From positions 124,001 through 188,000 of the forward strand of contig NZ_CP160388.1 of NCBI RefSeq assembly GCF_040732315.1: 64,000 nucleotides of DNA, read 5' to 3'. Below the pieces are notes generated by a model. The model was given only the letters and a program-made list of their open reading frames with translations. It did not search any database and had not been told where the DNA came from. Every line of letters starts with the position of its first letter. Position 1 is the stretch's first letter. Shown one piece after another: positions 1 through 64,000 of the stretch. Both the position numbers and the translations under genes were made by a program. Origin of the DNA: Oryzisolibacter sp. LB2S. GTDB taxonomy: Bacteria; Pseudomonadota; Gammaproteobacteria; Burkholderiales; Burkholderiaceae_C.

Positions 1-393
1 GCCGGCCTCCTCCACGAGTGGCAGGGTCTCGGTGTTGTTCGGCGTGCCCACGCAGGACAGCAGCGCCAGCGCGCCGCCTTCGGCAATGAACTTGCGCACG
101 TTGGTCACGCTGCGCTCGGGCTGGTAGCCATCGTCCAGGATGTTGAGCTGCACGCTGCGCCCGTGCACCCCGCCGCGCGCATTGGCCTCGGCGAACGCGG
201 CGCCCGCACCGGTCTGAATGTCCTTGCCGAAGTCCACCAGGGGGCCGCTCAGCGGCGCCGAGCAGCCGATGGTGATGGTGCGGGCACTCACGCCCGGCGC
301 CTCGTTGGCCAGGGCCTGGCCGGTGAACAGGGGCGTGGTTGCCGCCAGCAGCGCGGCGCGTCCGGCATGATGAACGAATTGACGACGTTGCAT
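1..393 (-). CDS. ABC transporter branched-chain amino acid-type substrate-binding protein (N-terminal part)
   Basis: The first 131 residues of a periplasmic binding protein; the gene runs off the left edge. The start ATG is followed by a twin-arginine-like signal (RRQFV near residue 3, hydrophobic stretch, likely cleavage after ALA near residue 29). The mature part opens with ITIGCSAPLSGP and continues with GKDIQTGAGAAFAEAN and VQLNILDDGYQPERS, typical of the Leu/Ile/Val-binding (Peripla_BP_6) family. It would bind a small solute, often an amino acid or aromatic acid, for an ABC importer. No permease or ATPase genes are visible on this side. The ligand cannot be predicted. Confidence 0.85.
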   Translation of the reverse strand, partial: MQRRQFVHHAGRAALLAATTPLFTGQALANEAPGVSARTITIGCSAPLSGPLVDFGKDIQTGAGAAFAEANARGGVHGRSVQLNILDDGYQPERSVTNVRKFIAEGGALALLSCVGTPNNTETLPLVEEAG

Positions 394-596
394 GAAGACT
401 TGTCTCGTTGGATGTGAAAGGTCAACTGTCGCTGAGCCTGTCGCCACGGGCCGTACCCGAGGCGACAGCGCCGCCCGCGCAGACTGGATAAGCTCGACGC
501 CATCCGGGATGCAGGGCTGCGGGGCATTCTAGTGTGCGCATGGCCCGCTTCATGCGCCCGCGCAGGCCCGGGAAAGCCACCCAAACGCTCCCTTTT

Positions 597-620
597 CTGC
601 CTATTGAACTGCCTATTGAA
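597..620. repeat. 12-bp tandem duplication in a leader
   Basis: The sequence CTGCCTATTGAA occurs twice head to tail immediately upstream of the thioesterase ribosome-binding site. The rest of the 238-bp divergent spacer from 394 shows no other recognised feature. Confidence 0.7.
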
Positions 621-631
621 TGGAGTACGCC

Positions 632-1054
632 ATGTCCCTTTGGAAAAAGCCGATCTCGCTGGAACTGCTCACCCAGACCAATGCCAACACCGCAGGCTCG
701 CACCTGGGCATAGAGTTCACCGAGGTGGGCGAGGACTATCTGCGCGCTCGCGTGCCCGTGGACGAGCGCACGCGCCAGCCCTTCGGCATCCTGCACGGCG
801 GCGTGAGCGTGGTGCTGGCCGAGACGCTGGGCTCCATCGGCACCTACTTCGCCTGCCCCGAGGGGCATCGCGGCGTGGGCCTGGACATCAACGCCAACCA
901 CATCCGCGCCGTCAGCAGCGGCTGGGTGACGGGCACGGCGCGGCCCGTGCACGTGGGCCGCACCACCCAGGTGTGGCAGATCGACATGGTGAACGACGCG
1001 GGGCAGATCACCTGCGTTTCGCGCATCACCATGGCGGTGCTGGCCAACTCGTAA
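632..1054 (+). CDS. Hotdog-fold thioesterase (PaaI/MenI-like)
   Basis: A 140-residue single hotdog domain. The motif QPFGILHGGVSVVLAETLGS carries the HGG turn and the downstream catalytic Glu typical of PaaI, YdiI and DHNA-CoA hydrolases. The likely reaction is hydrolysis of an aryl- or acyl-CoA thioester in the cytoplasm. I chose the ATG at 632, not the in-frame ATG at 620, because GGAG sits 8 nt upstream of 632 and MSLWKKPI matches usual family N-termini. It stands alone, convergent with the following diguanylate cyclase gene. The substrate could be 1,4-dihydroxy-2-naphthoyl-CoA or a phenylacetate-pathway by-product. Confidence 0.85.
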   Translation: MSLWKKPISLELLTQTNANTAGSHLGIEFTEVGEDYLRARVPVDERTRQPFGILHGGVSVVLAETLGSIGTYFACPEGHRGVGLDINANHIRAVSSGWVTGTARPVHVGRTTQVWQIDMVNDAGQITCVSRITMAVLANS

Positions 1055-1068
1055 CGCAAGTGCGGTGC

Positions 1069-2235
1069 TCAGCCCAGGGGCAGCGCCTCGTGCGTCTGCC
1101 GTGGGCCGAACCACACGACCTGGTTGCGGCCGCCGGTCTTGGCCGCATACAAGGCCATGTCGGCACGGTGCAGCCACTTGGCGACCGACTCGCCCCTTTG
1201 CAGTTGGGCCGCGCCTATGGAGACCGTCAAACCAACGGCCACGCCATTCGACAGCAACAGCGGCGTGCCCGCAATCTCGGCGCGCAGGCGCTCCAGCGCG
1301 CCGGCACCGTCCTCCATCGTGGCCTGGGTCATGAGCAGCACGAATTCCTCGCCGCCCCAGCGTGCCAGGACGTCGCCGCTGCGAATGCATGCGCTGACAC
1401 GCTCGGCAAAGACGCACAGCACCTCATCGCCCGCGGCATGGCCATGGCTGTCGTTGATGGTCTTGAAGTGGTCCAGGTCCAGCTGGGCGATCAGCAGCGG
1501 CGGCTCGTCACGCTCGCTGCGTTGAACGCGGCCTGCTTCGCGCACCATGATGTCCTGCATGTAGCGCCGGTTGGGCAGGCCGGTGAGCGCGTCGCGCATC
1601 GCCAGGTCGCGCTCGCGTTCGACCGACAGCTTCTGCAGCCGCAGCTTTTCGCGCGCGGCGGAGATGCGCATGTTCAGCAGGGTGCTGCAGGCCATGACCA
1701 CGAAGACCATGATCATGGTCGCCGCCGACATGCGCGGCGACTGCGCACCCGCGCCCGGCCACCAGTGCACCGCGGCCACAGCCAGCGCAAAAACCGTGAG
1801 GCCATACAGCATGACCGACAGCATCTGCCTGCGCGTCAGCCCAAAGGAGCCAAATACCAGGATCACCGCAATGATCGGCAGCACGATGTCTCGCGCGGGA
1901 CCGGCGATGACATAGGCGACCGCGGTGCAGGTGATGGACGAGATGATCTGGAACAGCGTCATCGCCGGGTCGCGCCAGCGCTGGCTGTAGCCGCTGCGGA
2001 TCAGCGCGTACACCATCACCAGGCCGATGCAGCACACCAGGCTCCACCACTGCACCCAGACAAACCGCGTCGTGTCCGGCGCGGTGACCAGCTGCATGAC
2101 TGCGATGCTGCACAGCATCAACAGCGCGGCCATGCCGGTCATGGTAAGGCGGATGCGCTGGTGCGGATCGCGGGTGAGCAAGGCCGTCAGCACGCGCTGC
2201 AAGCGGCGGGTGTGTCGTGACGTCTGCTGGGGCAT
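1069..2235 (-). CDS. Membrane-bound GGDEF diguanylate cyclase
   Basis: 388 residues. The N-terminal half contains about five or six hydrophobic segments (roughly residues 30-185), followed by a linker helix and a GGDEF domain (about 215-375). The active-site motif reads RWGGEEF near residue 294, and an RSGD inhibitory I-site lies five residues before it, so c-di-GMP synthesis with product inhibition is expected. The start at 2235 is supported by GGAAGGGAG just upstream; an in-frame TTG at 2250 overlaps that sequence. There is no EAL domain. The membrane part should act as the sensor, but its signal is unknown. Confidence 0.92.
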   Translation of the reverse strand: MPQQTSRHTRRLQRVLTALLTRDPHQRIRLTMTGMAALLMLCSIAVMQLVTAPDTTRFVWVQWWSLVCCIGLVMVYALIRSGYSQRWRDPAMTLFQIISSITCTAVAYVIAGPARDIVLPIIAVILVFGSFGLTRRQMLSVMLYGLTVFALAVAAVHWWPGAGAQSPRMSAATMIMVFVVMACSTLLNMRISAAREKLRLQKLSVERERDLAMRDALTGLPNRRYMQDIMVREAGRVQRSERDEPPLLIAQLDLDHFKTINDSHGHAAGDEVLCVFAERVSACIRSGDVLARWGGEEFVLLMTQATMEDGAGALERLRAEIAGTPLLLSNGVAVGLTVSIGAAQLQRGESVAKWLHRADMALYAAKTGGRNQVVWFGPRQTHEALPLG

Positions 2236-2609
2236 CCATCTCCCTTCCAATAGGCAACTGCAATGCTGTGCGGCAGCATGGTCTTCATGCCGAAGCCGAC
2301 CAGGTCCTTGGTGCGCAACGGGCCGCCAGCCCTTGTCAGGGCCGTGCCATTGCGCTCGGCCAAGGCGATGTAATAGTTTGCAACATATTGGCGTGCAACC
2401 CGTGGCGCCGGGCGCGCGGAGGGTGTCCAGCCGTGTCGCGTGGGAGACGTTGTCGTGCGCCAGAAAAGGCTAGGCGAACGGCCTGCGGCCCCCGAGCGCA
2501 GGGACGGCGTGATGACCCGGCACATGACAGGCGCATCGCATGTGCAATCTGCCGGGATGCCGCCTGCCTAAAAGGAAAAACGACGCCAGCGCTTATTCTG
2601 AAAGCGTGA
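2236..2609. other. Spacer with a protein-like stretch but no gene called
   Basis: This 374-bp spacer between two minus-strand genes has no convincing gene. On the minus strand about 2395-2240 translates to protein-like sequence (VARQYVANYYIALAERNG, then GPLRTKDLVGFGMKTMLPHS) with no credible start, running into the start of the cyclase gene in another frame. It may be a gene remnant. The right end holds a dispersed repeat copy. Confidence 0.4.
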
Positions 2610-2628
2610 TCAGCTATCTATTTGATAG
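2585..2628. repeat. Dispersed repeat family A (AGCGCTT...AGCTATC type), copy 1
   Basis: The elements CCAGCGCTT and CAGCTATC, followed by an AT-rich TTGATAG tail, recur at seven other places in the window. This copy overlaps the 3' end and stop codon of the adenosyltransferase gene. Confidence 0.65.
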
Positions 2629-3191
2629 TCATCCGCCTGTCGCGCCAGGCGCTCGCTCTTCCAGTACACCTCGCTGCCGCCGTCCATGCGGTTGAGCACG
2701 CGCGCGAGCACGAACAGCAGGTCGGACAGGCGGTTGAGGTACTGGCGCGGCGCGGGGCGCATGGCCTCGCCCTGCTGAAGCGCCACCACGGAGCGCTCGG
2801 CGCGCCGCGCCACGGTGCGGCACACATGGGCCTGGCAAGCCGCGCGCGTGCCCGCGGGCAGGATGAATTCCTGCAGCCGCGGCAGCTCGGCGTTGTAGCG
2901 CGCGAGCGCCTGGTCCAGCTGCAGCAGGCCGTCGTCCTTGAGCAGTTCGTAGCCTGGCATGCACAGCTCGCCGCCCAGGTTGAACAGCTGGTGCTGAATG
3001 TCGATAAGCAGCTCGCGCATGTCCTGCGGCATGGGTTCGCACAGCAGCAGGCCGATGTGGCTGTTGAGCTCGTCCACGTCGCCCATGGCCTGCGGGCGGC
3101 CGCTGGCCTTGGACACGCGCGTGTTGTCGCCCAGGCCGGTCGTGCCGTCGTCGCCGGTGCGCGTGGCAATCTGTGTCAGTCGTTTTCCCAT
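2610..3191 (-). CDS. pduO: PduO-type cob(I)alamin adenosyltransferase
   Basis: 193 residues. It transfers the adenosyl group of ATP to cob(I)alamin to make adenosylcobalamin. The N-terminal ATP-binding motif TRTGDDGTTGLGDNTRVSK (about 9-27) and the C-terminal RTVARRAERSVVAL and YLNRLSDLLFVLARVLN helices are diagnostic of the PduO/MMAB family, and the length fits. The start at 3191 follows AGGAGAAACGCAG; longer in-frame extensions run into a tandem repeat and are unlikely. It is divergent from the D-lactate dehydrogenase-type gene. No B12 riboswitch was recognised upstream. Confidence 0.93.
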   Translation of the reverse strand: MGKRLTQIATRTGDDGTTGLGDNTRVSKASGRPQAMGDVDELNSHIGLLLCEPMPQDMRELLIDIQHQLFNLGGELCMPGYELLKDDGLLQLDQALARYNAELPRLQEFILPAGTRAACQAHVCRTVARRAERSVVALQQGEAMRPAPRQYLNRLSDLLFVLARVLNRMDGGSEVYWKSERLARQADDYQIDS

Positions 3192-3231
3192 CTGCGTTTC
3201 TCCTGATCTTGGGCCGGGGCGCCGATTGTGC

Positions 3232-3288
3232 GCGACATCGGGGTGCGACATCGGGGTGCGACATCGGGGTGCGACATCGGGGTGCGAC
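3232..3288. repeat. Four tandem copies of a 13-bp unit
   Basis: GCGACATCGGGGT is repeated four times without a mismatch (3232-3283), followed by a fifth partial copy GCGAC. It lies in the divergent spacer between the adenosyltransferase and flavoprotein genes, where promoters are expected. Confidence 0.95.
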
Positions 3289-3354
3289 CTTGTTCACGCC
3301 ACCCGCATCGCCCGCAGCCTTCTAGAATTACGGCCCCCAGCCCAGGAGAGCCTT

Positions 3355-4767
3355 ATGACCACTGCCACCCCCAGCGCCCCACAACAGACCCGCCCCGTGC
3401 CACAGGCGCTGCTCGATGCGCTGGGCGCACGCTTTGGCGCGCAATACTCCAGCGCCCAGGCCGTGCGCGAGCAGCATGGGCGTGACGAGGGCTCGATCAG
3501 CGCGCCGCCGCCCGCCGCCGTGGTGTTTGCCGAAAGCACGCAGGATGTGCAGGACGCCGTGCGTCTGGCCGCGCAGCATGGCGTGCCGGTGATCGCCTAT
3601 GGTGCGGGCTCCTCGCTCGAGGGCCATCTGCTGGCCGTGCAGGGCGGCATCAGCATCGACGTGGGGCGCATGAACCAGGTGCTCAGCATCAATGCCGACG
3701 ACCTCACCGTGACCGCCCAACCGGGCATCACGCGCAAGCAGCTCAACGAGGCCATCAAGGACAGCGGCCTGTTCTTCCCCATAGACCCCGGCGCCGACGC
3801 CAGCATTGGCGGCATGGCGGCCACGCGCGCCTCCGGCACCAACGCCGTGCGCTACGGCACCATGCGCGAGAACGTGCTCGCGCTCGAGGTCGTCACGGCC
3901 AGCGGCGAGGTGATCCGCACCGGCACGCGCGCCAAGAAGAGCAGCGCCGGCTACGACCTCACGCGCCTGATGGTGGGCAGCGAGGGCACGCTGGGCATCT
4001 TCACCGAGGTCACGCTGCGCCTGTACCCGCTGCCCGAGGCGGTGAGTGCCGCCATCTGCTCCTTCCCGAGCATCGAGGCCGCCGTGCGCACGGTGATCCA
4101 GACCATTCAGCTCGGCGTGCCCATCGCGCGCGTGGAGCTCATCGACGCCAACAGCGTGCGCATGGTCAATGCACACAGCAAGCTCACGCTGCGCGAGGAA
4201 CCGCTGCTGCTCATGGAGTTCCACGGCAGCCCGGCCGGCGTGCGCGAGCAGGCCGAGACGGTGCAGGACATCGCCCAGGAATGGGGTGGTCAGGCCTTCG
4301 AATGGGCCAGTACGCCCGAGGAGCGCACGCGCCTGTGGACGGCGCGGCACAACGCCTACTTTGCCGCCGTGCAGAGCCGCCCGGGCTGCCGCGCCATCAG
4401 CACCGACACCTGCGTGCCCATCTCGCGCCTGGCCGACTGCCTGCTCGAATCGGTGCAGGAGGCCAACGCCAGCGGCATCCCCTACTTCCTCGTCGGCCAT
4501 GTGGGCGACGGCAACTTCCACTTCGGCTACCTGATCGACCCCGACGACGCCGACGAGCGCGCACGCGCCGAGGCGCTCAACCACCGGCTGGTCGCGCGCG
4601 CGTTGTCCATGGGCGGCACCTGCACGGGCGAGCATGGCGTGGGCATCCACAAGATGGGCTTCCTGCTCGACGAGGCCGGCAGCGGTGCGGTGGACATGAT
4701 GCGCGCCATCAAGCAGGCGCTCGATCCGCAGAACATCCTCAACCCGGGCAAGATCTTCGCGCTCTGA
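3355..4767 (+). CDS. FAD-linked oxidase, D-lactate dehydrogenase (cytochrome)/GlcD type
   Basis: 470 residues, two-domain VAO-type flavoprotein. The FAD-binding domain spans about 55-230, with VIAYGAGSSLEGHLLAVQGG, PGADASIGGMAATRASGTN and VGSEGTLGIFTEVTLRLYPLP as nucleotide-binding motifs. The C-terminal FAD-oxidase domain holds GHVGDGNFHFGYLID and GTCTGEHGVGIHKMGFL, including the metal/substrate histidines of D-lactate and glycolate dehydrogenases. Expected role: oxidation of D-lactate or another 2-hydroxy acid to the keto acid, with electrons going to the respiratory chain. Start ATG at 3355 has CAGGAGAG six bases upstream. The lack of GlcE/GlcF partners favours a stand-alone D-lactate dehydrogenase. 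Confidence 0.9.
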   Translation: MTTATPSAPQQTRPVPQALLDALGARFGAQYSSAQAVREQHGRDEGSISAPPPAAVVFAESTQDVQDAVRLAAQHGVPVIAYGAGSSLEGHLLAVQGGISIDVGRMNQVLSINADDLTVTAQPGITRKQLNEAIKDSGLFFPIDPGADASIGGMAATRASGTNAVRYGTMRENVLALEVVTASGEVIRTGTRAKKSSAGYDLTRLMVGSEGTLGIFTEVTLRLYPLPEAVSAAICSFPSIEAAVRTVIQTIQLGVPIARVELIDANSVRMVNAHSKLTLREEPLLLMEFHGSPAGVREQAETVQDIAQEWGGQAFEWASTPEERTRLWTARHNAYFAAVQSRPGCRAISTDTCVPISRLADCLLESVQEANASGIPYFLVGHVGDGNFHFGYLIDPDDADERARAEALNHRLVARALSMGGTCTGEHGVGIHKMGFLLDEAGSGAVDMMRAIKQALDPQNILNPGKIFAL

Positions 4768-4788
4768 GCCCGGGCTGGCCCGAAGCCC

Positions 4789-4876
4789 TCAGGCCGGCGC
4801 AATGTCCTCGTAGAAGGCGCGCGCGCGCCATGTCCTTGACCGGCAGCATGGTCGTCACGGCGGCATGGGACAACAT
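4789..4876 (-). pseudogene. Remnant of a glyoxalase/VOC-fold gene, truncated and frameshifted
   Basis: An AAAGGAC ribosome-binding site precedes an ATG at 4876 that reads MLSHAAVTTMLPVKDMARAR. This is the first beta strand of a vicinal oxygen chelate protein, where AFYED would follow. In the expected position AFYEDIAPA and a stop are present, but in another frame. The slip lies in the GCGCGCGCGC run (about 4818-4829), which looks one base off. Only about 29 residues of a usual 110-130 remain, so this is a dead stub. Confidence 0.72.
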
Positions 4877-5062
4877 GGTCAGTCCTTTCGCTCGATCTGA
4901 GGGACGGGCGGCCTGCGCGCGCATGCGTGCCAGGCTGGCCCTGGTCGCAGCTTACGCCCACGGCCGGCGCCTTGCCAGTGCAGTGCTGCGCACACAATGG
5001 TTCACATTGCGCGCCAGCGGCTTGCGCTAATCTGGGGCGTTTTTTCAACCTTCAGGACGCAC

Positions 5063-5872
5063 ATGAACACCACCGACATCTGGGATTTCCTGACCACCCA
5101 GGGCACGGACTTCGCGATCAAGCTGGCCACGGCCATTGCGGCCTGGATCATCGGTCGCTGGCTCATCAACCTGGCCGTCGGCCTGATGGGCAAGCTGCTG
5201 CAGCGCGGGGGCAAGATCGACGCCACGCTTGCGCATTACCTCAAGTCCATCACCGGCGTGCTGCTCAACATCGTCCTGATCCTCGCGATCCTGGACATCT
5301 TCGGCGTCAAGACCACCTCGTTCGCCGCGCTGCTGGCCGGCGCAGGCCTGGCCATTGGCGCGGCCTGGAGCGGCATGCTGGGCAACTTTGCCGCGGGCGT
5401 GTTCATGCAGGTGCTGCGCCCCTACAAGGTGGGCGACTTCATCAGCGCCGGCGGTGTGGTGGGCACGGTGACCGAGCTCGGCCTGTTCGCCACCACGCTG
5501 ACCACGCCCGACAACGTGATGACCGTGGTCGGCAACGGCAAGATCTTTGGCGACAACATCCAGAACTTCAGCGCCCTGCCCGTGCGCCGCGTGGACTGCG
5601 TGGCCAAGGTGGCCAACAGCGTGAACCCGCTGGACGCGATTGCGCGCCTCAAGCCCGTGATCGCCGCGATTCCCAATGTGGCCGCCTCGCCCGCGCCGGA
5701 CATCGAGATCCTGGAATTCACGCCCGAAGGCCCCAAGCTCTGCGTGCGCCCCTACACCCACACCGACCATTACTGGCAGGTGTACTTCGACACCCACAAG
5801 GCCATCGTCGAGACCTTTGGCGCCGCCGGCTACCCCGTGCCCGAGACGCCCATGGCCTACCGCAGCGCCTGA
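5063..5872 (+). CDS. Small-conductance mechanosensitive channel, MscS family
   Basis: 269 residues, close to E. coli MscS (286). Three membrane helices lie at about 18-40, 60-85 and 90-125. The pore-lining helix contains the Gly/Ala-rich run AGAGLAIGAAWSGMLGNFAAG, followed by FMQVLRPYKVGDFISAGG, which starts the beta domain. The C-terminal mixed domain ends near residue 265. It should open under membrane tension to release solutes on osmotic downshock. GGA lies eight bases before the ATG. It is a single gene between convergent and divergent neighbours. Confidence 0.92.
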   Translation: MNTTDIWDFLTTQGTDFAIKLATAIAAWIIGRWLINLAVGLMGKLLQRGGKIDATLAHYLKSITGVLLNIVLILAILDIFGVKTTSFAALLAGAGLAIGAAWSGMLGNFAAGVFMQVLRPYKVGDFISAGGVVGTVTELGLFATTLTTPDNVMTVVGNGKIFGDNIQNFSALPVRRVDCVAKVANSVNPLDAIARLKPVIAAIPNVAASPAPDIEILEFTPEGPKLCVRPYTHTDHYWQVYFDTHKAIVETFGAAGYPVPETPMAYRSA

Positions 5873-5894
5873 CGGGGATGCGGTCGCGGCGTCT

Positions 5895-7481
5895 TCAGGT
5901 CTTCAGACCCAGCCGCCGCGCGAGCTTGTGCAGGTTGCTCGAATCCACCTCGAGCGCGCGCGCGGCCTGGGCCCAGTTGCCCTGGTGGCGGTCCAGCGCG
6001 GCCAGCACGGTCTGGCGCTGGCAGGCATCGACGGCCTCGCGCAGCGTGGTGTGGGCCGGCGCGGCATGGGCGTTGGCCGCGGCCGCAGGCGAGGCGCTCA
6101 CGGCCGGCGCCGCGAGCGCGTCGAGGTCGAGCAGCCCTTCCTCCAGCGTGACGATGGTGTTGCGGTCGGCGCCGCGGCTCAGGGCCTTGAGGGCCGCGCG
6201 GCTGATGACATGCTCGAGCTCGCGCACGTTGCCGGGCCAGCTGTAGCGGCGCAGCGCCGCCTGGGCATCGGGTGACAGGCGCAGGCTGCGCAGTCCCAGG
6301 CGGGCGCGGTTGAAGTCCAGAAAACGCCCGGCCAGCAGCAGCACGTCGTTGCCGCGCTCGCGCAGCGGCGGGATGGGCACCGGATAGACCGAGAGGCGGT
6401 GGTAGAGGTCGGCGCGAAACGCCCCGCTGGCCACCTGTTCGCGCAGGTTGCGGTTGGTTGCGGCGATGACGCGCACGTTCACGCGCCGCGGACGATCGGC
6501 GCCCAGGCGCTGGATTTCTCCGTTCTGCAGCGTGCGCAAGAGCTTGGCCTGCACCGACAGCGGCAGCTCGCCCACCTCGTCGAGGAACAGCGTGCCGCCC
6601 TCGGCGGCCTCGAAGCGCCCGGGCCGGTCGTTCACCGCGCCCGAGAACGCGCCGCGCACATGGCCGAAGAGCTCGCTCTCGGCCAGAGACTCGGGCAGGG
6701 CCGCGCAGTTGACATGCACCAGCGGCTGCTGGTGGCGCGGCGACTGCTGGTGCAGCAGGCGCGCGAACAGCTCCTTGCCCACGCCGGTCTCGCCCAGCAG
6801 CAGCACGGGCAGTTCCGACCCGGCGACGATGCCCAGCTCGTGCAGCAGGCGCTTGAGCGCGGGGCTCTCGCCGACGATCTCCAGCTCGCCCGTGCCGCCG
6901 CGCTCCGACGATGCCAGCGCGGCGCCGCCTGCGCCCGAGCCCGTGGCCGCCATGCGCAGCGTGCGCAGCTCCTGCTCCAGGCGCGCCACACGGATCACCG
7001 CCTCGATGAGCGGCACGCTGTACGCCAGGCGCCGGCGCGCGGACTGGCCAAACGTGCCGGTGGCCAGCGCATCGAGCGTCAGCACGCCCCAGGGGCGGCC
7101 GTCCACCTGCAGGCCCACGCCCATGCAGTCGTGCACGGGCAGGGGTTCGCCCACCAGGGTGTCGAGCAGGCCGTCGTAGGGGTCGGGCAGCTGGCTGTCA
7201 TGCTCGAAGCAGGTCACCTCATGGCGCGCCATGATGGCCGCCAGGCGCGGGTGCTGGCCGACGATGAAGCGCCGGCCCAGCGTGTCGCTGACCAGGCCGT
7301 TGACGGCCATGGGGCGCAGGCGCTCGTCCTCCAGGCGCAGCAGCGCCACGGCGCCGCAGTTGAACTGGGCACGCAGCGTGTCCACCAGACGCTGCAGGCG
7401 CACGGCCTGGGGCAGCTCCGCGCCGAGGTCGGCACACAAGGCCACCAGCGCCTCCACGAGCTCCGTCTCTTTCGTGGTCAT
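5895..7481 (-). CDS. norR: NorR, nitric oxide-responsive sigma-54 activator
   Basis: 528 residues in three parts. An N-terminal GAF domain (about 20-165) includes LPDPYDGL and Cys119, in the region that binds the NO-sensing non-haem iron in NorR. A central AAA+ domain (about 202-430) has Walker A GETGVGKE (230-237), the sigma-54 contact loop as GAFSGA instead of the usual GAFTGA, and Walker [15 protein letters not shown] Fis-type helix-turn-helix lies at the C-terminus. On NO binding it should activate the divergent NO reductase gene from enhancers in the shared spacer. Length, domains and neighbour all agree with NorR. Confidence 0.95.
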
Positions 7482-7496
7482 AAAAACCCTGTTTAG

Positions 7497-7532
7497 GTAA
7501 TTTTCACCGTTTTTGACTTGGGTTAATTTTAC
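7497..7532. promoter_or_regulatory. Two NorR-type enhancer sites
   Basis: Two GT-N7-AC motifs with AT-rich cores lie at 7497-7507 (GTAATTTTCAC) and 7522-7532 (GTTAATTTTAC), centres 25 bp apart, upstream of a sigma-54 promoter. The GT-N7-AC pattern is the known NorR target. Usually three sites are present; I did not find a convincing third. Confidence 0.7.
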
Positions 7533-7574
7533 CTATGTCGGTGTAAACCCTTGATTTACTGCGGTGCAACATGC

Positions 7575-7590
7575 TGGCATCAAGTTTGCG
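7575..7590 (+). promoter_or_regulatory. Sigma-54 promoter of the NO reductase gene
   Basis: TGGCAT-N5-TTGCG matches the -24/-12 consensus TGGCAC-N5-TTGC with correct GG to GC spacing. It is 43 bp downstream of the nearest NorR-type site and 42 bp before the start codon. Confidence 0.75.
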
Positions 7591-7631
7591 TGAAACAGGG
7601 CGTTCATAGTGCAACACGATGGAGGCCCTGC

Positions 7632-9941
7632 ATGGGGAAATACGCCAAGTATTGGTACACGCTCATAGGCGTGTTAATCGTCACCTTCAGCCTATTGGGC
7701 TTCTACGGTGCCGAGGTTTATCGCACCGCGCCACCGATTCCGGGGCAGGTGCTGGTTCAGGGCAGCGACAAGCCGCTCTACACCAAGGACAGCATTCTCG
7801 ATGGCCAAACGGCCTGGCAGTCCACGGGTGGCATGCAGCTGGGCTCCATCCTGGGTCACGGCGCCTATCAGGCCCCCGACTGGACGGCCGACTGGCTGCA
7901 CCGCGAGCTGACCGCCTGGCTCGAGCTGGCCGCGCAGAAGGACTACGGCAAGGCCTTTGCAGACCTCGACGTGGGCCAGCAGGCGGTGCTGCGTGACCGG
8001 CTCAAGACCGAGTACCGCACCAACACCTTCGACAAGGCCACGGACACGGTGACGATCACGCCGCTGCGCGCCCAGGCCATTGCCGAGACGGCCAAGTACT
8101 ACGACAAGCTGTTTGGCGACGACCCGTCGCTGCGCAAGTCGCGCGAGAGCTTCGCCATGAAGGAGAACACCCTGCCCAGCGCCGAGCGTCGCGCGCAGAT
8201 GGCCGGCTTCTTCTTCTGGACCGCCTGGGCCGCCGCCACCGAGCGTCCGGCCGATCTGGGCGGCGGCACCGGTGCCACCTACACCAACAACTGGCCGCAC
8301 GAGCCGCTGATCGGCAACGTGCCCACGGGCGAGAACGTCGTCTGGTCCATCATGAGCGTTGTGGTCATGATGGCCGGCGTGGGCTTCCTCGTGTGGGGCT
8401 GGGCCTTCCTGCGCAAGCATGACGAGCAGGACCCGACTCCTCCCGCCCATGACCCGCTGACCCGCGTGGCCCTCACGCCCTCGCAGCGCGCACTGGGCAA
8501 GTACCTGTTCCTGGTCGTGGCCCTGTTCTGTGCCCAGGTCTTCCTCGGCGGCTTCACGGCCCACTACACGGTGGAAGGCCAGACCTTCTACGGCGTGGAC
8601 ATTTCGCAGTGGCTGCCCTATTCGCTGGTGCGCACCTGGCACCTGCAGGCGGCGCTGTTCTGGATCGCCACGGGCTTTCTGGCCGCGGGCCTGTTCCTGG
8701 CACCCGTCATCAACGGCGGCAAGGACCCCAAGTACCAGAAGCTCGGCGTGGACGTACTGTTCTGGGCGCTGGTCGTGGTCTGCGTGGGCTCGTTCATCGG
8801 CAACTACCTGACGATTGCCCATGTCATGCCCCAGGAGTGGAACTTCTGGCTCGGCCACCAGGGCTATGAATATGTCGACCTGGGCCGCCTGTGGCAGATC
8901 GGCAAGTTCGCCGGCATCGCCTTCTGGCTGGTGCTGATGGCACGCGCCATCTTCCCCGCACTGCTGGCCCCCAACGGCCAGGACAAGAACCTGCTGGCCC
9001 TGCTGACCTCCTCGGTCGTGTGTATCGGCCTGTTCTACGGCACCGGCCTGTTCTACGGCGAGCGCACCCACATCTCGGTGATGGAGTACTGGCGCTGGTG
9101 GGTGGTGCACCTGTGGGTGGAGGGCTTCTTTGAAGTGTTCGCCACCACGGCACTGGCCTTCATCTTCTCGACCCTGGGCCTGGTGTCCTATCGCATGGCC
9201 ACGGCCGCCAGCCTGGCTTCGGCGTCCCTCTTCATGCTGGGCGGCGTGCCCGGCACCTTCCACCACCTGTACTTTGCCGGCACCACCACCCCGGTGATGG
9301 CCGTCGGTGCATCCTTCAGCGCGCTCGAAGTGGTGCCGCTGGTGGTGCTGGGCCACGAGGCCTGGGAGCACTGGAGCCTGCAGCACAAGGCAGAGTGGAT
9401 GCGTCGTCTGCGCTGGCCGCTGATGTGCTTCGTGGCCGTGGCCTTCTGGAACATGCTCGGTGCCGGTGTCTTCGGCTTCATGATCAACCCGCCGATCTCG
9501 CTGTACTACATCCAGGGCCTGAACACCACGCCCGTGCACGCCCACGCCGCCCTGTTCGGTGTCTATGGCTTCCTGGCCCTGGGCTTCACGCTGCTGGTGC
9601 TGCGCTATGTGCGCCCGAACATGGAATTCAACGAGCGCCTGATGAAGACCGGCTTCTGGTGGCTCAACGCCGGCCTGGTGCTGATGATCGCCACCAGCCT
9701 GCTGCCCATCGGCCTGTTCCAGTTCCACGCCAGCGTGACCCACGGCCTGTGGTACGCCCGCAGCGAGGAATTCCTGCAGCAGCCCTTCCTCGAGACGCTG
9801 CGCTGGGTGCGCACCTTTGGTGACCTGGTGTTCATCACCGGCGCCCTGTGCGTGAGCTGGCAGGTGGTGAGCGCCGTGCTGTTCGGCAGCCGCGCCCCGG
9901 CCGCCCCCAGCACCGGTGCACTGGCCGGCGCACGTCGCTGA
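7632..9941 (+). CDS. norZ: Quinol-dependent nitric oxide reductase (qNor)
   Basis: 769 residues. It reduces two NO to N2O with electrons from quinol, in the cytoplasmic membrane. The N-terminal extension (about 1-220, first helix near residue 10, then a periplasmic domain) resembles a NorC fused in front but has no CxxCH haem c motif, which separates qNor from cNor. The catalytic part has about 12 more helices, with haem and iron ligands in WHLQAALFW, HLWVEGFFE, GTFHHLYF and HAHAALFGVYG. GGAGG at 7621 supports the ATG at 7632; upstream in-frame starts are not supported. NorR and sigma-54 sites upstream imply NO induction. Confidence 0.96.
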   Translation: MGKYAKYWYTLIGVLIVTFSLLGFYGAEVYRTAPPIPGQVLVQGSDKPLYTKDSILDGQTAWQSTGGMQLGSILGHGAYQAPDWTADWLHRELTAWLELAAQKDYGKAFADLDVGQQAVLRDRLKTEYRTNTFDKATDTVTITPLRAQAIAETAKYYDKLFGDDPSLRKSRESFAMKENTLPSAERRAQMAGFFFWTAWAAATERPADLGGGTGATYTNNWPHEPLIGNVPTGENVVWSIMSVVVMMAGVGFLVWGWAFLRKHDEQDPTPPAHDPLTRVALTPSQRALGKYLFLVVALFCAQVFLGGFTAHYTVEGQTFYGVDISQWLPYSLVRTWHLQAALFWIATGFLAAGLFLAPVINGGKDPKYQKLGVDVLFWALVVVCVGSFIGNYLTIAHVMPQEWNFWLGHQGYEYVDLGRLWQIGKFAGIAFWLVLMARAIFPALLAPNGQDKNLLALLTSSVVCIGLFYGTGLFYGERTHISVMEYWRWWVVHLWVEGFFEVFATTALAFIFSTLGLVSYRMATAASLASASLFMLGGVPGTFHHLYFAGTTTPVMAVGASFSALEVVPLVVLGHEAWEHWSLQHKAEWMRRLRWPLMCFVAVAFWNMLGAGVFGFMINPPISLYYIQGLNTTPVHAHAALFGVYGFLALGFTLLVLRYVRPNMEFNERLMKTGFWWLNAGLVLMIATSLLPIGLFQFHASVTHGLWYARSEEFLQQPFLETLRWVRTFGDLVFITGALCVSWQVVSAVLFGSRAPAAPSTGALAGARR

Positions 9942-9950
9942 CGCCGCCAT

Positions 9951-9981
9951 CGATCGTGGGGCCGACCAGGCCTCACGATCG
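9951..9981. terminator. Hairpin after the NO reductase gene
   Basis: A 13-bp stem (CGATCGTGGGGCC with GGCCTCACGATCG, one G-T pair) closes a 5-base loop. There is no T run, so termination is inferred from position and stability. Confidence 0.55.
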
Positions 9982-9988
9982 AGCACAG

Positions 9989-10046
9989 CGATTCAATATT
10001 GATAGCTGGCCGCGCTTGCCCATAAAGCGCCGCAGCCAGTTTTGAC
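9989..10046. repeat. Dispersed repeat family A, copy 2
   Basis: Reversed copy: the plus strand shows ATTGATAGCTGG, GCGCTTG and a second GCGC arm. It lies between the NO reductase hairpin and the intrinsic terminator. Confidence 0.6.
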
Positions 10047-10082
10047 TCCATCGGCAAGACCCTCAGGGACCGCTTGCCCTTC

Positions 10083-10107
10083 AGCCGGCTTCACGCCGGC
10101 TTTTTTT
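10083..10107 (+). terminator. Rho-independent terminator
   Basis: AGCCGGC-TTCAC-GCCGGCT followed by seven T. It insulates the following ribonucleotide reductase operon from upstream transcription. Confidence 0.9.
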
Positions 10108-10143
10108 GTGTCCGGCGATGCGCCCCGGGTTTGCGCCTGATCA

Positions 10144-10191
10144 AACTACATATGGTGTTCGATATGTATCGTAAACACCATATGTAGTGTT
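10144..10191. promoter_or_regulatory. Pair of NrdR boxes upstream of nrdD
   Basis: Two palindromic sites centred on CATATG (10149-10154 and 10179-10184) have centres exactly 30 bp apart. The outer arms CTACATATGGTGTT and AACACCATATGTAG are perfect inverted copies. Paired ACA..ATAT..TGT boxes about three helical turns apart are the known binding pattern of the ATP/dATP-sensing repressor NrdR. The second box ends 11 bp before the nrdD start. Confidence 0.8.
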
Positions 10192-10202
10192 CAAAGGCCG
10201 CC

Positions 10203-12233
10203 ATGACCATCAGCCAACCCCTGCTCGCCACCCTGCCGCGCGACGTCATCCAGAGAAACGGCGAGCGTACCGCCTTCGATGCCGCCCGCATCCGCTCCGC
10301 CATCGCCCGCGCGGGCAACGCCACGGGCGAGTTCGGCCAGGACGAGGCGCAGCTGCTCACGGCCCAGGCGACCAAGGTGCTGATCCACCGCTTCCGCGGC
10401 GAGGCGCCGACCATAGAGCAGATCCAGGACGTGGTCGAGCAGACCCTGATCGCCGCCAACCACCTGGGCACGGCCCGCGCCTACATCGCCTACCGCGAGC
10501 GCCACGCCACCCTGCGCGCCGACCGCCAGACCCTGGTGCATGTGGAGAGTTCGATCAACGAATACCTCACGCGCGCCGACTGGCGCGTGAATGCCAACGC
10601 CAACCAGGGCTACTCGCTCGGCGGGCTGATCCTCAACGTGGCGGGCAAGGTCACGGCCAACTACTGGCTCTCGCATGTCTATGCGCCCGAGATCGGCGAG
10701 GCGCACAGGAGCGGCGACATCCACATCCACGACCTGGACATGCTCAGCGGCTACTGCGCCGGCTGGTCGCTGCGCACGCTGTTGCACGAGGGCCTGAACG
10801 GCGTGCCCGGCAAGGTCGAGGCCGGGCCGGCCAAACACATGGGCTCGGCCGTGGGCCAGATCGTCAACTTCCTCGGCACGCTGCAAAACGAATGGGCCGG
10901 CGCGCAGGCGTTCTCGTCGTTCGACACCTACATGGCGCCCTTTGTGCGCAAGGACGGCATGGGCTACGCCGCCGTGCGCCAGTGCATGCAGGAGCTGATC
11001 TACAACCTCAACGTGCCCTCGCGCTGGGGCACGCAGACGCCGTTCACCAACCTGACCTTCGACTGGACCTGCCCCGAGGACCTGCGCGAACAGGTGCCGG
11101 TGATCGGCGGCGAGGAAATGCCCTTCACCTACGGCGAGCTGCAGGCCGAGATGGATCTCATCAACCGCGCCTACATCGACGTCATGACCACGGGCGACGC
11201 CAAGGGCCGGGTGTTCACCTTCCCCATCCCCACCTACAACATCACGCCCGACTTTCCCTGGGAGAGCGAGAACGCCGCCGCGCTGTTCGAGATGACGGCC
11301 AAGTACGGCCTGCCCTACTTCCAGAACTTCGTGAACTCCGAGCTCTCGCCCAACATGGTGCGCTCCATGTGCTGCCGTCTGCAGCTCGATCTGCGCGAGC
11401 TCCTGAAGCGCGGCAACGGCCTGTTCGGCAGCGCCGAGCAGACCGGCAGCCTGGGCGTGGTCACCGTCAACTGCGCGCGCTTAGGGTATCTGCACGCGGG
11501 CGACGAGGCCGGCCTGTTCGCGGCCCTGGACCGCCTGCTGGAACTGGGCAAGCAAAGCCTGGAGGTCAAGAGGAAGCTCATCCAGCGCCTCATGGACCAG
11601 GGGCTGTTCCCCTACACCAAGCGCTATCTCGGCACGCTGCGCAACCATTTCTCCACCCTGGGCGTGAACGGCATCAACGAGATGGTGCGCAACTTCACGC
11701 ACGATGCCCACGACATCACGAGCGACTGGGGCCATGCCTTCGCCCTGCGCCTCTTGGACCATGTGCGCGCGCGCATCGTGCAGTTCCAGGAGGAGACCGG
11801 CCACCTCTACAACCTCGAGGCCACGCCCGCCGAGGGCACGACCTACCGCTTCGCCAAGGAAGACAAGAAGCGCTGGCCGCAGATTCTGCAGGCCGGCAGC
11901 GACGCACAGCCCTACTACACCAACAGCTCGCAGCTGCCCGTGGGCTTTACCGACGACCCCTTCGAGGCCCTGGCGCGCCAGGAGGCCTTGCAGGGCAAAT
12001 ACACCGGCGGCACCGTGCTGCACCTGTACATGGGCGAGCGCATCAGCAGCGGCGCCGCCTGCCGCGAGCTGGTCAAGCGCGCGCTGACCAACTTCCGCCT
12101 GCCCTACATCACCGTCACGCCCACCTTCTCCATCTGCCCCACCCACGGCTACCTGGAAGGCGAGCACAAGTTCTGCCCGAAGTGCGACGCGGAGCGCCTG
12201 GCAGAAAAGCGCCGTCAACTGCAGGCCGCGTGA
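10203..12233 (+). CDS. nrdD: Anaerobic (class III) ribonucleoside-triphosphate reductase, large part without glycyl-radical domain
   Basis: 676 residues. It reduces NTPs to dNTPs anaerobically. An ATP-cone regulatory domain occupies about 12-105. The ten-stranded barrel carries the catalytic cysteines at C185 (MLSGYCAGW) and the C390/C391 pair (RSMCCRLQ). The zinc-site cysteines C645, C658 and C661 lie in the last 32 residues. The protein ends at RRQLQAA without the RVxGY glycyl-radical loop that normally follows. That loop is encoded by a separate small gene 210 bp downstream. Regulation by NrdR is indicated by the paired boxes upstream. The start at 10203 fits the box spacing; the ribosome-binding site is weak. 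Confidence 0.95.
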   Translation: MTISQPLLATLPRDVIQRNGERTAFDAARIRSAIARAGNATGEFGQDEAQLLTAQATKVLIHRFRGEAPTIEQIQDVVEQTLIAANHLGTARAYIAYRERHATLRADRQTLVHVESSINEYLTRADWRVNANANQGYSLGGLILNVAGKVTANYWLSHVYAPEIGEAHRSGDIHIHDLDMLSGYCAGWSLRTLLHEGLNGVPGKVEAGPAKHMGSAVGQIVNFLGTLQNEWAGAQAFSSFDTYMAPFVRKDGMGYAAVRQCMQELIYNLNVPSRWGTQTPFTNLTFDWTCPEDLREQVPVIGGEEMPFTYGELQAEMDLINRAYIDVMTTGDAKGRVFTFPIPTYNITPDFPWESENAAALFEMTAKYGLPYFQNFVNSELSPNMVRSMCCRLQLDLRELLKRGNGLFGSAEQTGSLGVVTVNCARLGYLHAGDEAGLFAALDRLLELGKQSLEVKRKLIQRLMDQGLFPYTKRYLGTLRNHFSTLGVNGINEMVRNFTHDAHDITSDWGHAFALRLLDHVRARIVQFQEETGHLYNLEATPAEGTTYRFAKEDKKRWPQILQAGSDAQPYYTNSSQLPVGFTDDPFEALARQEALQGKYTGGTVLHLYMGERISSGAACRELVKRALTNFRLPYITVTPTFSICPTHGYLEGEHKFCPKCDAERLAEKRRQLQAA

Positions 12234-12242
12234 CCCGGGCCT

Positions 12243-12354
12243 TTCTCCCTCTCCCCTCGCGGGAGAGGACCGGGGAGAGGGGGCGTGGGTCACGGGCGCT
12301 GCGTGTGCATCCCCCCTCTCCCCCGGCCCCTCTCCCACAGGGGGAGAGGGGAGT
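12243..12354. repeat. Dispersed GC-rich repeat family B, copy 1
   Basis: An imperfect palindromic block made of CCCTCTCCC and GGGAGAGG arms on both sides of a variable centre. It matches copies near 58.6 and 60.0 kb. It lies between the two parts of the split nrdD and could fold into strong hairpins in the operon mRNA. Confidence 0.85.
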
Positions 12355-12373
12355 GAATACAAGGCAAATCGAG

Positions 12374-12419
12374 CACTAGCGCTTATTCAGCAAACGCAAA
12401 CAGCTATCAAAATCATAGT
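12374..12419. repeat. Dispersed repeat family A, copy 3
   Basis: AGCGCTTATTCAG ... AAACAGCTATCAAAATCATAG, close in sequence to copy 1. It sits directly before the ribosome-binding site of the glycyl-radical protein gene. Confidence 0.75.
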
Positions 12420-12442
12420 TAACCACCACCAAGGAGCTCACC

Positions 12443-12631
12443 ATGACCCATTTCTCCACCCAAGAGACCACCGCCCTGGCCGCCGCCGACGTGCAGCTGC
12501 TTGACAGCGAACGCCAGCCCTGCGAGGTCTGGACCCGCGTCATGGGCTACCACCGCCCGGTGGCCAGCTTCAACGTCGGCAAGCAGGGCGAGCACAACGA
12601 GCGCCAGTTCTTCAGCGAAGCCAGCCGCTGA
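12443..12631 (+). CDS. Stand-alone glycyl-radical subunit of class III ribonucleotide reductase
   Basis: 62 residues with a clear AAGGAG site before the ATG. The core WTRVMGYHRPV (residues 30-40) is the glycyl-radical loop that ends normal NrdD proteins; Gly35 would carry the radical. The following FNVGKQGEHNERQFF resembles the usual NrdD C-terminus. The large subunit just upstream lacks exactly this segment, and the activase gene nrdG starts two bases after this stop. I infer that the two proteins assemble into an active reductase, by analogy with GrcA (YfiD), which replaces the radical domain of pyruvate formate-lyase. Misannotation as a fragment is likely. Confidence 0.88.
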   Translation: MTHFSTQETTALAAADVQLLDSERQPCEVWTRVMGYHRPVASFNVGKQGEHNERQFFSEASR

Positions 12632-12632
12632 C

Positions 12633-13316
12633 ATGACGCTGCGCGTCGGTGGCCTGACCCGGCTCACCACCATCGACTTCCCCGGCCGCCTTGCGGCCGT
12701 GGTTTTTTGCCAGGGCTGTCCCTGGCGCTGCGGCTACTGCCACAACCCCGAGCTGCTCGACGCTGCGGCGCCCGGCGCCATGGCCTGGGACGCGGTGCTG
12801 GACTTTCTGCGCCAGCGCCGCGGCCTGCTTGACGGCGTGGTGTTCTCGGGCGGCGAGCCGCTTGCGCAGTCGGCCCTGCCAGATGCGCTGCAACAGGTGC
12901 GGGACATGGGCTTTCATACTGCGCTGCACACCGGCGGCATGTACCCCGAGCGCCTGGCCGCGGCCCTGCCGCTGCTCGACTGGGTGGGGCTGGACATCAA
13001 GGCCGTGCCCGCCGACTACGACGCCATCACGCGCACGCCGGGCAGCGGCGCGCGCGCCTGGCAGTCGCTGCGGCTGCTGCTGGCCAGCGGCGTGGCGCAC
13101 GAATGCCGCACCACCTGGCATGCCGGGCTGTATGGCGTCCCGACCCTGCAGGCGCTGGCCGATCGGCTGGCCGAGGCCGGCGTGGCGCATTGGGCGCTGC
13201 AGGAATGCCGCATGCCCGACGCGCCGGCCTGGCCGCTCGCGCCCGCGCAGCTCGCGCAGTGGCGGCAGCGCTTTGCCGGCTTTGTGCTGCGCCGCGGCCT
13301 GGCGGGCATGGCTTGA
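12633..13316 (+). CDS. nrdG: Anaerobic ribonucleoside-triphosphate reductase activating protein (radical SAM)
   Basis: 227 residues. It uses S-adenosylmethionine and a [4Fe-4S] cluster to generate the glycyl radical on the reductase. The radical-SAM motif CxxxCxxC is C29-PWR-C33-GY-C36, preceded by DFPGRLAAVVFCQGC; the SAM-binding FSGGEPL follows near residue 70. The ATG at 12633 lies one base after the preceding stop, indicating translational coupling to the glycyl-radical protein that it should activate. It is longer than E. coli NrdG (154) and resembles the extended pyruvate formate-lyase activase-like NrdG type. Confidence 0.93.
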   Translation: MTLRVGGLTRLTTIDFPGRLAAVVFCQGCPWRCGYCHNPELLDAAAPGAMAWDAVLDFLRQRRGLLDGVVFSGGEPLAQSALPDALQQVRDMGFHTALHTGGMYPERLAAALPLLDWVGLDIKAVPADYDAITRTPGSGARAWQSLRLLLASGVAHECRTTWHAGLYGVPTLQALADRLAEAGVAHWALQECRMPDAPAWPLAPAQLAQWRQRFAGFVLRRGLAGMA

Positions 13317-13317
13317 C

Positions 13318-13362
13318 ATCTGGTCAGGTTGGGCTGACTATTACCCGGATACCTGACCAGAT
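13318..13362. promoter_or_regulatory. Palindromic operator upstream of the antitoxin-like gene
   Basis: Perfect 12-bp arms ATCTGGTCAGGT (13318-13329) and ACCTGACCAGAT (13351-13362) are separated by 21 bp. It lies in the short gap between nrdG and a Phd-like gene, just before AGGAGG. Autorepression by the antitoxin-like protein is the obvious reading, but is inferred. Confidence 0.7.
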
Positions 13363-13382
13363 TGACCAGAAGGAGGCGCCCC

Positions 13383-13763
13383 ATGACCATGGCCGCCAAG
13401 ACTGCCCAAGCCACCGAAAACGCCCCCGGCACCGACCTGTTCGCCAAGGCCGTGGAAAGCCTGGCGCGCAAGCTCGGCGTGGATGCGAGCGACACGCCCA
13501 TGCCCATCTCCCGCTTCAAGTCCGACTACAGCGGGCTCCTGCGTGGTGCCCGCAGCGGTCAGTTGCAGCAGATCTCGCGCGGCGGCGAGCGCTATCTGGT
13601 GCTGAGCGAGGAGCAGGTCATCGCCATGGAACGCTCGAGCAGCCAGCGCCGTACGCTGGCCGACACGCTGGCCTCGGTGCAGGCCCCGTCGGGCGCGCTC
13701 GATACGGCCTCGGTCCTGCTGTCCGGCGAGCGGCACGAACCCTTCACCCTGCCGGGCGCCTGA
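13383..13763 (+). CDS. Phd/YefM-like antitoxin-type protein
   Basis: 126 residues. The middle (about 41-86, PISRFKSDYSGLLRGARSGQ then ISRGGERYLVLSEEQVIAM) resembles the DNA-binding core of Phd/YefM antitoxins, in which a repressor dimer recognises a palindrome. The N-terminal 30-40 residues look flexible. The C-terminus ends in ERHEPFTLPGA, where EPFTLP (119-124) also occurs near the N-terminus of the patatin two genes downstream. AGGAGG precedes the start. It stops one base before the next ATG, so the three genes form one transcript. Family assignment is by pattern, not alignment, and function as an antitoxin is inferred. Confidence 0.68.
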   Translation: MTMAAKTAQATENAPGTDLFAKAVESLARKLGVDASDTPMPISRFKSDYSGLLRGARSGQLQQISRGGERYLVLSEEQVIAMERSSSQRRTLADTLASVQAPSGALDTASVLLSGERHEPFTLPGA

Positions 13764-13764
13764 C

Positions 13765-14223
13765 ATGGCGCGCCCCAACCGCTACCTGCTCGGGCCGCAG
13801 CTGCTGCTTGGCCTGTGCGGCAAGGAGCCGCGCGCCGTGCAATGGGCGGCCACGGTGCAGGAATCCGAATGCGTGCTGAGCCGCCTGGCGATTGCCATCG
13901 TGCGCTCGGTCATCAACAACGGCAGCCGCACCGAGGTGCAGCGCCAGGACTGGCACCAGGCGCTCAGCGCCACCGTCTCGCGCATGGAGGGCGGCGGCGC
14001 CACCCTGGTCGATGTGAACGAAACCGTGCTCGAGCGCTTTCACGAGTACCGCACCCACGCACCGCTGGACTTCAGGACGCCGCGCGGCAGCGCCCCGCTG
14101 GCCCAGGACGTGCGCCTGCTCATCACCACGGCCGCGGTCATGGATCTGGTCTATGCCGAATACACCGACCTCTACATGCAGCAGCTGCAGACCGGCACCA
14201 ACGTGCGGGTGCTGGCGCTGTGA
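13765..14223 (+). CDS. PIN-like protein lacking the first catalytic aspartate
   Basis: 152 residues. The start NRYLLGPQLLLGL has the shape of a PIN-domain first strand (YLLDTNVLL), but the catalytic Asp is Gly10-Pro11. A Glu pair (E33, E35 in VQESECVLSRL), Asp115 (APLAQDVRLLITTAAVMD) and a final strand TNVRVLAL sit where later PIN elements would be. Ribonuclease activity is therefore doubtful; a scaffolding or sensing role is possible. It starts one base after the antitoxin-like stop and overlaps the patatin start by four bases, so all three are probably translated together. Another fold cannot be excluded. Confidence 0.55.
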   Translation: MARPNRYLLGPQLLLGLCGKEPRAVQWAATVQESECVLSRLAIAIVRSVINNGSRTEVQRQDWHQALSATVSRMEGGGATLVDVNETVLERFHEYRTHAPLDFRTPRGSAPLAQDVRLLITTAAVMDLVYAEYTDLYMQQLQTGTNVRVLAL

Positions 14224-15218
14224 GCGCGGCCGTGGACGAACCCTTCACGCTGCCGCCCACCCCGCCGCGCGCGGGCGCCGGGCGCGTGCGGGTGCTGAGC
14301 CTATCGGGCGGCGGCTACCGTGGGCTGTTCACGGCGGCGGTGATGCGGGCGCTGGAGGCCAGGCTCGGCGCCGGTGCGGCGCGGCCCCTGGGCCAGTACT
14401 TTGACCTGATCGCCGGCACCTCGATAGGCGGCATTTTGGCCACGGCGCTGAGCTGCGGCGTGGGCGCCACCGCGCTCGAGCGGCTCCTGATGCAGCGCGG
14501 CGCCGACATCTTCCCGCCCATGCGGCTGCGTGGCCTGCGCAAGCTGCTCGGACGCGCGCCCTACAGCCCGGAGCGGCTGCGCGCGGCCATCGCCACGCTG
14601 CTGCCCGATGCCGACCACCAGCCGCTGGGCGAGCACGCGCCGGCCCTGCTGCTGACCACCGTGAACTGGACCAGCTCCAGGCTGCAGCTGCTGGGCAGCC
14701 GGCCCACCGGCACCCTGCGCGACACGCTGGGCCTGACGCTGATGGATGCCATGCTGGCCACGTCGGCCGCGCCCGCGCATTTCCCGGTGCACCGGTTCCG
14801 GCAGCATCGCTTCGTCGATGGCGGGCTGGCTGCCAACGCACCCGACCTGCACGCGCTGCGCTGTGCGCGCCGGATGCACCCGGGCGCGGAGATCCTCATG
14901 CTCAGCATAGGCACGGCCAACCCGCTGCATGGCCGCGACCCCTCGGCCGTGCCCGCGCGCGGCCTGATGTGGGCAGGCCCCGTGGTCGAGCTGGTCACCA
15001 ATGCCCAGGAAATGCTGGCCGTCGAGGAATGCGCGGCCCGCATGGGCCCGCACCGCTACCTGCGCCTGAACCTGCCCCCGAGCGCAGCGCAGCAGGCGCG
15101 GCTGGACCTCGACGTGGCCAACCCCACCAGCACCGACCTGCTGCGCGCGCTCGCGGACGACTGCCTGGCCTCGCTGTCGCCGGCCGACTGGCAACGGCTT
15201 CGGGCCATCGTCACATAG
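14220..15218 (+). CDS. Patatin-like phospholipase (CapV-like)
   Basis: 332 residues starting at a GTG that overlaps the previous stop (GTGA). All patatin hallmarks are present: the oxyanion loop SGGGYRG (29-35), nucleophile elbow GTSIGG with Ser68, and the catalytic Asp201 in VDGG. It should hydrolyse acyl chains from membrane lipids. There is no signal peptide. Residues 7-12 read EPFTLP, the peptide also found at the antitoxin C-terminus. In size it resembles patatin effectors of anti-phage systems such as CapV, but no cyclic-nucleotide synthase gene is nearby. Control by the two upstream proteins is an inference from gene order. Confidence 0.88.
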   Translation: MSAAVDEPFTLPPTPPRAGAGRVRVLSLSGGGYRGLFTAAVMRALEARLGAGAARPLGQYFDLIAGTSIGGILATALSCGVGATALERLLMQRGADIFPPMRLRGLRKLLGRAPYSPERLRAAIATLLPDADHQPLGEHAPALLLTTVNWTSSRLQLLGSRPTGTLRDTLGLTLMDAMLATSAAPAHFPVHRFRQHRFVDGGLAANAPDLHALRCARRMHPGAEILMLSIGTANPLHGRDPSAVPARGLMWAGPVVELVTNAQEMLAVEECAARMGPHRYLRLNLPPSAAQQARLDLDVANPTSTDLLRALADDCLASLSPADWQRLRAIVT

Positions 15219-15240
15219 CCGACGCGCACGGAGCGCCGCG

Positions 15241-16140
15241 TCACGCCCAGCAGGGCGCCAGCACCTCGCCCAGCCACTGGCTGAAGGCCTGCACGCGGCG
15301 CGAGAGCTGGCGCCGGTGCGGGTAGAGCAGCTGCATGGGCATGGCGGGCGCGGGCCAGTCCGGCAGTACCTCGACAAGTTCTCCGCGCTCCAGATGCGCG
15401 CGCACGTCATAGGCCGGCACCTGGATCAGGCCCAGGCCCGCGAGGCAGCAGGCGATATAGGTCTCGGCGTTGTTCACGGTCACGCTGCCGGCCATGGCAA
15501 GGGTGTGCGTCTGCCCCGCCTGCTGCCATTCCCAGGGCGCCACGCGCCCGCTGCTGGGCGAGGCGTAGTTCACCGCCCGGTGCTGGGCCAGGTCCTGCGG
15601 CGACTGCGGCGTGCCGTGGCGCGCCAGGTAGTCCGGGCTGGCGCAGCCCACCATGCGCAGCAGCCCCAGCGGCCGCGCCACCAGACTGCTGGCGGGAGGC
15701 GTGCCCACGCGCAGGGCCAGATCCACGCCCTCCTGCACCAGGTCCACGGCGCGGTCGCTGCTGCCCAGCTCCAGCTCCACGCCGGGGTGGAGCGCAAAAA
15801 AGCCGGGCAGTGCGGGCGCGACCAGGCGCCGCGCGATGCGGCTGGGCATGTCCACGCGCAGCCGGCCCGTGAGCGCCCCGCCCTGGGGGCGGAACTGCTG
15901 CTCGAGCTCCTGCATGTCGGCCACCAGGGCCTGGGCGCGCTCGAGCAGCGTCTGGCCGTCCTGCGTCAGCCCCACGCGGCGCGTGGTGCGCGCCAGCAGC
16001 CGCGTGCCCAGGCGCGCCTCGAGCTGCTGCACGGCCAGCGACACCGTGGCCCGCGGCAGGCCCAGCTGGTCGGTGGCCTGGGTAAAGCTGCCGCTGTGCG
16101 CCACGCGGGCAAAGATGCGCAGTTGGTCTATGCGGTCCAT
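15241..16140 (-). CDS. LysR-family transcriptional regulator
   Basis: 299 residues. An N-terminal winged helix (about 1-60, MDRIDQLRIFARVAHSGSF, TQATDQLGLPRATVSLAVQQ) is followed by a linker helix and a LysR substrate-binding domain (about 90-290). The start at 16140 gives the canonical family N-terminus. It points away from the short-chain dehydrogenase gene at 16467, which lies divergently across a 326-bp spacer and is the likely target. The effector is unknown. Confidence 0.93.
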   Translation of the reverse strand: MDRIDQLRIFARVAHSGSFTQATDQLGLPRATVSLAVQQLEARLGTRLLARTTRRVGLTQDGQTLLERAQALVADMQELEQQFRPQGGALTGRLRVDMPSRIARRLVAPALPGFFALHPGVELELGSSDRAVDLVQEGVDLALRVGTPPASSLVARPLGLLRMVGCASPDYLARHGTPQSPQDLAQHRAVNYASPSSGRVAPWEWQQAGQTHTLAMAGSVTVNNAETYIACCLAGLGLIQVPAYDVRAHLERGELVEVLPDWPAPAMPMQLLYPHRRQLSRRVQAFSQWLGEVLAPCWA

Positions 16141-16466
16141 GAGGGTTCGGGTAGTGAAAACGGTTGATCCGCCGGGCCGGGCCAGGGCCGCGTCAAGGCC
16201 CCGTCAAGGCCATGCCACGGTCTCGTCATCCCCGCGCAAGCGGGGATCCACGTGCAACCCACACATGGATGCGCATCCGCTGTGGATCCCCTCGTATTCG
16301 CTTTCGCGGGGATGACGGTGGGCAGGCAGCGCCAGCACTCAAGCGCCGAAACAGCCTCGATTGTTGGCTATTCCTGGATAGAAATGGCACGACTTTGTGA
16401 TTTATCTGAGTTTTTCCGACCAATAAAGTGAGAGCTTCTCCAACCACCCGCATCAAGGAACAAGCC
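16141..16466. other. Divergent spacer with repeat family C pair
   Basis: The spacer between the LysR gene and the dehydrogenase holds a family C composite (about 16224-16314): CGTCATCCCCGCG-AAGCGGGGATCCA, a centre of about 35 bp, and an inverted partial copy ending CGCGGGGATGACG. The 100 bp before 16467 are AT-richer and probably hold the promoters. Confidence 0.7.
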
Positions 16467-17240
16467 ATGAGCCAACACAGCATCCAGGGCAAGGTCGTCT
16501 TGATTGCCGGCGGCGCCAAGAACCTTGGCGGCCTGCTGGCCACCGATCTGGCGCAGCATGGCGCCAAAGCCGTCGCCATCCACTACAACAGCGCCGCCAC
16601 CAAGGCTGCTGCCGATGCCACCGTGGCCGCGGTGCAAAAGCTCGGCGCCCAGGCCGTGGCCCTGCAGGGCAACCTGACCACGGCTGCGGCGATGGAAAAG
16701 CTGTTTGCCGACTGCATCGCCGCCGTGGGCCGGCCCGACATCGCCATCAACACCGTGGGCAAGGTGCTCAAGAAGCCCTTTGCCGAGATCAGCGAGGCCG
16801 AGTTCGACGAGATGGACGCCGTCAACAACAAGAGCGCCTTCTTCTTCCTCAAGGAGGCCGGCCGGCATGTGAACGACAACGGCAAGATCTGCACGCTGGT
16901 CACCTCGCTGCTGGGCGCGTTCACGCCGTTCTACGCGTCCTACGCGGGCACCAAGGCGCCGGTCGAGCATTACACGCGCGCGGCCGCCAAGGAGTTCGGC
17001 GCGCGCGGCATCTCGGTCACGGCCGTGGGCCCGGGCCCCATGGACACGCCCTTCTTCTACGGCCAGGAAAGCGCCGACGCCCAGGCCTACCACAAGAGCG
17101 CCGCCGCGCTCTCGCCCTTCAGCAAGACCGGGCTGACCGACATCGAGGACGTCGTGCCCTTCATCCGCCACCTGGTCAGTGATGGCTGGTGGGTCACGGG
17201 CCAGACGATTCTGATCAACGGCGGCTACACCACCAAGTAA
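16467..17240 (+). CDS. Short-chain dehydrogenase/reductase
   Basis: 257 residues. A Rossmann fold opens with VVLIAGGAKNLGGLLA (glycine-rich loop, 9-24). The catalytic serine region VTSLLGAF is followed by YAGTKAP, the Tyr-x3-Lys pair. The tail GQTILINGGYTTK is typical of FabG-like reductases. The oxidoreductase substrate is unknown. AAGGAACAAGCC precedes the ATG at 16467. The divergent LysR regulator may control it, and a small membrane protein gene follows after 33 bp. Confidence 0.88.
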   Translation: MSQHSIQGKVVLIAGGAKNLGGLLATDLAQHGAKAVAIHYNSAATKAAADATVAAVQKLGAQAVALQGNLTTAAAMEKLFADCIAAVGRPDIAINTVGKVLKKPFAEISEAEFDEMDAVNNKSAFFFLKEAGRHVNDNGKICTLVTSLLGAFTPFYASYAGTKAPVEHYTRAAAKEFGARGISVTAVGPGPMDTPFFYGQESADAQAYHKSAAALSPFSKTGLTDIEDVVPFIRHLVSDGWWVTGQTILINGGYTTK

Positions 17241-17273
17241 GCGCCGCGCGCCACAACGACGAGGAGGTGCGCC

Positions 17274-17543
17274 ATGCACATGGCCATGGTGATGATCGCC
17301 GGCGCGCTGCTGCTGGTGGTGTTCGTGATGTTCGGCTGGCTCTGGGGCGCCAGCAGCGCCGCCATGGCGCTGGCCGCGCGCTGCTTCATCCCGGCCTGGG
17401 CGCTGGTGGCGGCCGTCAACATGTGGGTGGGCGTGACCCATGCGGGCTACAGCGTGCGCGAGGAGCTGCCCATTCTGCTGCTCGTCTTCGGCGTGCCAGC
17501 CCTGGTCGCCGGCCTGCTGGCCTGGCGCCTGTCCCATGGCTGA
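17274..17543 (+). CDS. Small membrane protein of unknown function
   Basis: 89 residues with a strong GAGGAGG site. Three hydrophobic segments are visible (about 5-25, 33-52 and 64-84), separated by short polar turns containing GYSVREELP. It probably forms an operon with the dehydrogenase 33 bp upstream. No family was recognised. Confidence 0.75.
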   Translation: MHMAMVMIAGALLLVVFVMFGWLWGASSAAMALAARCFIPAWALVAAVNMWVGVTHAGYSVREELPILLLVFGVPALVAGLLAWRLSHG

Positions 17544-17562
17544 GCGCGCGGTTGCACCTAGT

Positions 17563-17591
17563 CGTCATTCCCGCGCATGCGGGAATCCAGC
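17563..17591. repeat. Repeat family C, single copy
   Basis: CGTCATTCCCGCGCATGCGGG followed by AATCCAG. It lies between convergent genes, immediately after the recQ stop codon, where it could also act as a transcription-ending hairpin. Confidence 0.8.
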
Positions 17592-19610
17592 TCAGGCGCG
17601 CACCACGCGCAGCACCTCGGCGCCATAGGCTTCGAGCTTCTTCGCGCCCATGCCGCTGATGCCCTCCAGGTCCGCCAGGCTGCTCGGGTTGCGCTCGGCA
17701 ATGGCCGCCAGCGTGGCGTCGTGAAAGATCACATAGGCCGGCAGGTTGTGCTCGCGCGCCACCTCGGCGCGCCAGGCCTTGAGGTTGATGAAGCGCACCT
17801 GTGCGTCCGGCCCCAGCTCCGCGGCCGCGGCGCTGGTCTGCGTGGTGCGGCGCTTCGGCCTTGCGCCGGCCTTGGCCGTGGCCTCGCGCAGGTGCACGCC
17901 CTGCTCGCCGCGCAGCACGGCGCGCGAGCCCGGCGTCAGCGTCAGCGTGTCGAAGCCGTGGCCGCCCTCGGTGGTGACGCGGTGCACGCCCACGGCGCCC
18001 AGGGCCAGCAGCTGGCGCGCCACGGCGCGCAGCTGCTGCTCCGAGTACTGCGCGCCCAGGCCGAAGGTGGACAGCCGCTCGTGGCCGAACTGGCGCACCT
18101 TGTCCGTGTCCTTGCCGCGCAGAATGTCCATGAGGTGGCCCACACCAAAGGTCAGCCCGCTGGCCTCGTGCACGCGGTAGATGGTGGACAGCAGCTTGCG
18201 TGCGGCGTCGGTCGCGTCCCAGACCTCGGGCGGCTGCAGGCAGTTGTCGCAGGCGCCGCAGTAGCCGGGGCGATAGTGGGGGGCGGCAGATTTCGAATGT
18301 TTTTGGCCTCCAACGCTTGTGGGACAAGCGCTGGTAGCTATTGATTCAGAAGCGTTCTCCGCGGGCGCCATGGTCTCGCCGAAGTAGTGCAGCAGGCGCT
18401 CGCGGCGGCAGCCCGTGGCCTCGGCCAGGGCCAGCAGGGCGTCGAGCTTGCCGCGCAGCACGGCCTTGAACTCCTCGGCCGCGTCGCCCTCGTCGATCAT
18501 GCGGCGCTGGTTCACCACGTCCTGCAGGCCGTAGACCATCCAGGCGTCGGCGGGCAGCCCGTCGCGCCCGGCGCGGCCCGTCTCCTGGTAGTAGCCCTCG
18601 ATGTTCTTGGGCATGTCGATGTGCGCGACAAAGCGCACGTCCGGCTTGTCTATGCCCATGCCGAAGGCGATGGTGGCCACCATGACGATGCCGTCCTCGC
18701 GCAGAAAGCGGTCCTGGTGCTGCTGGCGCAGGTCGGCGGGTAGGCCCGCGTGGTAGGGCAGGGCGTTGATGCCCGCGTCCTGCAGCGCGGCGGCCATCTC
18801 CTCCACGCGCTTTCTGGACTGGCAATAGACCACGCCCGCGTCGCCCAGATGCTCGCGCGTGATGAAGCGCAAGAGCTGCTCGAGCGGCTGCTTCTTCTCC
18901 TCGATGCGATAGCGGATGTTGGGCCGGTCGAAGCTGCTGACGAACAGGCGCGCGTCCTGCAGCCGCAGGCCAACGAGGATGTCGTGGCGCGTGAGCGCGT
19001 CGGCCGTCGCCGTGAGCGCGATGCGCGGCACGCCGGCGTAGCGTTCGTGCAGCAGGGTGAGCTGCCGGTACTCGGGCCGGAAGTCGTGGCCCCATTGGCT
19101 CACGCAATGCGCCTCGTCGATGGCAAACATCGACAGCTGCCCGCGCGCGTGCAGGTCGTCGAGCAGGCCGATGAAGCGCTCGGTCACCACGCGCTCGGGC
19201 GCGGCGTAGAGCAGCGTGAGCTCGCCGCGCGAGAGGCGCCGCTCGACTTCGAGCGTCTGCGGCCAGTCGAGTGTGGAGTTGAGAAAGGCCGCCTCCACCC
19301 CGGCCTCGTGCAGCGCGCCCACCTGGTCGTGCATGAGGGCGATCAGCGGCGAGACCACGACCGTCACGCCGCGCCCCGCATCGCGCCGCACGATGGCCGG
19401 CACCTGGTAGCACAGACTCTTGCCGCCGCCCGTGGGCATCAGCACCAGCGCGTCGCCGCCCTGGATCACATGCTCGATGATGGCCTGCTGCGGGCCACGG
19501 AACTGCTCGTAGCCAAAGACGTCGTGCAGGACGAAATGCGCGGGAGACAAAATACTACTGAAAATATAGCTGCTGACGCTTTGCTGGCGGGCGCAAGGCG
19601 TCGATTTCAT
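17592..19610 (-). CDS. recQ: RecQ-type ATP-dependent DNA helicase
   Basis: 672 residues. A 3'-5' helicase in recombination and repair. Motifs: Walker A MPTGGGKS (58-65), DEAH box [15 protein letters not shown], helicase C motif [13 protein letters not shown]. The zinc site is [12 protein letters not shown] ... CGACDNC, then a winged-helix RQC domain and a C-terminal HRDC domain (about 590-672). Two oddities stand out. Between HYFGE and CGACDNC there are about 38 residues, against about 5 in E. coli, and repeat A encodes roughly half of them (420-437). The first 20 residues also lie in a repeat A copy, without a ribosome-binding site. An in-frame TTG at 19550 is an alternative start. Confidence 0.93.
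18300..18351. repeat. Dispersed repeat family A, copy 4, inside recQ
   Basis: TTTTTGGCCTCCAACGCTTG, then ACAAGCGCTGGTAGCTATTG. This is nearly the same sequence as the intergenic copies at 43.6 and 61.2 kb, yet it is read through in frame inside the recQ coding region, between the first zinc cysteine and the other three. Confidence 0.9.
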
Positions 19611-19612
19611 TC
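19551..19612. repeat. Dispersed repeat family A, copy 5, at the recQ start
   Basis: Diverged copy. On the minus strand it opens with TTTGAATGAAATCG, the same opening as the 43.6-kb copy, and later has AGCAGCTATATTTTCAG. It supplies the recQ ATG and first residues. Confidence 0.65.
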
Positions 19613-19736
19613 AAATGCCGGAAAGGCCGGGGAGGGGGCTATTGTGCGCCCGGCGGCATAGGCCCTCTCAGGGGCAGAGTTGGCGTCCTGCGTCGCACGG
19701 CGGTGGCGGGCCGCCGGGAAGGGGGCAAGGCGTCTC

Positions 19737-19895
19737 TTATTCCAGCGGGTGCTCGGTCAGCACCATGTCGGCGTTGCTTGCGGGCAGTTGTGCCGAAAGT
19801 TGCATGACCCAGAGGGCCAGCCACCAGGCGCTCAGCACCGCACTCGTGAGCAGGCCTGACACCAGAACAAGGGCAGAGGATGTGAGTGGGTTCAT
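19737..19895 (-). CDS. 52-residue single-span membrane protein
   Basis: A short gene with GGGAGA seven bases before its ATG at 19895. It encodes one hydrophobic helix (about 7-33, ALVLVSGLLTSAVLSAWWLA) and a polar tail ending DMVLTEHPLE. It lies 19 bp downstream of the alpha/beta hydrolase gene on the same strand, so probably in that operon. Unknown function. Confidence 0.65.
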   Translation of the reverse strand: MNPLTSSALVLVSGLLTSAVLSAWWLALWVMQLSAQLPASNADMVLTEHPLE

Positions 19896-19914
19896 GGCCG
19901 TCTCCCTGTCCGCG

Positions 19915-20871
19915 CTATGCCGCGGGGCCCGGGGCCGCGGCCGGTGGGCCGATGAACTCCAGCACCCGCTCGATCACCGACCGGTCGCCCAGCAGGCGGT
20001 GATGCCCCAGCCCCTGCGTCACGTGCAGCTCCAGCGAGCGTGTGGGGCAGGCGGTGATCACGGCCAGAAGATGCTCGAACGGGATCTCCGGGTCCTCGAC
20101 GTCGTGCAGCACCAGCGTGGGCTGCGTGGTCTGGTTGAGCATCTGGCCCACCGACAGCCTGTCCCAGTCCAGCAGACCGTTGCAACGCTCCACCATGATC
20201 TGGCGGCCGCGTTCGAGCACGGCCAGCGGCAGGCCGACCAGGCGTGCAAACTCCTCCGTGACCCACTTGCAGTAGGCCAGTGAGCTGAACAGCACCTGGC
20301 GCTGGGCGCGCACCCCGAAATCGAGCTGAGCCCACAGCGCCATGGCCACGCCGAACGAATGCGCGATCAGGGTATGGACCTCACCGACATGGGCGGCGAC
20401 CGCCGCGACCGACTGCGCGAACTCGGGCAGGGTGCTCGAGCGGCCGCTGGACGCGCCGTGACCCAGCGCATCGAAGGCCACGACACCGTAGCCCGCCTGC
20501 ACCAGCGCGGGCACCATTCTTCCCAGATGCGTGCCCCGCGCGCCCCAGCCATGGACCAGCAGCACGATGGGCCCGCTGCCCCAGCGGTACACGCGTATGG
20601 ACTTGCCTCCGACGGACAACCAGTCGATCCGCGCACGCTCGCGCAGGCGGGCCTGCCAGGCGCGCTCGGGCACCTGCGGTGGCCGGGTCAGCAGCAGATA
20701 GGCCAGCCGGGCCGCGAGCTCGGGCGTGACGGGGCCGAGCACCGCGAACATGCGGCGCAGCCAGCGTACGGACCGCGTCTCCGCGAATCGGCCGACGCGC
20801 CGCGGCGCTGCCTGACCGTCTCCGAAGCTCAGGGGCGCCGTGGGCAGCGCCGGGGTATGGAATGCAGACAT
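19915..20871 (-). CDS. Alpha/beta-fold hydrolase
   Basis: 318 residues. The core (about 95-310) has the oxyanion HGWG (VLLVHGWGARGTH), a nucleophile elbow AHSFGVAM with Ser in the usual place, an acidic residue in LHDVEDPEIPF, and a C-terminal His in GLGHHRLLGD, giving a full Ser-Asp-His triad. Esterase or lipase-like activity is likely. The N-terminal 90 residues form an Arg-rich helical cap without a clear signal peptide. I chose the ATG at 20871; an earlier in-frame start would add a low-complexity leader. A small membrane protein gene follows. Confidence 0.85.
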   Translation of the reverse strand: MSAFHTPALPTAPLSFGDGQAAPRRVGRFAETRSVRWLRRMFAVLGPVTPELAARLAYLLLTRPPQVPERAWQARLRERARIDWLSVGGKSIRVYRWGSGPIVLLVHGWGARGTHLGRMVPALVQAGYGVVAFDALGHGASSGRSSTLPEFAQSVAAVAAHVGEVHTLIAHSFGVAMALWAQLDFGVRAQRQVLFSSLAYCKWVTEEFARLVGLPLAVLERGRQIMVERCNGLLDWDRLSVGQMLNQTTQPTLVLHDVEDPEIPFEHLLAVITACPTRSLELHVTQGLGHHRLLGDRSVIERVLEFIGPPAAAPGPAA

Positions 20872-21188
20872 GGTGAACCTCGCTCTCGTGCGGCCCGGCC
20901 TTGGGCCCGCGCCGTGGATGCAATGTAGGAATGGGCCACCTGCCTGCACAGGTGAACTTGGTCACCCCAGCGAGGGCATCACGCATGGCGCCCCCGGTGA
21001 CCTCGGAGGTGGCCCGGGCGATGGCCGCAGCGGTGTGCCGCCGTGATCGTCGAGGTGACCTTCTTCAGGGTGACGCGGTGGATGCCGAGTCCTAACCTGC
21101 AGTGCGGTTGCATTGGAGGCGATCGCGCCGGCGCGGGGCTGGCTTGGGGTCGCGCGATGAACCATTCACCCGAGTCAGGAGCACCGAG
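20872..21188. other. Divergent intergenic spacer
   Basis: This 317-bp spacer lies between the hydrolase and the leucine-rich-repeat gene, which read away from each other. No gene, repeat-family copy or clear promoter was recognised. Confidence 0.5.
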
Positions 21189-21965
21189 ATGTCCGCTTCC
21201 ATCCCATCAATGCCACGCCATGCGGCGCAACATGAAGCCCGCGCGCTGCGCCTGGGCCATGTGGCCCGCCTGCTCACGGGCCTGTTTGCCGGCCTGATCG
21301 CCTGTACGGCCCGTGGCGCCTCAGCGCCGGAGCCGCCCGCGGGCGCGCTTGCGCCGTCGGAGCGCCAGGCCCTGCTGGCGCTGTATGCGCGGACGGCAGG
21401 CCCCGCGTGGACCATAAACACGGGCTGGGGTGGTCCCTCGGGCACCGAATGCCGCTGGTACGGCGTGCGCTGCGATGAGCGGGGCGAGCATGTCGTGTCC
21501 CTGGAGCTTTCCAACAACGGGCTGCGCGGGCGCCTGCCATCGCTGCAGGCCCTGCGCCGTCTGCAGGTGCTGAGGGTGTCGCTCAACTACCTGCAAGGCG
21601 CGTTGCCACCGCTGGCCGGCATGCGTGAATTGCGCGTTGTGACGGCGCACAACAACCTGCTGACGGGGCCGCTTCCCTCGCTGCATGCGCTGCCCAGCCT
21701 CGAACGCCTGGTGGTGGCCAACAACGCGCTGCACGGCCCGCTGCCATCGATGCGCGGGCTCACGCGGCTGCGCGAGTTCGATGCGTCGAACAACCAGCTC
21801 AGCGGCATCGTTCCCAGGCTCGACGGGCTCGATCGGCTGCGGCGCTTCGATGTGTCGTTCAACCGTCTGCAGGGCGTTGCCTCGGGCCCCAGCCTGCCGC
21901 CCGGAGTCGACCTGGACGGCAACCCGATGCGGGGCCTGGCACCGGCCCCGACCACGGGCGGCTGA
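21189..21965 (+). CDS. Secreted plant-type leucine-rich-repeat protein
   Basis: 258 residues. A hydrophobic signal segment (about 28-43, LLTGLFAGLIACTARG) indicates export, possibly as a lipoprotein at the Cys. Residues about 52-95 (ERQALLALYARTAGPAW, GTECRWYGVRCDE) match the LRR N-terminal cap of plant receptor proteins, with its paired cysteines. Six repeats of about 23 residues follow, of the form L..L..L..N.L.G.LP.L (LSNNGLRGRLPSLQALRRLQ is one). Such proteins bind other proteins; the partner is unknown. GGAG lies upstream of the ATG at 21189. The stop touches the end of the convergent kinase gene with no spacer. Transfer from a eukaryote-associated source is possible but unproven. Confidence 0.85.
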   Translation: MSASIPSMPRHAAQHEARALRLGHVARLLTGLFAGLIACTARGASAPEPPAGALAPSERQALLALYARTAGPAWTINTGWGGPSGTECRWYGVRCDERGEHVVSLELSNNGLRGRLPSLQALRRLQVLRVSLNYLQGALPPLAGMRELRVVTAHNNLLTGPLPSLHALPSLERLVVANNALHGPLPSMRGLTRLREFDASNNQLSGIVPRLDGLDRLRRFDVSFNRLQGVASGPSLPPGVDLDGNPMRGLAPAPTTGG

Positions 21966-23678
21966 TCAGCCCCCGCGCAGCATCGCCAGCATCTGCACGC
22001 CCGACACCGGCTTGGTGAGCAGGCGCAGATTGGCGGCCGCGGCGCGCGTCTTCAGCGCGGCATCGGTCTCGCCACTGATGAGTACCACCTGCTTGCCCAG
22101 CGCGCGCAGCTGCAACGCCAGATCGAAGCCGTTGCCGCCACCGGGCAGGCGCACGTCGCAGATGGCCAGCTGCCCGAAGTCGCGCGCGGCCCAGGCGTCA
22201 TGCGCGGTCGCCACATGGCGCACCGTCTGGCCCCAGCGGCCGAGCAGTTGGCACATGGCATCGGCCACCAGGGGATCGTCCTCCACCAGAAGAATGTCGC
22301 GCCGCGCCAGGTCCATGCCGGTATCGGCCGATGGCGGCGCGTTCGCACCGTCGACATGCAGCGCCGTCGCCGCCACCGGTGCGCTGGCGCGTGGCAGCGA
22401 CAGTGTGAAGCAGCTGCCCCGGCCGGGCGCGGAGCGCAGCGTGAGCTGGCCCAGCATCAGCTGCGCAAAGCGCCGCGAAATGGCCAGGCCCAGGCCATAG
22501 CCCTGGGCGCGATCGCGCGCCTGGTTGTCGAGCTGGACGAACTCTTCGAACACGCTCTCGTGCAGCTCGGGCGCGATGCCGGGCCCGCAGTCGCGCACCT
22601 GCATGTGCCAGCACTGCTCTCCGGGGCGCAATGTCAGCAGCACGCGTTGCCCCGGCCGCGAGAACTTGATCGCGTTGTCCACCAGGTTGCCGAGCAGCCG
22701 GCGCAGCATGAGCTCGTCGGCGAACACATGGCGCGGTTGCTCGTCCTTGAGCAGCGCAATCACGCGCACGCCGGCGCTCTCCGCCGCAGCGCTGTGCTGC
22801 ATGACGACGGCCCGCATCAGCGGCGCGAGCTCCAGTGCACTGAGATTGGCGCGCAGCGTGCCCGCATCCATGCGCGTGAGATCCAGCACCTGCGACAGCA
22901 GCGTGTCCAGCGCCACCCATGACTGGCGTATGCCCTCCACGCTGCGCCGCGCATCGGGGTCGTCGTGCAGCATGCGGGCCTGCGTCAGCAGCTCGAGGTA
23001 AAGGCCGATGGCATGCACCGGCTGGCGCAGGTCATGGCTCACGGCCGCAAAGAAGCGCGACTTGGCCAGGCTCAGCTCGGCCATGGTGTCGGCCGCGCGT
23101 TCCGCCTGGCGGCGCAGCACGGCCTCCTGCTCCATGCGCCGCGCCTGCACCGTGGCGGTGTAGACGATGATCACGCCCAGCAGCGCGCCGCAGCCGGCCA
23201 GCACCACCATCATCGGGCGCGGGCCCATCACGCCGTCGTACAGAAAGCGCAGCACCATGGGGCTCATGATCAGGCACACGGCCACCGCAGAGCGCTGCAG
23301 GTCCCGCACGCCCCACATCGCCACCAGGCCCGCGGCCATGGTCATGTACAGCCCCAGCAGCGCGTGCAGGTTGTGGTTGCCCGGCACATAGAGCAGAAAG
23401 CCCGCACTGCCCACGGCGACCGACGATTGCCAGACATAGCGGCGGTAGATGGCGCGCCGCTGCGCCTTGGGCAAGCGCTTGAATGCGGGCTGGCGCACGC
23501 GCCAGAAGCCCCAGCTGCCGGCAGCGGCCACCAGCACGAACCACAGGGTCGGCTGCCACCACGGCAGCGCCGGCAGGAACAGCAGTGCACCCAGCAACTC
23601 GCAGGCGCGAATCAGCACATACAGCTGCAACGTCTGTGTCTGACCCCGATGCTCGGGCGGGGGCAGCATGAGGCTCAT
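21966..23678 (-). CDS. Hybrid sensor histidine kinase with C-terminal receiver
   Basis: 570 residues. Six hydrophobic segments (about 18-175) form the sensor without a large periplasmic domain. A short coiled coil leads to the HisKA domain with His215 in AAVSHDLRQPVHAIG. The ATPase domain shows NLVDNAIKFS, DCGPGIAPEL and GYGLGLAISRRF. A receiver (about 455-570) has LLVEDDPLV, the phospho-Asp in AICDVRLPGG and the Lys in LLTKPVSG. Its ATG overlaps the stop of the upstream response-regulator gene (ATGA), so both are translated together and probably form one signalling pathway. The stimulus is unknown. Confidence 0.93.
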   Translation of the reverse strand: MSLMLPPPEHRGQTQTLQLYVLIRACELLGALLFLPALPWWQPTLWFVLVAAAGSWGFWRVRQPAFKRLPKAQRRAIYRRYVWQSSVAVGSAGFLLYVPGNHNLHALLGLYMTMAAGLVAMWGVRDLQRSAVAVCLIMSPMVLRFLYDGVMGPRPMMVVLAGCGALLGVIIVYTATVQARRMEQEAVLRRQAERAADTMAELSLAKSRFFAAVSHDLRQPVHAIGLYLELLTQARMLHDDPDARRSVEGIRQSWVALDTLLSQVLDLTRMDAGTLRANLSALELAPLMRAVVMQHSAAAESAGVRVIALLKDEQPRHVFADELMLRRLLGNLVDNAIKFSRPGQRVLLTLRPGEQCWHMQVRDCGPGIAPELHESVFEEFVQLDNQARDRAQGYGLGLAISRRFAQLMLGQLTLRSAPGRGSCFTLSLPRASAPVAATALHVDGANAPPSADTGMDLARRDILLVEDDPLVADAMCQLLGRWGQTVRHVATAHDAWAARDFGQLAICDVRLPGGGNGFDLALQLRALGKQVVLISGETDAALKTRAAAANLRLLTKPVSGVQMLAMLRGG

Positions 23679-24319
23679 GAAGTGTCCGTGTTGTACTGCG
23701 CGGCCTGGGTGCGGTTGCTGACGCTGAGCACGCGGAAGATGTCGGTCATGTAGTTCTTGACCGTGCCTTCCGACAGATGGAGCCTTTGCGCGATGGCCTT
23801 GTTGGACATGCCCTGGCGCAGCAGCAGGCGGATCTCCTGCATGCGCGGGGTCAGGCCGGCATCGGCGGGTGGCTCGGACTCCTCCGGCGGCGGGTCGTAG
23901 GCCAGGTGCTCGCCGCGCAGCGCGGCATCGAGGGCGCGGCGCATGCGCTGCGTGTCCGCGCTCTTGGGCACGAAGGCGTGCACGGTGGGCAGCGCCAGCG
24001 CGCGCCGCACGACGTCCGGCGACGTGAGCGCGGACACGACGACCACCCTCAGCCCCGGAAACTCGCGTGCCAGCGCCGCGAGCATGGCACCCCTGTCCAT
24101 GCCCGGCATGTTGAGATCGACCAGCGCCAGCGCATGACCGCCCAGCCGCCTGGCCTGGCGCATCAGCTCGGCGCCATCCGCGGCTTCGACCAGGCGCGCG
24201 TGCGGAAACATCGCCCCCACCATCAGCCGCAAGCCGTCGCGCACCAGATGGTGGTCGTCGGCAATGAGGATGGTCACGTCATGCGGCCAGATGCCCTGGG
24301 CAGGAGATTCGGCGGTCAT
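23675..24319 (-). CDS. Response regulator, NarL/LuxR type
   Basis: 214 residues. The receiver domain (about 15-130) has D21/D22, the phosphorylation site D68 (LALVDLNMPGM) and the Lys in FVPKSADT. A LuxR helix-turn-helix (about 150-205, LTPRMQEIRLLLRQGMSNKA, then LSEGTVKNYM) binds DNA. It is the first gene of the pair with the hybrid kinase (4-bp overlap). The start at 24319 was chosen because upstream in-frame candidates are non-ATG and lack a better site. Confidence 0.93.
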   Translation of the reverse strand: MTAESPAQGIWPHDVTILIADDHHLVRDGLRLMVGAMFPHARLVEAADGAELMRQARRLGGHALALVDLNMPGMDRGAMLAALAREFPGLRVVVVSALTSPDVVRRALALPTVHAFVPKSADTQRMRRALDAALRGEHLAYDPPPEESEPPADAGLTPRMQEIRLLLRQGMSNKAIAQRLHLSEGTVKNYMTDIFRVLSVSNRTQAAQYNTDTS

Positions 24320-24410
24320 GCATGCCAGAGTACTCCTCGGCAAGCCGTGCGACAACTGCCCGGGAGGTGACCTTGGTCATGCGCATGCCGCGGCCGCCAC
24401 CACCGCCGCG

Positions 24411-24761
24411 CTATGCCTGCGGCGCAAACCGCGCATCGACATAGACCCAGGCATGGCCGCCCGAGGCCAGCGGCGCCCACACGCGCCGGTAGGCCGCCAC
24501 CTCGTACTCGTCGGCCTGCGCGAGCTCCTGGTCCGTGATCTCGAACACCGTCCCGGTGACGCGCGCCGTGGCGTCGCCCGAATGCCGCACGATGGGGTGG
24601 TGGGTCTTGCCGCTCGTGCGCACGACCTCGGGGTCGTCGATGGCGACCATGGACTGTTCGTAGCCCACCAGGGCATCGGGCCGGCCCTCGAGAAGTCGGC
24701 CGAAGGTGGCGGTCTGCACGTTGGCCTGCTGCAGCGTGCCGTAGGAGAAGAGAAGCGGCAT
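24411..24761 (-). CDS. Gamma-glutamylcyclotransferase/AIG2-like protein
   Basis: 116 residues. It opens with MPLLFSYGTLQQ, the YGTL nucleotide-loop motif of the cyclotransferase fold, and has a Glu in EYEVAAYRRV in the position of the acidic catalytic residue. Enzymes of this fold release 5-oxoproline from gamma-glutamyl amines or dipeptides; the actual substrate is unknown. The ATG at 24761 follows GGTCAC-free sequence with only a weak ribosome-binding site, but any longer start adds a low-complexity leader. Single gene. Confidence 0.85.
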   Translation of the reverse strand: MPLLFSYGTLQQANVQTATFGRLLEGRPDALVGYEQSMVAIDDPEVVRTSGKTHHPIVRHSGDATARVTGTVFEITDQELAQADEYEVAAYRRVWAPLASGGHAWVYVDARFAPQA

Positions 24762-24863
24762 GGGTGATTGCGGTGAAGTGAATAGCGGGGGCCATTGTGA
24801 ACCCGGCGCCCGCCTGTTCACTGTCGCGGGCATGTCGCCGTCCGGCGCCACCGGCTGATGCCG

Positions 24864-25652
24864 TCAGCGTGCCGGCATGGTCTGGGCGTGGATCGCCTCC
24901 ACGCAGCCGCGCAGCGCCGCCTGCAGGCGCTCGCGCTGCTGGCGGAACCTGCGCGCGGGCGCGGCCACGGCGATGGCGTAGCGCTCGGGCAGGCCCAGGT
25001 CCACCACCATGGCGATGGCCGATACGTCGTCGGCATGCTCCTCCTCGTCCATGGCCAGGCCGGTGCGGCGCACCTCTGCCAGCGCCTGCATGAGTCCATC
25101 GGTGCTCGTGAGCGTGCGGGCCGTGTGCATGGGCAGGCCAACCCGGGCGAGCCGGCTTGCGACCTGCGCGTCGTCGCGCGCGGCCAGCAGCGCCTTGCCC
25201 GGCGCGGTCGAATGCAGGGGCAGGCGCATGCCGGGCGTCGCGGCCACGCGCACCTCCTGATCGGACACCACCTCGTCGACGATCTCGACGAAGGCATCGC
25301 GCTCCACCCAAAGGTCCACCGTCTCGCGCGAATCGCGCGCCAGGCGCTCCAGATGCGGCCTGACCAGGGCGCGCGCGTCGGGCCGCATGGCGGCGGCCAT
25401 GCGCAAAAGGGCCGGGCCCAGGCCCAGCCGCCGGCCGTCGGTCGCCACCAGGCCCTCCGCCTGCAGCGCGGCGGCCAGCCGGGTCACCGTGGTGCGCGGC
25501 AGTGCCGCGGCGCGTGCGAGCTCGGCAATGGTCAGGCCCTGGGGCGCAGATTCGAGCGCGCGCAGCAGCGTGGCCGCGCGCGCGATGACCTGGCGGCTGT
25601 CGCCGTCCTGCGATGGCCGGGCCGCCGCCTGCGAAATGGTGGGGTTCGTCAT
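24864..25652 (-). CDS. IclR-family transcriptional regulator
   Basis: 262 residues. A winged helix-turn-helix (about 20-80, VIARAATLLRALESAPQGLT, LPRTTVTRLAAALQAEG) precedes a GAF-like effector domain (about 95-260) with the family segment HSTAPGKALLA. It is divergent from the Bcr/CflA-type exporter gene across 76 bp, so that gene is a likely target, together with itself. The inducer is unknown. Confidence 0.92.
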   Translation of the reverse strand: MTNPTISQAAARPSQDGDSRQVIARAATLLRALESAPQGLTIAELARAAALPRTTVTRLAAALQAEGLVATDGRRLGLGPALLRMAAAMRPDARALVRPHLERLARDSRETVDLWVERDAFVEIVDEVVSDQEVRVAATPGMRLPLHSTAPGKALLAARDDAQVASRLARVGLPMHTARTLTSTDGLMQALAEVRRTGLAMDEEEHADDVSAIAMVVDLGLPERYAIAVAAPARRFRQQRERLQAALRGCVEAIHAQTMPAR

Positions 25653-25728
25653 AAAATAACCGCGTAATGGTTCCAGGTGACCACTGTACGGTCATTCTAG
25701 CGAACCCACCACCTCACATCCCCATTTC

Positions 25729-26943
25729 ATGAACAAAAGCAACGCCCCCGGCCCGGCGAACATGCCGCGCATCATCGGCATCCTGGGTCTGCTCGCGGCC
25801 TTCGCGCCGCTGGCAACCGACATGTACCTGCCCGGCTTTCACAAGATGGCCGAATACTTCGGCGTGGCCGAGGGCGGCATCGAGGTCACGCTGTCCGTCT
25901 TCTTCCTCGGGCTCGCGGTGGGGCAGGCCCTGTACGGCCCCCTGATCGACCGCTGGGGCCGGCGCGCGCCGCTGCTCGCGGGCATCGCGCTCTACATCGC
26001 CGCCACGCTGGCGTGCCTGGTCACCTCCGACATCCATCTCTTCACCGCACTGCGCTTTCTGCAGGCGGTCGGCGGGGCCGCGGGCATGATCGTCGGCCGG
26101 GCCATCATTGCCGACCTGCTCAACCCGCGCGAGGGGGCGCGGGCGCTGTCGCTGCTGCTGGTGGTGATGGCGCTCGGGCCCATCCTCTCGCCCATCCTGG
26201 GCGGCTTCATCATCACCGAGGCCGGCTGGAAGACCATCTTCATCGTGATGCTGGGCTTCGGCCTGCTGTGCGCGGTGCTGGTGTGGCTGCACATCCCCGA
26301 AACCCTGCCGCCGCAGCGGCGCCAGCGCCATTCGCCGGCCCATGTGCTGCGCATGTGGGGCGCGCTGTTGGGCGACGGGCGCTTCGTCGTGCCCGCGCTG
26401 GTCGGCGGCTTCGCCCAGGCCTGCATGTTCGCGTTCATCACCGGCTCGCCCTTCGTGTTCATGACGCTGCATTCGGTCAGCGCCCAGGCCTATGGCTGGC
26501 TGTTCGCGCTGATCGCCTGCGCGCTCGTGGTGTTCTCGCAGGTCAACCGCTGGGCCTTGCGCCGGGCCGAGCCGGGCGCGGTCATGGGCGCGGCGCTGGT
26601 GCTGAACCTGGCCGCCGGCCTGGGCACGCTGGCCGCGGCGGCGTCGGGCAGCCTGGCGGCCCTGCTGGTCACGCTGTGGCTGGCCATAGGCTCGCTGGGC
26701 CTCATCGGCGCGAACGCGGCCGCCATCGCCATGGCGGCCAGCCGCCAGTCCTTCGGCAGTGGGTCGTCGCTGATCGGCGTGGCGCAGTTCGGCTTCGCCT
26801 TCCTGGTCAGCGGCATCGTCGCCGCGCTGCAAAACGGCACCGCCTGGCCCATGACGGGCGCCATCGCCGCGTGCGGCGCGCTCGCCAGCCTGCTGTGGTT
26901 TGCGGCGCCGGCGCGCATACGCAAGGTCGCCGCCTTCGCATAG
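25729..26943 (+). CDS. MFS drug-resistance transporter, Bcr/CflA subfamily
   Basis: 404 residues with 12 predicted helices. The first helix carries LAAFAPLATDMYLPGFHKMA, the Asp-containing motif typical of the drug:H+ antiporter-1 Bcr/CflA group. Motif A appears as GPLIDRWGRRAPLL between helices 2 and 3. It should export hydrophobic compounds using the proton gradient. The IclR gene lies divergently 76 bp upstream and may control it. Confidence 0.92.
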   Translation: MNKSNAPGPANMPRIIGILGLLAAFAPLATDMYLPGFHKMAEYFGVAEGGIEVTLSVFFLGLAVGQALYGPLIDRWGRRAPLLAGIALYIAATLACLVTSDIHLFTALRFLQAVGGAAGMIVGRAIIADLLNPREGARALSLLLVVMALGPILSPILGGFIITEAGWKTIFIVMLGFGLLCAVLVWLHIPETLPPQRRQRHSPAHVLRMWGALLGDGRFVVPALVGGFAQACMFAFITGSPFVFMTLHSVSAQAYGWLFALIACALVVFSQVNRWALRRAEPGAVMGAALVLNLAAGLGTLAAAASGSLAALLVTLWLAIGSLGLIGANAAAIAMAASRQSFGSGSSLIGVAQFGFAFLVSGIVAALQNGTAWPMTGAIAACGALASLLWFAAPARIRKVAAFA

Positions 26944-26983
26944 CGGCGCAAAGGTCCTGCGCCGCGCGCGGCCTTGCCAAGAC

Positions 26984-27367
26984 TCAGCCGTGCCCCTGCC
27001 GCTGCGAAGTCGGGGCCTGGGACGGGGCGTCCTGCGGCGCATGGCGCGGCCCGAACATGATGATGGCCATGCCCAGCAGGCACACGGCCACCCCCACGCC
27101 GTCCGTGACCGTGGGCCGGATGGAATCAACGGCCCAGAGCCAGACGAGCGCCACGCCGATATACACCCCGCCATAGGCCGCATAGACGCGCCCCGCCGCC
27201 TGAGGGTGCAGCGTGAGCAACCAGGCAAAGGCCGCAAGGCTGAAGGCCGCCGGGACCAGCAGCCAGGCGCTGTGCCCCTGGCGCAACCACAGATAGGGCA
27301 GATAACAGCCCACGATCTCCGCGAGCGCCGTCAGGGCGAAGAGGGCGAGCACCTTGAAGAATTCCAT
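26984..27367 (-). CDS. YnfA-family (UPF0060) small membrane protein
   Basis: 127 residues, four helices. The start [20 protein letters not shown] and [20 protein letters not shown] are family hallmarks, with the conserved Glu in [15 protein letters not shown]. The C-terminal 18 residues ([20 protein letters not shown]) are a polar extension not found in standard members of about 108 residues. Some homologues are reported as SMR-like efflux proteins; function here is not established. GGGAAAAGG precedes the ATG at 27367. Confidence 0.9.
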
Positions 27368-27443
27368 GCCTTTTCCCGTTGGGTGCAGCCATGAACCCGG
27401 CGGCGGCAAGCACAGGCGCTTGCCCACCCGCCACAGCGATCGG

Positions 27444-27800
27444 TCACGCGCCGGTCCATTTGCTGCGGAAAATGAAAAACACCGCGCCAAGAATGCAAAG
27501 ACCCGCCCACAGATAGTCGAGCTTTGGCGGCTCCTTCATGTAGAAGATGGCAAACGGCACAAACACCGACAGGGTGATGACCTCCTGAAGAATCTTCAGC
27601 TGCCCGAGCGACAGCTCCGCATAGCCGATACGGTTGGCCGGCACCTGCAGCATGTATTCAAAGAAGGCGATGCCCCAGCTCGTCACGGCCGCAATGATCC
27701 AGGGCTTGGAGCTCAGATCCCTCAGATGCGCATACCAGGCAAATGTCATGAAGACGTTGCTGACCATCAGCAGAAAAATGGATAGGCCAATCGAGCGCAT
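27444..27800 (-). CDS. DUF486 / DMT-like membrane protein
   Basis: 118 residues with four hydrophobic helices. The segments [29 protein letters not shown] and [19 protein letters not shown] are typical of the DUF486 family of small drug/metabolite-transporter-like proteins. Function unknown. It precedes the YnfA-like gene on the same strand (76 bp gap) and may share its transcript. No attC separates these genes, so they are not integron cassettes. Confidence 0.9.
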
Positions 27801-27937
27801 TTGTTGTTTGTCAGTTGTCCAATGCCTGAAACGCCGGCGTCGTCATGGTGGAACGACTTGCCGCCGGCTGGCTGGTTCAGAGGGCGATTGTGCGCCCGCT
27901 GCACGGGCAGATCACCGCAGGCCCGGCCCGTCCCGGC

Positions 27938-28165
27938 CTATCTGCGCGCGTCATCCGTGCCGCCACGGCGCCCGGCGCGGGCGAATCCGATCGCGAACGC
28001 AGCCACGGCAACCAGCGGACCGAACATGAACGCCCCGGTCATCGCCGCCTCGATGGCGCGGTCATGGGTGTTGGACGACAGCAGCGACACCAGCAGGCCG
28101 CCGCCAAACGCCCCCGCGACATAGCCCGCAACGGCCCACAACATACCAAACCAGAATCGGCGCAT
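27938..28165 (-). CDS. Small two-helix membrane protein
   Basis: 75 residues starting MRRFWFGMLWAVAGYVAGAF; a second hydrophobic stretch is TGAFMFGPLVAVAAFAIGFA, with the linker LLSSNTHDRAIEAAM between them. I prefer the ATG at 28165 (GGCGG nearby) to longer in-frame starts, because the sequence upstream in the same frame belongs to the decayed gene described next. Unknown function. Confidence 0.7.
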   Translation of the reverse strand: MRRFWFGMLWAVAGYVAGAFGGGLLVSLLSSNTHDRAIEAAMTGAFMFGPLVAVAAFAIGFARAGRRGGTDDARR

Positions 28166-28347
28166 GGGTTGGTCCGCCTCATCGAATACAGGCATCAACG
28201 CGCCGCAACGAACGGCCACCGCAGACCCCGTGTATCCCGCCAGGCCGACTTCCTCGCCGCTTCCCATGGGGATGGACGCTATCGGCCGTTCTTGTCGTCG
28301 TAGACATAAACGAATGCTCCACGCTGAACTGCATTGCCAATGGTCAT
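28166..28347 (-). pseudogene. Frameshifted gene with two GxAVxRG..VYVYD-type repeats
   Basis: From ATG 28347 (AGGACA upstream) the frame reads MTIGNAVQRGAFVYVYDDKN-GR and stops. One base out of phase it continues IASIPMGSGEEVGLAGYTGS, AVAVRCGALMPVFDEADQP. The two halves resemble each other (TIGNAVQRGAFVYVYDDK against YTGSAVAVRCGALMPVFDEA), as in small proteins with two such repeats. A one-base loss near 28281 explains the break, unless it is a sequence error. Confidence 0.62.
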
Positions 28348-28776
28348 AGCCATTGTCCTGTTGCCGATTCTGGGGCCGTCAAGGCACACCCACACTGCCA
28401 ACCGGACACGCGTAGCGCAAGACGGAGGGCAGAGCACACAGACAGGCTCGATCGCCGGACTTGTCCTTCCTGCCCAGGCGCCTTTCAGGCGGCCCACGGC
28501 CGTGGTCGCCACAGCCGTGCCGTCGGGCGAGCTAGCCACCATGACGGCGAACGAGCCGATGCACGATCAAGAGCACCACAGGAGCCGTGACGAACACGGC
28601 GATGGCAGCGACAACCGCGGCCGCGGTGGGCATGCCGGCAGCAAATGCCAGCGTGAAGGCGAGTCCATTTACTGCGTCTACCGGATTGAGCAACGCAAGC
28701 AATCCCGCATTGTCTGGCGTGCCGGCGAACAAAAAGCACAACGAGAAAAACGCTGCGGCTGCCGCGAGGATGGAAA

Positions 28777-29887
28777 GGCGGTCTCAACTCCGAAGTGCAA
28801 CACCACTGGTTGATATTCAATGAATGGTAGCTGCGTTTTTCTCGTTGATGGCGGCCATGAATTTCTGGAACGCCTGATAGGGCGAGTCCCAGCCCAGCGT
28901 CTGCCTGGGCCGGTTGTTCATCAAGTCGGCCATGGAGTCCAGCGCATCCTGGTCATGCACGCTCAAGTCTGTGCCCTTGGGCAGCATCTGGCGCAGCAGG
29001 CCATTGGTGTTTTCGCAGCTGCCCTTCTGCCAAGGGCTGTGCGGATCGCAGAAGTACACGCGCATGCCCGTGGCCGCCGCGAGCTCCTTGTGCCGCGCCA
29101 TCTCCTTGCCTTGGTCGTAGGTGAGCGTCTGGCGCATGGGCTCGGCGATCTGGCGCAGCTTGTTGGTAAACGCGGCAAGCGCACTCTCGGCCGAGGCGTC
29201 GGGCATCTTGCACAGCAGTACCAGGCGGGTCGAACGCTCCACCAACACGCCCACAGCAGACTTGTTACCCGCTCCCTTGATCAGGTCGCCCTCCCAGTGG
29301 CCCGGCATCACGCGGTCATTGACCTCGGGCGGGCGCACATGGATAGAGACCATGTCGGGAATCTGCCCGCGCCTGTCCTGGCCCGCCGACCGGGGGCGGC
29401 GCGTACTCTTGCCCTGGCGCAGCAGCGAGATGAGCTGGCGACGCAGCTCCCCGCGCGGGTAGGCGTAGATGGCGGTGTAGATGCTCTCGTGGCTGGCGTG
29501 CATGGCCGAATCGTTGGGGTACATGCGCTTGAGTGTGCGGGCAATTTGCTGAGGCGACCACAACCAGCTGAGCATGGTGCTCACCAGGTACCACAGACAA
29601 CCATCGCCATGCAGTTTGGGCAAGGGGCGGGAGTCAATGCGTCGCTGCGTGCACAGGCGTTGGGCCACTGCGCTGGCGTAGCTGCCTTCGCAGGCATTGC
29701 GCCGCAGCTCGCGGCTGATGGTGCTGGGGCTGCGCCCTTGCAGCTTGGCAATGGCCCTGAGGCTCCAGCCCTGTTGGTACAGCGATGCCAGCGTCATTCT
29801 CTCTTCAGGCTGCAAGTGCGTGTATGTCGATCTCATTTGCGTACATTACCCCGGGTGCGGGTGTTGCACTTCGGAGTTGAGACCGCC
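28777..29887 (-). mobile_element. IS30-family insertion sequence, complete
   Basis: 1111 bp with 28-bp terminal inverted repeats at 28777-28804 and 29860-29887 (GGCGGTCTCAACTCCGAAGT at the left end), which match perfectly, and one transposase gene. No target duplication is obvious: the flanks are GGAAA and CACTG. It interrupts a small membrane-protein gene. Confidence 0.93.
28817..29836 (-). CDS. IS30-family transposase
   Basis: 339 residues. The N-terminal helix-turn-helix (YQQGWSLRAIAKLQGRSPST) recognises the ends. The DDE catalytic core (about 175-335) shows Asp in GHWEGDLIKG, Asp in LTYDQGKEMA and Glu in GSCENTNGLLRQMLPKG, the IS30 pattern. Full length and intact, so the element may still be active. 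Confidence 0.96.
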   Translation of the reverse strand: MRSTYTHLQPEERMTLASLYQQGWSLRAIAKLQGRSPSTISRELRRNACEGSYASAVAQRLCTQRRIDSRPLPKLHGDGCLWYLVSTMLSWLWSPQQIARTLKRMYPNDSAMHASHESIYTAIYAYPRGELRRQLISLLRQGKSTRRPRSAGQDRRGQIPDMVSIHVRPPEVNDRVMPGHWEGDLIKGAGNKSAVGVLVERSTRLVLLCKMPDASAESALAAFTNKLRQIAEPMRQTLTYDQGKEMARHKELAAATGMRVYFCDPHSPWQKGSCENTNGLLRQMLPKGTDLSVHDQDALDSMADLMNNRPRQTLGWDSPYQAFQKFMAAINEKNAATIH

Positions 29888-29931
29888 CACTGATTATTGC
29901 TGCTAAAACTTGCGAATCCATACGGTGAAGT

Positions 29932-29962
29932 GCCTAACGTCCGCTGGAATGATTTGTTAGGC
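29932..29962 (-). repeat. Shortened attC-like site at the distal end of the integron
   Basis: Read on the minus strand: GCCTAAC (RYYYAAC core), AAATCATTCCAGCGGAC, GTTAGGC (GTTRRRY core). The outer cores are perfect, but only 31 bp are present where attC sites need about 57 or more. The second stem arm is missing, so this site has probably suffered a deletion. Confidence 0.65.
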
Positions 29963-30631
29963 TGCACCGCTCTTGCGTCCATAGACTACATATTTGACAA
30001 TTTTCATTATTAAAAATAATGATACAGACAGTAGGATGTAGGAGATGATGGGAGCTAGAAAAGAGGCCAAAAATGCTCTGATTTGCATATTCTCGTTGCT
30101 TGCGCGTAGTTTCCCAATAAGTTTTCTGGCTTCTTGAAACTTGTGATTTGTTTGCTCATCCTGGAAATAAAAGCCATCTGGAATAAAGTCATGTCCGCTG
30201 CACGAGTACCCCCAGTTTTTGATGTCGTCCGCAAATGGGGATATTTCGCATGACGCAAAAGGATGGTCTTCGATTGATCTTGGCGGTAGGTTTAAAAATT
30301 TCTTGATGCCGCCATCAGTGGGAGGGAGAGTGATCGTTTTGCCATCGACAAACTTTATTTCGGAGTGCCCTAAGGTAACTATCGGGTGGTGAAAACCGCC
30401 TGCAAGTCGTGCGCCCCATAGTGTAACGGCGCCGTTTCGATGGAGCCAATTATCTGCGGTGTTCTTTGTGACGGAGAAGCTGTGGCAACTTATGTGTGAA
30501 TCAAACTCTTCGCAATTAATGACGTGGTGCCGTGAAAGGAGGACCTCTTCGTCGGCCAACCACCAACCAAATGCCAGCAGGGGAATTACAAGAACGATGG
30601 TTAATCGGATGTACTGCTTTTTATTAATCAT
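29957..30631 (-). CDS. Integron cassette 5: hypothetical membrane-anchored protein
   Basis: 224 residues, AT-rich compared with the chromosome. One membrane helix lies near the N-terminus (about 9-25, LTIVLVIPLLAFGWWLA) and one or two at the C-terminus (about 188-212). Between them is a domain of about 160 residues with four cysteines. GAGGGAAAA precedes the ATG at 30631. It lies between two attC sites, as a cassette should. No family was recognised. Confidence 0.75.
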   Translation of the reverse strand: MINKKQYIRLTIVLVIPLLAFGWWLADEEVLLSRHHVINCEEFDSHISCHSFSVTKNTADNWLHRNGAVTLWGARLAGGFHHPIVTLGHSEIKFVDGKTITLPPTDGGIKKFLNLPPRSIEDHPFASCEISPFADDIKNWGYSCSGHDFIPDGFYFQDEQTNHKFQEARKLIGKLRASNENMQIRAFLASFLAPIISYILLSVSLFLIMKIVKYVVYGRKSGAA

Positions 30632-30812
30632 TTTTCCCTCGATTGAAGCTTGTGCTGATTGGTTTAAGCCTAACGCCCTGAGTTCAGCCGACGCCGTAGG
30701 CGGTCGGCTGCGACGGAATACGAAGGGACTTCCCACTTCCGGGCGACGGCATCAAAGTGCCAAGATTGGTTTTGGAAGTCAATCTGAAACCCATGTTGAA
30801 AGGGGAAGTCCC

Positions 30813-31862
30813 ATGAGCGAGATTACACGAGTTGGGGTCGATCTGGCCAAGCGAGTCCTTCAGGTTCACGCCGTTGATGCCAGAGGCCAGCGCATCACCA
30901 GCCGCGCATTGAGCCGTGACAAATTTCTTGCCTGGTGCGCCCAGCTTGCGCCTGGCTGCATGCTCGCCATGGAGGCGAGCTCCAGCGCGCACCACTGGGC
31001 GCGCCGCCTGCGCGCCATGGGCCTGGATGCCCGCATCATTGCCGCCCACCTCGTCGCCCCCTACCGCATGCAGGGCAAGACCGGTAAAAACGATGCCAAT
31101 GATGCCGCCGCCATCTGCGAAGCCGCTGGTCGCCCGCACATGCACTTCGTGCCCATCAAAACAGTAGAGCAACAAAGCCTGCTGTGCGTGCACCGCCTGC
31201 GCGAAGGCTTCAAGGCCGAGCGCACGGCCTGCATCAACCGCATCCGCGGCCTACTGGCCGAGTTCGGCCTGGTGTTCCCGCAAAAGCCCGAGGCCCTGCG
31301 CCAGGCCCTGCCCGATGCGCTGGAAGACGCCAGCAATGAACTCGGTGGGATAGCGCGCATGGCGCTGCAGCGCGCCCAGGCGCAGTGGGCCGAACTCGAT
31401 GCCCACCTGGCCTGGTGCGATGAACGCATCAGCGCCCACATCAAGGCCGATGCGCAGGCTGCATTGGCGCAGCAACTCATGGGCGTGGGGCCGGTGGGCG
31501 CATCGGCAGCCATCGCCACCGTGGGCGACTTCAAGCAATTTCGCAACGGCCCACAGTTCGGCGCGTGGCTGGGCCTGACACCCCGGCAACACTCCAGCGG
31601 GGGCAAGAACAACCTGGGTGGCATCACCCGCCGGGGCGATATGTACTTGCGCACGCTGCTCATCCAGGGAGCCAAGTCGGTGGTGTGGACGGCGCACAAG
31701 CGCGATGACCCAGTCTCGCGCTGGGTACATGGCCTGCGCGAGAAGTGCGGCTGGCAGAAGGCGGCCGTGGCACTGGCCAACAAGAACGCCCGCATTCTGT
31801 GGGCCGTGATGACCAAGGGGCAGGCCTATGACGCGCGACACGTCAGCGTCAAACCTGGCTGA
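30813..31862 (+). CDS. IS110-family (IS1111 group) transposase/recombinase
   Basis: 349 residues. The N-terminal RuvC-like DEDD domain starts VGVDLAKRVLQVHAVD, with Glu in AMEASSSAHHWAR and the pair in KTGKNDANDAAAI. The C-terminal transposase_20 domain has LMGVGPVGASAAIATVG, FGAWLGLTPRQHSSGGK and the conserved Ser serving as nucleophile. A GGGGAAG site precedes the ATG at 30813. Intact. Confidence 0.95.
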   Translation: MSEITRVGVDLAKRVLQVHAVDARGQRITSRALSRDKFLAWCAQLAPGCMLAMEASSSAHHWARRLRAMGLDARIIAAHLVAPYRMQGKTGKNDANDAAAICEAAGRPHMHFVPIKTVEQQSLLCVHRLREGFKAERTACINRIRGLLAEFGLVFPQKPEALRQALPDALEDASNELGGIARMALQRAQAQWAELDAHLAWCDERISAHIKADAQAALAQQLMGVGPVGASAAIATVGDFKQFRNGPQFGAWLGLTPRQHSSGGKNNLGGITRRGDMYLRTLLIQGAKSVVWTAHKRDDPVSRWVHGLREKCGWQKAAVALANKNARILWAVMTKGQAYDARHVSVKPG

Positions 31863-32166
31863 ACCCCCGCAAGCGATTTTCTTTTAACCGATTTCTTGCC
31901 AGGCGTGATACCGAAGATGCTTTGAACAGGTCAGACCGGCGGTGAGACAAGCCCGACTAACTGTTTGTGGAGCCGATAGCGGCCACTACCACGGGAACGG
32001 AATGGGGCCTTACCGAGCGGTTCGTATCTGGGTCCGCACCACTGAAGCGGTGCAACAAGGCCGTCTGTAGATGTGCAGTCTGTTCCTCGTTTGCAGCATC
32101 GTCTCTTTGCGCCAACGTAGAAATACCGTCACCAAGGAATGTGGATGGCCTGCGCTTGTTGACTAT
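31863..32166 (+). ncRNA. Candidate guide (seek/bridge) RNA region of the IS1111-type element
   Basis: This 304-bp stretch after the transposase has no gene. In the IS1111 group the guide RNA is encoded at this place. CTAACTGTTT (31957-31966) is the exact reverse complement of AAACAGTTAG at the right junction with attC (32182-32191). Two 7-nt matches to the left junction are also present: TTCGTAT (32031-32037, antisense) and ACGGAAT (31997-32003, sense). RNA ends and folding were not determined. Confidence 0.55.
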
Positions 32167-32426
32167 GTGGGAAGTCCCTGTAAACAGTTAGACCCGATGG
32201 CCAAAACGGGAAACCCCAACTTGGCGACGGGCGCGAACTGCGAAAAAGCACTGCGCCACCGAGGCGACGCAACGCATGGAAAATGATAGCTGGTAGCGCT
32301 TGCTGCGAAAGCGCCAAAGGCCAAAAAAGCTTGAAACAAGCAAACCGCCCGCAGGCGAAGCCCAGCACAACGGCCAGCAAGGCACTGAATAGCGCCTGAG
32401 AAACTGAATGCCGTTGGAAAAAGCAT
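32163..32426 (-). CDS. Integron cassette 4: hypothetical small protein, paralogue of cassette 1
   Basis: 87 residues starting MLFPTAFSFSGAIQCLAGRC and ending APVAKLGFPVLAIGSN followed by CLQGLPT. It parallels cassette 1 (MLFQTAFTFSGATQRLTCRF ... WGFPVLAFGSN). The last seven codons lie in the inserted IS, so the original tail is lost. A repeat A copy lies inside the reading frame. The start lies 28 bp after the attC 3 core. No ribosome-binding site is evident, so it is not certain that it is expressed. Confidence 0.5.
   Translation of the reverse strand: MLFPTAFSFSGAIQCLAGRCAGLRLRAVCLFQAFLAFGAFAASATSYHFPCVASPRWRSAFSQFAPVAKLGFPVLAIGSNCLQGLPT
32280..32335. repeat. Dispersed repeat family A, copy 6, inside cassette 4
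   Basis: ATGATAGCTGGTAGCGCTTG, then GCGAAAGCGCC and AAAGGCCAAAAAAGC. It is absent from the paralogous cassette 1, so it was inserted after the two copies separated. Confidence 0.7.
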
Positions 32427-32453
32427 GGGCCAAATAAAGCGGATTTAAAGCGG

Positions 32454-32513
32454 GACTAACGAACTAGCTAAGCGGGCCGCCGTAGGCGGATCCGCTTGAG
32501 CGTCGGGTTGTGC
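32454..32513 (-). repeat. attC site 3
   Basis: 60 bp. Minus-strand cores GCACAAC and GTTAGTC flank a hairpin centred on CCGCCTACGGCGG, with flanking GCTCAAGCGGAT and CCCGCTTAGCT arms. Confidence 0.82.
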
Positions 32514-32515
32514 CG

Positions 32516-32926
32516 CTATTTTTGAGGGGTGGGCGTTTCCGGGAATTCAATGCGGGTGAAGTCACCAATGACATAGAGTGACTCGAGGCCAGATGCGGTG
32601 ATTTGGTCACATATTTCATAATTAGAGAATTCTTGGTTTGCTACAAGCGCTCGAATTTCGACCCCGGGCGTCAATGTAGATCGAACACATTTCTTAGCCA
32701 TAGACTTATTCCCATTCTTGCAAACACTGTGCATTTCCCAGCAGACACGCGCATCTGGAATGGACTTGTTTTTGACGTTAATCAAACAATCTCGTCCGCC
32801 CTCAATGCTGCTGCATTTCACCTCAGTGATTGCTTCTTGAGAGTGTGCTTTGTAAAGACATCCACCGATAAAGCTCGCGCAAGCGATCGCTAGTCCACCA
32901 AGAATAGGTAAGGCAGGAAATTTCAT
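32516..32926 (-). CDS. Integron cassette 3: putative lipoprotein
   Basis: 136 residues. A signal segment MKFPALPILGGLAIACASFI is followed by GGC, a plausible lipobox (FIGGC) with Cys22 as the lipid site. The mature part has six further cysteines and no recognised family. AT-rich. It starts 4 bp from the attC 2 core with little room for a ribosome-binding site, as is common for first bases of cassettes. Confidence 0.68.
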   Translation of the reverse strand: MKFPALPILGGLAIACASFIGGCLYKAHSQEAITEVKCSSIEGGRDCLINVKNKSIPDARVCWEMHSVCKNGNKSMAKKCVRSTLTPGVEIRALVANQEFSNYEICDQITASGLESLYVIGDFTRIEFPETPTPQK

Positions 32927-32929
32927 AAA

Positions 32930-32989
32930 GCACAACGGACAAGGTAAGCCGGCCGCCGTAGGCGGATCGGCTTGAGCGGCGGGTTAGGT
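32930..32989 (-). repeat. attC site 2
   Basis: 60 bp. Minus-strand cores ACCTAAC and GTTGTGC flank arms GCTCAAGCCGAT and GGCCGGCTTACC around CCGCCTACGGCGG. The same loop sequence as in attC 3 indicates related sites. Confidence 0.85.
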
Positions 32990-32995
32990 GAATAA

Positions 32996-33190
32996 TCAGA
33001 CGCGGCGCGCATCAACTGTTTGACTTCCCCGGCTGAGGTTGGTGAGCTTATTAAAGTTGATCTCGATGCTGTCAAAACGCATCCACATACGAGTGTTGAA
33101 GGCGTCGAATGAGCTAACAGACCACTTTGAACCATCATCGAGAACAATTACTTTCCCGGAATCCTGAATTTCTTTGACTGATGCCTTCAT
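32996..33190 (-). CDS. Integron cassette 2: 64-residue hypothetical protein
   Basis: It starts at ATG 33190 after AAAAAGGAAACGCA, a good site. The sequence begins MKASVKEIQDSGKVIVLDDG and continues SKWSVSSFDAFNTRMWMRFD, resembling a small beta-barrel of the kind that opens with a bound-ligand strand. No family was recognised. Bounded on both sides by attC sites. Confidence 0.72.
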   Translation of the reverse strand: MKASVKEIQDSGKVIVLDDGSKWSVSSFDAFNTRMWMRFDSIEINFNKLTNLSRGSQTVDARRV

Positions 33191-33204
33191 TGCGTTTCCT
33201 TTTT

Positions 33205-33263
33205 AGCTAACGGGCCAGATAAGCCGCCCGCTTTAGCGGGTCGGCTTGAGCGTAAGGTTAGAC
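33205..33263 (-). repeat. attC site 1
   Basis: 59 bp. Minus-strand cores GTCTAAC and GTTAGCT flank the stem GCCGACCCGCTAAAGCGGGC with GGCTTATCTGGCCC. It is the first site counted from the integrase. Confidence 0.88.
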
Positions 33264-33454
33264 CCGAATGCCAAAACAGGAAAACCCCAATTTGAAGACG
33301 GGCACGAACTATGAAAAAGCACAACGCTACCGAGGCGGCGCGATGCTGATAAAAAACCTACAAATTGGCGTAGCGAATGCAGGCGAAGCCCGGAGAAACG
33401 GCAAGTGAGGCGCTGAGTAGCGCCTGAAAAAGTAAATGCCGTTTGAAAAAGCAT
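33233..33454 (-). CDS. Integron cassette 1: hypothetical small protein
   Basis: 73 residues, MLFQTAFTFSGATQRLTCRF at the start, hydrophobic and Ser/Phe-rich, ending in the attC. It is the intact counterpart of cassette 4. The leader from the core GTTAGTCCCGC through TTTAAATCCGC to the ATG is the same in both. As the first cassette it would be expressed most strongly from an integron promoter. It could also be a non-coding cassette; codon pattern gives little support. Confidence 0.5.
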   Translation of the reverse strand: MLFQTAFTFSGATQRLTCRFSGLRLHSLRQFVGFLSASRRLGSVVLFHSSCPSSNWGFPVLAFGSNLTLKPTR

Positions 33455-33480
33455 GGGCCAAATAAAGCGGATTTAAAGCG

Positions 33481-33602
33481 GGACTAACTGGAATTAGACG
33501 ACGGAGATCCTAGCGGATGAAGTCGTACAACGCAATACATTTTGCAACATCTAGGGGCAGACCCTCTCGTGCGGCCGCTTAGCCAAACCTAAAATTTTGC
33601 GG
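33481..33602. promoter_or_regulatory. attI region and divergent promoters of the integron
   Basis: This 122-bp region runs from the cassette junction (GTTAGTCC on the minus strand at 33481-33488) to the integrase start. It should hold attI, the integrase promoter and the cassette promoter. No individual element could be assigned by eye, and no LexA box was recognised. Confidence 0.6.
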
Positions 33603-34628
33603 ATGACACAGGACGCCGCAGCCCCCGCCGGCCCCGCTCCCACGCAGGCGCAGCCGCCCAAGCTGCTCGATCGCATGCGCATCCATCTGCGTACCCGGCA
33701 CTACAGCATACGTACCGAAGAGGCCTATATCGACTGGGCGCGGCGCTTTATCTTGTTCCATGGCAAACGCCATCCGCAGGACATGGGGGCGGCCGAGGTC
33801 GAGGCGTTTTTGAGCCATCTGGCCGTGGACCGGCAGGTGTCGGCCTCTACGCAAAATCAGGCCAAGGCGGCGCTTTTGTATTTGTACAAACAGGTATTGG
33901 GCATGGATTTGCCCTGGCTCGATGAGGTGGTGCAGGCGCGGCGGCCGCGGCGTTTGCCGGTGGTGCTCACGCCGTCCGAGGTGCGCGCGCTGTTATTGCA
34001 TACCGAGGGCACGGCAGGGCTGATCGTGCGGTTGATGTATGGCACGGGCCTGCGTTTGATGGAGGCGCTGCGCCTGCGCGTCAAGGATATTGAATTCGAG
34101 CGCCGTGAAATCGTGGTGCGCGAGGGAAAGGGTAACAAGGACCGCGTCACGGTATTGCCAGAAAATCTGATTGCGCCTTTGCAGGCGCAATTGAATAAAT
34201 CCCAGGCTCTGCATCAAAAGGACCTGGCTGCGGGTTTTGGCCGGGTATTGCTGCCGCATGCGCTGGCCGTCAAATATCCGCGAGCCGATCGGGATTGGGT
34301 CTGGCAGTGGGTATTTCCGTCGCCGGTGCGCTCGCTCGACCCGCGCCCGGACGCGCACGGTGGCGAGCGGCTGGAGCGGCGCCACCATGTCTACCCCGAG
34401 TCGGTGCAGCGCGCCGTGCGCGAGGCGGCGCGGCGCGCCGAGATTGCCAAGCCGGTGTCGCCCCATGTGCTGCGCCATTCGTTTGCCACGCATCTGCTGC
34501 AGGCGGGCTATGACATTCGCACGGTGCAGGAATTGCTCGGTCATGCCGACGTGAGCACGACAATGATCTACACCCATGTGCTCAACAAGGGCGGGCGCGG
34601 CGTGTTGAGCCCGCTCGATGCGCTGTAG
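33603..34628 (+). CDS. intI: Integron integrase IntI
   Basis: 341 residues. This tyrosine recombinase has an N-terminal SAM-like domain (about 20-105, [20 protein letters not shown]). The catalytic domain has Arg in [13 protein letters not shown], HxxR in [12 protein letters not shown], His in LLGHADVS and nucleophile Tyr in [13 protein letters not shown]. The insert [13 protein letters not shown] ... [17 protein letters not shown] is the extra domain found only in integron integrases. It reads away from the cassettes, the standard arrangement. I chose the ATG at 33603; a TTG six bases upstream is possible. Intact, so cassette exchange may still occur. Confidence 0.96.
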
Positions 34629-34673
34629 CTGGGCGCCTCGCCATGGCGCTGCCCTGCTTTTGGCGCGTGGGTC

Positions 34674-34697
34674 CGGGCGTTCGCGGGGATGACGCAG
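34674..34697. repeat. Half copy of repeat family C
   Basis: GGCGTTCGCGGGGATGACGC on the plus strand is the right arm only of the family C unit. The remainder of the spacer 34629-34821 shows nothing else recognisable. Confidence 0.6.
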
Positions 34698-34821
34698 GGC
34701 GTGGTCGATGGCCATGGGGCTGGCGTTGTGCGCGTGGCTGCCGCGCCGGACCGCGGTGCGCAGCGGTGTCTCACGGGGTGGCGGACAGCTGCGGATAACG
34801 GTGTCAGGAAGGGAGAACACC

Positions 34822-36210
34822 ATGGCAGTCAGCGTTTTTGACCTGTTCAAGATCGGCATAGGGCCGTCGAGCTCGCACACCGTGGGCCCGATGCGCGCGG
34901 CGCGGCTGTTCGTGCAGCGCCTGGCGCGCGAGGGCCATATGCCGCGCGTGGCGCGTGTGCGCAGCACGCTCTATGGGTCGCTGGGCGCGACGGGGCGCGG
35001 CCACGCGAGCGACCGCGCCGTGCTGCTGGGCCTCGCCGGCCATGCGCCCGATACGGTGGACCTGGCCATCATCGAGCCGCTCGTCGCGCGCATCCGCAGC
35101 CAGGGCCGGCTGCCGCTGGCCGACGGGCCCGAGATCGCCTTCGACTGGCGCGCCGACCTGCCCCTGGTGGCCGACGAGTGCCTGCCGCTGCACGCCAACG
35201 GCATGCGCTTCGAGGCCTTCGATGCGGCGGGTGGCCTGCTGGACGCGCAGGTGTACTACTCGGTGGGCGGCGGCTTCATCGTGAGCGAAGAGGCGGCGCA
35301 GGACGTGCAGCGCCAGGCGCAGATCGCGCCCGACACCGAGGTGCTGCCGCTGCCGTTTCACAGCGGCGCGCAGCTGCTCGCGCAGGCAGCGGGCCAGGGC
35401 GGCTCCATCGCGCAGGTGATGCGCATCAACGAGCGCCACTGGAGGAGCGATGCCGAGATCGACGCCGGCCTGCTGGCCATCTGGCGCGCCATGCAGGACT
35501 GCGTGGCGCGCGGCTGCGCCGTGGGCGGCGAGCTGCCCGGCGGCTTTCACGTGCGCCGGCGCGCACCCGCGCTCTTGCAGGCGCTGCAGCGGGCGCCCAG
35601 TACCCAGCAAGACCCGCTGCAGGTGATCGACTGGGTGAACCTGTTTGCCCTGGCCGTCAACGAGGAGAACGCCGCGGGCGGGCGCGTGGTCACGGCGCCC
35701 ACCAACGGCGCGGCGGGCATCGTGCCGGCGGTGCTGCACTACTACTGGCGCTTTATCGCGGGCGCGAACGAGGCCGGCGTGATCGACTTTCTGCTCACGG
35801 CCGGCGCCATCGGCATCCTCTACAAGGAGAACGCCTCGATCTCGGGCGCCGAGGTCGGCTGCCAGGGCGAGGTGGGCGTGGCCTGCTCCATGGCCGCGGC
35901 GGGCCTGTGCGCGGTGCTGGGCGGCACGCCGGCGCAGGTCGAGAACGCGGCCGAGATCGGAATGGAGCACCACCTGGGCCTGACCTGCGACCCGGTGGGC
36001 GGCTTGGTGCAAATCCCCTGCATAGAGCGCAACGCGCTCGCCTCGGTCAAGGCCATCAACGCCGCGCGCATGGCGCTGCACGGCGACGGCACGCACCACG
36101 TAAGCCTGGACCAGGTCATCAAGACCATGCGCGAGACGGGGGCCGACATGATGAGCAAGTACAAGGAGACTTCGCGCGGCGGGCTGGCGGTGAATATCGT
36201 GGAGTGCTGA
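34822..36210 (+). CDS. sdaA: L-serine ammonia-lyase (iron-sulfur)
   Basis: 462 residues, the single-chain form. It deaminates L-serine to pyruvate. The N-terminal beta domain carries [19 protein letters not shown] and [15 protein letters not shown]. The C-terminal domain has the [4Fe-4S] cysteines in [49 protein letters not shown] precedes the ATG at 34822. It stands alone, next to the integron integrase, and is followed by a stable hairpin. Confidence 0.96.
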
Positions 36211-36222
36211 GGTGGTGCTTTG

Positions 36223-36250
36223 GATTCGGCAAAGCAGGGGTTGCCGAATC
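36223..36250. terminator. Hairpin after sdaA
   Basis: Perfect 10-bp stem GATTCGGCAA / TTGCCGAATC with an 8-base loop, 13 bp after the sdaA stop. It has no T tract. Confidence 0.6.
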
Positions 36251-36310
36251 ACGAAACACGGGGCGCGTCGGGCGCCTTATCGTGGCAGGCCTATTGCAAA
36301 AGGAGTTGCC

Positions 36311-37261
36311 ATGCCTCTGCGTCGTCGTCTGCTCGCTATCTGCCTGGCTGCACTGCCACTGGCTTCCTGGGCCGCCTGGCCGGATCGGCCCATCACCATC
36401 GTCGTGCCTGCGGCCGCGGGCGGCACCACCGACATCGCGGCGCGGGTGCTCGCGGAAAAAATGGGTAAGGACCTGGGTACGGCCATCGTCGTAGAGAACA
36501 AGGGCGGGGGCGGCGGCAGCATCGGCACGGCCCAGGTGGCGCGCGCCAAGGCCGACGGCTACACGCTGCTGATGGGCAACATCGGCCCCATAGCCATCAA
36601 CTTCAGCCTCTACAAGCAGCTCAACTACAAGGAGAGTGATCTGCGCGGCATCACCAACGTGATCTCGGTGCCCAACATCCTCGTGGTCCATGCCGACTCG
36701 CCCGTGCACAGCGTGAAGGAACTGGTGAGCCTGGCCAAGACGCGCAGGCTGAACGTGGCCACCTCGGGCGTGGGCCAGTCGCCGCACATGTCCTCCGAGA
36801 TGTTCCGCCAGAAGGCCGGTATCGAGGTCACCCTGGTGCCATTCCCCGGTGCGGCGCCGGCCGTGACGGCGCTGCTGGGGCAGCAGGTGGACTTCATGAT
36901 CGACAACCTGCCCAGCTCGCTGCCACACATCAAGTCTGGCAAGTTCCGCGCCCTGGCGATCACCAGCGCCGCGCGGTCGGCACAACTGCCCGATGTGCCC
37001 ACCATGACCGAGGCCGGCGTGCCCATGCAGGTCACGGCCTGGTTTGGCCTTTTGGCGCCAGCCGGCACACCGGATGAGGTCGTGAACCGCCTGCAGCAGT
37101 CGGCCCTCAAGGCCATGCAGTCGCCCGAGGTACGCCAGCGTTTTGCCGACCTGGGCGGCGTGCCCGGCGGGGAGACGCCCGCCGAGTACGACGCCTTCAT
37201 CGCCCAGGAGCGCAAGAGCTGGTCCCAGATCGTCAAGGCCGCCGGCCTGTCCCTTGAATGA
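36311..37261 (+). CDS. Bug-family (tripartite tricarboxylate type) solute-binding protein 1
   Basis: 316 residues. The signal peptide (about 1-21, LLAICLAALPLASWA) is followed by AWPDRPITIVVPAAAGGTTD, the first strand and ligand loop of Bug proteins, then VVENKGGGGGSIGTAQVARA. It should capture a carboxylate in the periplasm. No TctA/TctB genes are nearby. The stop overlaps the ATG of the following acyl-CoA synthetase (ATGA), so uptake and CoA activation of the same acid are probably linked. AGGAG lies upstream. Confidence 0.93.
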   Translation: MPLRRRLLAICLAALPLASWAAWPDRPITIVVPAAAGGTTDIAARVLAEKMGKDLGTAIVVENKGGGGGSIGTAQVARAKADGYTLLMGNIGPIAINFSLYKQLNYKESDLRGITNVISVPNILVVHADSPVHSVKELVSLAKTRRLNVATSGVGQSPHMSSEMFRQKAGIEVTLVPFPGAAPAVTALLGQQVDFMIDNLPSSLPHIKSGKFRALAITSAARSAQLPDVPTMTEAGVPMQVTAWFGLLAPAGTPDEVVNRLQQSALKAMQSPEVRQRFADLGGVPGGETPAEYDAFIAQERKSWSQIVKAAGLSLE

Positions 37262-38838
37262 GCATGGCCATGTTTGCAGACATCGAACAACTCCTGTCCC
37301 AGCCCTTCGGCTCGCTGCCCGAGCTGATAGCGCACCAGGCCGCACACCGCCCTGGCCATGCGGCCCTGATCCAGGACGATAGGCGCCTCACCTACGCCGC
37401 GCTGCGCGACGGCATGGATCGCGTCGCGGCAAGCCTGCAGCGCGACGGGCGGGGCCCCGGCGACGTGGTTGCGATCTGCGCCGGCACCTCGGTCGAATAT
37501 GTGCTGGCCTACCTGGGCGCGCTGCGCGCCGGTGTGGCCGTGGCGCCGCTGGCGCCCTCGGCCACGGCCGCGCACCTGAGCGCCATGCTCGAGAACTGCG
37601 GCGCCCACCTGGTGCTGCGCGACCGCGAGGTGGCCGCGCAATGGCCGCTGCACGCGGGCGCCGCGCTGCGCTGCGTGGCGCTCGATGACGCGCCCGAGGC
37701 GGGCGAGTCCTGGTCGCAATGGCTGGCCGCGGGTGATGCCGTGCCCGCGCCGATCACGCCAGAGCCCGACTGGCCGTTCAACGTCATCTATTCCTCGGGC
37801 ACGACGGGCGTTCCCAAGGGCATCGTGCAGTCCTGGGCCATGCGCTGGGCCCATGTGCGCCGCGCCGTCACCAACGGCTATGGGCCCGATGCGGTGTCGC
37901 TGTGCGCCACGCCGCTGTACTCCAACACCACGCTGGTGGCGGCCCTGCCTACGCTGGCGCTGGGCGGCACGCTGGTGCTGATGCGCAAGTTCGACGCCGC
38001 GCAGTACCTGCAGCTCGCCGAGCGGCATGGCGCCACGCACACCATGCTGGTGCCGGTGCAGTACCAGCGCCTGCTGGCCTGCCCGGCCTTCGACGGCACG
38101 GACCTGAGCCGGCTGCAGCACAAGTTCTGTACCAGCGCACCCTTCAGCGCCCAGCTCAAGGCCGAGGTGCTGCGGCGCTGGCCCGGCCGGCTCATCGAGT
38201 ACTACGGCATGACCGAGGGCGGCGTGCGCTGCGAGCTGCATTGCCACGAGTTTCCGAACAAGCTGCACACCGTGGGCCGCCCCGGCGAGGGCGCCGAGAT
38301 CCGTTTCATCGACGAGCAGGGCAACGAGCTCGCGCCCGGCGAGCAGGGCGAGATCGTGGGCCGGTCGGCCGGCATGATGAGCGGCTATTACCGCCTGCCC
38401 GACAAGACGGCCGAGGCCGAGTGGTTCGACGGCGCGGGCCGACGCTTCATCCGCAGCGGCGACGTGGGTCGGCTCGACGAGGACGGCTTCATCGTGCTGG
38501 GCGACCGCCGCAAGGACATGATCATCAGCGGCGGCTTCAACATCTACCCGAGCGACATCGAGGCCGTGCTCGCGCAGCACCCGCAGGTGGTGGAATGTGC
38601 CGTGATCGGCGTGCCCTCCGAGCAATGGGGCGAGACGCCTGTGGCCTACGTCGTGGCGCGCGCGGGTGAGGCCGTCGACGCGCAGCTGCTGCGCGAATGG
38701 CTCAACGCCCGCGTGGGCAAGACCCAGCGCGTGGCCGACCTGTGCCTTGCCACCAGCCTGCCGCGCAGCGAGATCGGCAAGGTCTTGAAGCGGGAGCTGC
38801 GTGATGGCTATGTGCGGGGAAAGCCTGCCGCCCATTGA
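37258..38838 (+). CDS. Acyl-CoA synthetase (AMP-forming) 1
   Basis: 526 residues. It joins a carboxylic acid to CoA through an acyl-AMP. Motifs: P-loop IYSSGTTGVPKGI (about 178-190), YYGMTEGG, RSGDVGRLDEDGFI, and the C-terminal catalytic Lys in EIGKVLKRELRDG. The substrate acid is unknown but probably the ligand of the overlapping Bug protein. A second Bug gene follows after 31 bp. Confidence 0.92.
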   Translation: MSMAMFADIEQLLSQPFGSLPELIAHQAAHRPGHAALIQDDRRLTYAALRDGMDRVAASLQRDGRGPGDVVAICAGTSVEYVLAYLGALRAGVAVAPLAPSATAAHLSAMLENCGAHLVLRDREVAAQWPLHAGAALRCVALDDAPEAGESWSQWLAAGDAVPAPITPEPDWPFNVIYSSGTTGVPKGIVQSWAMRWAHVRRAVTNGYGPDAVSLCATPLYSNTTLVAALPTLALGGTLVLMRKFDAAQYLQLAERHGATHTMLVPVQYQRLLACPAFDGTDLSRLQHKFCTSAPFSAQLKAEVLRRWPGRLIEYYGMTEGGVRCELHCHEFPNKLHTVGRPGEGAEIRFIDEQGNELAPGEQGEIVGRSAGMMSGYYRLPDKTAEAEWFDGAGRRFIRSGDVGRLDEDGFIVLGDRRKDMIISGGFNIYPSDIEAVLAQHPQVVECAVIGVPSEQWGETPVAYVVARAGEAVDAQLLREWLNARVGKTQRVADLCLATSLPRSEIGKVLKRELRDGYVRGKPAAH

Positions 38839-38869
38839 TTTCCCACCACCAACGATCAGGAGACAAGCT

Positions 38870-39880
38870 GTGCTCACTCATCCTCTCACTCATCGCTCGC
38901 GGCGGCGCCGTGCCCTGCTGGCTGGCTTGGCCATTGCCACCGGCGCTCTACTGCCCTTGGCGGTCTCGGCTCAGACGGCCGATGCCTGGCCGAGCAAGCC
39001 GATTCAGCTGGTGATTCCGTATCCGCCTGGCGGCAGTGCCGACTTGTTGGGACGCCCCTTGGCGGTGCAACTGCAACAGCAGTTGGGCCAGCCCGTGGTG
39101 CTCGAATACAAGCCGGGCGCCGGGGGCACCCTGGCCACGCAGTACTTGGCGCGCGCCAAGCCCGATGGCTATACCGTACTGATGGTGCTGGCTGCGCACG
39201 CCATCAACGACAGTCTCTATCCCAAGCTGCCCTACGACACACGCAAGGATTTCGCGCCGGTGTCGCTCGTGGCCAATCTGCCCATGGTCGTAGCGGGCAG
39301 CAGCAAGCTGCCGGCAAGGAACATCCAGGAGTTGGTGCAGGCCGCCAAGGCTGCACCGGGCCAACTCACTTTTGGCTCGGCTGGCAACGGCAATACCGGG
39401 CATCTGGCGGCCGAGTATTTCAGCAGCCTTGCGGGCATCAGGATGACGCATGTGCCCTACAAGGGCAGTGCCGGCGTGGTCAATGCCATGCTGGCCGGCG
39501 ATATTGATCTGACTTTCGACAGCATCTCCACCTCCATGCCGCATATCCGCAGCGGGCGCATGCATGCGCTGGCTGTGACCAGTACCAAGCGATCTTCTCT
39601 TGCGCCCGAGCTGGCGACGGTGCAGGAGCAGGGCATGACCGGCTTTGACGTAACCGGTTGGTACGCACTCATCGCACCGGCTGGCACGCCGGCCGAGATC
39701 CGTCAGCGGTTGAGCCAGGAAATCGGCACGGCCTTGCGCCAGCCCCAGCTGCAGTCGCAACTTGCCGCAGGCGGTTACGAGCCTGTGGGCTCCACACCCG
39801 ATGCGCTGCAGGCGCATATCGACAACGAAATCACGCGCTGGGCGGCCGTGGTCAAGGCGACGGGCGCCAAGGTGGACTGA
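38870..39880 (+). CDS. Bug-family solute-binding protein 2
   Basis: 336 residues starting at GTG, chosen for the CAGGAGA site seven bases upstream. The Arg-rich start and hydrophobic stretch ALLAGLAIATGALLPLAVSA form the signal peptide. WPSKPIQLVIPYPPGGSADL and VVLEYKPGAGGTLATQYLAR are the Bug ligand-loop motifs. It continues the module Bug 1 - synthetase - Bug 2 - thioesterase. Confidence 0.92.
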   Translation: MLTHPLTHRSRRRRALLAGLAIATGALLPLAVSAQTADAWPSKPIQLVIPYPPGGSADLLGRPLAVQLQQQLGQPVVLEYKPGAGGTLATQYLARAKPDGYTVLMVLAAHAINDSLYPKLPYDTRKDFAPVSLVANLPMVVAGSSKLPARNIQELVQAAKAAPGQLTFGSAGNGNTGHLAAEYFSSLAGIRMTHVPYKGSAGVVNAMLAGDIDLTFDSISTSMPHIRSGRMHALAVTSTKRSSLAPELATVQEQGMTGFDVTGWYALIAPAGTPAEIRQRLSQEIGTALRQPQLQSQLAAGGYEPVGSTPDALQAHIDNEITRWAAVVKATGAKVD

Positions 39881-39890
39881 CAATCGCACC

Positions 39891-40352
39891 ATGCACAAGC
39901 AGTCTTCTCTTGCCCCCGACATCCCCCCGAGCCCCTTCGCTGGCGAGGCACCCGACATGTTCTTCGGCCTGCCCATGGCTATGGCACGGGCCATGGCGCT
40001 GCGCGGCGAGCGCATAGGCCATGACAGGGCCCAGGTGCGCATGGGTTTTCAGCGCGACCAGGCCAACAGCCGCGGCGAGGTGCATGGCGGCTCGATTGCC
40101 ACGCTGCTCGACTGCACGTTGGCCGCGGCCGTGCGCTCGCATGATCCGGCCGCCTACGGCGTGGCCACGATAGACCTCACGCTGCACTACGTGAGCGCGG
40201 GCAGCGGCGACCTGATTGCCATCGCGCATTGCGAGCGGCGCGGGCGCTCGATCAGCTTTGCGCGTGGCGAGGTGCGCGCCGAGGACGGCACGCTGGTGGC
40301 CCTGGCCACGGGCAGCTTCAAGCTGATCGCGCGCGCGCCGTCCGCGGCGTAG
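39891..40352 (+). CDS. PaaI-type hotdog thioesterase
   Basis: 153 residues. The hotdog core carries NSRGEVHGGSIATLLDCTLA, with the HGG loop and an Asp in the catalytic position, and IDLTLHYVSAGSGDLIAIAH. Probably a CoA thioesterase that recovers CoA from dead-end esters of this pathway. It follows Bug 2 after 10 bp and converges on Bug 3, with only 4 bp between the two stops. Confidence 0.85.
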   Translation: MHKQSSLAPDIPPSPFAGEAPDMFFGLPMAMARAMALRGERIGHDRAQVRMGFQRDQANSRGEVHGGSIATLLDCTLAAAVRSHDPAAYGVATIDLTLHYVSAGSGDLIAIAHCERRGRSISFARGEVRAEDGTLVALATGSFKLIARAPSAA

Positions 40353-40356
40353 GGGC

Positions 40357-41361
40357 TCAGGTGGGCTGGACGCCCGCGGCCCGCAGCAGCCGGCCCCATA
40401 CAGGGGCCTCGTCGGCCCAGGCGCGGGCAAACTTCTCGGGCGTGTCGTCGTCCACGGGCACGAAGCCCGCGGCGATGATGCGCGCGCGGCCCTCGCGGCT
40501 GGCGATGGCGTGGTTGGCGGCCAGGCCCCATTGGCGCATCACGTCGGGCGCCATGCCCTTGGGGCCGGCGATGGCCAGCCAGCCGGTGAGCGACAGGGCG
40601 TCCTGGCGGAACCCGGCCTCGGCAAAGGTCGGCACCTCCGCCAGCAGCGGCACGCGGCGCGGGCCCGTCACGGCCAGGGCGCGCAGCTTGCCGCTGTCGA
40701 TGTGCGGCTTGAGGTTGACCATGCTGCCAATGCCGACCTTGATCTGCCCGCCGAGCAGGTCTTGCACCATCGGTGCCTCGCCCTTGTAGGCCACATGCTG
40801 CATGCCGGCCCCGGCCTCGTCGCTCAGGGTGGCGCAGACCAGATGGCCATGCGATCCCATGCCGTAGCTGCCGTAGGACAGCTGGCCCTTGTGGGCGCGT
40901 ATCCAGTCCATGTACTCGTTCAGGTTGCGCGCCGGAACGTCGGAAGTGACGACCAGTGCGATTGAGGCCAGGCAGACGCGCGAGAGCGGCGTGAGGTCGG
41001 TCAGCGGGTCGAACGGCATCTTCTGGAACATGTAGCGGTTGGTGAGCATGGTCGATGTCGTGCCCAGCAGCACCGTATGCCCATCGGGGGCGGACTTGGC
41101 GACGGCGTCTCCGGCCAGCAGGCCGGCGGCGCCGGGCTTGTTGTCGGCCACCACGGCCTGGCCGAAGGTCTGTGCCATGCGCTCGCCGAGCACGCGCGTG
41201 ATGACGTCGGTGGCGCCGCCCGCGGCAAACGGCACGACGATGCGCACCGGGCGCGTGGCAAAGCCCGGCTGGGCGCGCAGCGGGCCCGCGGCCGCGGCGC
41301 CCGCGGCCAGGGCCAGCAGCTGGCGGCGGCTGCAATGCGGAAGATGGTGGTCATGGCTCAT
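40357..41361 (-). CDS. Bug-family solute-binding protein 3
   Basis: 334 residues. A twin-arginine-like start (CSRRQLLALAAGAAAAGPL) precedes FATRPVRIVVPFAAGGATDV and VVADNKPGAAGLLAGDAVAK. The start at 41361 has AGGAGACACCGC upstream. It is second in a minus-strand group after Bug 4 and the acyl-CoA dehydrogenase. Ligand unknown. Confidence 0.92.
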   Translation of the reverse strand: MSHDHHLPHCSRRQLLALAAGAAAAGPLRAQPGFATRPVRIVVPFAAGGATDVITRVLGERMAQTFGQAVVADNKPGAAGLLAGDAVAKSAPDGHTVLLGTTSTMLTNRYMFQKMPFDPLTDLTPLSRVCLASIALVVTSDVPARNLNEYMDWIRAHKGQLSYGSYGMGSHGHLVCATLSDEAGAGMQHVAYKGEAPMVQDLLGGQIKVGIGSMVNLKPHIDSGKLRALAVTGPRRVPLLAEVPTFAEAGFRQDALSLTGWLAIAGPKGMAPDVMRQWGLAANHAIASREGRARIIAAGFVPVDDDTPEKFARAWADEAPVWGRLLRAAGVQPT

Positions 41362-41417
41362 GCGGTGTCTCCTGGTTGTGGTTGGCCTGTCCGTTATGCG
41401 TTGTCGATCGCTTGGTA

Positions 41418-42392
41418 TCAATCCATGGAAATCCGCGCCGACTCCGCCACGGCCTTCCAGTGGGCGGCGTCCTTTTCCACCTGGGTCTTGAAGTCACCCG
41501 GCAGCGAGCCCACGGCGATCAGGCCCATGTCGGTCAGGCGCTTGTTGAGCTCGGGCGACTGCACGATGGCGCTGATCTCGGCGCCCAGCTTGTCCACGAT
41601 GGGACGGGGCGTACTCGCGGGCACAAACATGCCGAACCAGCCATTGGCCTCGAGGCCAGGGTAGCCGGCCTCGGTCATGGTGGGCACCTGGGGCAGGGCG
41701 GGGTGGCGCTGCGCGCCCGTGATGGCCAGGATGTTGAGCTTGTCCGACTTGATGTGCGGGTAGGCCGCCGTGGCGTCCACGAAGGCCAGCGTCAGCTGCC
41801 CGCCGAGCAGGGCCGCCATCTCCGGGCCCGAGCCCTGGTAGGGGATGTGCGTGATGGCTATGCCGGCCTGCTGCTTGAAGCGCTCGCCGTTCATGTGCGA
41901 CGAGGTGGCGTTGCCATAGGTGCCGTAGTTCAGCGTGCCGGGCGCGGCGCGGGCCTTGTCGACGAACTGCGCGAGCGTTGTCACGCCCGAGTCGCGCGGC
42001 ACCATGAGCAGGTCGGCTGATTTCGCGATCTGCGACACCGGCGTGAGGTCTTCGAGCCGGTAGGGCACTTTCTTGTACAGCGCCGGTATCTGCACCACGG
42101 CCGTGATGCCCATGAGCACGGTGTAGCCGTCGCCGGGCGCCTTGGCCACGAGGTCGTTGCCCAGGATGCCGCTGGCGCCGGGCTTGTTCTCCACCACCAC
42201 GGGCTGGCCCCAGCGCTGCGACAGCTGCGTGCCGATCAGGCGCGCGATGGTGTCCGTGCCGCCGCCCGCGGGGTAGGGCACGATGAAGCGTATGGGCTTG
42301 CTCGGGTACGGCTCCTGCGCCTGTGCGCCGCCGATGGCGCAGGCGGCGGCCAGCGCGATCAGGGCCAGGGTCTTGCGTCGTGCGAATGTCAT
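41418..42392 (-). CDS. Bug-family solute-binding protein 4
   Basis: 324 residues. The signal peptide runs through LALIALAAACAIGGAQA (cleavage near 25). PSKPIRFIVPYPAGGGTDTI and VVVENKPGASGILGNDLVAK mark the family. GGAGACACATATG supports the start. It lies 23 bp after the acyl-CoA dehydrogenase stop on the same strand and 56 bp before Bug 3, so the genes are probably one operon. Confidence 0.93.
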   Translation of the reverse strand: MTFARRKTLALIALAAACAIGGAQAQEPYPSKPIRFIVPYPAGGGTDTIARLIGTQLSQRWGQPVVVENKPGASGILGNDLVAKAPGDGYTVLMGITAVVQIPALYKKVPYRLEDLTPVSQIAKSADLLMVPRDSGVTTLAQFVDKARAAPGTLNYGTYGNATSSHMNGERFKQQAGIAITHIPYQGSGPEMAALLGGQLTLAFVDATAAYPHIKSDKLNILAITGAQRHPALPQVPTMTEAGYPGLEANGWFGMFVPASTPRPIVDKLGAEISAIVQSPELNKRLTDMGLIAVGSLPGDFKTQVEKDAAHWKAVAESARISMD

Positions 42393-42415
42393 ATGTGTCT
42401 CCTTGTGTGGTCGGC

Positions 42416-43558
42416 TTACAGCGTGCGCGCGATGATCTCCTTCATGATCTCGTCGCTGCCGCCATAGATGCGCCCTATGCGCGCATCGGTCCAGGCGCGG
42501 CCCACCTGGTATTCGGTCATGTAGCCATAGCCGCCGTGCAGCTGCAGGAACTCGTCGAGCAGCTTGTTCTGGAGCTGCGTGGCGTTGAGCTTGACCATGG
42601 CCGCGCGTTCGGGCGTGAGCCGGCGCTGCAGGTGCAGGCGCATGCAGTCGTCGACGAACACGCGCAGCATGGTGGCCTGGGCCTTGGCCTCGGCGAGCTT
42701 GAAGCGCGTGTTCTGAAAGTCGAACACCGGCTGGCCGAAGGCCTTGCGCTCGCGCGTGTAGTTCACGGTCTTGTGCAGAAAGACCTCGATGGAGGCGGCC
42801 GCGCGCACGGCCACCACCAGGCGCTCCTGGGCCAGTTCCTTCATCAGGTACTTGAAGCCCATGTTCTCCTCGCCCAGCAGATTGCCCACGGGCACGCGCA
42901 CGTTGTCGAAGAACAGCTCCGAGGTGTCCTGCGCCATCAGGCCGATCTTCTCGAGCTTGCGGCCCTTGGTGAAGCCCGGTGTGCCGTCCTCCACGACGAT
43001 CAGCGACACGCCCTTGGCACCGAGCTCGGGCGCGGTTTTGCAGACCACGATGACGATCTCGCTGTTGATGCCGTTGGTGATGAAGGTCTTGCTGCCGTTG
43101 ATGACGTATTCATCGCCCTCGCGCCGCGCCGTGGTGCGCACGGACTTGAGGTCGCTGCCCGCGCCGGGCTCGGTCATGGCGATGGCGCCGATGAGCTCGC
43201 CCGCGGCCATGCGGGGCAGCCAGCGGTCCTTCTGCTCCTTGCTGCCGTAGGCGTTGATATAGGGCGCGACGATGTCCGAGTGCAGCGGAAAACCCACGCC
43301 GCTGGCGCCCGCGCGTGCAATCTCCTCGAGCAGCACGGCCGCATGGCCGAAGTCGCCGCCGCCGCCGTAGGGCTCGGGCAGCATGGGGTTGAGCAGGCCC
43401 TCGCGCCCGGCCTTGCGCCAGACCTCCTTGGGCACGATGCCATCCCTCTCCCACTGGGCGTGAAAGGGCTCGACCTCGCGCTCGAAGAAGCGCCGCGCCT
43501 GCGCGCGGAATTGTTCGTGGTCTTCGCGGTAGATGGTGCGTTCGATCAGGTCTTGCAT
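42416..43558 (-). CDS. Acyl-CoA dehydrogenase 1
   Basis: 380 residues. It introduces an alpha,beta double bond into an acyl-CoA using FAD. The N-terminal helical domain, the middle beta domain with AMTEPGAGSDLKSVRT and GSKTFITNGIN, and the C-terminal helices with LHGGYGYMTEYQVGRAWTDA are all present. The end RIGRIYGGSDEIMKEIIART is the long-chain/isovaleryl type, in which the catalytic Glu sits elsewhere than in medium-chain enzymes. GGCAGGAACG supports the ATG at 43558. Bug 4 and Bug 3 follow on the same strand. Confidence 0.94.
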   Translation of the reverse strand: MQDLIERTIYREDHEQFRAQARRFFEREVEPFHAQWERDGIVPKEVWRKAGREGLLNPMLPEPYGGGGDFGHAAVLLEEIARAGASGVGFPLHSDIVAPYINAYGSKEQKDRWLPRMAAGELIGAIAMTEPGAGSDLKSVRTTARREGDEYVINGSKTFITNGINSEIVIVVCKTAPELGAKGVSLIVVEDGTPGFTKGRKLEKIGLMAQDTSELFFDNVRVPVGNLLGEENMGFKYLMKELAQERLVVAVRAAASIEVFLHKTVNYTRERKAFGQPVFDFQNTRFKLAEAKAQATMLRVFVDDCMRLHLQRRLTPERAAMVKLNATQLQNKLLDEFLQLHGGYGYMTEYQVGRAWTDARIGRIYGGSDEIMKEIIARTL

Positions 43559-43574
43559 CGTTCCTGCCTTCGGT

Positions 43575-43635
43575 GGTTTGAATGAAATCGGGCTCCAGCA
43601 CTTGTCCAACAAGCGCTGGCAGCTATTGTTTTAAG
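43575..43635. repeat. Dispersed repeat family A, copy 7
   Basis: CTCCAGCACTTGTCC then AACAAGCGCTGGCAGCTATTG. The arms CAGCxCTTGT and ACAAGCGCTG form a hairpin. It supplies the stop codon of the synthetase gene to its right. Confidence 0.9.
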
Positions 43636-45178
43636 AGTTGCGCAGCGCAAACCCCGCCTGCGGCTGGTCGCGAAAGCGTTCTTTGAGCTCGCGCCGCAGC
43701 AGCTTGCCTGTCGCAAGGCGCGGCAGCTCGTCCACGAACACCATGCGCTGGGGCAGCTTCAGGCGCGCGAGTACCTCGGCGGCGCTCGCGGCAATGGCGC
43801 GGGCCGTGTCCTGCGTGGCGTCCGAGCCCGGCCGCAGCACCACGGCCGCGAGCGGCACCTCGCCCAGGTCGCCATGGGGCACGCCGACCACGGCCACCTC
43901 CAGCACGGCGCCGTGGCGCGCGAGCGCGTTTTCGATCTCCTGCGGGTAGAGGTTCACGCCGCCCGACAGGATCAGGTCGGCGCGCCGGTCGCTCAAGAAA
44001 AGATAGCCCTCGGCGTCCACATGGCCGATGTCGCCATAGCTGACCCAGCCGCGGTCGTTGATGGCCTGGCGCGTCTTTTCGGGGTCGTTCAGGTAGCTGA
44101 AGCTTCCGCCGCCCTCGAAGAACACCTGGCCGATCTCGCCCGCGGGCAGCTCCCGGCCCTGGTCGTCCACGATGTGCAGCCGGCCCGTGGTCGCGCGCCC
44201 CACGGAGCCCGGCCGCCGGCGCCATTCGGCGGAGTCGATCATGGTCGTGCCGCAGCCCTCGGAGCCCGCGTAGTACTCGAGCAGGATGTCGCCCCACCAG
44301 TCGAGCATGGCGCGCTTGACATCCACCGGGCAGGGCGCGGCCGCGTGGATGGCCATGCGCAGGCTCGACAGGTCGTGGCGCGCGCGCACCTCGGCGGGCA
44401 GGGCGAGCAGGCGCGAGAACATGGTCGGCACCCACTGGCTGTGCGTGACGCGGTGGAGCTCCACCAGGGCCAGCGCGCGCTCGGCGTCGAAGCGCTCCAT
44501 CACCACCACCTGGCCGCCCATCTCGAGCACGCGCAGGCTGTAGCGCAGCGGCGCCGCGTGATAGAGCGGTGCGGGCGAGAGGTAGACCGTGTCCTCGCCC
44601 AGGCCCAGAAGCCGCGCCGAGGCCAGCGCCTCGGGGTCGCATTGCCCGCGCAGCGCGGCCGGCCACAGGGGCTTGAGCACGCCCTTGGGCCGCCCCGTCG
44701 TGCCCGAGGAATAGAGCAGGTCGCGCCCTATCGGCCGGTCGGAAAAGTCCACGGGCGCGCCGTGCAGGGCGGCCAGCGCCGCATGCAGCGATGCGGCCTG
44801 GGCTGTCGCCTCGTCCACCGTCCAGCAGGGCAGGGTCACGCCGGCGAGCTGCGGCAGGGTCTTGGTGGAGGCCACCACCAGGCGCGCGCCGCTGTCGGCC
44901 ACGATGTAGGCCACCTCGTCGGCCGTCAGATGGGTGCTGAGCACGGCGGCATACAGGCCGGCCCGGCGCGCGGCCAGGGCCAGGGCCAGGATCTCGACGC
45001 GGTTTTCCAGCAGCACGGCAAAGCGCTCGCCCGCGGCCAGCCCCTGGGCCGCGAGCCACTGGGCCATGCGCTCGGCCATCTGTGCCAGCGCACCGGCGCC
45101 ATGGCACTGGCCCTGATCGGCCATGACCACGACCGTGCGATCGGGGGCCGCTGCGGCGCGGCCGAAGAAATCCTGCAT
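43631..45178 (-). CDS. Acyl-CoA synthetase (AMP-forming) 2
   Basis: 515 residues. The P-loop LLYSSGTTGRPKGV, YYAGSEGCGTTM, the hinge and C-terminal Lys in RLATGKLLRRELKERF identify the family. The start at 45178 (MQDFFGRAAAAPDRT) aligns with usual N-termini; the ribosome-binding site (GACAGGC) is weak. The stop codon lies in repeat A. It is divergent from the thiolase gene at 45386 and upstream of the acyl-CoA dehydrogenase on the same strand, which suggests joint use in one degradation route. Confidence 0.9.
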   Translation of the reverse strand: MQDFFGRAAAAPDRTVVVMADQGQCHGAGALAQMAERMAQWLAAQGLAAGERFAVLLENRVEILALALAARRAGLYAAVLSTHLTADEVAYIVADSGARLVVASTKTLPQLAGVTLPCWTVDEATAQAASLHAALAALHGAPVDFSDRPIGRDLLYSSGTTGRPKGVLKPLWPAALRGQCDPEALASARLLGLGEDTVYLSPAPLYHAAPLRYSLRVLEMGGQVVVMERFDAERALALVELHRVTHSQWVPTMFSRLLALPAEVRARHDLSSLRMAIHAAAPCPVDVKRAMLDWWGDILLEYYAGSEGCGTTMIDSAEWRRRPGSVGRATTGRLHIVDDQGRELPAGEIGQVFFEGGGSFSYLNDPEKTRQAINDRGWVSYGDIGHVDAEGYLFLSDRRADLILSGGVNLYPQEIENALARHGAVLEVAVVGVPHGDLGEVPLAAVVLRPGSDATQDTARAIAASAAEVLARLKLPQRMVFVDELPRLATGKLLRRELKERFRDQPQAGFALRNS

Positions 45179-45385
45179 GCCTGTCACCCGTGGTGTGCAC
45201 GGCGCCGCCGGGATGGCTGCGCCGTGTGAATTGCGAAATGCGAGTCTCACAATTCCAATGTGTGATCGGATTTTTTCAGGCGATGGATCCGGAAAACATC
45301 GGGTAAACACGCTCTTAAGCAGATGCGAACGGCCAAAAAATCACTATTAATGGATCATTCGTTTCATTAAACGCATGGAGTGCCT

Positions 45386-46567
45386 ATGAAAAATCCCGTC
45401 ATCGTCGATGCCATCCGCAGTCCCATGGCCCGCGCCAAGCCCGATGGCGCCTTGGCCGAGGTGCATCCCGTGGATCTGCTGTCCCAGGTGCTGCAGCAGC
45501 TGGTGGAGCGCAACCGTATCGACCCCGGCCAGGTCGACGACGTGATCTGCGGCTGCGTGAGCCAGGCCGGCGAGCAGGCCGGCACGCCCGGGCGCCTGGC
45601 CTGGCTGGCCGCGGGCCTGCCCACGCATGTGCCCTCAACCACCATTGACCGCAAATGCGGCTCGAGCCAGCAGGCCGTGCACTTCGCGGCCCAGGCCATC
45701 ATGGCCGGCACGCAGGACATCGTCATCGCCTGCGGCGTGGAGAGCATGAGCCGCGTGCCCATGGGGAGCTCCCGCATGGGCAAGAACACCACCGGCGCGC
45801 GCTTCGATGCGCGCTATGCGCCCGGCCTCGTGGGCCAAGGCGTGTCGGCCGACCTGGTGGCGGCCAAGTGGGGGCTGTCCCGCACGACACTCGACAGCTA
45901 CGCCGCGCGCTCGCACCAGCGGGCCGCGGCCGCGCAGTCCGCGGGCCGTTTTGCGCGCGAGATCGTGGGCATTGACGCGCCCGCGGGCCGCGTGACGGCT
46001 GACGAGACCATTCGCCCCAGCACCACGGTGGAAAAGCTTGCCGGCCTCAAGGCCGTGTTCGAGAGCGAAGAACTGTCGGCGCGCTTCCCGCAGATTGCCT
46101 GGAGCACCACGGCCGGCAATGCCTCGCAGATGACCGACGGCGCGGCCGCCATGCTGATCATGAGCGAGGAGCGCGCGCTGCAGCTGGGGTTGAGGCCGCG
46201 CGCGCGCTTCGTGGCCTTCGACGTGGTGGGCGACGACCCGCTGTACATGCTCACCGCGCCGATTCCAGCCACCCAGCGCGTGCTGGCCAAGGCCGGGATG
46301 AAGCTGGACGACATCCACCACTACGAGATCAACGAGGCCTTCGCCAGCGTGCCCCTGGCCTGGCAGAAGGAATTGAAGGCCGACGGCGAGCGCCTGAACC
46401 CGCGCGGCGGCGCCATTGCTCTGGGCCACCCGCTGGGCGCGTCGGGCATACGCCTTATGACCACCATGCTGCACGCGCTCGAAGACAGCGGCCAGCGCTA
46501 CGGCCTGCAGTCCATGTGCGAGGCCGGCGGCATGGCCAATGCGACGGTGATCGAGGTTTTGCGCTGA
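45386..46567 (+). CDS. Acetyl-CoA acyltransferase (thiolase)
   Basis: 393 residues. It cleaves 3-ketoacyl-CoA with CoA to acetyl-CoA. The nucleophile Cys is in TIDRKCGSSQQAV (about 90), His in EINEAFASV-region and GGAIALGHPLGASG, and the second Cys in SMCEAGGMANA (CEAGG where CxGGG is usual). GGAG precedes the ATG at 45386. It leads a plus-strand series with a short-chain dehydrogenase and Bug 5. Confidence 0.94.
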   Translation: MKNPVIVDAIRSPMARAKPDGALAEVHPVDLLSQVLQQLVERNRIDPGQVDDVICGCVSQAGEQAGTPGRLAWLAAGLPTHVPSTTIDRKCGSSQQAVHFAAQAIMAGTQDIVIACGVESMSRVPMGSSRMGKNTTGARFDARYAPGLVGQGVSADLVAAKWGLSRTTLDSYAARSHQRAAAAQSAGRFAREIVGIDAPAGRVTADETIRPSTTVEKLAGLKAVFESEELSARFPQIAWSTTAGNASQMTDGAAAMLIMSEERALQLGLRPRARFVAFDVVGDDPLYMLTAPIPATQRVLAKAGMKLDDIHHYEINEAFASVPLAWQKELKADGERLNPRGGAIALGHPLGASGIRLMTTMLHALEDSGQRYGLQSMCEAGGMANATVIEVLR

Positions 46568-46593
46568 GCCTCGGCACCGCGAGCCACTACCGC

Positions 46594-46700
46594 CGTCATT
46601 CCCGCGCCGCACAGCCACTACCACCGTCATTCCCGCGAAAGCGGGAATCCATGGGGCGGCGCAGAGGCTGGATTCCCGCGTTCGCGGGAATGACGGGGCA
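46594..46700. repeat. Repeat family C, compound copy
   Basis: One partial unit (CCGTCATTCCCGCG), then CCGTCATTCCCGCGAAAGCG with GGGAATCCA, a 20-bp centre, and an inverted unit TGGATTCCCGCGTTCGCGGG ending AATGACGG. The two complete units form a head-to-head pair. Confidence 0.9.
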
Positions 46701-46749
46701 GGGCAGCGCATCGCGGCTGCATCAAGAACCAGACACACAAGGAGAACCC

Positions 46750-47517
46750 ATGAAACTGCAACAAGGAATGACCGTCCTCGTCACCGGCGGTGTCTCGGGC
46801 CTGGGCGAGGCCACGGCCATTGCCCTGCTCGAGCGCGGCCTGAACGTCGTCGCCGTGGACCTCAACGACGAGCGCGGCCAGGCGATGGAGCAAAGGTATG
46901 TGGGCCGCCTGCGCTACGTGAAGGCCGACGTCTCTGATGAGACCCAGATGCAGCAGGCGATCGCAGCGGCAGAAGACATGGGCAATTTCCGCGCCCTGGT
47001 GCACTGCGCGGGAATAGGCGGCCCGGTGCGCCTGATCGAAAAGGACGGCAGCCCGGGGTCGCTCGAGAAGTTCGTCAACATCATCCGCGTCAACCAGATC
47101 GGCACCTTCAACACGCTGCGCCTGGCGGCCGTGGCCATGGCGAAGAACGAGCCCATAGACGGCGAGCGCGGCGCCTGCGTGCTCACCGCCTCGGTGGCGG
47201 GCTACGAGGGGCAGATCGGCCAGATTCCCTATGCCTCGTCCAAGGCCGGCGTGATCGGCATGACCATCGTCGCCGCGCGCGACCTGGCGACCAAGTTCAT
47301 CCGCGTCTGCACCATCGCGCCGGGCCTGTTCGACACGCCCATCCTGGCCAAGCTGCCCGACGAGATCCGTCAGTCGCTGGCCGCCTCCGTGCCCAACCCG
47401 GCGCGCCTGGGCCACCCCAGCGAATACGCGATGACCGCTCTGCACATCCTGGAGAACCCCATGCTCAACGGCGAGACCATCCGCCTCGATGGCGCGATTC
47501 GCATGCAGCCGCGCTGA
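46750..47517 (+). CDS. Short-chain dehydrogenase, 3-hydroxyacyl-CoA dehydrogenase type 2-like
   Basis: 255 residues. Rossmann loop VTGGVSGLGEATAIAL, Asn in HCAGIGG, Ser in LTASVAGYEGQIGQ and the YASSK pair (Tyr, Lys) are present. The segment CTIAPGLFDTPILAKLPDEI is characteristic of HSD10-type enzymes, which oxidise 3-hydroxyacyl-CoA. It would supply the ketoacyl-CoA for the thiolase upstream. GGAGAACCC supports the start. Confidence 0.92.
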   Translation: MKLQQGMTVLVTGGVSGLGEATAIALLERGLNVVAVDLNDERGQAMEQRYVGRLRYVKADVSDETQMQQAIAAAEDMGNFRALVHCAGIGGPVRLIEKDGSPGSLEKFVNIIRVNQIGTFNTLRLAAVAMAKNEPIDGERGACVLTASVAGYEGQIGQIPYASSKAGVIGMTIVAARDLATKFIRVCTIAPGLFDTPILAKLPDEIRQSLAASVPNPARLGHPSEYAMTALHILENPMLNGETIRLDGAIRMQPR

Positions 47518-47604
47518 CAGGCAGTGAACGGCCGGGGCGCCGGTGCAGCCGAGGCGGACTCGGGAATTGGTTTTGACGACAAGCAACAAGGGGAGACAAA
47601 CACC

Positions 47605-48597
47605 ATGCCACATCCGTTGACCCGGCGCCGCGCCATCGGCGCACTTGGTGCCCTGGGCGCCATGGGTTCAGGCCTTGGCGGGGGCGCCTGGGCGCAGGAC
47701 CATGCCACCGCCTACCCGAGCAAGCCAATCCGCCTCGTCGTGCCGTTTCCCGCGGGTGGCGCCACCGATGTGCTGGCGCGGCATGTCGCCAAGGGCCTGC
47801 AGCAGAGCTGGGGCCAGCCCGTGGTCGTGGACAACAAGCCTGGCGCGGGCGGCATCCTCGGCACCAAGACCGTCATAGGCTCGGCGCCCGACGGGCATAC
47901 GCTGCTCGTGCACCTGGCCTCGGTGCTGCAGCAGCCCCACCTGCGCCCGAGCAGGCCGTATTCCATGGCCGATCTGGCGCCCATCACCAGCCTGGTGCGC
48001 GGTCAGCTCACGCTGGCGGTGCAGAAGGACCTTGGCGTGAACACGCTCGACGAGTTCATCGCCCTGGTGCGCAAGAACCCCGGCAAGTACAGCCTGGCCA
48101 ACTATGGTCCGGGCACCACGCCGCATCTGCAGGGCCTGATGTTCGCGCGCCAGGCGGGGCTGGAGATCACGCCCGTGGCCTTCCAGGGCGGCGCGCCGCT
48201 GCTGGTGGCGCTCAAGGGCAACCATGTGTCGGCCGGCCTGCTCGACGTGGCGGCGCTGCGGTCGCTGGGTGATGCGGTCCGGCTCGTGGCCACCAGCGGC
48301 CGCCAGCGCTGGCCCAGCCTGCCCGATGTGCCGACCTTTGCCGAAAAGGGCTTTCACTCGCTCGACGCCGAGGGCTGGATAGGCCTGTTTGCGCCGGCCG
48401 CGACGCCCGAGGCCATTCAGCAAAAGCTCAACCGCGAGGTCGCGCGCATCCTGCGCACGCCCGAGCTGACCTCGGCCATCGAGGCCATCGACATGGTTGC
48501 CGTGGGCAACGACCTGCAGGCCTACCGCCGCCAGGTGCAGGCCGACGATGCGCTGTACGCGCGCATCATCCAGGAAACCGGCGTGCGGCTGGACTGA
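47605..48597 (+). CDS. Bug-family solute-binding protein 5
   Basis: 330 residues. A Tat-like leader (TRRRAIGALGALGAMGSGLG) ends at AWA. YPSKPIRLVVPFPAGGATDV and VVDNKPGAGGILGTKTVIGS mark the family. GGGGAGAC lies upstream. A synthetase gene starts nine bases after the stop, again pairing a binding protein with CoA activation. Confidence 0.93.
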   Translation: MPHPLTRRRAIGALGALGAMGSGLGGGAWAQDHATAYPSKPIRLVVPFPAGGATDVLARHVAKGLQQSWGQPVVVDNKPGAGGILGTKTVIGSAPDGHTLLVHLASVLQQPHLRPSRPYSMADLAPITSLVRGQLTLAVQKDLGVNTLDEFIALVRKNPGKYSLANYGPGTTPHLQGLMFARQAGLEITPVAFQGGAPLLVALKGNHVSAGLLDVAALRSLGDAVRLVATSGRQRWPSLPDVPTFAEKGFHSLDAEGWIGLFAPAATPEAIQQKLNREVARILRTPELTSAIEAIDMVAVGNDLQAYRRQVQADDALYARIIQETGVRLD

Positions 48598-48606
48598 AGG
48601 CGCGCC

Positions 48607-50151
48607 GTGCAGATCTATCTGACCCAGGGCCTGCACCGCGCGCTGCAGCAGCACCCGCATCGCCTGGCCACGCTCTGCGGCGCGCGCCGGCAGGACTGGC
48701 GCACGCTGGTCGCGCGCGTGGCGCGTCTGGCGGCCGTGCTGCGCGCGGCGGGCCTGCAGCCGGGCGAGCGCGTGGCCCTGCTCGCGCACAACAGCGACCA
48801 CAGCGTCGAGGCCTTTCTCGCCACCTGGTGGGCCGGCGCTGTCATCTGCCCGCTCAACACGCGCTGGAGCGGCGCCGAGATGGCGCATGCGCTGCGGGAT
48901 GTGCAGCCGCGCCTGCTGCTCGCCGATGCGGCCTGCGCCGATGCTGCCGATGAGCTGCTGCGCAATGCCACGCCCGCTCTGCCTTGCATGTTCCTGGGCA
49001 CGGGCCAGGCGCCCGAGGGCATGCCTGCCACCGAGGCACTGCTGGCTGCCGCCGAGCCGCTGGAGGATGAGCGCCACGGCGGCGACGCGCTGGCCGTCAT
49101 CCTGTTCACGGGCGGCACCACGGGCTTTCCCAAGGGCGTGATGCTGTCGCACGCCAACCTCTGGTCGGCCACCACGGCGCGGCTGGCGCAGATGGCGGGA
49201 ACTGGCACATCGTTGCTCGCCACGCCGCTGTTTCACGTGGCTGGTCTGGGGCGGCTGGTGGGGCAGATCGTGCAGGGCAGCAGCTGCGTGATCGAAACCC
49301 AGTTCCGCCCCGACCGCGTGCTGGCCGCGATTGCCGAGCATGGGGTCAGCGAGATCATGCTCGTGCCCAGCATGCTGCAGATGCTGCTGGACGCGCCGGA
49401 CTTCGACGCCGCGCGTCTGGCGTCGCTCAGGCGCATCGTGCATGGCGCGGCGCCCATGCCGCAGGCCCTGCTGCTGCGCGCCATGCAGGCCCTGCCGCAG
49501 GTGGAGTTCGCCGCGGCCTACGGCATGACCGAGACCGCCGCCAGCGCCAGCTTGAACGGCCCCTACACCCTGGCCAACCATGGCGCGCATCTGGCGCATT
49601 TGACCTCGGTGGGCCGCGCGAGCTGGGGCTGCGAGCTGCGCATCGCCGGACCCGATGGCGCGGCGCTGCCCGTGGGGCAGGTGGGCGAGATCTGCGTGCG
49701 CGGCCCGAGCGTGATGCTGGGCTACTGGCGCCAACCCGAGGCCACGGCCCAGGTGCTGCGGGACGGATGGATGCACACCGGCGACGGCGGCTACATGGAC
49801 GAGGACGGCCATGTGCACCTGGTCGATCGCCTCAAGGACATGATCATCAGCGGCGGCGAGAACGTGTACTCGCTGGAGGTCGAATCCGCGCTCATGCGCC
49901 ACCCTGCAGTGGCGCTGTGCGCCGTGGTCGGCGTGCCCGACGCGCAATGGGGCGAGGCCGTCCATGCCGCCGTGGTGCTGCGCCCCGAACAAACCGCCAC
50001 GCCCGAGGCGCTGCGCGCACATGCGCGCGCCCAGCTCGCGGGCTTCAAATGCCCGCGCGTGGTGCATGTGCTCGATGCCCTGCCGCTGTCGCCCACCGGC
50101 AAGGTGCTGAAGAACCGCCTGCGCGAGCAGCTGGCCAGCCCCAGCCATTGA
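48607..50151 (+). CDS. Acyl-CoA synthetase (AMP-forming) 3
   Basis: 514 residues from a GTG start. P-loop VILFTGGTTGFPKGVMLSH, AYGMTETAA, DGWMHTGDGGYMDEDG, and Lys in LSPTGKVLKNRLRE. The chain is shorter than fatty-acid synthetases and resembles enzymes for branched or cyclic acids. Nine bases after Bug 5, so in its operon. The GTG start has AAGGCGC upstream. Confidence 0.9.
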   Translation: MQIYLTQGLHRALQQHPHRLATLCGARRQDWRTLVARVARLAAVLRAAGLQPGERVALLAHNSDHSVEAFLATWWAGAVICPLNTRWSGAEMAHALRDVQPRLLLADAACADAADELLRNATPALPCMFLGTGQAPEGMPATEALLAAAEPLEDERHGGDALAVILFTGGTTGFPKGVMLSHANLWSATTARLAQMAGTGTSLLATPLFHVAGLGRLVGQIVQGSSCVIETQFRPDRVLAAIAEHGVSEIMLVPSMLQMLLDAPDFDAARLASLRRIVHGAAPMPQALLLRAMQALPQVEFAAAYGMTETAASASLNGPYTLANHGAHLAHLTSVGRASWGCELRIAGPDGAALPVGQVGEICVRGPSVMLGYWRQPEATAQVLRDGWMHTGDGGYMDEDGHVHLVDRLKDMIISGGENVYSLEVESALMRHPAVALCAVVGVPDAQWGEAVHAAVVLRPEQTATPEALRAHARAQLAGFKCPRVVHVLDALPLSPTGKVLKNRLREQLASPSH

Positions 50152-50314
50152 ACCTAGACACTGCAGTTGACCGCTGACAACCCTTGGGAATGCCGCATGA
50201 ACTCAGACCTTGCGCCACTTCGGAATGTTCACCTTCTGGGTGAGGGCGCTATGCCCCTGCCAGCACCGCGCTCGGCGCGGCAGGTGGGTTGACGCAAACG
50301 ATGGGAGCAGACGG

Positions 50315-52009
50315 ATGGATATCACCACGCAGATTGAGGGGCAGACTCAGGCGGCGCTGCCCCACTGGCCCAAGGGCGTGCCGCAGCATCTGCGCGTGCC
50401 GCGCGTCACGCTGGACGACTACCTCGAGGTCAATGCCCGCCGCGCGCCGGACAAGCCCGCCATCCTGTTCGGCGGCGCCACCATCAGCTACGCCCAGCTG
50501 TGGGCCCAGGTGCAGGCCCTGGCGGGCTATCTGCAGCAGCGCCTGGGCGTGCGGGTGGGCGACCGGGTGCTGCTGCAAAGTCAGAACAGTCCGCAGTTCA
50601 CCATCGCAAGCTACGCCATCTTCCGCGCCGGGGCCGTGCTGGTGCCGGTGAGCGCAATGACCACCGCGCAGGAGCTGCGCTACTACGCCGCGGACAGCGG
50701 CGCGCGCGTGGCCGTCGTGGCCCAGGAGCTGCTCGCGAGCGTCACGCCCTGCATGGACGAGGGCCTGCTCGATGCCGCCATCGTCCACGCCTACAGCGAC
50801 CTGCTGCCGCCCGAGCCCGAGGCCGGCCTGCCCGCCGTGGTGACCGCGCCGCGTGCGCCGCTGCCCGCGGGCAACTACCACGGCTTTCAGGCCGCGCTCG
50901 ATGCTGCGCTGGCGCCCGGGCCGCGCAGCGTGGGGCCGGATGACCTGGCCCTGCTGCCCTACACCTCGGGCACCACGGGCCACCCCAAGGGCTGCATGCA
51001 CACCCATGCAACGGTGCTGGCGCCGCTGGTCGCGGGCCAGATCTGGCGCGGCACCCATGCCGAGATGGTGAGCCTGGCCGTGGCGCCCATGTTCCACATG
51101 CTCGGCATGCAGGCCGGCATGAACGCACCCATGTTCACCGGCGCCACCGTGGTGGTGATGGCGCGCTGGGACGCGCTGCAGGCCGCGCGCCTGATCGAGC
51201 GCCACCGCGTCAGCGTCTGGTCGGCACCGCCCAGCATGGTCATGGACCTGTTCGCCCAGGCCGACGCGCATCGCGTCGATGTCTCCAGCCTGCTGCTGCT
51301 GGGCGGCGGCGGCGCGGCCATGCCCGAGGCCGTGGCGGCCATGCTGGCCGAGCGCTTTGGCCTGGCCTACAACGAGGCCTATGGCCTGACCGAGACCGCC
51401 GCGTTTCTGCTGGCCAACCCCGTGCACCATGGCAAGCGCCAATGCCTTGGCATGGCCACGCAGGGCGTGCATGCCATGGTGGTGGACCCCGCGACGCTGC
51501 AGGAGCTGCCCCAGGGCGAGGTGGGCGAGCTGCTGGTGAGCGGCCCCCAGGTCATGCGCGGCTACTGGCACAACGACGAGGCCGACCGCGCCGCCTTCGT
51601 CGAGCGCCATGGCCGGCGCTACCTGCGCACCGGAGACCTGGCCTGCGTGGACGCCGAGGGCTACTACTTCATGCGCGACCGCTTGAAGCGCATGATCAAC
51701 AGCAATGGCTACAAGGTCTGGCCCGCCGAGGTGGAGAACATGCTCTACGCCCATCCCGCGATTGCCGAGGCCTGCGTGATCGGCGTGACCGACGCGCGCC
51801 GTGGCGAGACCGTCAAGGCCGTGGTCGTGCGCAGGCCCGGCGCCGCCTTGAGCGAGGACGCGCTCATCGAATGGTGCCGCACGCAGATGGCGGCCTACAA
51901 GGTGCCGCGCCTGGTGCAATTCGTCGATCGGCTCCCTAAGTCCGCGACCGGCAAAATCCAGTGGCGCCAGCTGCAGGAGGCGGCGCAGAAAGAATCCATC
52001 CATGCTTGA
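50315..52009 (+). CDS. Acyl-CoA synthetase (AMP-forming) 4
   Basis: 564 residues. P-loop LLPYTSGTTGHPKGCMHTH, AYGLTETAAFLL, RTGDLACVDAEGYY, and Lys in KSATGKIQWRQLQE. The C-terminal region resembles long-chain or benzoate-like ligases. GGGAGCAGACGG precedes the ATG at 50315. It overlaps the next dehydrogenase gene by eight bases. Confidence 0.92.
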   Translation: MDITTQIEGQTQAALPHWPKGVPQHLRVPRVTLDDYLEVNARRAPDKPAILFGGATISYAQLWAQVQALAGYLQQRLGVRVGDRVLLQSQNSPQFTIASYAIFRAGAVLVPVSAMTTAQELRYYAADSGARVAVVAQELLASVTPCMDEGLLDAAIVHAYSDLLPPEPEAGLPAVVTAPRAPLPAGNYHGFQAALDAALAPGPRSVGPDDLALLPYTSGTTGHPKGCMHTHATVLAPLVAGQIWRGTHAEMVSLAVAPMFHMLGMQAGMNAPMFTGATVVVMARWDALQAARLIERHRVSVWSAPPSMVMDLFAQADAHRVDVSSLLLLGGGGAAMPEAVAAMLAERFGLAYNEAYGLTETAAFLLANPVHHGKRQCLGMATQGVHAMVVDPATLQELPQGEVGELLVSGPQVMRGYWHNDEADRAAFVERHGRRYLRTGDLACVDAEGYYFMRDRLKRMINSNGYKVWPAEVENMLYAHPAIAEACVIGVTDARRGETVKAVVVRRPGAALSEDALIEWCRTQMAAYKVPRLVQFVDRLPKSATGKIQWRQLQEAAQKESIHA

Positions 52010-52808
52010 CACATCCTTCTTCGCGGGCCGCCATGTCTTTGTCGCGGGCGGCACGAGCGGCATCAACCTCGGCATCGCCCAGGGCTTTGCGCGCGCGGGC
52101 GCCCATGTCACCGTGATCAGCCGCTCGCCCGACAAGGTGCGCCAGGCGGCCGAGGGGCTCGAGGCCCTGGGCGCGCAGGCGCTGGGCATCAGCGCCGACG
52201 TGCGCGATGCGGCGGCGGTGGAGGCCGCGCTGCGCCAGGCGCATGAGCGCTTTGGCGACATCGACGTGCTGATCTCGGGTGCGGCGGGCAACTTCATCGC
52301 GCCGGCCAGGGACTTGTCGCCCAACGGCTTCAAGACCGTGGTGGACATAGACCTGAACGGCACGTTCCACGTGCTGCGCCTGGCCTGGCCGCTCTTGAGG
52401 AAACCGGGCGCGAGCGTCATCAACATCTCGGCGCCCCAGGGCACCAACCCCATGCTCTACCAGGTGCATGCCTGCGCGGCCAAGGCCGGCATCGACATGA
52501 TGACGCGCGTGCTGGCCCTGGAATGGGGCGAGGAGGGCGTGCGCGTGAACGCCATCAGCCCCGGCCCCATCGCGGGCACCGAGGGCATGCGCCGGCTCGC
52601 GCCTTCGGCCGAGGCTCTGGCCAACGTGGTCGCCAGCGTGCCGCTGCAGCGCATGGGCACGCTCGACGACATCGCCAACATGGCGCTGTTCCTGTCCTCG
52701 CCCCAGGCCGGCTACGTGACGGGCGCCGTCATTCCCGTGGATGGGGGCTCGTCCCTGAGCGGCGGGCGCGACATGCGCGCCTCCTACGTCCCGCGCGGTG
52801 CGGGCTGA
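52002..52808 (+). CDS. Short-chain dehydrogenase resembling 2,4-dienoyl-CoA reductase
   Basis: 268 residues. FVAGGTSGINLGIAQGFARA binds the nucleotide. GAAGNFIAPARDLS and QVHACAAKAGIDMMTRVLAL, EWGEEGVRVNAISPGPIAGT follow the pattern of DECR-type SDRs, in which the usual Tyr of YxxxK is displaced; the Lys is kept. It may reduce dienoyl- or enoyl-CoA intermediates during degradation of unsaturated acids. It overlaps the synthetase gene by eight bases and is followed by an IclR gene after 29 bp. Confidence 0.87.
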   Translation: MLDTSFFAGRHVFVAGGTSGINLGIAQGFARAGAHVTVISRSPDKVRQAAEGLEALGAQALGISADVRDAAAVEAALRQAHERFGDIDVLISGAAGNFIAPARDLSPNGFKTVVDIDLNGTFHVLRLAWPLLRKPGASVINISAPQGTNPMLYQVHACAAKAGIDMMTRVLALEWGEEGVRVNAISPGPIAGTEGMRRLAPSAEALANVVASVPLQRMGTLDDIANMALFLSSPQAGYVTGAVIPVDGGSSLSGGRDMRASYVPRGAG

Positions 52809-52837
52809 GACAATCGCGGGTTTTCATCGAGGTCCAT

Positions 52838-53608
52838 GTGAATACCGAAGCCGACAGCAAGCTCGTCAGCGCCCTGGTGCGCGGCATCACCATATTGCGC
52901 TGCTTCGATCACAAGTGCACGGAGCTGAGCGCGCGCGAGCTCATGGAGCGCACCGGCCTGCCCAAGCCCACGCTGTTTCGCCTGACCGAGACCCTGTGCG
53001 AGCTCGGCCTGCTGCGCTACTCGGAGCGACTGTCCAAGTACGTGCCGGGCCTGGGCCTGCTCGAGCTGTCCTCGCCCGTGCTCACGCGCATGGCGCTGCG
53101 CCAGTTTGCGCGCCCGCTCATGCAGGCCCTCGCCGACCTGTGCGAGGGCCAGGTCCAGCTGGCCGTGGGCCACAGGCGCGAGCTGTGCCTGGTGGAACTG
53201 GCCAACGGCATGGGCAACAACGTCTACCGGCCCGAGGTCGGCGTGCGCATGTCGCTGTCGCGCACGGCCTCGGGCCGCGCCTATCTGATGGCCATGGCCG
53301 ACGACGAGCGTGCGGCCTACCTGCGCGATCTGCAGGCCAGCGACCCGCAGCGCGCCGACTGGCTCGCGCAGCGCCTGGTGGACGCGCGCGAGGACATGGC
53401 GCGCCACGGCTTTTGCCGCAGCCACGGCGACCTGCACAGCGAGATCGAATCCATCGCCATGCCCATGAGCCAGCCGCAGGACGGCGAGCTGTGGATCTTT
53501 GCGGCATCGGTGCCGGTGTTCAGCCCGCACCACAGCAAGCTCGAGGCCGACCTGGGGCCGCGCCTGCGCACCCTGGTGCGTTCGGTCGAGAGCGTGCTGG
53601 GGCTGTGA
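52838..53608 (+). CDS. IclR-family transcriptional regulator
   Basis: 256 residues from a GTG with GAGGT upstream. A winged helix (about 10-70, LVSALVRGITILRCFDHKCT, TGLPKPTLFRLTETLCELG) and an effector domain with SRTASGRAYLMAMADDERAA identify the family. As the last gene of the Bug 5 - synthetase - reductase series, it probably controls that series. Effector unknown. Confidence 0.92.
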   Translation: MNTEADSKLVSALVRGITILRCFDHKCTELSARELMERTGLPKPTLFRLTETLCELGLLRYSERLSKYVPGLGLLELSSPVLTRMALRQFARPLMQALADLCEGQVQLAVGHRRELCLVELANGMGNNVYRPEVGVRMSLSRTASGRAYLMAMADDERAAYLRDLQASDPQRADWLAQRLVDAREDMARHGFCRSHGDLHSEIESIAMPMSQPQDGELWIFAASVPVFSPHHSKLEADLGPRLRTLVRSVESVLGL

Positions 53609-53905
53609 CGCCCGTGCGCCATGCCGTCATGCCATGCCCACCCACCCGGCGATGACATGCCCGTCCACCCACCCGTCATCCCCGCGAATGCGCCCACCCA
53701 CTCACCCGACATCCCCACGAACGCCCCCGCCCCCGTCATCCCCGCGAACGCGGGGATCCACCGGCGTGACGGGTCGACGGAAGGTGCAGGACATGGATCC
53801 CCGCATGCGCGGGGATGACGGCCGGTTGGCGGCGGGTGTTCTGCCGGGCAGTGGCAGGCAAGAGGGCCGGGGCCAAGAGATGTTGCTGTTGAACAAGGAG
53901 ACTCC
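53609..53905. other. Intergenic array of repeat family C
   Basis: Several C units occur at about 53676-53821: one complete unit CGTCATCCCCGCGAACGCGG, degenerate ones in the Pro-codon-rich tract before it, and an inverted unit ATCCCCGCATGCGCGGGGAT followed by GACGG. AACAAGGAG at the end is the ribosome-binding site of the CoA transferase gene. Confidence 0.85.
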
Positions 53906-55021
53906 ATGAAGGTATTGGACAGCGTACGCGTGCTCGAAATCGGCGGCCTGGGCCCCGGGCCGTTCTGCGCCATGCATCTGGCGGACCTGGGCGCAGACGT
54001 GATCTCCGTCGTGCGCCAGGACAAGGGCAACAGTACGACCGGCAGCCTGCTCAACCGCGGCAAGCGCTCGGTGTTTGCCGACCTCAAGACCGATGAGGGG
54101 CGGCGCCTGGTGCTGGACCTCGTGCGCGACGCCGACGCGCTCATCGAGGGCATGCGCCCCGGCGTCATGGAGCGCCTGGGCCTGGGGCCCGAGGACTGCC
54201 TGGGCGTGAACCCGCGCCTGGTCTATGGCCGCATGACGGGCTGGGGCCAGAGCGGGCCGCTCGCGCCGCGCGCCGGCCATGACACCAACTACGCCGCCGT
54301 CTCGGGCGCGCTCTGGGGCTGCGGCCCGGCGGACGCGCGCCCCGTCTCGCCCTTTGCCGTGCTCGGCGACATCGGCGGCGGCGCGCTGTACCTGATGACG
54401 GGGCTGCTCTCGGGCATCGTGCAGGCGCGCGCCACGGGCCGCGGCACGGTGGTGGATGCGGCCATCGTCGACGGCGCGGCGCACATGCTGAACCTGATGC
54501 TGAGCGCACGCCAGAGCGGCCTGGTGGCCGACGCGCGTGGCCAGAGCGTGCACGACAGCGCGCCCTTCTACGACACCTATGTCTGCGCCGATGGCGGCCA
54601 TGTCACGGTGGGCGCGCTCGAACCCCAGTTCTACGCCCTGCTGCTGGTCACGCTGGGCCTGGAGGGGGACCCCGCCTTCGCCGGCGCGCAATGGGACAAG
54701 GCCGCCTGGCCGGCGCGCCGCGCGCGCCTGGCCGCGCTGTTCCTGAGCCAGCCGCGCGCGCATTGGCAGGCGCTGCTCGAGCCGACCGACGCCTGCTTCG
54801 GCGCTGTGCTCAGCCCCGTGGAGGCGGCAAATCATCCGCACATGCGCGCGCGTGGTGTCTACACGGAGCGGGACGGCGTGCTGCAGGCCGCGCCCGCACC
54901 ACGCTTCGATGGTGCGGCCTATGCGTCCGGCGACCTCTGCGCGAGCGGCGCGCACACGCAAGAGGTGCTTGAGCGCCTGCAGGGCGCCGGCGCCGTCTGG
55001 CGCCCGCGCTCAGCGCCGTAA
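53906..55021 (+). CDS. CaiB/BaiF CoA transferase, alpha-methylacyl-CoA racemase-like
   Basis: 371 residues. VRVLEIGGLGPGPFCAMHLA and VISVVRQDKGN open the family fold. RAGHDTNYAAVSGAL contains the His and VLGDIGGGALYLMTGLLSG the Asp used by alpha-methylacyl-CoA racemases. It may therefore interconvert 2-methylacyl-CoA stereoisomers before beta-oxidation, as for branched or steroid side chains; a CoA-transfer role is the alternative. It overlaps the convergent MFS gene by 12 bases. Confidence 0.88.
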   Translation: MKVLDSVRVLEIGGLGPGPFCAMHLADLGADVISVVRQDKGNSTTGSLLNRGKRSVFADLKTDEGRRLVLDLVRDADALIEGMRPGVMERLGLGPEDCLGVNPRLVYGRMTGWGQSGPLAPRAGHDTNYAAVSGALWGCGPADARPVSPFAVLGDIGGGALYLMTGLLSGIVQARATGRGTVVDAAIVDGAAHMLNLMLSARQSGLVADARGQSVHDSAPFYDTYVCADGGHVTVGALEPQFYALLLVTLGLEGDPAFAGAQWDKAAWPARRARLAALFLSQPRAHWQALLEPTDACFGAVLSPVEAANHPHMRARGVYTERDGVLQAAPAPRFDGAAYASGDLCASGAHTQEVLERLQGAGAVWRPRSAP

Positions 55022-56251
55022 CAGCGGCGACGCCGGCAGAAAGCGAAACGCCAGCGAGGCCAGCGCCACCCAGGCGGCAATCGCGAGCAGCACCGCGCGA
55101 TAGGGCTCCTGGCCCTGGCCCGTGGCCCAGGCCGCGACCGCGCCCGTGGCGGCCTGCATCAGCGCCACGCCCAGAAACATGGCCATGGTGTAGAGCGAGA
55201 GCGCGCGTCCCGTCTGGCTGGCCGGGTAGGAGGCGCGCACATCGGTGTACTGCAGCACGCCAAAGCCCCAGAGCAGGCCCATGGCAATCATCAGCGCCAC
55301 GCTCGCGCCCGCATGCGGCAGCAGCGCCAGCACGGCGAACAGCGCGGCCATGAGCAGCGAGAGGTTGGCCACCCAGGCGCGCCGGCGCAGCGGCCCCGGG
55401 TCCATGCGGCCGAACACGCCGGGCGCGAACAGCGAGATCACCGACAGCACCAGGGCCACGTTGCCGCTGTCGACCAGCGTGAACTGAAAGCGCCCCATGA
55501 GCAGCGGCCCAAGCCACAGACCGCGCAGCGACAGAAACGCCGCGTAGCACGACATGCCCAGCACCAGAATGCCCCAGGTGTGGGGCAGGGTGAGCAGCAT
55601 GGCCAGGCCGCGCAGCGACTCGCCCCAGCCCTCGCGCGCGCGCTCGGTTGGACTGTCAGGTGCGCCGGGCTCGTGGACCAGCGCGAGGATGATGAGCCAG
55701 GACAGGGCGCTCATCACCGCCAGAATGCCAAAGCCCGTGCGCCAGCCCCAGTGCTGCACCACCCAGGCCAACGGCGTGCCCGTGAACATCAGCCCCAGGC
55801 CGCCCAGGCCCAGGCTCAGACCCGAGTAGAAGGCAAAGCGCTCGCCGGGGAAATGGCGCGAGATGAACACCGTGCAGGCCAGAAACGCGGGCGAGCAGCC
55901 CACGCCTATGAGCACCTGGCCCAGCATCAGCCAGCCATGGCTGGGCGCCAGCGCCGACAGCGCGGCGCCCGCGATGGCCAGGGGCGCCGCGGCCAGCACC
56001 GTGCGGCGCAGGCCATAGCGGTCCATGGCGATGCCCATGAGCAGCTGGGCCACGCCGAACGACAGACCGAACAGCCCCGCGAATGCGCCCAGCGCCTGGG
56101 CCGAAAGGCCGAAATCCTGCTGCAGCCCCTGGGCCACGATGGCCGTGACGGTGCGGTAGGCCTGGCTCAGCGCAAAGCCCGACAGCAGGGCCAGCAGCAT
56201 GAGCCACAGCGGGTGGGTGGGTGATGAAGAGGTGGGCGATGGGGTCGACAC
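55010..56251 (-). CDS. MFS transporter
   Basis: About 413 residues with 12 helices. Motif A appears as GIAMDRYGLRRTVL after helix 2, and RHFPGERFAFYSGLSLG between helices 4 and 5. The start is uncertain: the GTG at 56251 (VSTPSPTSSS) gives a normal length but lacks a clear ribosome-binding site. The frame stays open far upstream only because of GC-rich sequence. Probably imports or exports an organic acid. Confidence 0.85.
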   Translation of the reverse strand: MSTPSPTSSSPTHPLWLMLLALLSGFALSQAYRTVTAIVAQGLQQDFGLSAQALGAFAGLFGLSFGVAQLLMGIAMDRYGLRRTVLAAAPLAIAGAALSALAPSHGWLMLGQVLIGVGCSPAFLACTVFISRHFPGERFAFYSGLSLGLGGLGLMFTGTPLAWVVQHWGWRTGFGILAVMSALSWLIILALVHEPGAPDSPTERAREGWGESLRGLAMLLTLPHTWGILVLGMSCYAAFLSLRGLWLGPLLMGRFQFTLVDSGNVALVLSVISLFAPGVFGRMDPGPLRRRAWVANLSLLMAALFAVLALLPHAGASVALMIAMGLLWGFGVLQYTDVRASYPASQTGRALSLYTMAMFLGVALMQAATGAVAAWATGQGQEPYRAVLLAIAAWVALASLAFRFLPASPLLRR

Positions 56252-56313
56252 GGAGGCTTGCGACGGCGGTGGGAGGGCGCAGGAGGTGACCCCGCGGGCC
56301 TGCTCCTGCAGGG

Positions 56314-57189
56314 CTATTGTCCGCGGGTGCGCGCCTGCGCGCGCGCATGGCGCGCCAGCGTCTGGCGCGCCTGGGCCAGCACGGGCGCGTCCACCATGCG
56401 GCCGTCGAGCACGCAGACGCCGCCGCCCGCCTGCTGCAGCGCCTGCTGCACGCGCAGCGCCTGGGCCACGGCGGCCGCGTTGGGGTCGAAGGCTGCGTGC
56501 AGCACCGCTACCTGGGCCGGGTGTATGCACAGCTTGCCGCCAAAGCCCATGCGGCGCGCGCGCGCGGCGTCCTGGGCCATGCGCGCGGGGTCTTGCGTGT
56601 CCACGGTCACACCGTCGATGGGCGCGGCCACGCCCGCGCGGCGCGAGGCCAGCACCAGGGCCATGCGCATGGGCAGCAGCTCGGCCTCGTCCGCGTCGCA
56701 GGCCATGCCGGCATCGACCTGGAAATCGAGGTGGCCAAAGGCCAGGCGCGCCACCTGGGGCGCGGCGGCCAGCGCATCGACGGCGGCCAGCCCCGCGACG
56801 GACTCGACCAGCGGCAGCAGCGCCGCGCCGGGCCCCGCGGCCCGCGCCACGGCCTGCAGCGCCTCTATGCGCTCGGCCTTGGGGCTCACGGCGCCGGCCA
56901 GGCCCAGTGCCGTGAGCCGCGAAAGTGCCTGCAGGTCGTCGGCAAACCAGGGCGTGCCCTCGGCATTGATGCGCACCAGCAGGCGTGCGCGTTCGGCGTC
57001 AGCGAGCTGAGCCACTGCCTCCAGCAGTGCGGCGCGCGCGCCGTCCTTGTCGGCCGGCGCCACGGCGTCCTCCCAGTCGGCGATGACCATGTCGGCGCCG
57101 CTGGCCAGGGCCTTGGGGATGCGCTCGGGCTGGGTGGCGGGGACGAACAGGAAGGAGCAGGCCTGGGCGAGGGTATCGAGCGCCGTCAT
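56314..57189 (-). CDS. CitE-like / HpcH-HpaI family lyase
   Basis: 291 residues, TIM-barrel. SFLFVPATQPERIPKALASG, MVIADWEDAV (Glu-Asp pair), RINAEGTPW and FGHLDFQVDAG identify the CitE/malyl-CoA lyase group; GFGGKLCIHPAQV binds CoA. It probably cleaves or hydrolyses a beta-hydroxyacyl-CoA of citramalyl- or malyl-type. Its ATG overlaps the stop of the MmgE/PrpD gene (ATGA). Confidence 0.9.
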   Translation of the reverse strand: MTALDTLAQACSFLFVPATQPERIPKALASGADMVIADWEDAVAPADKDGARAALLEAVAQLADAERARLLVRINAEGTPWFADDLQALSRLTALGLAGAVSPKAERIEALQAVARAAGPGAALLPLVESVAGLAAVDALAAAPQVARLAFGHLDFQVDAGMACDADEAELLPMRMALVLASRRAGVAAPIDGVTVDTQDPARMAQDAARARRMGFGGKLCIHPAQVAVLHAAFDPNAAAVAQALRVQQALQQAGGGVCVLDGRMVDAPVLAQARQTLARHARAQARTRGQ

Positions 57190-58562
57190 GCCGCATCCCC
57201 GGCCAGCAGCGCTCCCACGCGCGGCCACTGAGCCACCTGCCACAGGCCGGTGACGGCGGCCTGGGCACTGGCCACATCGACCGCACCGCCGTAGGCGGCC
57301 AGGCGCAGGGCCTTGGCCGTGATTTCCTCGCGCGCGAGGGTGTTGCCCGGGTCGCCCTTGGGTTCATCGACGCGGCCGTGCAGCACGCGGCCATCCGCGG
57401 TCTGCACGGTGACCTTGCCGATCCAGCGCTGCGGGTAGGCGGCGTCCACCTCGGGGTCCAGCACCATGGTGACCTTCTCGCGCAGCGCGACGGTGGCAGG
57501 CGCCAGGAAATCGGCGTCGAATTCGGTGAGGCCCGCGTGGCCAAAGCGCGCGGCCAGGGCCAGCACCGTGCCCATGCTGAATTTGCTCTGGTGCACCGTG
57601 GTCGGCGCCGTCACCGGGCCCAGCACGTCGATGGCGCCCTGGTGCACATGGCAGGTGACCTGGGCGATGTCTTCGATGCGCACGCCGTGCTGCTGCATGA
57701 CCTGCAGGAGCGCATCGGCGGCCGGGTGGGTGTGGCGGCATGAGGCGTGCCATTTGAACGAGGTCTCGGCCGTGGCCCAGCGGGTGCCAAGGCCCTCGGT
57801 GAGTTTGGCGGGGTTGGCGTCCTGCGACATGCCGGCCGCCATGCCCTGGGGGCCGGTGAAGATGTCCTGCGCGCCGGTGAAGCCGTCCTGGGCGAGGTAG
57901 GCCGCCATCAGGCCCGCGGCCGCGGCGTGGGCCGTGTGCAGCTGCTTGCTGTCGGCGGCGCTGCGCAAGAACTCCCACAGGCCCGCCGACTGCGTGCCGG
58001 CCGAGCCAAACGCGTGCTGCATCTGCGCGGGCGTGAGCCGGAGCAGCCGCCCCACGGCCGCGGCCGCGGCCAGCGTGCCCGCCGTGGCCGTGGTGTGGAA
58101 GATGCGGTAGTGGCTGCGGCCCAGAAATTCGCCCACGCGGATGCCGACCTCGTAGCCCGCGACGCAGGCGGCCATGAGATCGGCGCCGCTCGCGCCCGTA
58201 GCCTGCGCCACGGCCAGGGCCGGCGGAAAGACCACGGCCGCGGGGTGGAACACCGAGCCGTTGTGCACATCGTCCTGCTCGGCAAAGTGGCTGGCCGCGG
58301 CGTTGGCCAGCGCGGCCATCATGGGCGAGCTGCTTGCGCCCTGGGCGATGACCTCGCTGGGCCCCTGCTGCGGTCCCTGAGACAGCGCAAAGCGCGTGAT
58401 GCTCACCACGGGCCGCGCCCTGCAGCCCGCGAGCACCGAGCCGAACCAGTCGACCCACAGGTCAACGGCGCGGCGCTGCACGGGCTCGGGGATGTTGCTC
58501 CACTGCAGCGTGGCGGCGAATTGGGCCAGGGGATGGATGGTGGCTTGGGGTTCTTGCTTCAT
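57186..58562 (-). CDS. MmgE/PrpD family protein
   Basis: 458 residues. SNIPEPVQRRAVDLWVDWFG, the helical core with AEQDDVHNGSVFHPAAVVFP, and KWHASCRHTHPAADALLQVM are typical of 2-methylcitrate dehydratase and aconitate decarboxylase relatives. The Asp-Asp and His residues of the active site are present. With the CitE-like lyase (4-bp overlap) it may dehydrate or rehydrate a branched dicarboxylate. No prpB or prpC nearby, so not the standard methylcitrate cycle. Confidence 0.9.
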   Translation of the reverse strand: MKQEPQATIHPLAQFAATLQWSNIPEPVQRRAVDLWVDWFGSVLAGCRARPVVSITRFALSQGPQQGPSEVIAQGASSSPMMAALANAAASHFAEQDDVHNGSVFHPAAVVFPPALAVAQATGASGADLMAACVAGYEVGIRVGEFLGRSHYRIFHTTATAGTLAAAAAVGRLLRLTPAQMQHAFGSAGTQSAGLWEFLRSAADSKQLHTAHAAAAGLMAAYLAQDGFTGAQDIFTGPQGMAAGMSQDANPAKLTEGLGTRWATAETSFKWHASCRHTHPAADALLQVMQQHGVRIEDIAQVTCHVHQGAIDVLGPVTAPTTVHQSKFSMGTVLALAARFGHAGLTEFDADFLAPATVALREKVTMVLDPEVDAAYPQRWIGKVTVQTADGRVLHGRVDEPKGDPGNTLAREEITAKALRLAAYGGAVDVASAQAAVTGLWQVAQWPRVGALLAGDAA

Positions 58563-58605
58563 GGGGGCTCCGGGGCGGGATCAAAGGCTTGTGGGCTGTT
58601 GCTCC

Positions 58606-58710
58606 CTCGCCCCCTTTGGGGGAGAGGGCGGGGGTGAGGGGGCCAGGGTGGCGTATGCAGCGGGGGCCACCACCCTCACCCCTGCCCTCTCCCGCCAGCG
58701 GGAGAGGGAG
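58606..58710. repeat. GC-rich repeat family B, copy 2
   Basis: CCCTCGCCCCCTTTGGGGGA, GAGGGCGGGGGTGAGGGGGC, a 30-bp centre, then the mirrored GCCCTCTCCCGCCAGCGGGA and GAGGGAG. The right part is read as the C-terminus of the adjacent CoA transferase. Confidence 0.9.
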
Positions 58711-59878
58711 TGTTGGCCAGCGCGGCGATCTGCTCGGCCGTCCAGCCCAGCTCGGCCAGGATGGCGGCGTTGTGCTGGCCCACGGCGGGCACGGCATCCA
58801 TGCGGTAGTCGAACGCGCTGCTGACGCCCGGCGGCAGCAGGGCCGGGATGCGGCCCACGGGGGTATCCACCTCGCGCCAGCGCTCGCGTGCCTTGAGCTG
58901 CGGGTGCGCCCACAGCCCCGACATGTCGTTCACGCGGGCGTTGGCAATGCCTGCCGCGTCCAGGCGCTCGACCACCTGGGCGGCGGAAAGGCCCGAGAAC
59001 TCCTGCAGGATCAGCGCTTGCAGCTCGGTGCGGTGCGCATTGCGCTCGGCGTTGGAGCAAAAGCGCGCATCGCTCGCCACCTCGGGGCGCCGCAGCACCT
59101 GCTCGCAAAAGGCCTGCCATTCGCGCTCGTTCTGCAGGCCCAGCATGACGGTGCCGCCGTCGCCCGCGGCAAACGGGCCATAAGGGTAGATGCTGGCGTG
59201 CGATGCGCCCGTGCGCGGCGGCGGCGGCGCGCCATCGAAGGCGTAGTACATCGGGTAACCCATCCACTCGCCCATGGCCTCGAGCATGGAGACGTCGATA
59301 TGGCTGCCTTCTCCCGTCCTGCCGCGCAGCAGCAGGGCCGACAGGATGTTGGTGTAGGCATACATGCCGGCGGCGATGTCGGCGACCGAGATGCCGGACT
59401 TGGACGGCGTCTCGGGCGTGCCGGTGACCGACAGAAACCCTGCCTCGCTCTGGATCAGCAGGTCATAGGCCTTCTTGTCGCGGTACGGGCCGTCGGCGCC
59501 ATAGCCGCTGATGTCGCAGACGATGAGCCTGGGGTTGTGGCCTTTGAGGGCCTCGTACGACAGCCCCATGCGCGCGGCCGCGCCGGGCGCGAGGTTTTGC
59601 ACCAGCACGTCGGCGGTCTTGAGGAGCTGCAAGAGCGCGGCGCGGGCCTCGGGTTGCTTGACGTCCAGCGCCAGGCTTTCCTTGTTGCGGTTGAGCCAGG
59701 TGAAGTGCGACGACTGGCCGCGCACGCGCTGGTCGTAGCCGCGCGCGAAGTCGCCGCCGCCGGGGCGCTCGACCTTGATCACGCGCGCGCCCAGGTCGGC
59801 GAGCTGGCGCGTGGCAAAGGGCGCGGCGACCGCGTGTTCCAGGGAGATGACGGTGATGCCGTCGAGGGGGCGAGTCAT
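58676..59878 (-). CDS. CaiB/BaiF family CoA transferase
   Basis: 400 residues. ITVISLEHAVAAPFATRQLA and VIKVERPGGGDFARGYD open the fold; GISVADIAAGMYAYTNIL carries the catalytic Asp of class III CoA transferases. It would move CoA from a donor such as succinyl-CoA to the pathway acid. The last 12 residues (NTPSPAGGRGQG) come from repeat B, which also supplies the stop. Same strand as the acyl-CoA dehydrogenase 164 bp upstream. Confidence 0.9.
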   Translation of the reverse strand: MTRPLDGITVISLEHAVAAPFATRQLADLGARVIKVERPGGGDFARGYDQRVRGQSSHFTWLNRNKESLALDVKQPEARAALLQLLKTADVLVQNLAPGAAARMGLSYEALKGHNPRLIVCDISGYGADGPYRDKKAYDLLIQSEAGFLSVTGTPETPSKSGISVADIAAGMYAYTNILSALLLRGRTGEGSHIDVSMLEAMGEWMGYPMYYAFDGAPPPPRTGASHASIYPYGPFAAGDGGTVMLGLQNEREWQAFCEQVLRRPEVASDARFCSNAERNAHRTELQALILQEFSGLSAAQVVERLDAAGIANARVNDMSGLWAHPQLKARERWREVDTPVGRIPALLPPGVSSAFDYRMDAVPAVGQHNAAILAELGWTAEQIAALANTPSPAGGRGQG

Positions 59879-59921
59879 GAACAGGGCTCCGGTGCAATAT
59901 CAAAAGCAGGATTGGTTGGCT

Positions 59922-60034
59922 GTTTCTCCCTCGCCCCCTTCGGGGGAGAGGGCAGGGGTGAGGGGGCTGAGCCGTGCATGAATGTTGGCTGCCACCCTCA
60001 CCCCAGCCCTCTCCCGCCAGCGGGAGAGGGAGTG
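59922..60034. repeat. GC-rich repeat family B, copy 3
   Basis: CTCGCCCCCTTCGGGGGAGA, GGGCAGGGGTGAGGGGG, a 30-bp centre, then CACCCTCACCCCAGCCCTCT and CCCGCCAGCGGGAGAGGG. Nearly the same as copy 2. It lies between the acyl-CoA dehydrogenase and CoA transferase genes. Confidence 0.92.
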
Positions 60035-60042
60035 AACGGCCG

Positions 60043-61209
60043 TCAGAAGGAGCGCGGCAGCTTCAGGATGTGCTCGGCCACGTAGGAATAGATCAGGTTG
60101 GTGGATATGGGCGCCACCTGGTACAGCCGCGTCTCACGGAACTTGCGCTCCACGTCGTATTCGCAGGCGAAGCCAAAGCCGCCGTGGAACTGCAGGCAGG
60201 CGTTGGCCGCCTCCCAGCTCGCCTTGGCCGCGAGGTATTTCGCCATGTTGGCCTGGGCGCCCATGGGCTGGTGCGCGTCGAACAGCTCGCAGGCCTTCCA
60301 GCGCATCAGGTTGGCGGCCTCGACCTCGATGTAGGCGTCGGCAATCGGGAACTGCACGCCCTGGTTCTGGCCGATGGGGCGGCCGAACACCTGGCGGTCG
60401 CGCACATAGTTGGTCACGCGGTCGAGGAACCAGTAGCCGTCGCCAATGCACTCGGCCGCTATCAGCGTGCGCTCGGCGTTCAGGCCGTCGAGGATGTACT
60501 TGAAGCCCTTGCCCTCCTCGCCGATCAGGTTCTCCTCGGGGATCTCCAGGTCCTCGAAGAACAGCTCGTTGGTCTCGTGGTTGACCATGTTGGGAATGGG
60601 GCGCACGGTGAGGCCCTTCTTCTGGGCTTCCGCCAGGTCCACCATGAAGATGGACATGCCCTCGCTTTTCTTTTGCACGTCGGCCAGCGGCGTGGTGCGC
60701 GCCAGCAGAATCATCCAGTCGCTGTGCTGCACGCGTGAGATCCAGACCTTCTGGCCGTTGACCACGTAGCGCCCGTCCTTCTTCACGGCGCTGGTCTTGA
60801 TCTTGGTGGTGTCGGTGCCGGTCGTGGGCTCGGTCACGCCCATGGACTGCAAGCGCCATTCGCCGCTCGCAATCTTCGGCAGGTACTTCTCCTTCTGCGC
60901 CGCGCTGCCATGGCGCAAGAGCGTGCCCATGTTGTACATCTGGCCATGGCAGGCGCCGCTGTTGCCGCCCGCGCGGTTGATCTCCTCCATGATCACGCTG
61001 GCTTCAAGCAGGCCCAGACCCGAGCCTCCGTACTCATGCGGGATCAGCGCGGCCATCCAGCCGGCGCGGGTCAATGCATCGACGAACTCCGCCGGGTAGG
61101 CGCGTTGCTCGTCCACCTTGCGGAAGTACTCGTCGGGAAACTGGGCGCACAGCGCGCGTATCGCGTCGCGGATCTCGTGGTGGTTGTTGGAGCTGGTCTG
61201 TTCGATCAT
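60043..61209 (-). CDS. Acyl-CoA dehydrogenase 2
   Basis: 388 residues, three-domain FAD enzyme. GVTEPTTGTDTTKIKT and VNGQKVWISRVQHSDW are middle-domain flavin motifs; LQFHGGFGFACEYDVERKFR lies in the last domain. Where medium-chain enzymes have the catalytic Glu in YEGT, this one has LYQVAPISTNLIYSY, so its base must be elsewhere or its reaction differs. It is the first gene of a minus-strand run with the CoA transferase, MmgE/PrpD and CitE-like genes. Confidence 0.93.
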   Translation of the reverse strand: MIEQTSSNNHHEIRDAIRALCAQFPDEYFRKVDEQRAYPAEFVDALTRAGWMAALIPHEYGGSGLGLLEASVIMEEINRAGGNSGACHGQMYNMGTLLRHGSAAQKEKYLPKIASGEWRLQSMGVTEPTTGTDTTKIKTSAVKKDGRYVVNGQKVWISRVQHSDWMILLARTTPLADVQKKSEGMSIFMVDLAEAQKKGLTVRPIPNMVNHETNELFFEDLEIPEENLIGEEGKGFKYILDGLNAERTLIAAECIGDGYWFLDRVTNYVRDRQVFGRPIGQNQGVQFPIADAYIEVEAANLMRWKACELFDAHQPMGAQANMAKYLAAKASWEAANACLQFHGGFGFACEYDVERKFRETRLYQVAPISTNLIYSYVAEHILKLPRSF

Positions 61210-61217
61210 GATGGTCT

Positions 61218-61275
61218 TTCAAGTGTTTTTGGCCTCCAGCGCCCGTCCATCAAGCGCTGGTAGCTATTGAATGAA
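61218..61275. repeat. Dispersed repeat family A, copy 8
   Basis: TTTTTGGCCTCCAGCGCCCG then ATCAAGCGCTGGTAGCTATTG. It lies between two minus-strand genes. Confidence 0.9.
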
Positions 61276-61282
61276 TAGTGAT

Positions 61283-62167
61283 TCAGGCCAGCACGGCCGT
61301 GGCCTGCATGGTGAGCGCGCCCTCGTGGTCCTGCGCCCACAGGTGCACGGTGCGGCCGTCGGCATCGGGCCTGCCGTGCACGGAGAAAGGATGCAGGTCG
61401 GTCGTAGGCCGCACCGCGCGAAAGTCAAAGCGCGCGAGCCGCGCCTGGGGCCGCTCGCGCCGCAGCAGCTCCAGCAGCAGCGTGGCGATCAAGGGCCCAT
61501 GCACGACCAGGCCCGCATAGCCCTCGACCTCGGTCACGTACTTGCGGTCGTAGTGGATGCGGTGGCCGTTGAAGGTCAGGGCCGAGTAGCGAAACAGCAG
61601 CACCGGGTCGGGCGTGATGCGGCGCGACCAGGCCGCCTGGCCGGCCAGCGGCGGCTGCTGCGGCGCCGGTGCCGGCGCGCCCGGCGTGGGCTCTGCGCGG
61701 TAGACGATGTCGTGCTCCTCGGTGAGCGCCAGGCCCTCGGCGTTGTGGTACTGGTGCTCGACCAGCACGAACATCAACTCGCCCGTGCGCCCCGCCTTGT
61801 GCGTGACCGAGCGGATGGTGGAGCGCCGCTCGACCTGCTGGCCCACGCGCAGCGGGTTGTCCGCCTGCCAGGCCAGGCGCGCGCCCGCCCACATGCGCCG
61901 CGGCAGCGGCACGGGCGGCAGAAAGCCGCCGCGCTTGGGGTGGCCGTCGGGCCCGATGTCGCTGGCGCGCGCATGCGGCGCAAAGTACATCCAATGCCAG
62001 GCCGGCGGCAGCTCCATGCCGGCTGCGGGCGGCGGGTCGTCACGGTCGAGCGTGGCCGCCAGGGCGTGTACCGGCGCGGGCACGAGGCTGTCGCTCAAGG
62101 TCTCGCTCCTGCCCTGCCAGGTCTGCAGATGGGCCAGCTCGGTGGCGTCTATGGTGGTATCCGTCAT
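61283..62167 (-). CDS. MaoC-like / FAS1-type dehydratase (mesaconyl-C4-CoA hydratase-like)
   Basis: 294 residues, double hotdog. The first half has WHWMYFAPHARASDIGPDGH and VPLPRRMWAGARL. The second half carries LTFNGHRIHYDRKYVTEVEG with the Asn-x3-His hydratase motif, then GPLIATLLLELLRR. Members hydrate or dehydrate CoA esters such as mesaconyl-C4-CoA, or 3-hydroxyacyl groups. A second in-frame ATG at 62176 is an equally possible start. Divergent from the dehydrogenase gene at 62368. Confidence 0.88.
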   Translation of the reverse strand: MTDTTIDATELAHLQTWQGRSETLSDSLVPAPVHALAATLDRDDPPPAAGMELPPAWHWMYFAPHARASDIGPDGHPKRGGFLPPVPLPRRMWAGARLAWQADNPLRVGQQVERRSTIRSVTHKAGRTGELMFVLVEHQYHNAEGLALTEEHDIVYRAEPTPGAPAPAPQQPPLAGQAAWSRRITPDPVLLFRYSALTFNGHRIHYDRKYVTEVEGYAGLVVHGPLIATLLLELLRRERPQARLARFDFRAVRPTTDLHPFSVHGRPDADGRTVHLWAQDHEGALTMQATAVLA

Positions 62168-62367
62168 GGCCGCCATGGTCGCGGCGGATGGGCGGCCGTG
62201 CAATCCACGTTTGTGAAACCGTGCCTTCCGCGCCCATGAAGCCCCACCCTGATGCGGGTGCGCTTTCACGCAGCCAAAGCCCGGCCTAGCGATTGCGAAA
62301 TGGCGCGCGCCGGCCTTTGCGTTCATGCTTGCGCGCTGATCGACAACGAACCCATAGGACGACGAAC

Positions 62368-63285
62368 ATGGCGCAGAAGATGGTGCAGGACAAGGTGGTG
62401 GTGGTCACGGGAGCCGGCGGCGGCATAGGGCGCGACATGGCGCTGGCGCTGGCCGCGGCGGGCGCCAGGGTGGTGGTCAACGACATCGGCACCTCGACCA
62501 GCGGCGAGGGAACGGACACCGGCCCAGCGCAGAAGGTGGTCGAGGAGATCAAGGCCGCGGGCGGCCAGGCCGTGGCCAACACCGACAGCGTGGCCGAGGC
62601 CGCTGCCGCCGCGCGCATCGTGCAATGCGCGGTGGACAGCTTTGGCCGCATCGACGGCGTGGTGAACAACGCCGGCATCCTGCGCGACCGGTTCTTCCAC
62701 AAGATGAGCCTGGACGAGTGGGACGCCGTGGTCAAGGTACACCTCTACGGCAGCTACTACATGGCGCGCGCGGCGGCCAACCACTTCAAGGAGCAGGCGA
62801 GCGGCGCCTTCGTGCACATGACCTCGACCTCGGGCCTGATCGGCAACTTCGGCCAGGCCAACTACAGCGCGGCCAAGCTCGGGCTGGTCGCGCTGTCCAA
62901 GAGCATTGCCCTCGACATGCAGAAGTTTGGCGTGCGCTCCAACTGCATCGCGCCCTTTGCCTGGAGCCGCATGATCGGCTCGATTCCCACCGACACGCCA
63001 GAGCAGCAGGCGCGCGTGGCCAAGATCCAGCAGATGACGCCCAACAAGATCGCACCGCTGGCGGTCTACCTGCTGTCGGACGCGGCCAAGGACGTGAACG
63101 CCCAGGTCTTCGCCGTGCGCAACAACGAGATCTTCCTGATGAGCCAGCCGCGCCCCGTGCGCTCGGTGCACAGGAGCGAGGGCTGGACGCCCGAGTACAT
63201 CGCCGAGCATGGCATGCCGGCGCTGAAAAGCAGCTTCGTGCCCATGGAGCGCTCGGGCGACGTCTTCTCATGGGACCCCGTCTGA
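62368..63285 (+). CDS. Short-chain dehydrogenase, 17-beta-HSD4/multifunctional enzyme-like
   Basis: 305 residues. VVVVTGAGGGIGRDMALALA, NNAGILRDRFFHKMSLDEWD and SGLIGNFGQANYSAAKLGLV (Tyr and Lys) match the 3-hydroxyacyl-CoA dehydrogenase part of peroxisomal multifunctional enzyme 2. The C-terminal extension of about 60 residues (VHRSEGWTPEYIAEHGMPAL) belongs to that group. It should oxidise 3-hydroxyacyl-CoA esters and is followed by a MaoC-type hydratase gene, the second activity of the multifunctional enzyme. Confidence 0.92.
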   Translation: MAQKMVQDKVVVVTGAGGGIGRDMALALAAAGARVVVNDIGTSTSGEGTDTGPAQKVVEEIKAAGGQAVANTDSVAEAAAAARIVQCAVDSFGRIDGVVNNAGILRDRFFHKMSLDEWDAVVKVHLYGSYYMARAAANHFKEQASGAFVHMTSTSGLIGNFGQANYSAAKLGLVALSKSIALDMQKFGVRSNCIAPFAWSRMIGSIPTDTPEQQARVAKIQQMTPNKIAPLAVYLLSDAAKDVNAQVFAVRNNEIFLMSQPRPVRSVHRSEGWTPEYIAEHGMPALKSSFVPMERSGDVFSWDPV

Positions 63286-63315
63286 CCAACCTCACGACCG
63301 CAGAAAAATGAATAC

Positions 63316-63381
63316 CGTCACCCCGGCGAACGCCGGGGTCCAGGCCCCCTCCTCTGGATTCCGGCTTGCGCCGGAATGACG
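63316..63381. repeat. Repeat family C, compound copy
   Basis: CGTCACCCCGGCGAACGCCG then GGGTCCAG, a short centre, and TGGATTCCGGCTTGCGCCGG with AATGACG. The arms use CCGG in place of CCCGC. Confidence 0.85.
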
Positions 63382-63382
63382 C

Positions 63383-63394
63383 GGGGGGGGGGGG
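63383..63394. repeat. Run of twelve G
   Basis: A homopolymer of 12 G on the plus strand ends 27 bp before the next start codon. It is the longest homopolymer noticed and is prone to slippage and sequencing error. Confidence 0.9.
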
Positions 63395-63421
63395 CGGTGC
63401 GGCATCTCAAAGGACAAGCCC

Positions 63422-64000
63422 ATGGCCATCGACTACCACCACCTGAAGAACCGGGTCTTCGCGCCCGTGCACCAGCATTACACCGAGCGCGACACCATGC
63501 TCTACGCGCTGAGCCTGGGCCTGGGCAACGACCCGCTCGCCGCCGCGGCGCTGCCCTTTGTCTATGAGGGCATGCCGGGCGGCCTGCGCGCCCTGCCCAC
63601 GCTGGCCGTGGTGCTCGGCTACCCGGGCTTCTGGGCGCGCGAGCCGGACACGGGCATCGACTGGGTGCGCCTGCTGCACGGCGAGCAGCGCGTGCGCTGG
63701 CACAGGCCGTTGCCGGCCGACTGCGCCGTGGTCGGCAAAAGCCGCATCACCCACCTCACGGACAAGGGCGCGGACAAGGGTGCCATCCTGATTGCCGAGC
63801 GGCGCCTGGAGACCGAGGCCGGCGAGCCCCTGGCCACCATGCAGCAGGTGACCTTTCTGCGCGGCGACGGCGGCTACAGCCAGCAGGGTGACGGACAGCC
63901 GAGCGACGAGCCGTTGCCGGCGCTGGCGCCCACGCCGCAGGATCGCGCGCCGGACTTCAGCGACAGCCAGGCGATACGCCCCGAGGCCGCGCTGCTCTAC
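63422..64000 (+). CDS. MaoC-type (R)-specific enoyl-CoA hydratase, N-terminal part
   Basis: 193 residues are visible; the gene runs off the right edge. The ATG follows AAAGGACAAGCCC. RDTMLYALSLGLGNDP and LPTLAVVLGYPGFWAREPDT, then LHGEQRVRWHRPLPADCAVV, match the N-terminal hotdog of peroxisomal-type MaoC hydratase 2, where a second hotdog with the catalytic motif follows. It would work with the upstream dehydrogenase in beta-oxidation. Confidence 0.9.
   Translation, partial: MAIDYHHLKNRVFAPVHQHYTERDTMLYALSLGLGNDPLAAAALPFVYEGMPGGLRALPTLAVVLGYPGFWAREPDTGIDWVRLLHGEQRVRWHRPLPADCAVVGKSRITHLTDKGADKGAILIAERRLETEAGEPLATMQQVTFLRGDGGYSQQGDGQPSDEPLPALAPTPQDRAPDFSDSQAIRPEAALLY

Follow-up and report, generated by a model that had tools for sequence, protein, structure and literature searches.

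Three tightly packed genes, here called A, B, and C, lie downstream of nrdG and in the same direction on the forward strand of the analyzed 64,000-nucleotide stretch (hereafter the window). Gene A (13383-13763) encodes a Phd/YefM-like predicted repressor or antitoxin of 126 aa with a low-confidence C-terminal tail. Gene B (13765-14223) encodes a protein of 152 aa with a predicted PIN fold, designated pseudo-VapC, and gene C (14220-15218, GTG start) a CapV-type patatin phospholipase of 332 aa. A gap of 1 bp separates A from B, and B overlaps C by 4 bp. The coordinates confirmed this packing behind a perfect 12-bp inverted repeat, as a sequence-only reading of the DNA had described it. Among the three proteins, Pfam and NCBIfam recognized C alone. 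Rfam returned no match between 12000 and 16500.

The inverted repeat is formed by ATCTGGTCAGGT and ACCTGACCAGAT (arms 13318-13329 and 13351-13362, spacer of 21 bp). Half-sites of the form TGGTCA/TGACCA occupy 13321-13326, 13354-13359, and 13363-13368, and with the repeat they constitute a predicted operator (13318-13368) ahead of A, where Phd/YefM genes have an inverted-repeat operator as well. By its likeness to the consensus, TTGACA (13313-13318, forward strand) may be the −35 box of the promoter driving the operon, and a possible weak −10 element (GACTAT) lies 17 bp beyond it. The window and three other loci with the same gene trio (L002, L003, and L004) have a −35-like box 8 bp ahead of their first half-site. 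Within 100 bp upstream of A, seven of nine loci have three copies of the half-site, L005 has two, and L012 has one, with 0.03-0.05 occurrences per locus expected from shuffling. It is retained in L005, L006, L011, and L012 despite an identity of only 26-38% between their A proteins and that of the window. Neither this retention while A diverges nor the tail peptide shared by A and C (see below) had been part of the sequence-only reading. The upstream region of L012 carries a different palindrome, centered on TGTACA.

For gene A, alignment with 10 ordinary Phd-like proteins by hhalign gave a probability of 82 (E = 1e-5), and the Phd/YefM model PF02604 matched five of nine A proteins of the trio at E <= 10 (best 1.4e-4). 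A family-model search with the A protein of the window returned 0 families. The earlier assignment of A to the Phd/YefM-like proteins has some support from profile comparison and is of moderate confidence. An N-terminal extension of about 40 residues (window 13383-13500) precedes the Phd-like domain and is mostly missing from the ordinary Phd-like antitoxins of relatives. Foldseek with the low-confidence A model gave nothing usable. Searches of the PDB with sequence profiles of A and B returned no Phd or PIN chain (none at E <= 10, or unrelated rows only); the matches of profile A9 were excluded because it mixed ordinary Phd proteins with A.

For gene B, the PIN-like outline noted previously corresponds to a confidently predicted VapC/PIN fold, and hhalign aligned B to ordinary VapCs at 95.1%. 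A Pfam search of B yielded nothing credible. The catalytic Asp/Glu/Asp triad of VapC is missing. When the columns of B and of ordinary VapCs were paired through hhalign, D8, E45, and D102 were invariant among the 11 ordinary VapCs, while the corresponding columns of 29 aligned B proteins held G10 (29/29), I, M, or L at position 45 (29/29), and V, L, I, M, or T at position 116 (29/29); the window protein has G10, I45, and V116. The reported Gly-Pro in place of the first catalytic Asp was likewise verified as Gly10-Pro11, with Gly in every aligned B protein. Three residues flanking the lost catalytic positions (S39, D115, and R117) are invariant in all 29 proteins, which hints that the rim of the former active site may still serve for binding. 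In all loci read, B is an intact frame showing no decay.

Gene C retains GGGYRG (residues 30-35), GTSIG with the nucleophile S68, and DGG with D200. These motifs are invariant in nine aligned trio lipases, so that the full set of patatin catalytic residues attributed to C is indeed present. The protein scored 86.4 bits against PF01734 and 214.8 bits against NF041079 ('CBASS cGAMP-activated phospholipase'), just above the cut-off of 200. In PADLOC, lipase C was the sole match, to phospholipase effectors, and the solved chains nearest to C include CBASS lipases. The trio therefore resembles CBASS with a CapV phospholipase in employing the same patatin subfamily. It differs from CBASS in that no CD-NTase gene was found beside C, in the longer N-terminal tail of the lipase, and in having two toxin-antitoxin-like partners and no cyclase. 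Public names of C homologues (P0062, P0064, P0130, and others) read 'CBASS cGAMP-activated phospholipase'.

Using tblastn with three cGAS proteins at E <= 0.01, no cyclase was detected in the window or in eight trio loci (L002-L007, L011, and L012); the same three proteins detected the cyclase of the control locus L096. A whole-genome search with the SMODS model (PF18144) found nothing. The DncV-type cyclases of L091, L093, and L095 also escape this model, so a cyclase may exist elsewhere in the genome. Screening with a crude cyclase pattern, for which family models confirmed six downstream genes only, placed lipases beside a cGAS passing the NCBIfam cut-off in L091, L093, L095, L096, and L034, and beside a weaker cyclase in L111. 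These six cyclase-adjacent lipases start 7-20 residues ahead of the domain, whereas the trio lipases have a longer N-terminal tail. Moreover, four trio lipases scored 208-215 bits against NF041079, compared with 257-408 bits for 16 other above-cut-off lipases. The 'CBASS cGAMP-activated phospholipase' label is likely misleading for the trio lipase group. We also noted a second group of patatins, those of L097-L105, which reach 279-310 bits with the CBASS lipase model. In L098 and L101, a CBS-domain gene comes next. No convincing cyclase emerged from the crude pattern, and these patatins are possibly another over-annotated group.

The trio proved to be conserved as a unit when gene neighborhoods were read. 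A lies upstream and C downstream of B in all 12 distinct B loci (the window, L002-L008, L010-L012, and L123, the C of the last being truncated at the end of its stretch), which represent about five lineages and include near-duplicates (L002 and L008 are identical in A and C; L006, L007, and L010 are close). Two weak class-level matches, L016 and L017, were left out of this count. L016, an ordinary Phd-VapC pair that has DTN but lacks a lipase, was rejected as a trio member and used as a control. Across eight loci, protein distances correlated at 0.975 for A-B, 0.933 for B-C, and 0.961 for A-C. For 18 of 54 listed B proteins, the longest contig equals in size that of a listed C protein, which is circumstantial but fits linkage.

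The trio is rare. Of 398 genomes from the family, 6 contained B. The order gave 2 of 300, neither of them new, and the class 3 of 369, i.e. the window's own genome and the weak matches L016 and L017. A strict pattern retrieved six loci from a collection of 84,980 species. One of 233 genomes in the family of a Rhodanobacter MAG (that MAG itself), one of 16 in the genus of L011, and one of 7 in that of L012 (in both cases the genome already in hand) contained B. L005 (NZ_CACSJA010000039.1) is titled Pantoea, yet its trio groups with Delftia trios, and the label may need a check. A mobile-element carrier was considered and not seen: searches for B in plasmids, phages, and viral contigs were empty.

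Genomic surroundings differ between carriers. The order is nrdD-nrdG-trio-LysR-SDR-RecQ in the window, nrdG-trio-RecQ in L002, and NorB-trio-RecQ in L003. In two trio-free genomes of the same genus, nrdG lies beside LysR-SDR (L125) or beside RecQ (L126), and no B match was found anywhere in either genome. The trio thus behaves as a cassette. At the trio-free site of L125, between LysR and nrdG (L125:1175-1440), a widely spaced inverted repeat was observed, made up of GAGCGTGTTCACGATCTTTTC and its reverse complement. Spacing within the trio also varies. A and B are 103 bp apart in L002, compared with 1 bp in the window; the L002 gap (L002:3436-3538) contains an insert whose ends are nearly complementary (CATTCGTGTC...GACACGGATG) and which may be a miniature element. 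The 4-bp overlap of B and C recurs in L002-L004 and L011, and in L012 the two genes are about 67 bp apart.

Reading the sequences of A and C revealed a common peptide: EPFTLP stands in the C-terminal tail of A (13737-13754, forward strand) and again in the N-terminal tail of C (14238-14255, forward strand). The motif changes jointly in both proteins between lineages. The pairs of A tail and C head are (i) EPFTLP/EPFTLP in the window; (ii) DPFTLP/EPFTLP in L002; (iii) DAFTLP/DPFALP in L003; (iv) DPYSLT/DQFNLP in L004; (v) DIDVP/DLDVP in L005; (vi) DIDVP/DFDVP in L006, L007, and L010; (vii) QFKLPR/QFQLPR in L011; and (viii) DAYALG/DQYRLG in L012. Compared with shuffles, same-locus P values were 3e-4 (window), 0.008 (L002), 0.08 (L003), 0.12 (L004), 0.005 (L005), 0.03 (L006), 0.06 (L007), 0.007 (L011), and 0.21 (L012). 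The pairs of L004 and L012 are not significant singly, and the best-scoring match of L004 differs from DPYSLT/DQFNLP. Combining one locus chosen per lineage by Fisher's method gave P = 3e-6 (window, L004, L005, L011, and L012), with 2e-4 and 2e-3 for weaker locus choices. When lineages were re-paired, and with the true pairing counted, 2 of 120 scored as high in three choices of loci, and 7 of 120 did so in a fourth. Overall, the tail statistics are of moderate strength.

Codon usage bears on the origin of this likeness. In 9 of 10 loci, at least one residue common to the two tails is encoded by different codons, a pattern that selection on the peptide explains better than a recent DNA repeat does. 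In the window itself, the tail-coding stretches (13734-13754 and 14235-14255) are identical at 19 of 21 nt and form a near direct repeat flanking B; in L004, L005, and L012, only 12 of 21 nt are identical. The peptide is common among C homologues. Of 339 such homologues, 120 were listed, 118 of which had readable heads; among the 66 distinct heads drawn from them, 56 carry [FYIL]x[LV]P, compared with a mean of 5.2 and at most 12 after shuffling. An acidic residue stands directly ahead of the motif in 60 of the 63 distinct heads that have it under a looser pattern. Other lipases seldom show it: a short tail pattern was seen in one of the six cyclase-adjacent lipases (YDVP in L095), and the same YDVP was, as judged by eye, the one case among 14 readable of the 16 non-trio above-cut-off lipases from 200 genomes (L094 and L106 were not readable by pattern). 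Among 42 viral CapV-like loci, a motif script matched 2, and L034 was the one followed further.

The tail of A also resembles those of ordinary antitoxins. Among 13 in-frame Phd-like/PIN pairs of relatives, judged by eye, the antitoxin ends in a P(x)R peptide in nine and not in four, and L, V, or I precedes P in six of the nine (EIKLPARG, DLVLPERG, GIELPPRT, and EYLVPPRG are examples). These antitoxins are paired with PIN proteins, and the A tail accordingly resembles a PIN-docking peptide. In ordinary antitoxins, the LPxR peptide is nearer to the Phd domain than the motif is in A; with this different spacing, the equivalence of the two rests on likeness only.

Phd/YefM-VapC modules share with the trio an inverted-repeat operator, a small antitoxin-like gene in first place, a VapC-fold gene in second, tight coupling, and LPxR antitoxin tails to which that of A is similar. 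The trio departs from them in that the 29 B proteins have no acid at the three catalytic columns, and in a third gene, a lipase with a tail peptide, at all 12 loci read. Tripartite modules such as HipBST, omega-epsilon-zeta, and PaaR-PaaA-ParE also comprise three genes, in some of them with the regulator first and the effector last. To our knowledge, none of these has a lipase effector or a tail shared by regulator and effector. The CmdTAC system is reported to consist of a toxin, an antitoxin, and a chaperone that senses capsid, the toxin being an mRNA ADP-ribosyltransferase (PMC11618068). It is like the trio in having three genes and a third protein central to holding or releasing a toxic enzyme; the trio, by contrast, has a dead VapC as its middle protein and an effector that itself bears an antitoxin-like peptide. 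A trio of Phd, pseudo-PIN, and patatin genes was not described in the open-licence literature searched. While its components are known, their combination and the likeness of the tails are, as far as our searches go, new.

In VapBC complexes, the antitoxin tail sits in the groove of the toxin, and CapV lipases in CBASS are off by default until their ligand arrives. Given this off state, and since no cyclase was found nearby, we favor activation of C by B, with A as a labile guard. Our leading proposal, to which we give a little less than an even chance, is that B is a peptide receptor, occupied by the A tail in healthy cells and by the C tail, with the lipase switched on, after loss of A. A, perhaps with B as co-repressor, would bind the TGACCA operator and, by analogy to known type II modules, would be the labile partner. 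The former active-site groove of B may take either tail, making binding mutually exclusive: the A tail would fill the groove, and the C tail would do so once A is lost. Docked on C, B might activate or oligomerize the lipase, replacing the cyclic dinucleotide of CBASS. The outcome would be membrane damage and growth arrest, possibly directed against phage; such a defense role is conceivable from the effector family and the cassette behavior. The sequence-only reading, which saw a defense or abortive-infection device with the lipase as its toxic part and the two small proteins holding or sensing, is partly supported. More tentatively, the trio could represent an immune switch of a new class that arose from a toxin-antitoxin pair. 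A dead VapC would be the receptor, the lipase would bear the docking peptide of the antitoxin C-terminus at its own N-terminus, and competition between A and C would take the role that cGAMP has in CBASS.

The main rival is restraint of C by B, nearly as open as activation by B although in our estimate rather unlikely. The dead VapC would here be the lipase's direct antitoxin, acting via the C tail, and A a separate repressor with B as co-repressor; excess C would strip B off A and derepress the operon. The gene order A-B-C matches the regulator-antitoxin-toxin order known from three-gene modules, the tail evidence fits equally, and the 4-bp B-C overlap persists in the window, L002-L004, and L011 while the A-B gap reaches 103 bp in L002. 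However, about 67 bp separate B from C in L012, a PIN domain with its compact fold is hardly what one would expect of a labile antitoxin, surplus A would free the lipase, which is the opposite of what an antitoxin does, and the default-off state of CapV in CBASS also speaks against it. The tails might instead be tags for a third host protein, such as a protease adaptor or another hub, which would recognize them and treat A and C in the same way. A tag common to two different proteins, at opposite ends, would suit this idea, but it appears improbable, given that the motif varies by lineage jointly with the trio and that like tails occur in many ordinary PIN-paired antitoxins.

Two further explanations dispense with tail docking or with the trio as a functional unit. 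Gene conversion holding a direct repeat, or chance, could account for the tail likeness, and the trio would then work without docking; the 19 of 21 identical nucleotides in the window and the P values of 0.12 in L004 and 0.21 in L012 agree with this. The differing codons for shared residues in 9 of 10 loci, the mere 12 of 21 identical nucleotides in L004, L005, and L012, and the retention of the motif in most of the 66 distinct C heads, among the C homologues listed, render it quite improbable. Finally, C could be a stray CBASS effector that receives cGAMP from elsewhere in the cell and lies behind a decayed Phd-VapC pair by chance. Its above-cut-off NF041079 score and its nearest solved chains, which include CBASS lipases, are in keeping with such an origin, and the blindness of the PF18144 genome search to DncV-type enzymes leaves room for a distant cyclase. 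Yet the same trio recurs in 12 of 12 loci with no cyclase found nearby, the frame of B is intact in all loci read, and the trio lipases score only 208-215 bits as opposed to 257-408 for the 16 others; we regard this origin as very improbable.

If B indeed acts as a receptor for the two tails, a toxin would have lost its enzyme activity and yet survived as an adaptor, and toxin-antitoxin pairs could be rewired to control any effector that gains the right short tail. A CapV-type lipase would then have a protein trigger and not a second messenger, and labels such as 'CBASS phospholipase' may mislead where a cyclase does not adjoin the gene. A few point mutants in the tail peptides would put the idea to a direct test.
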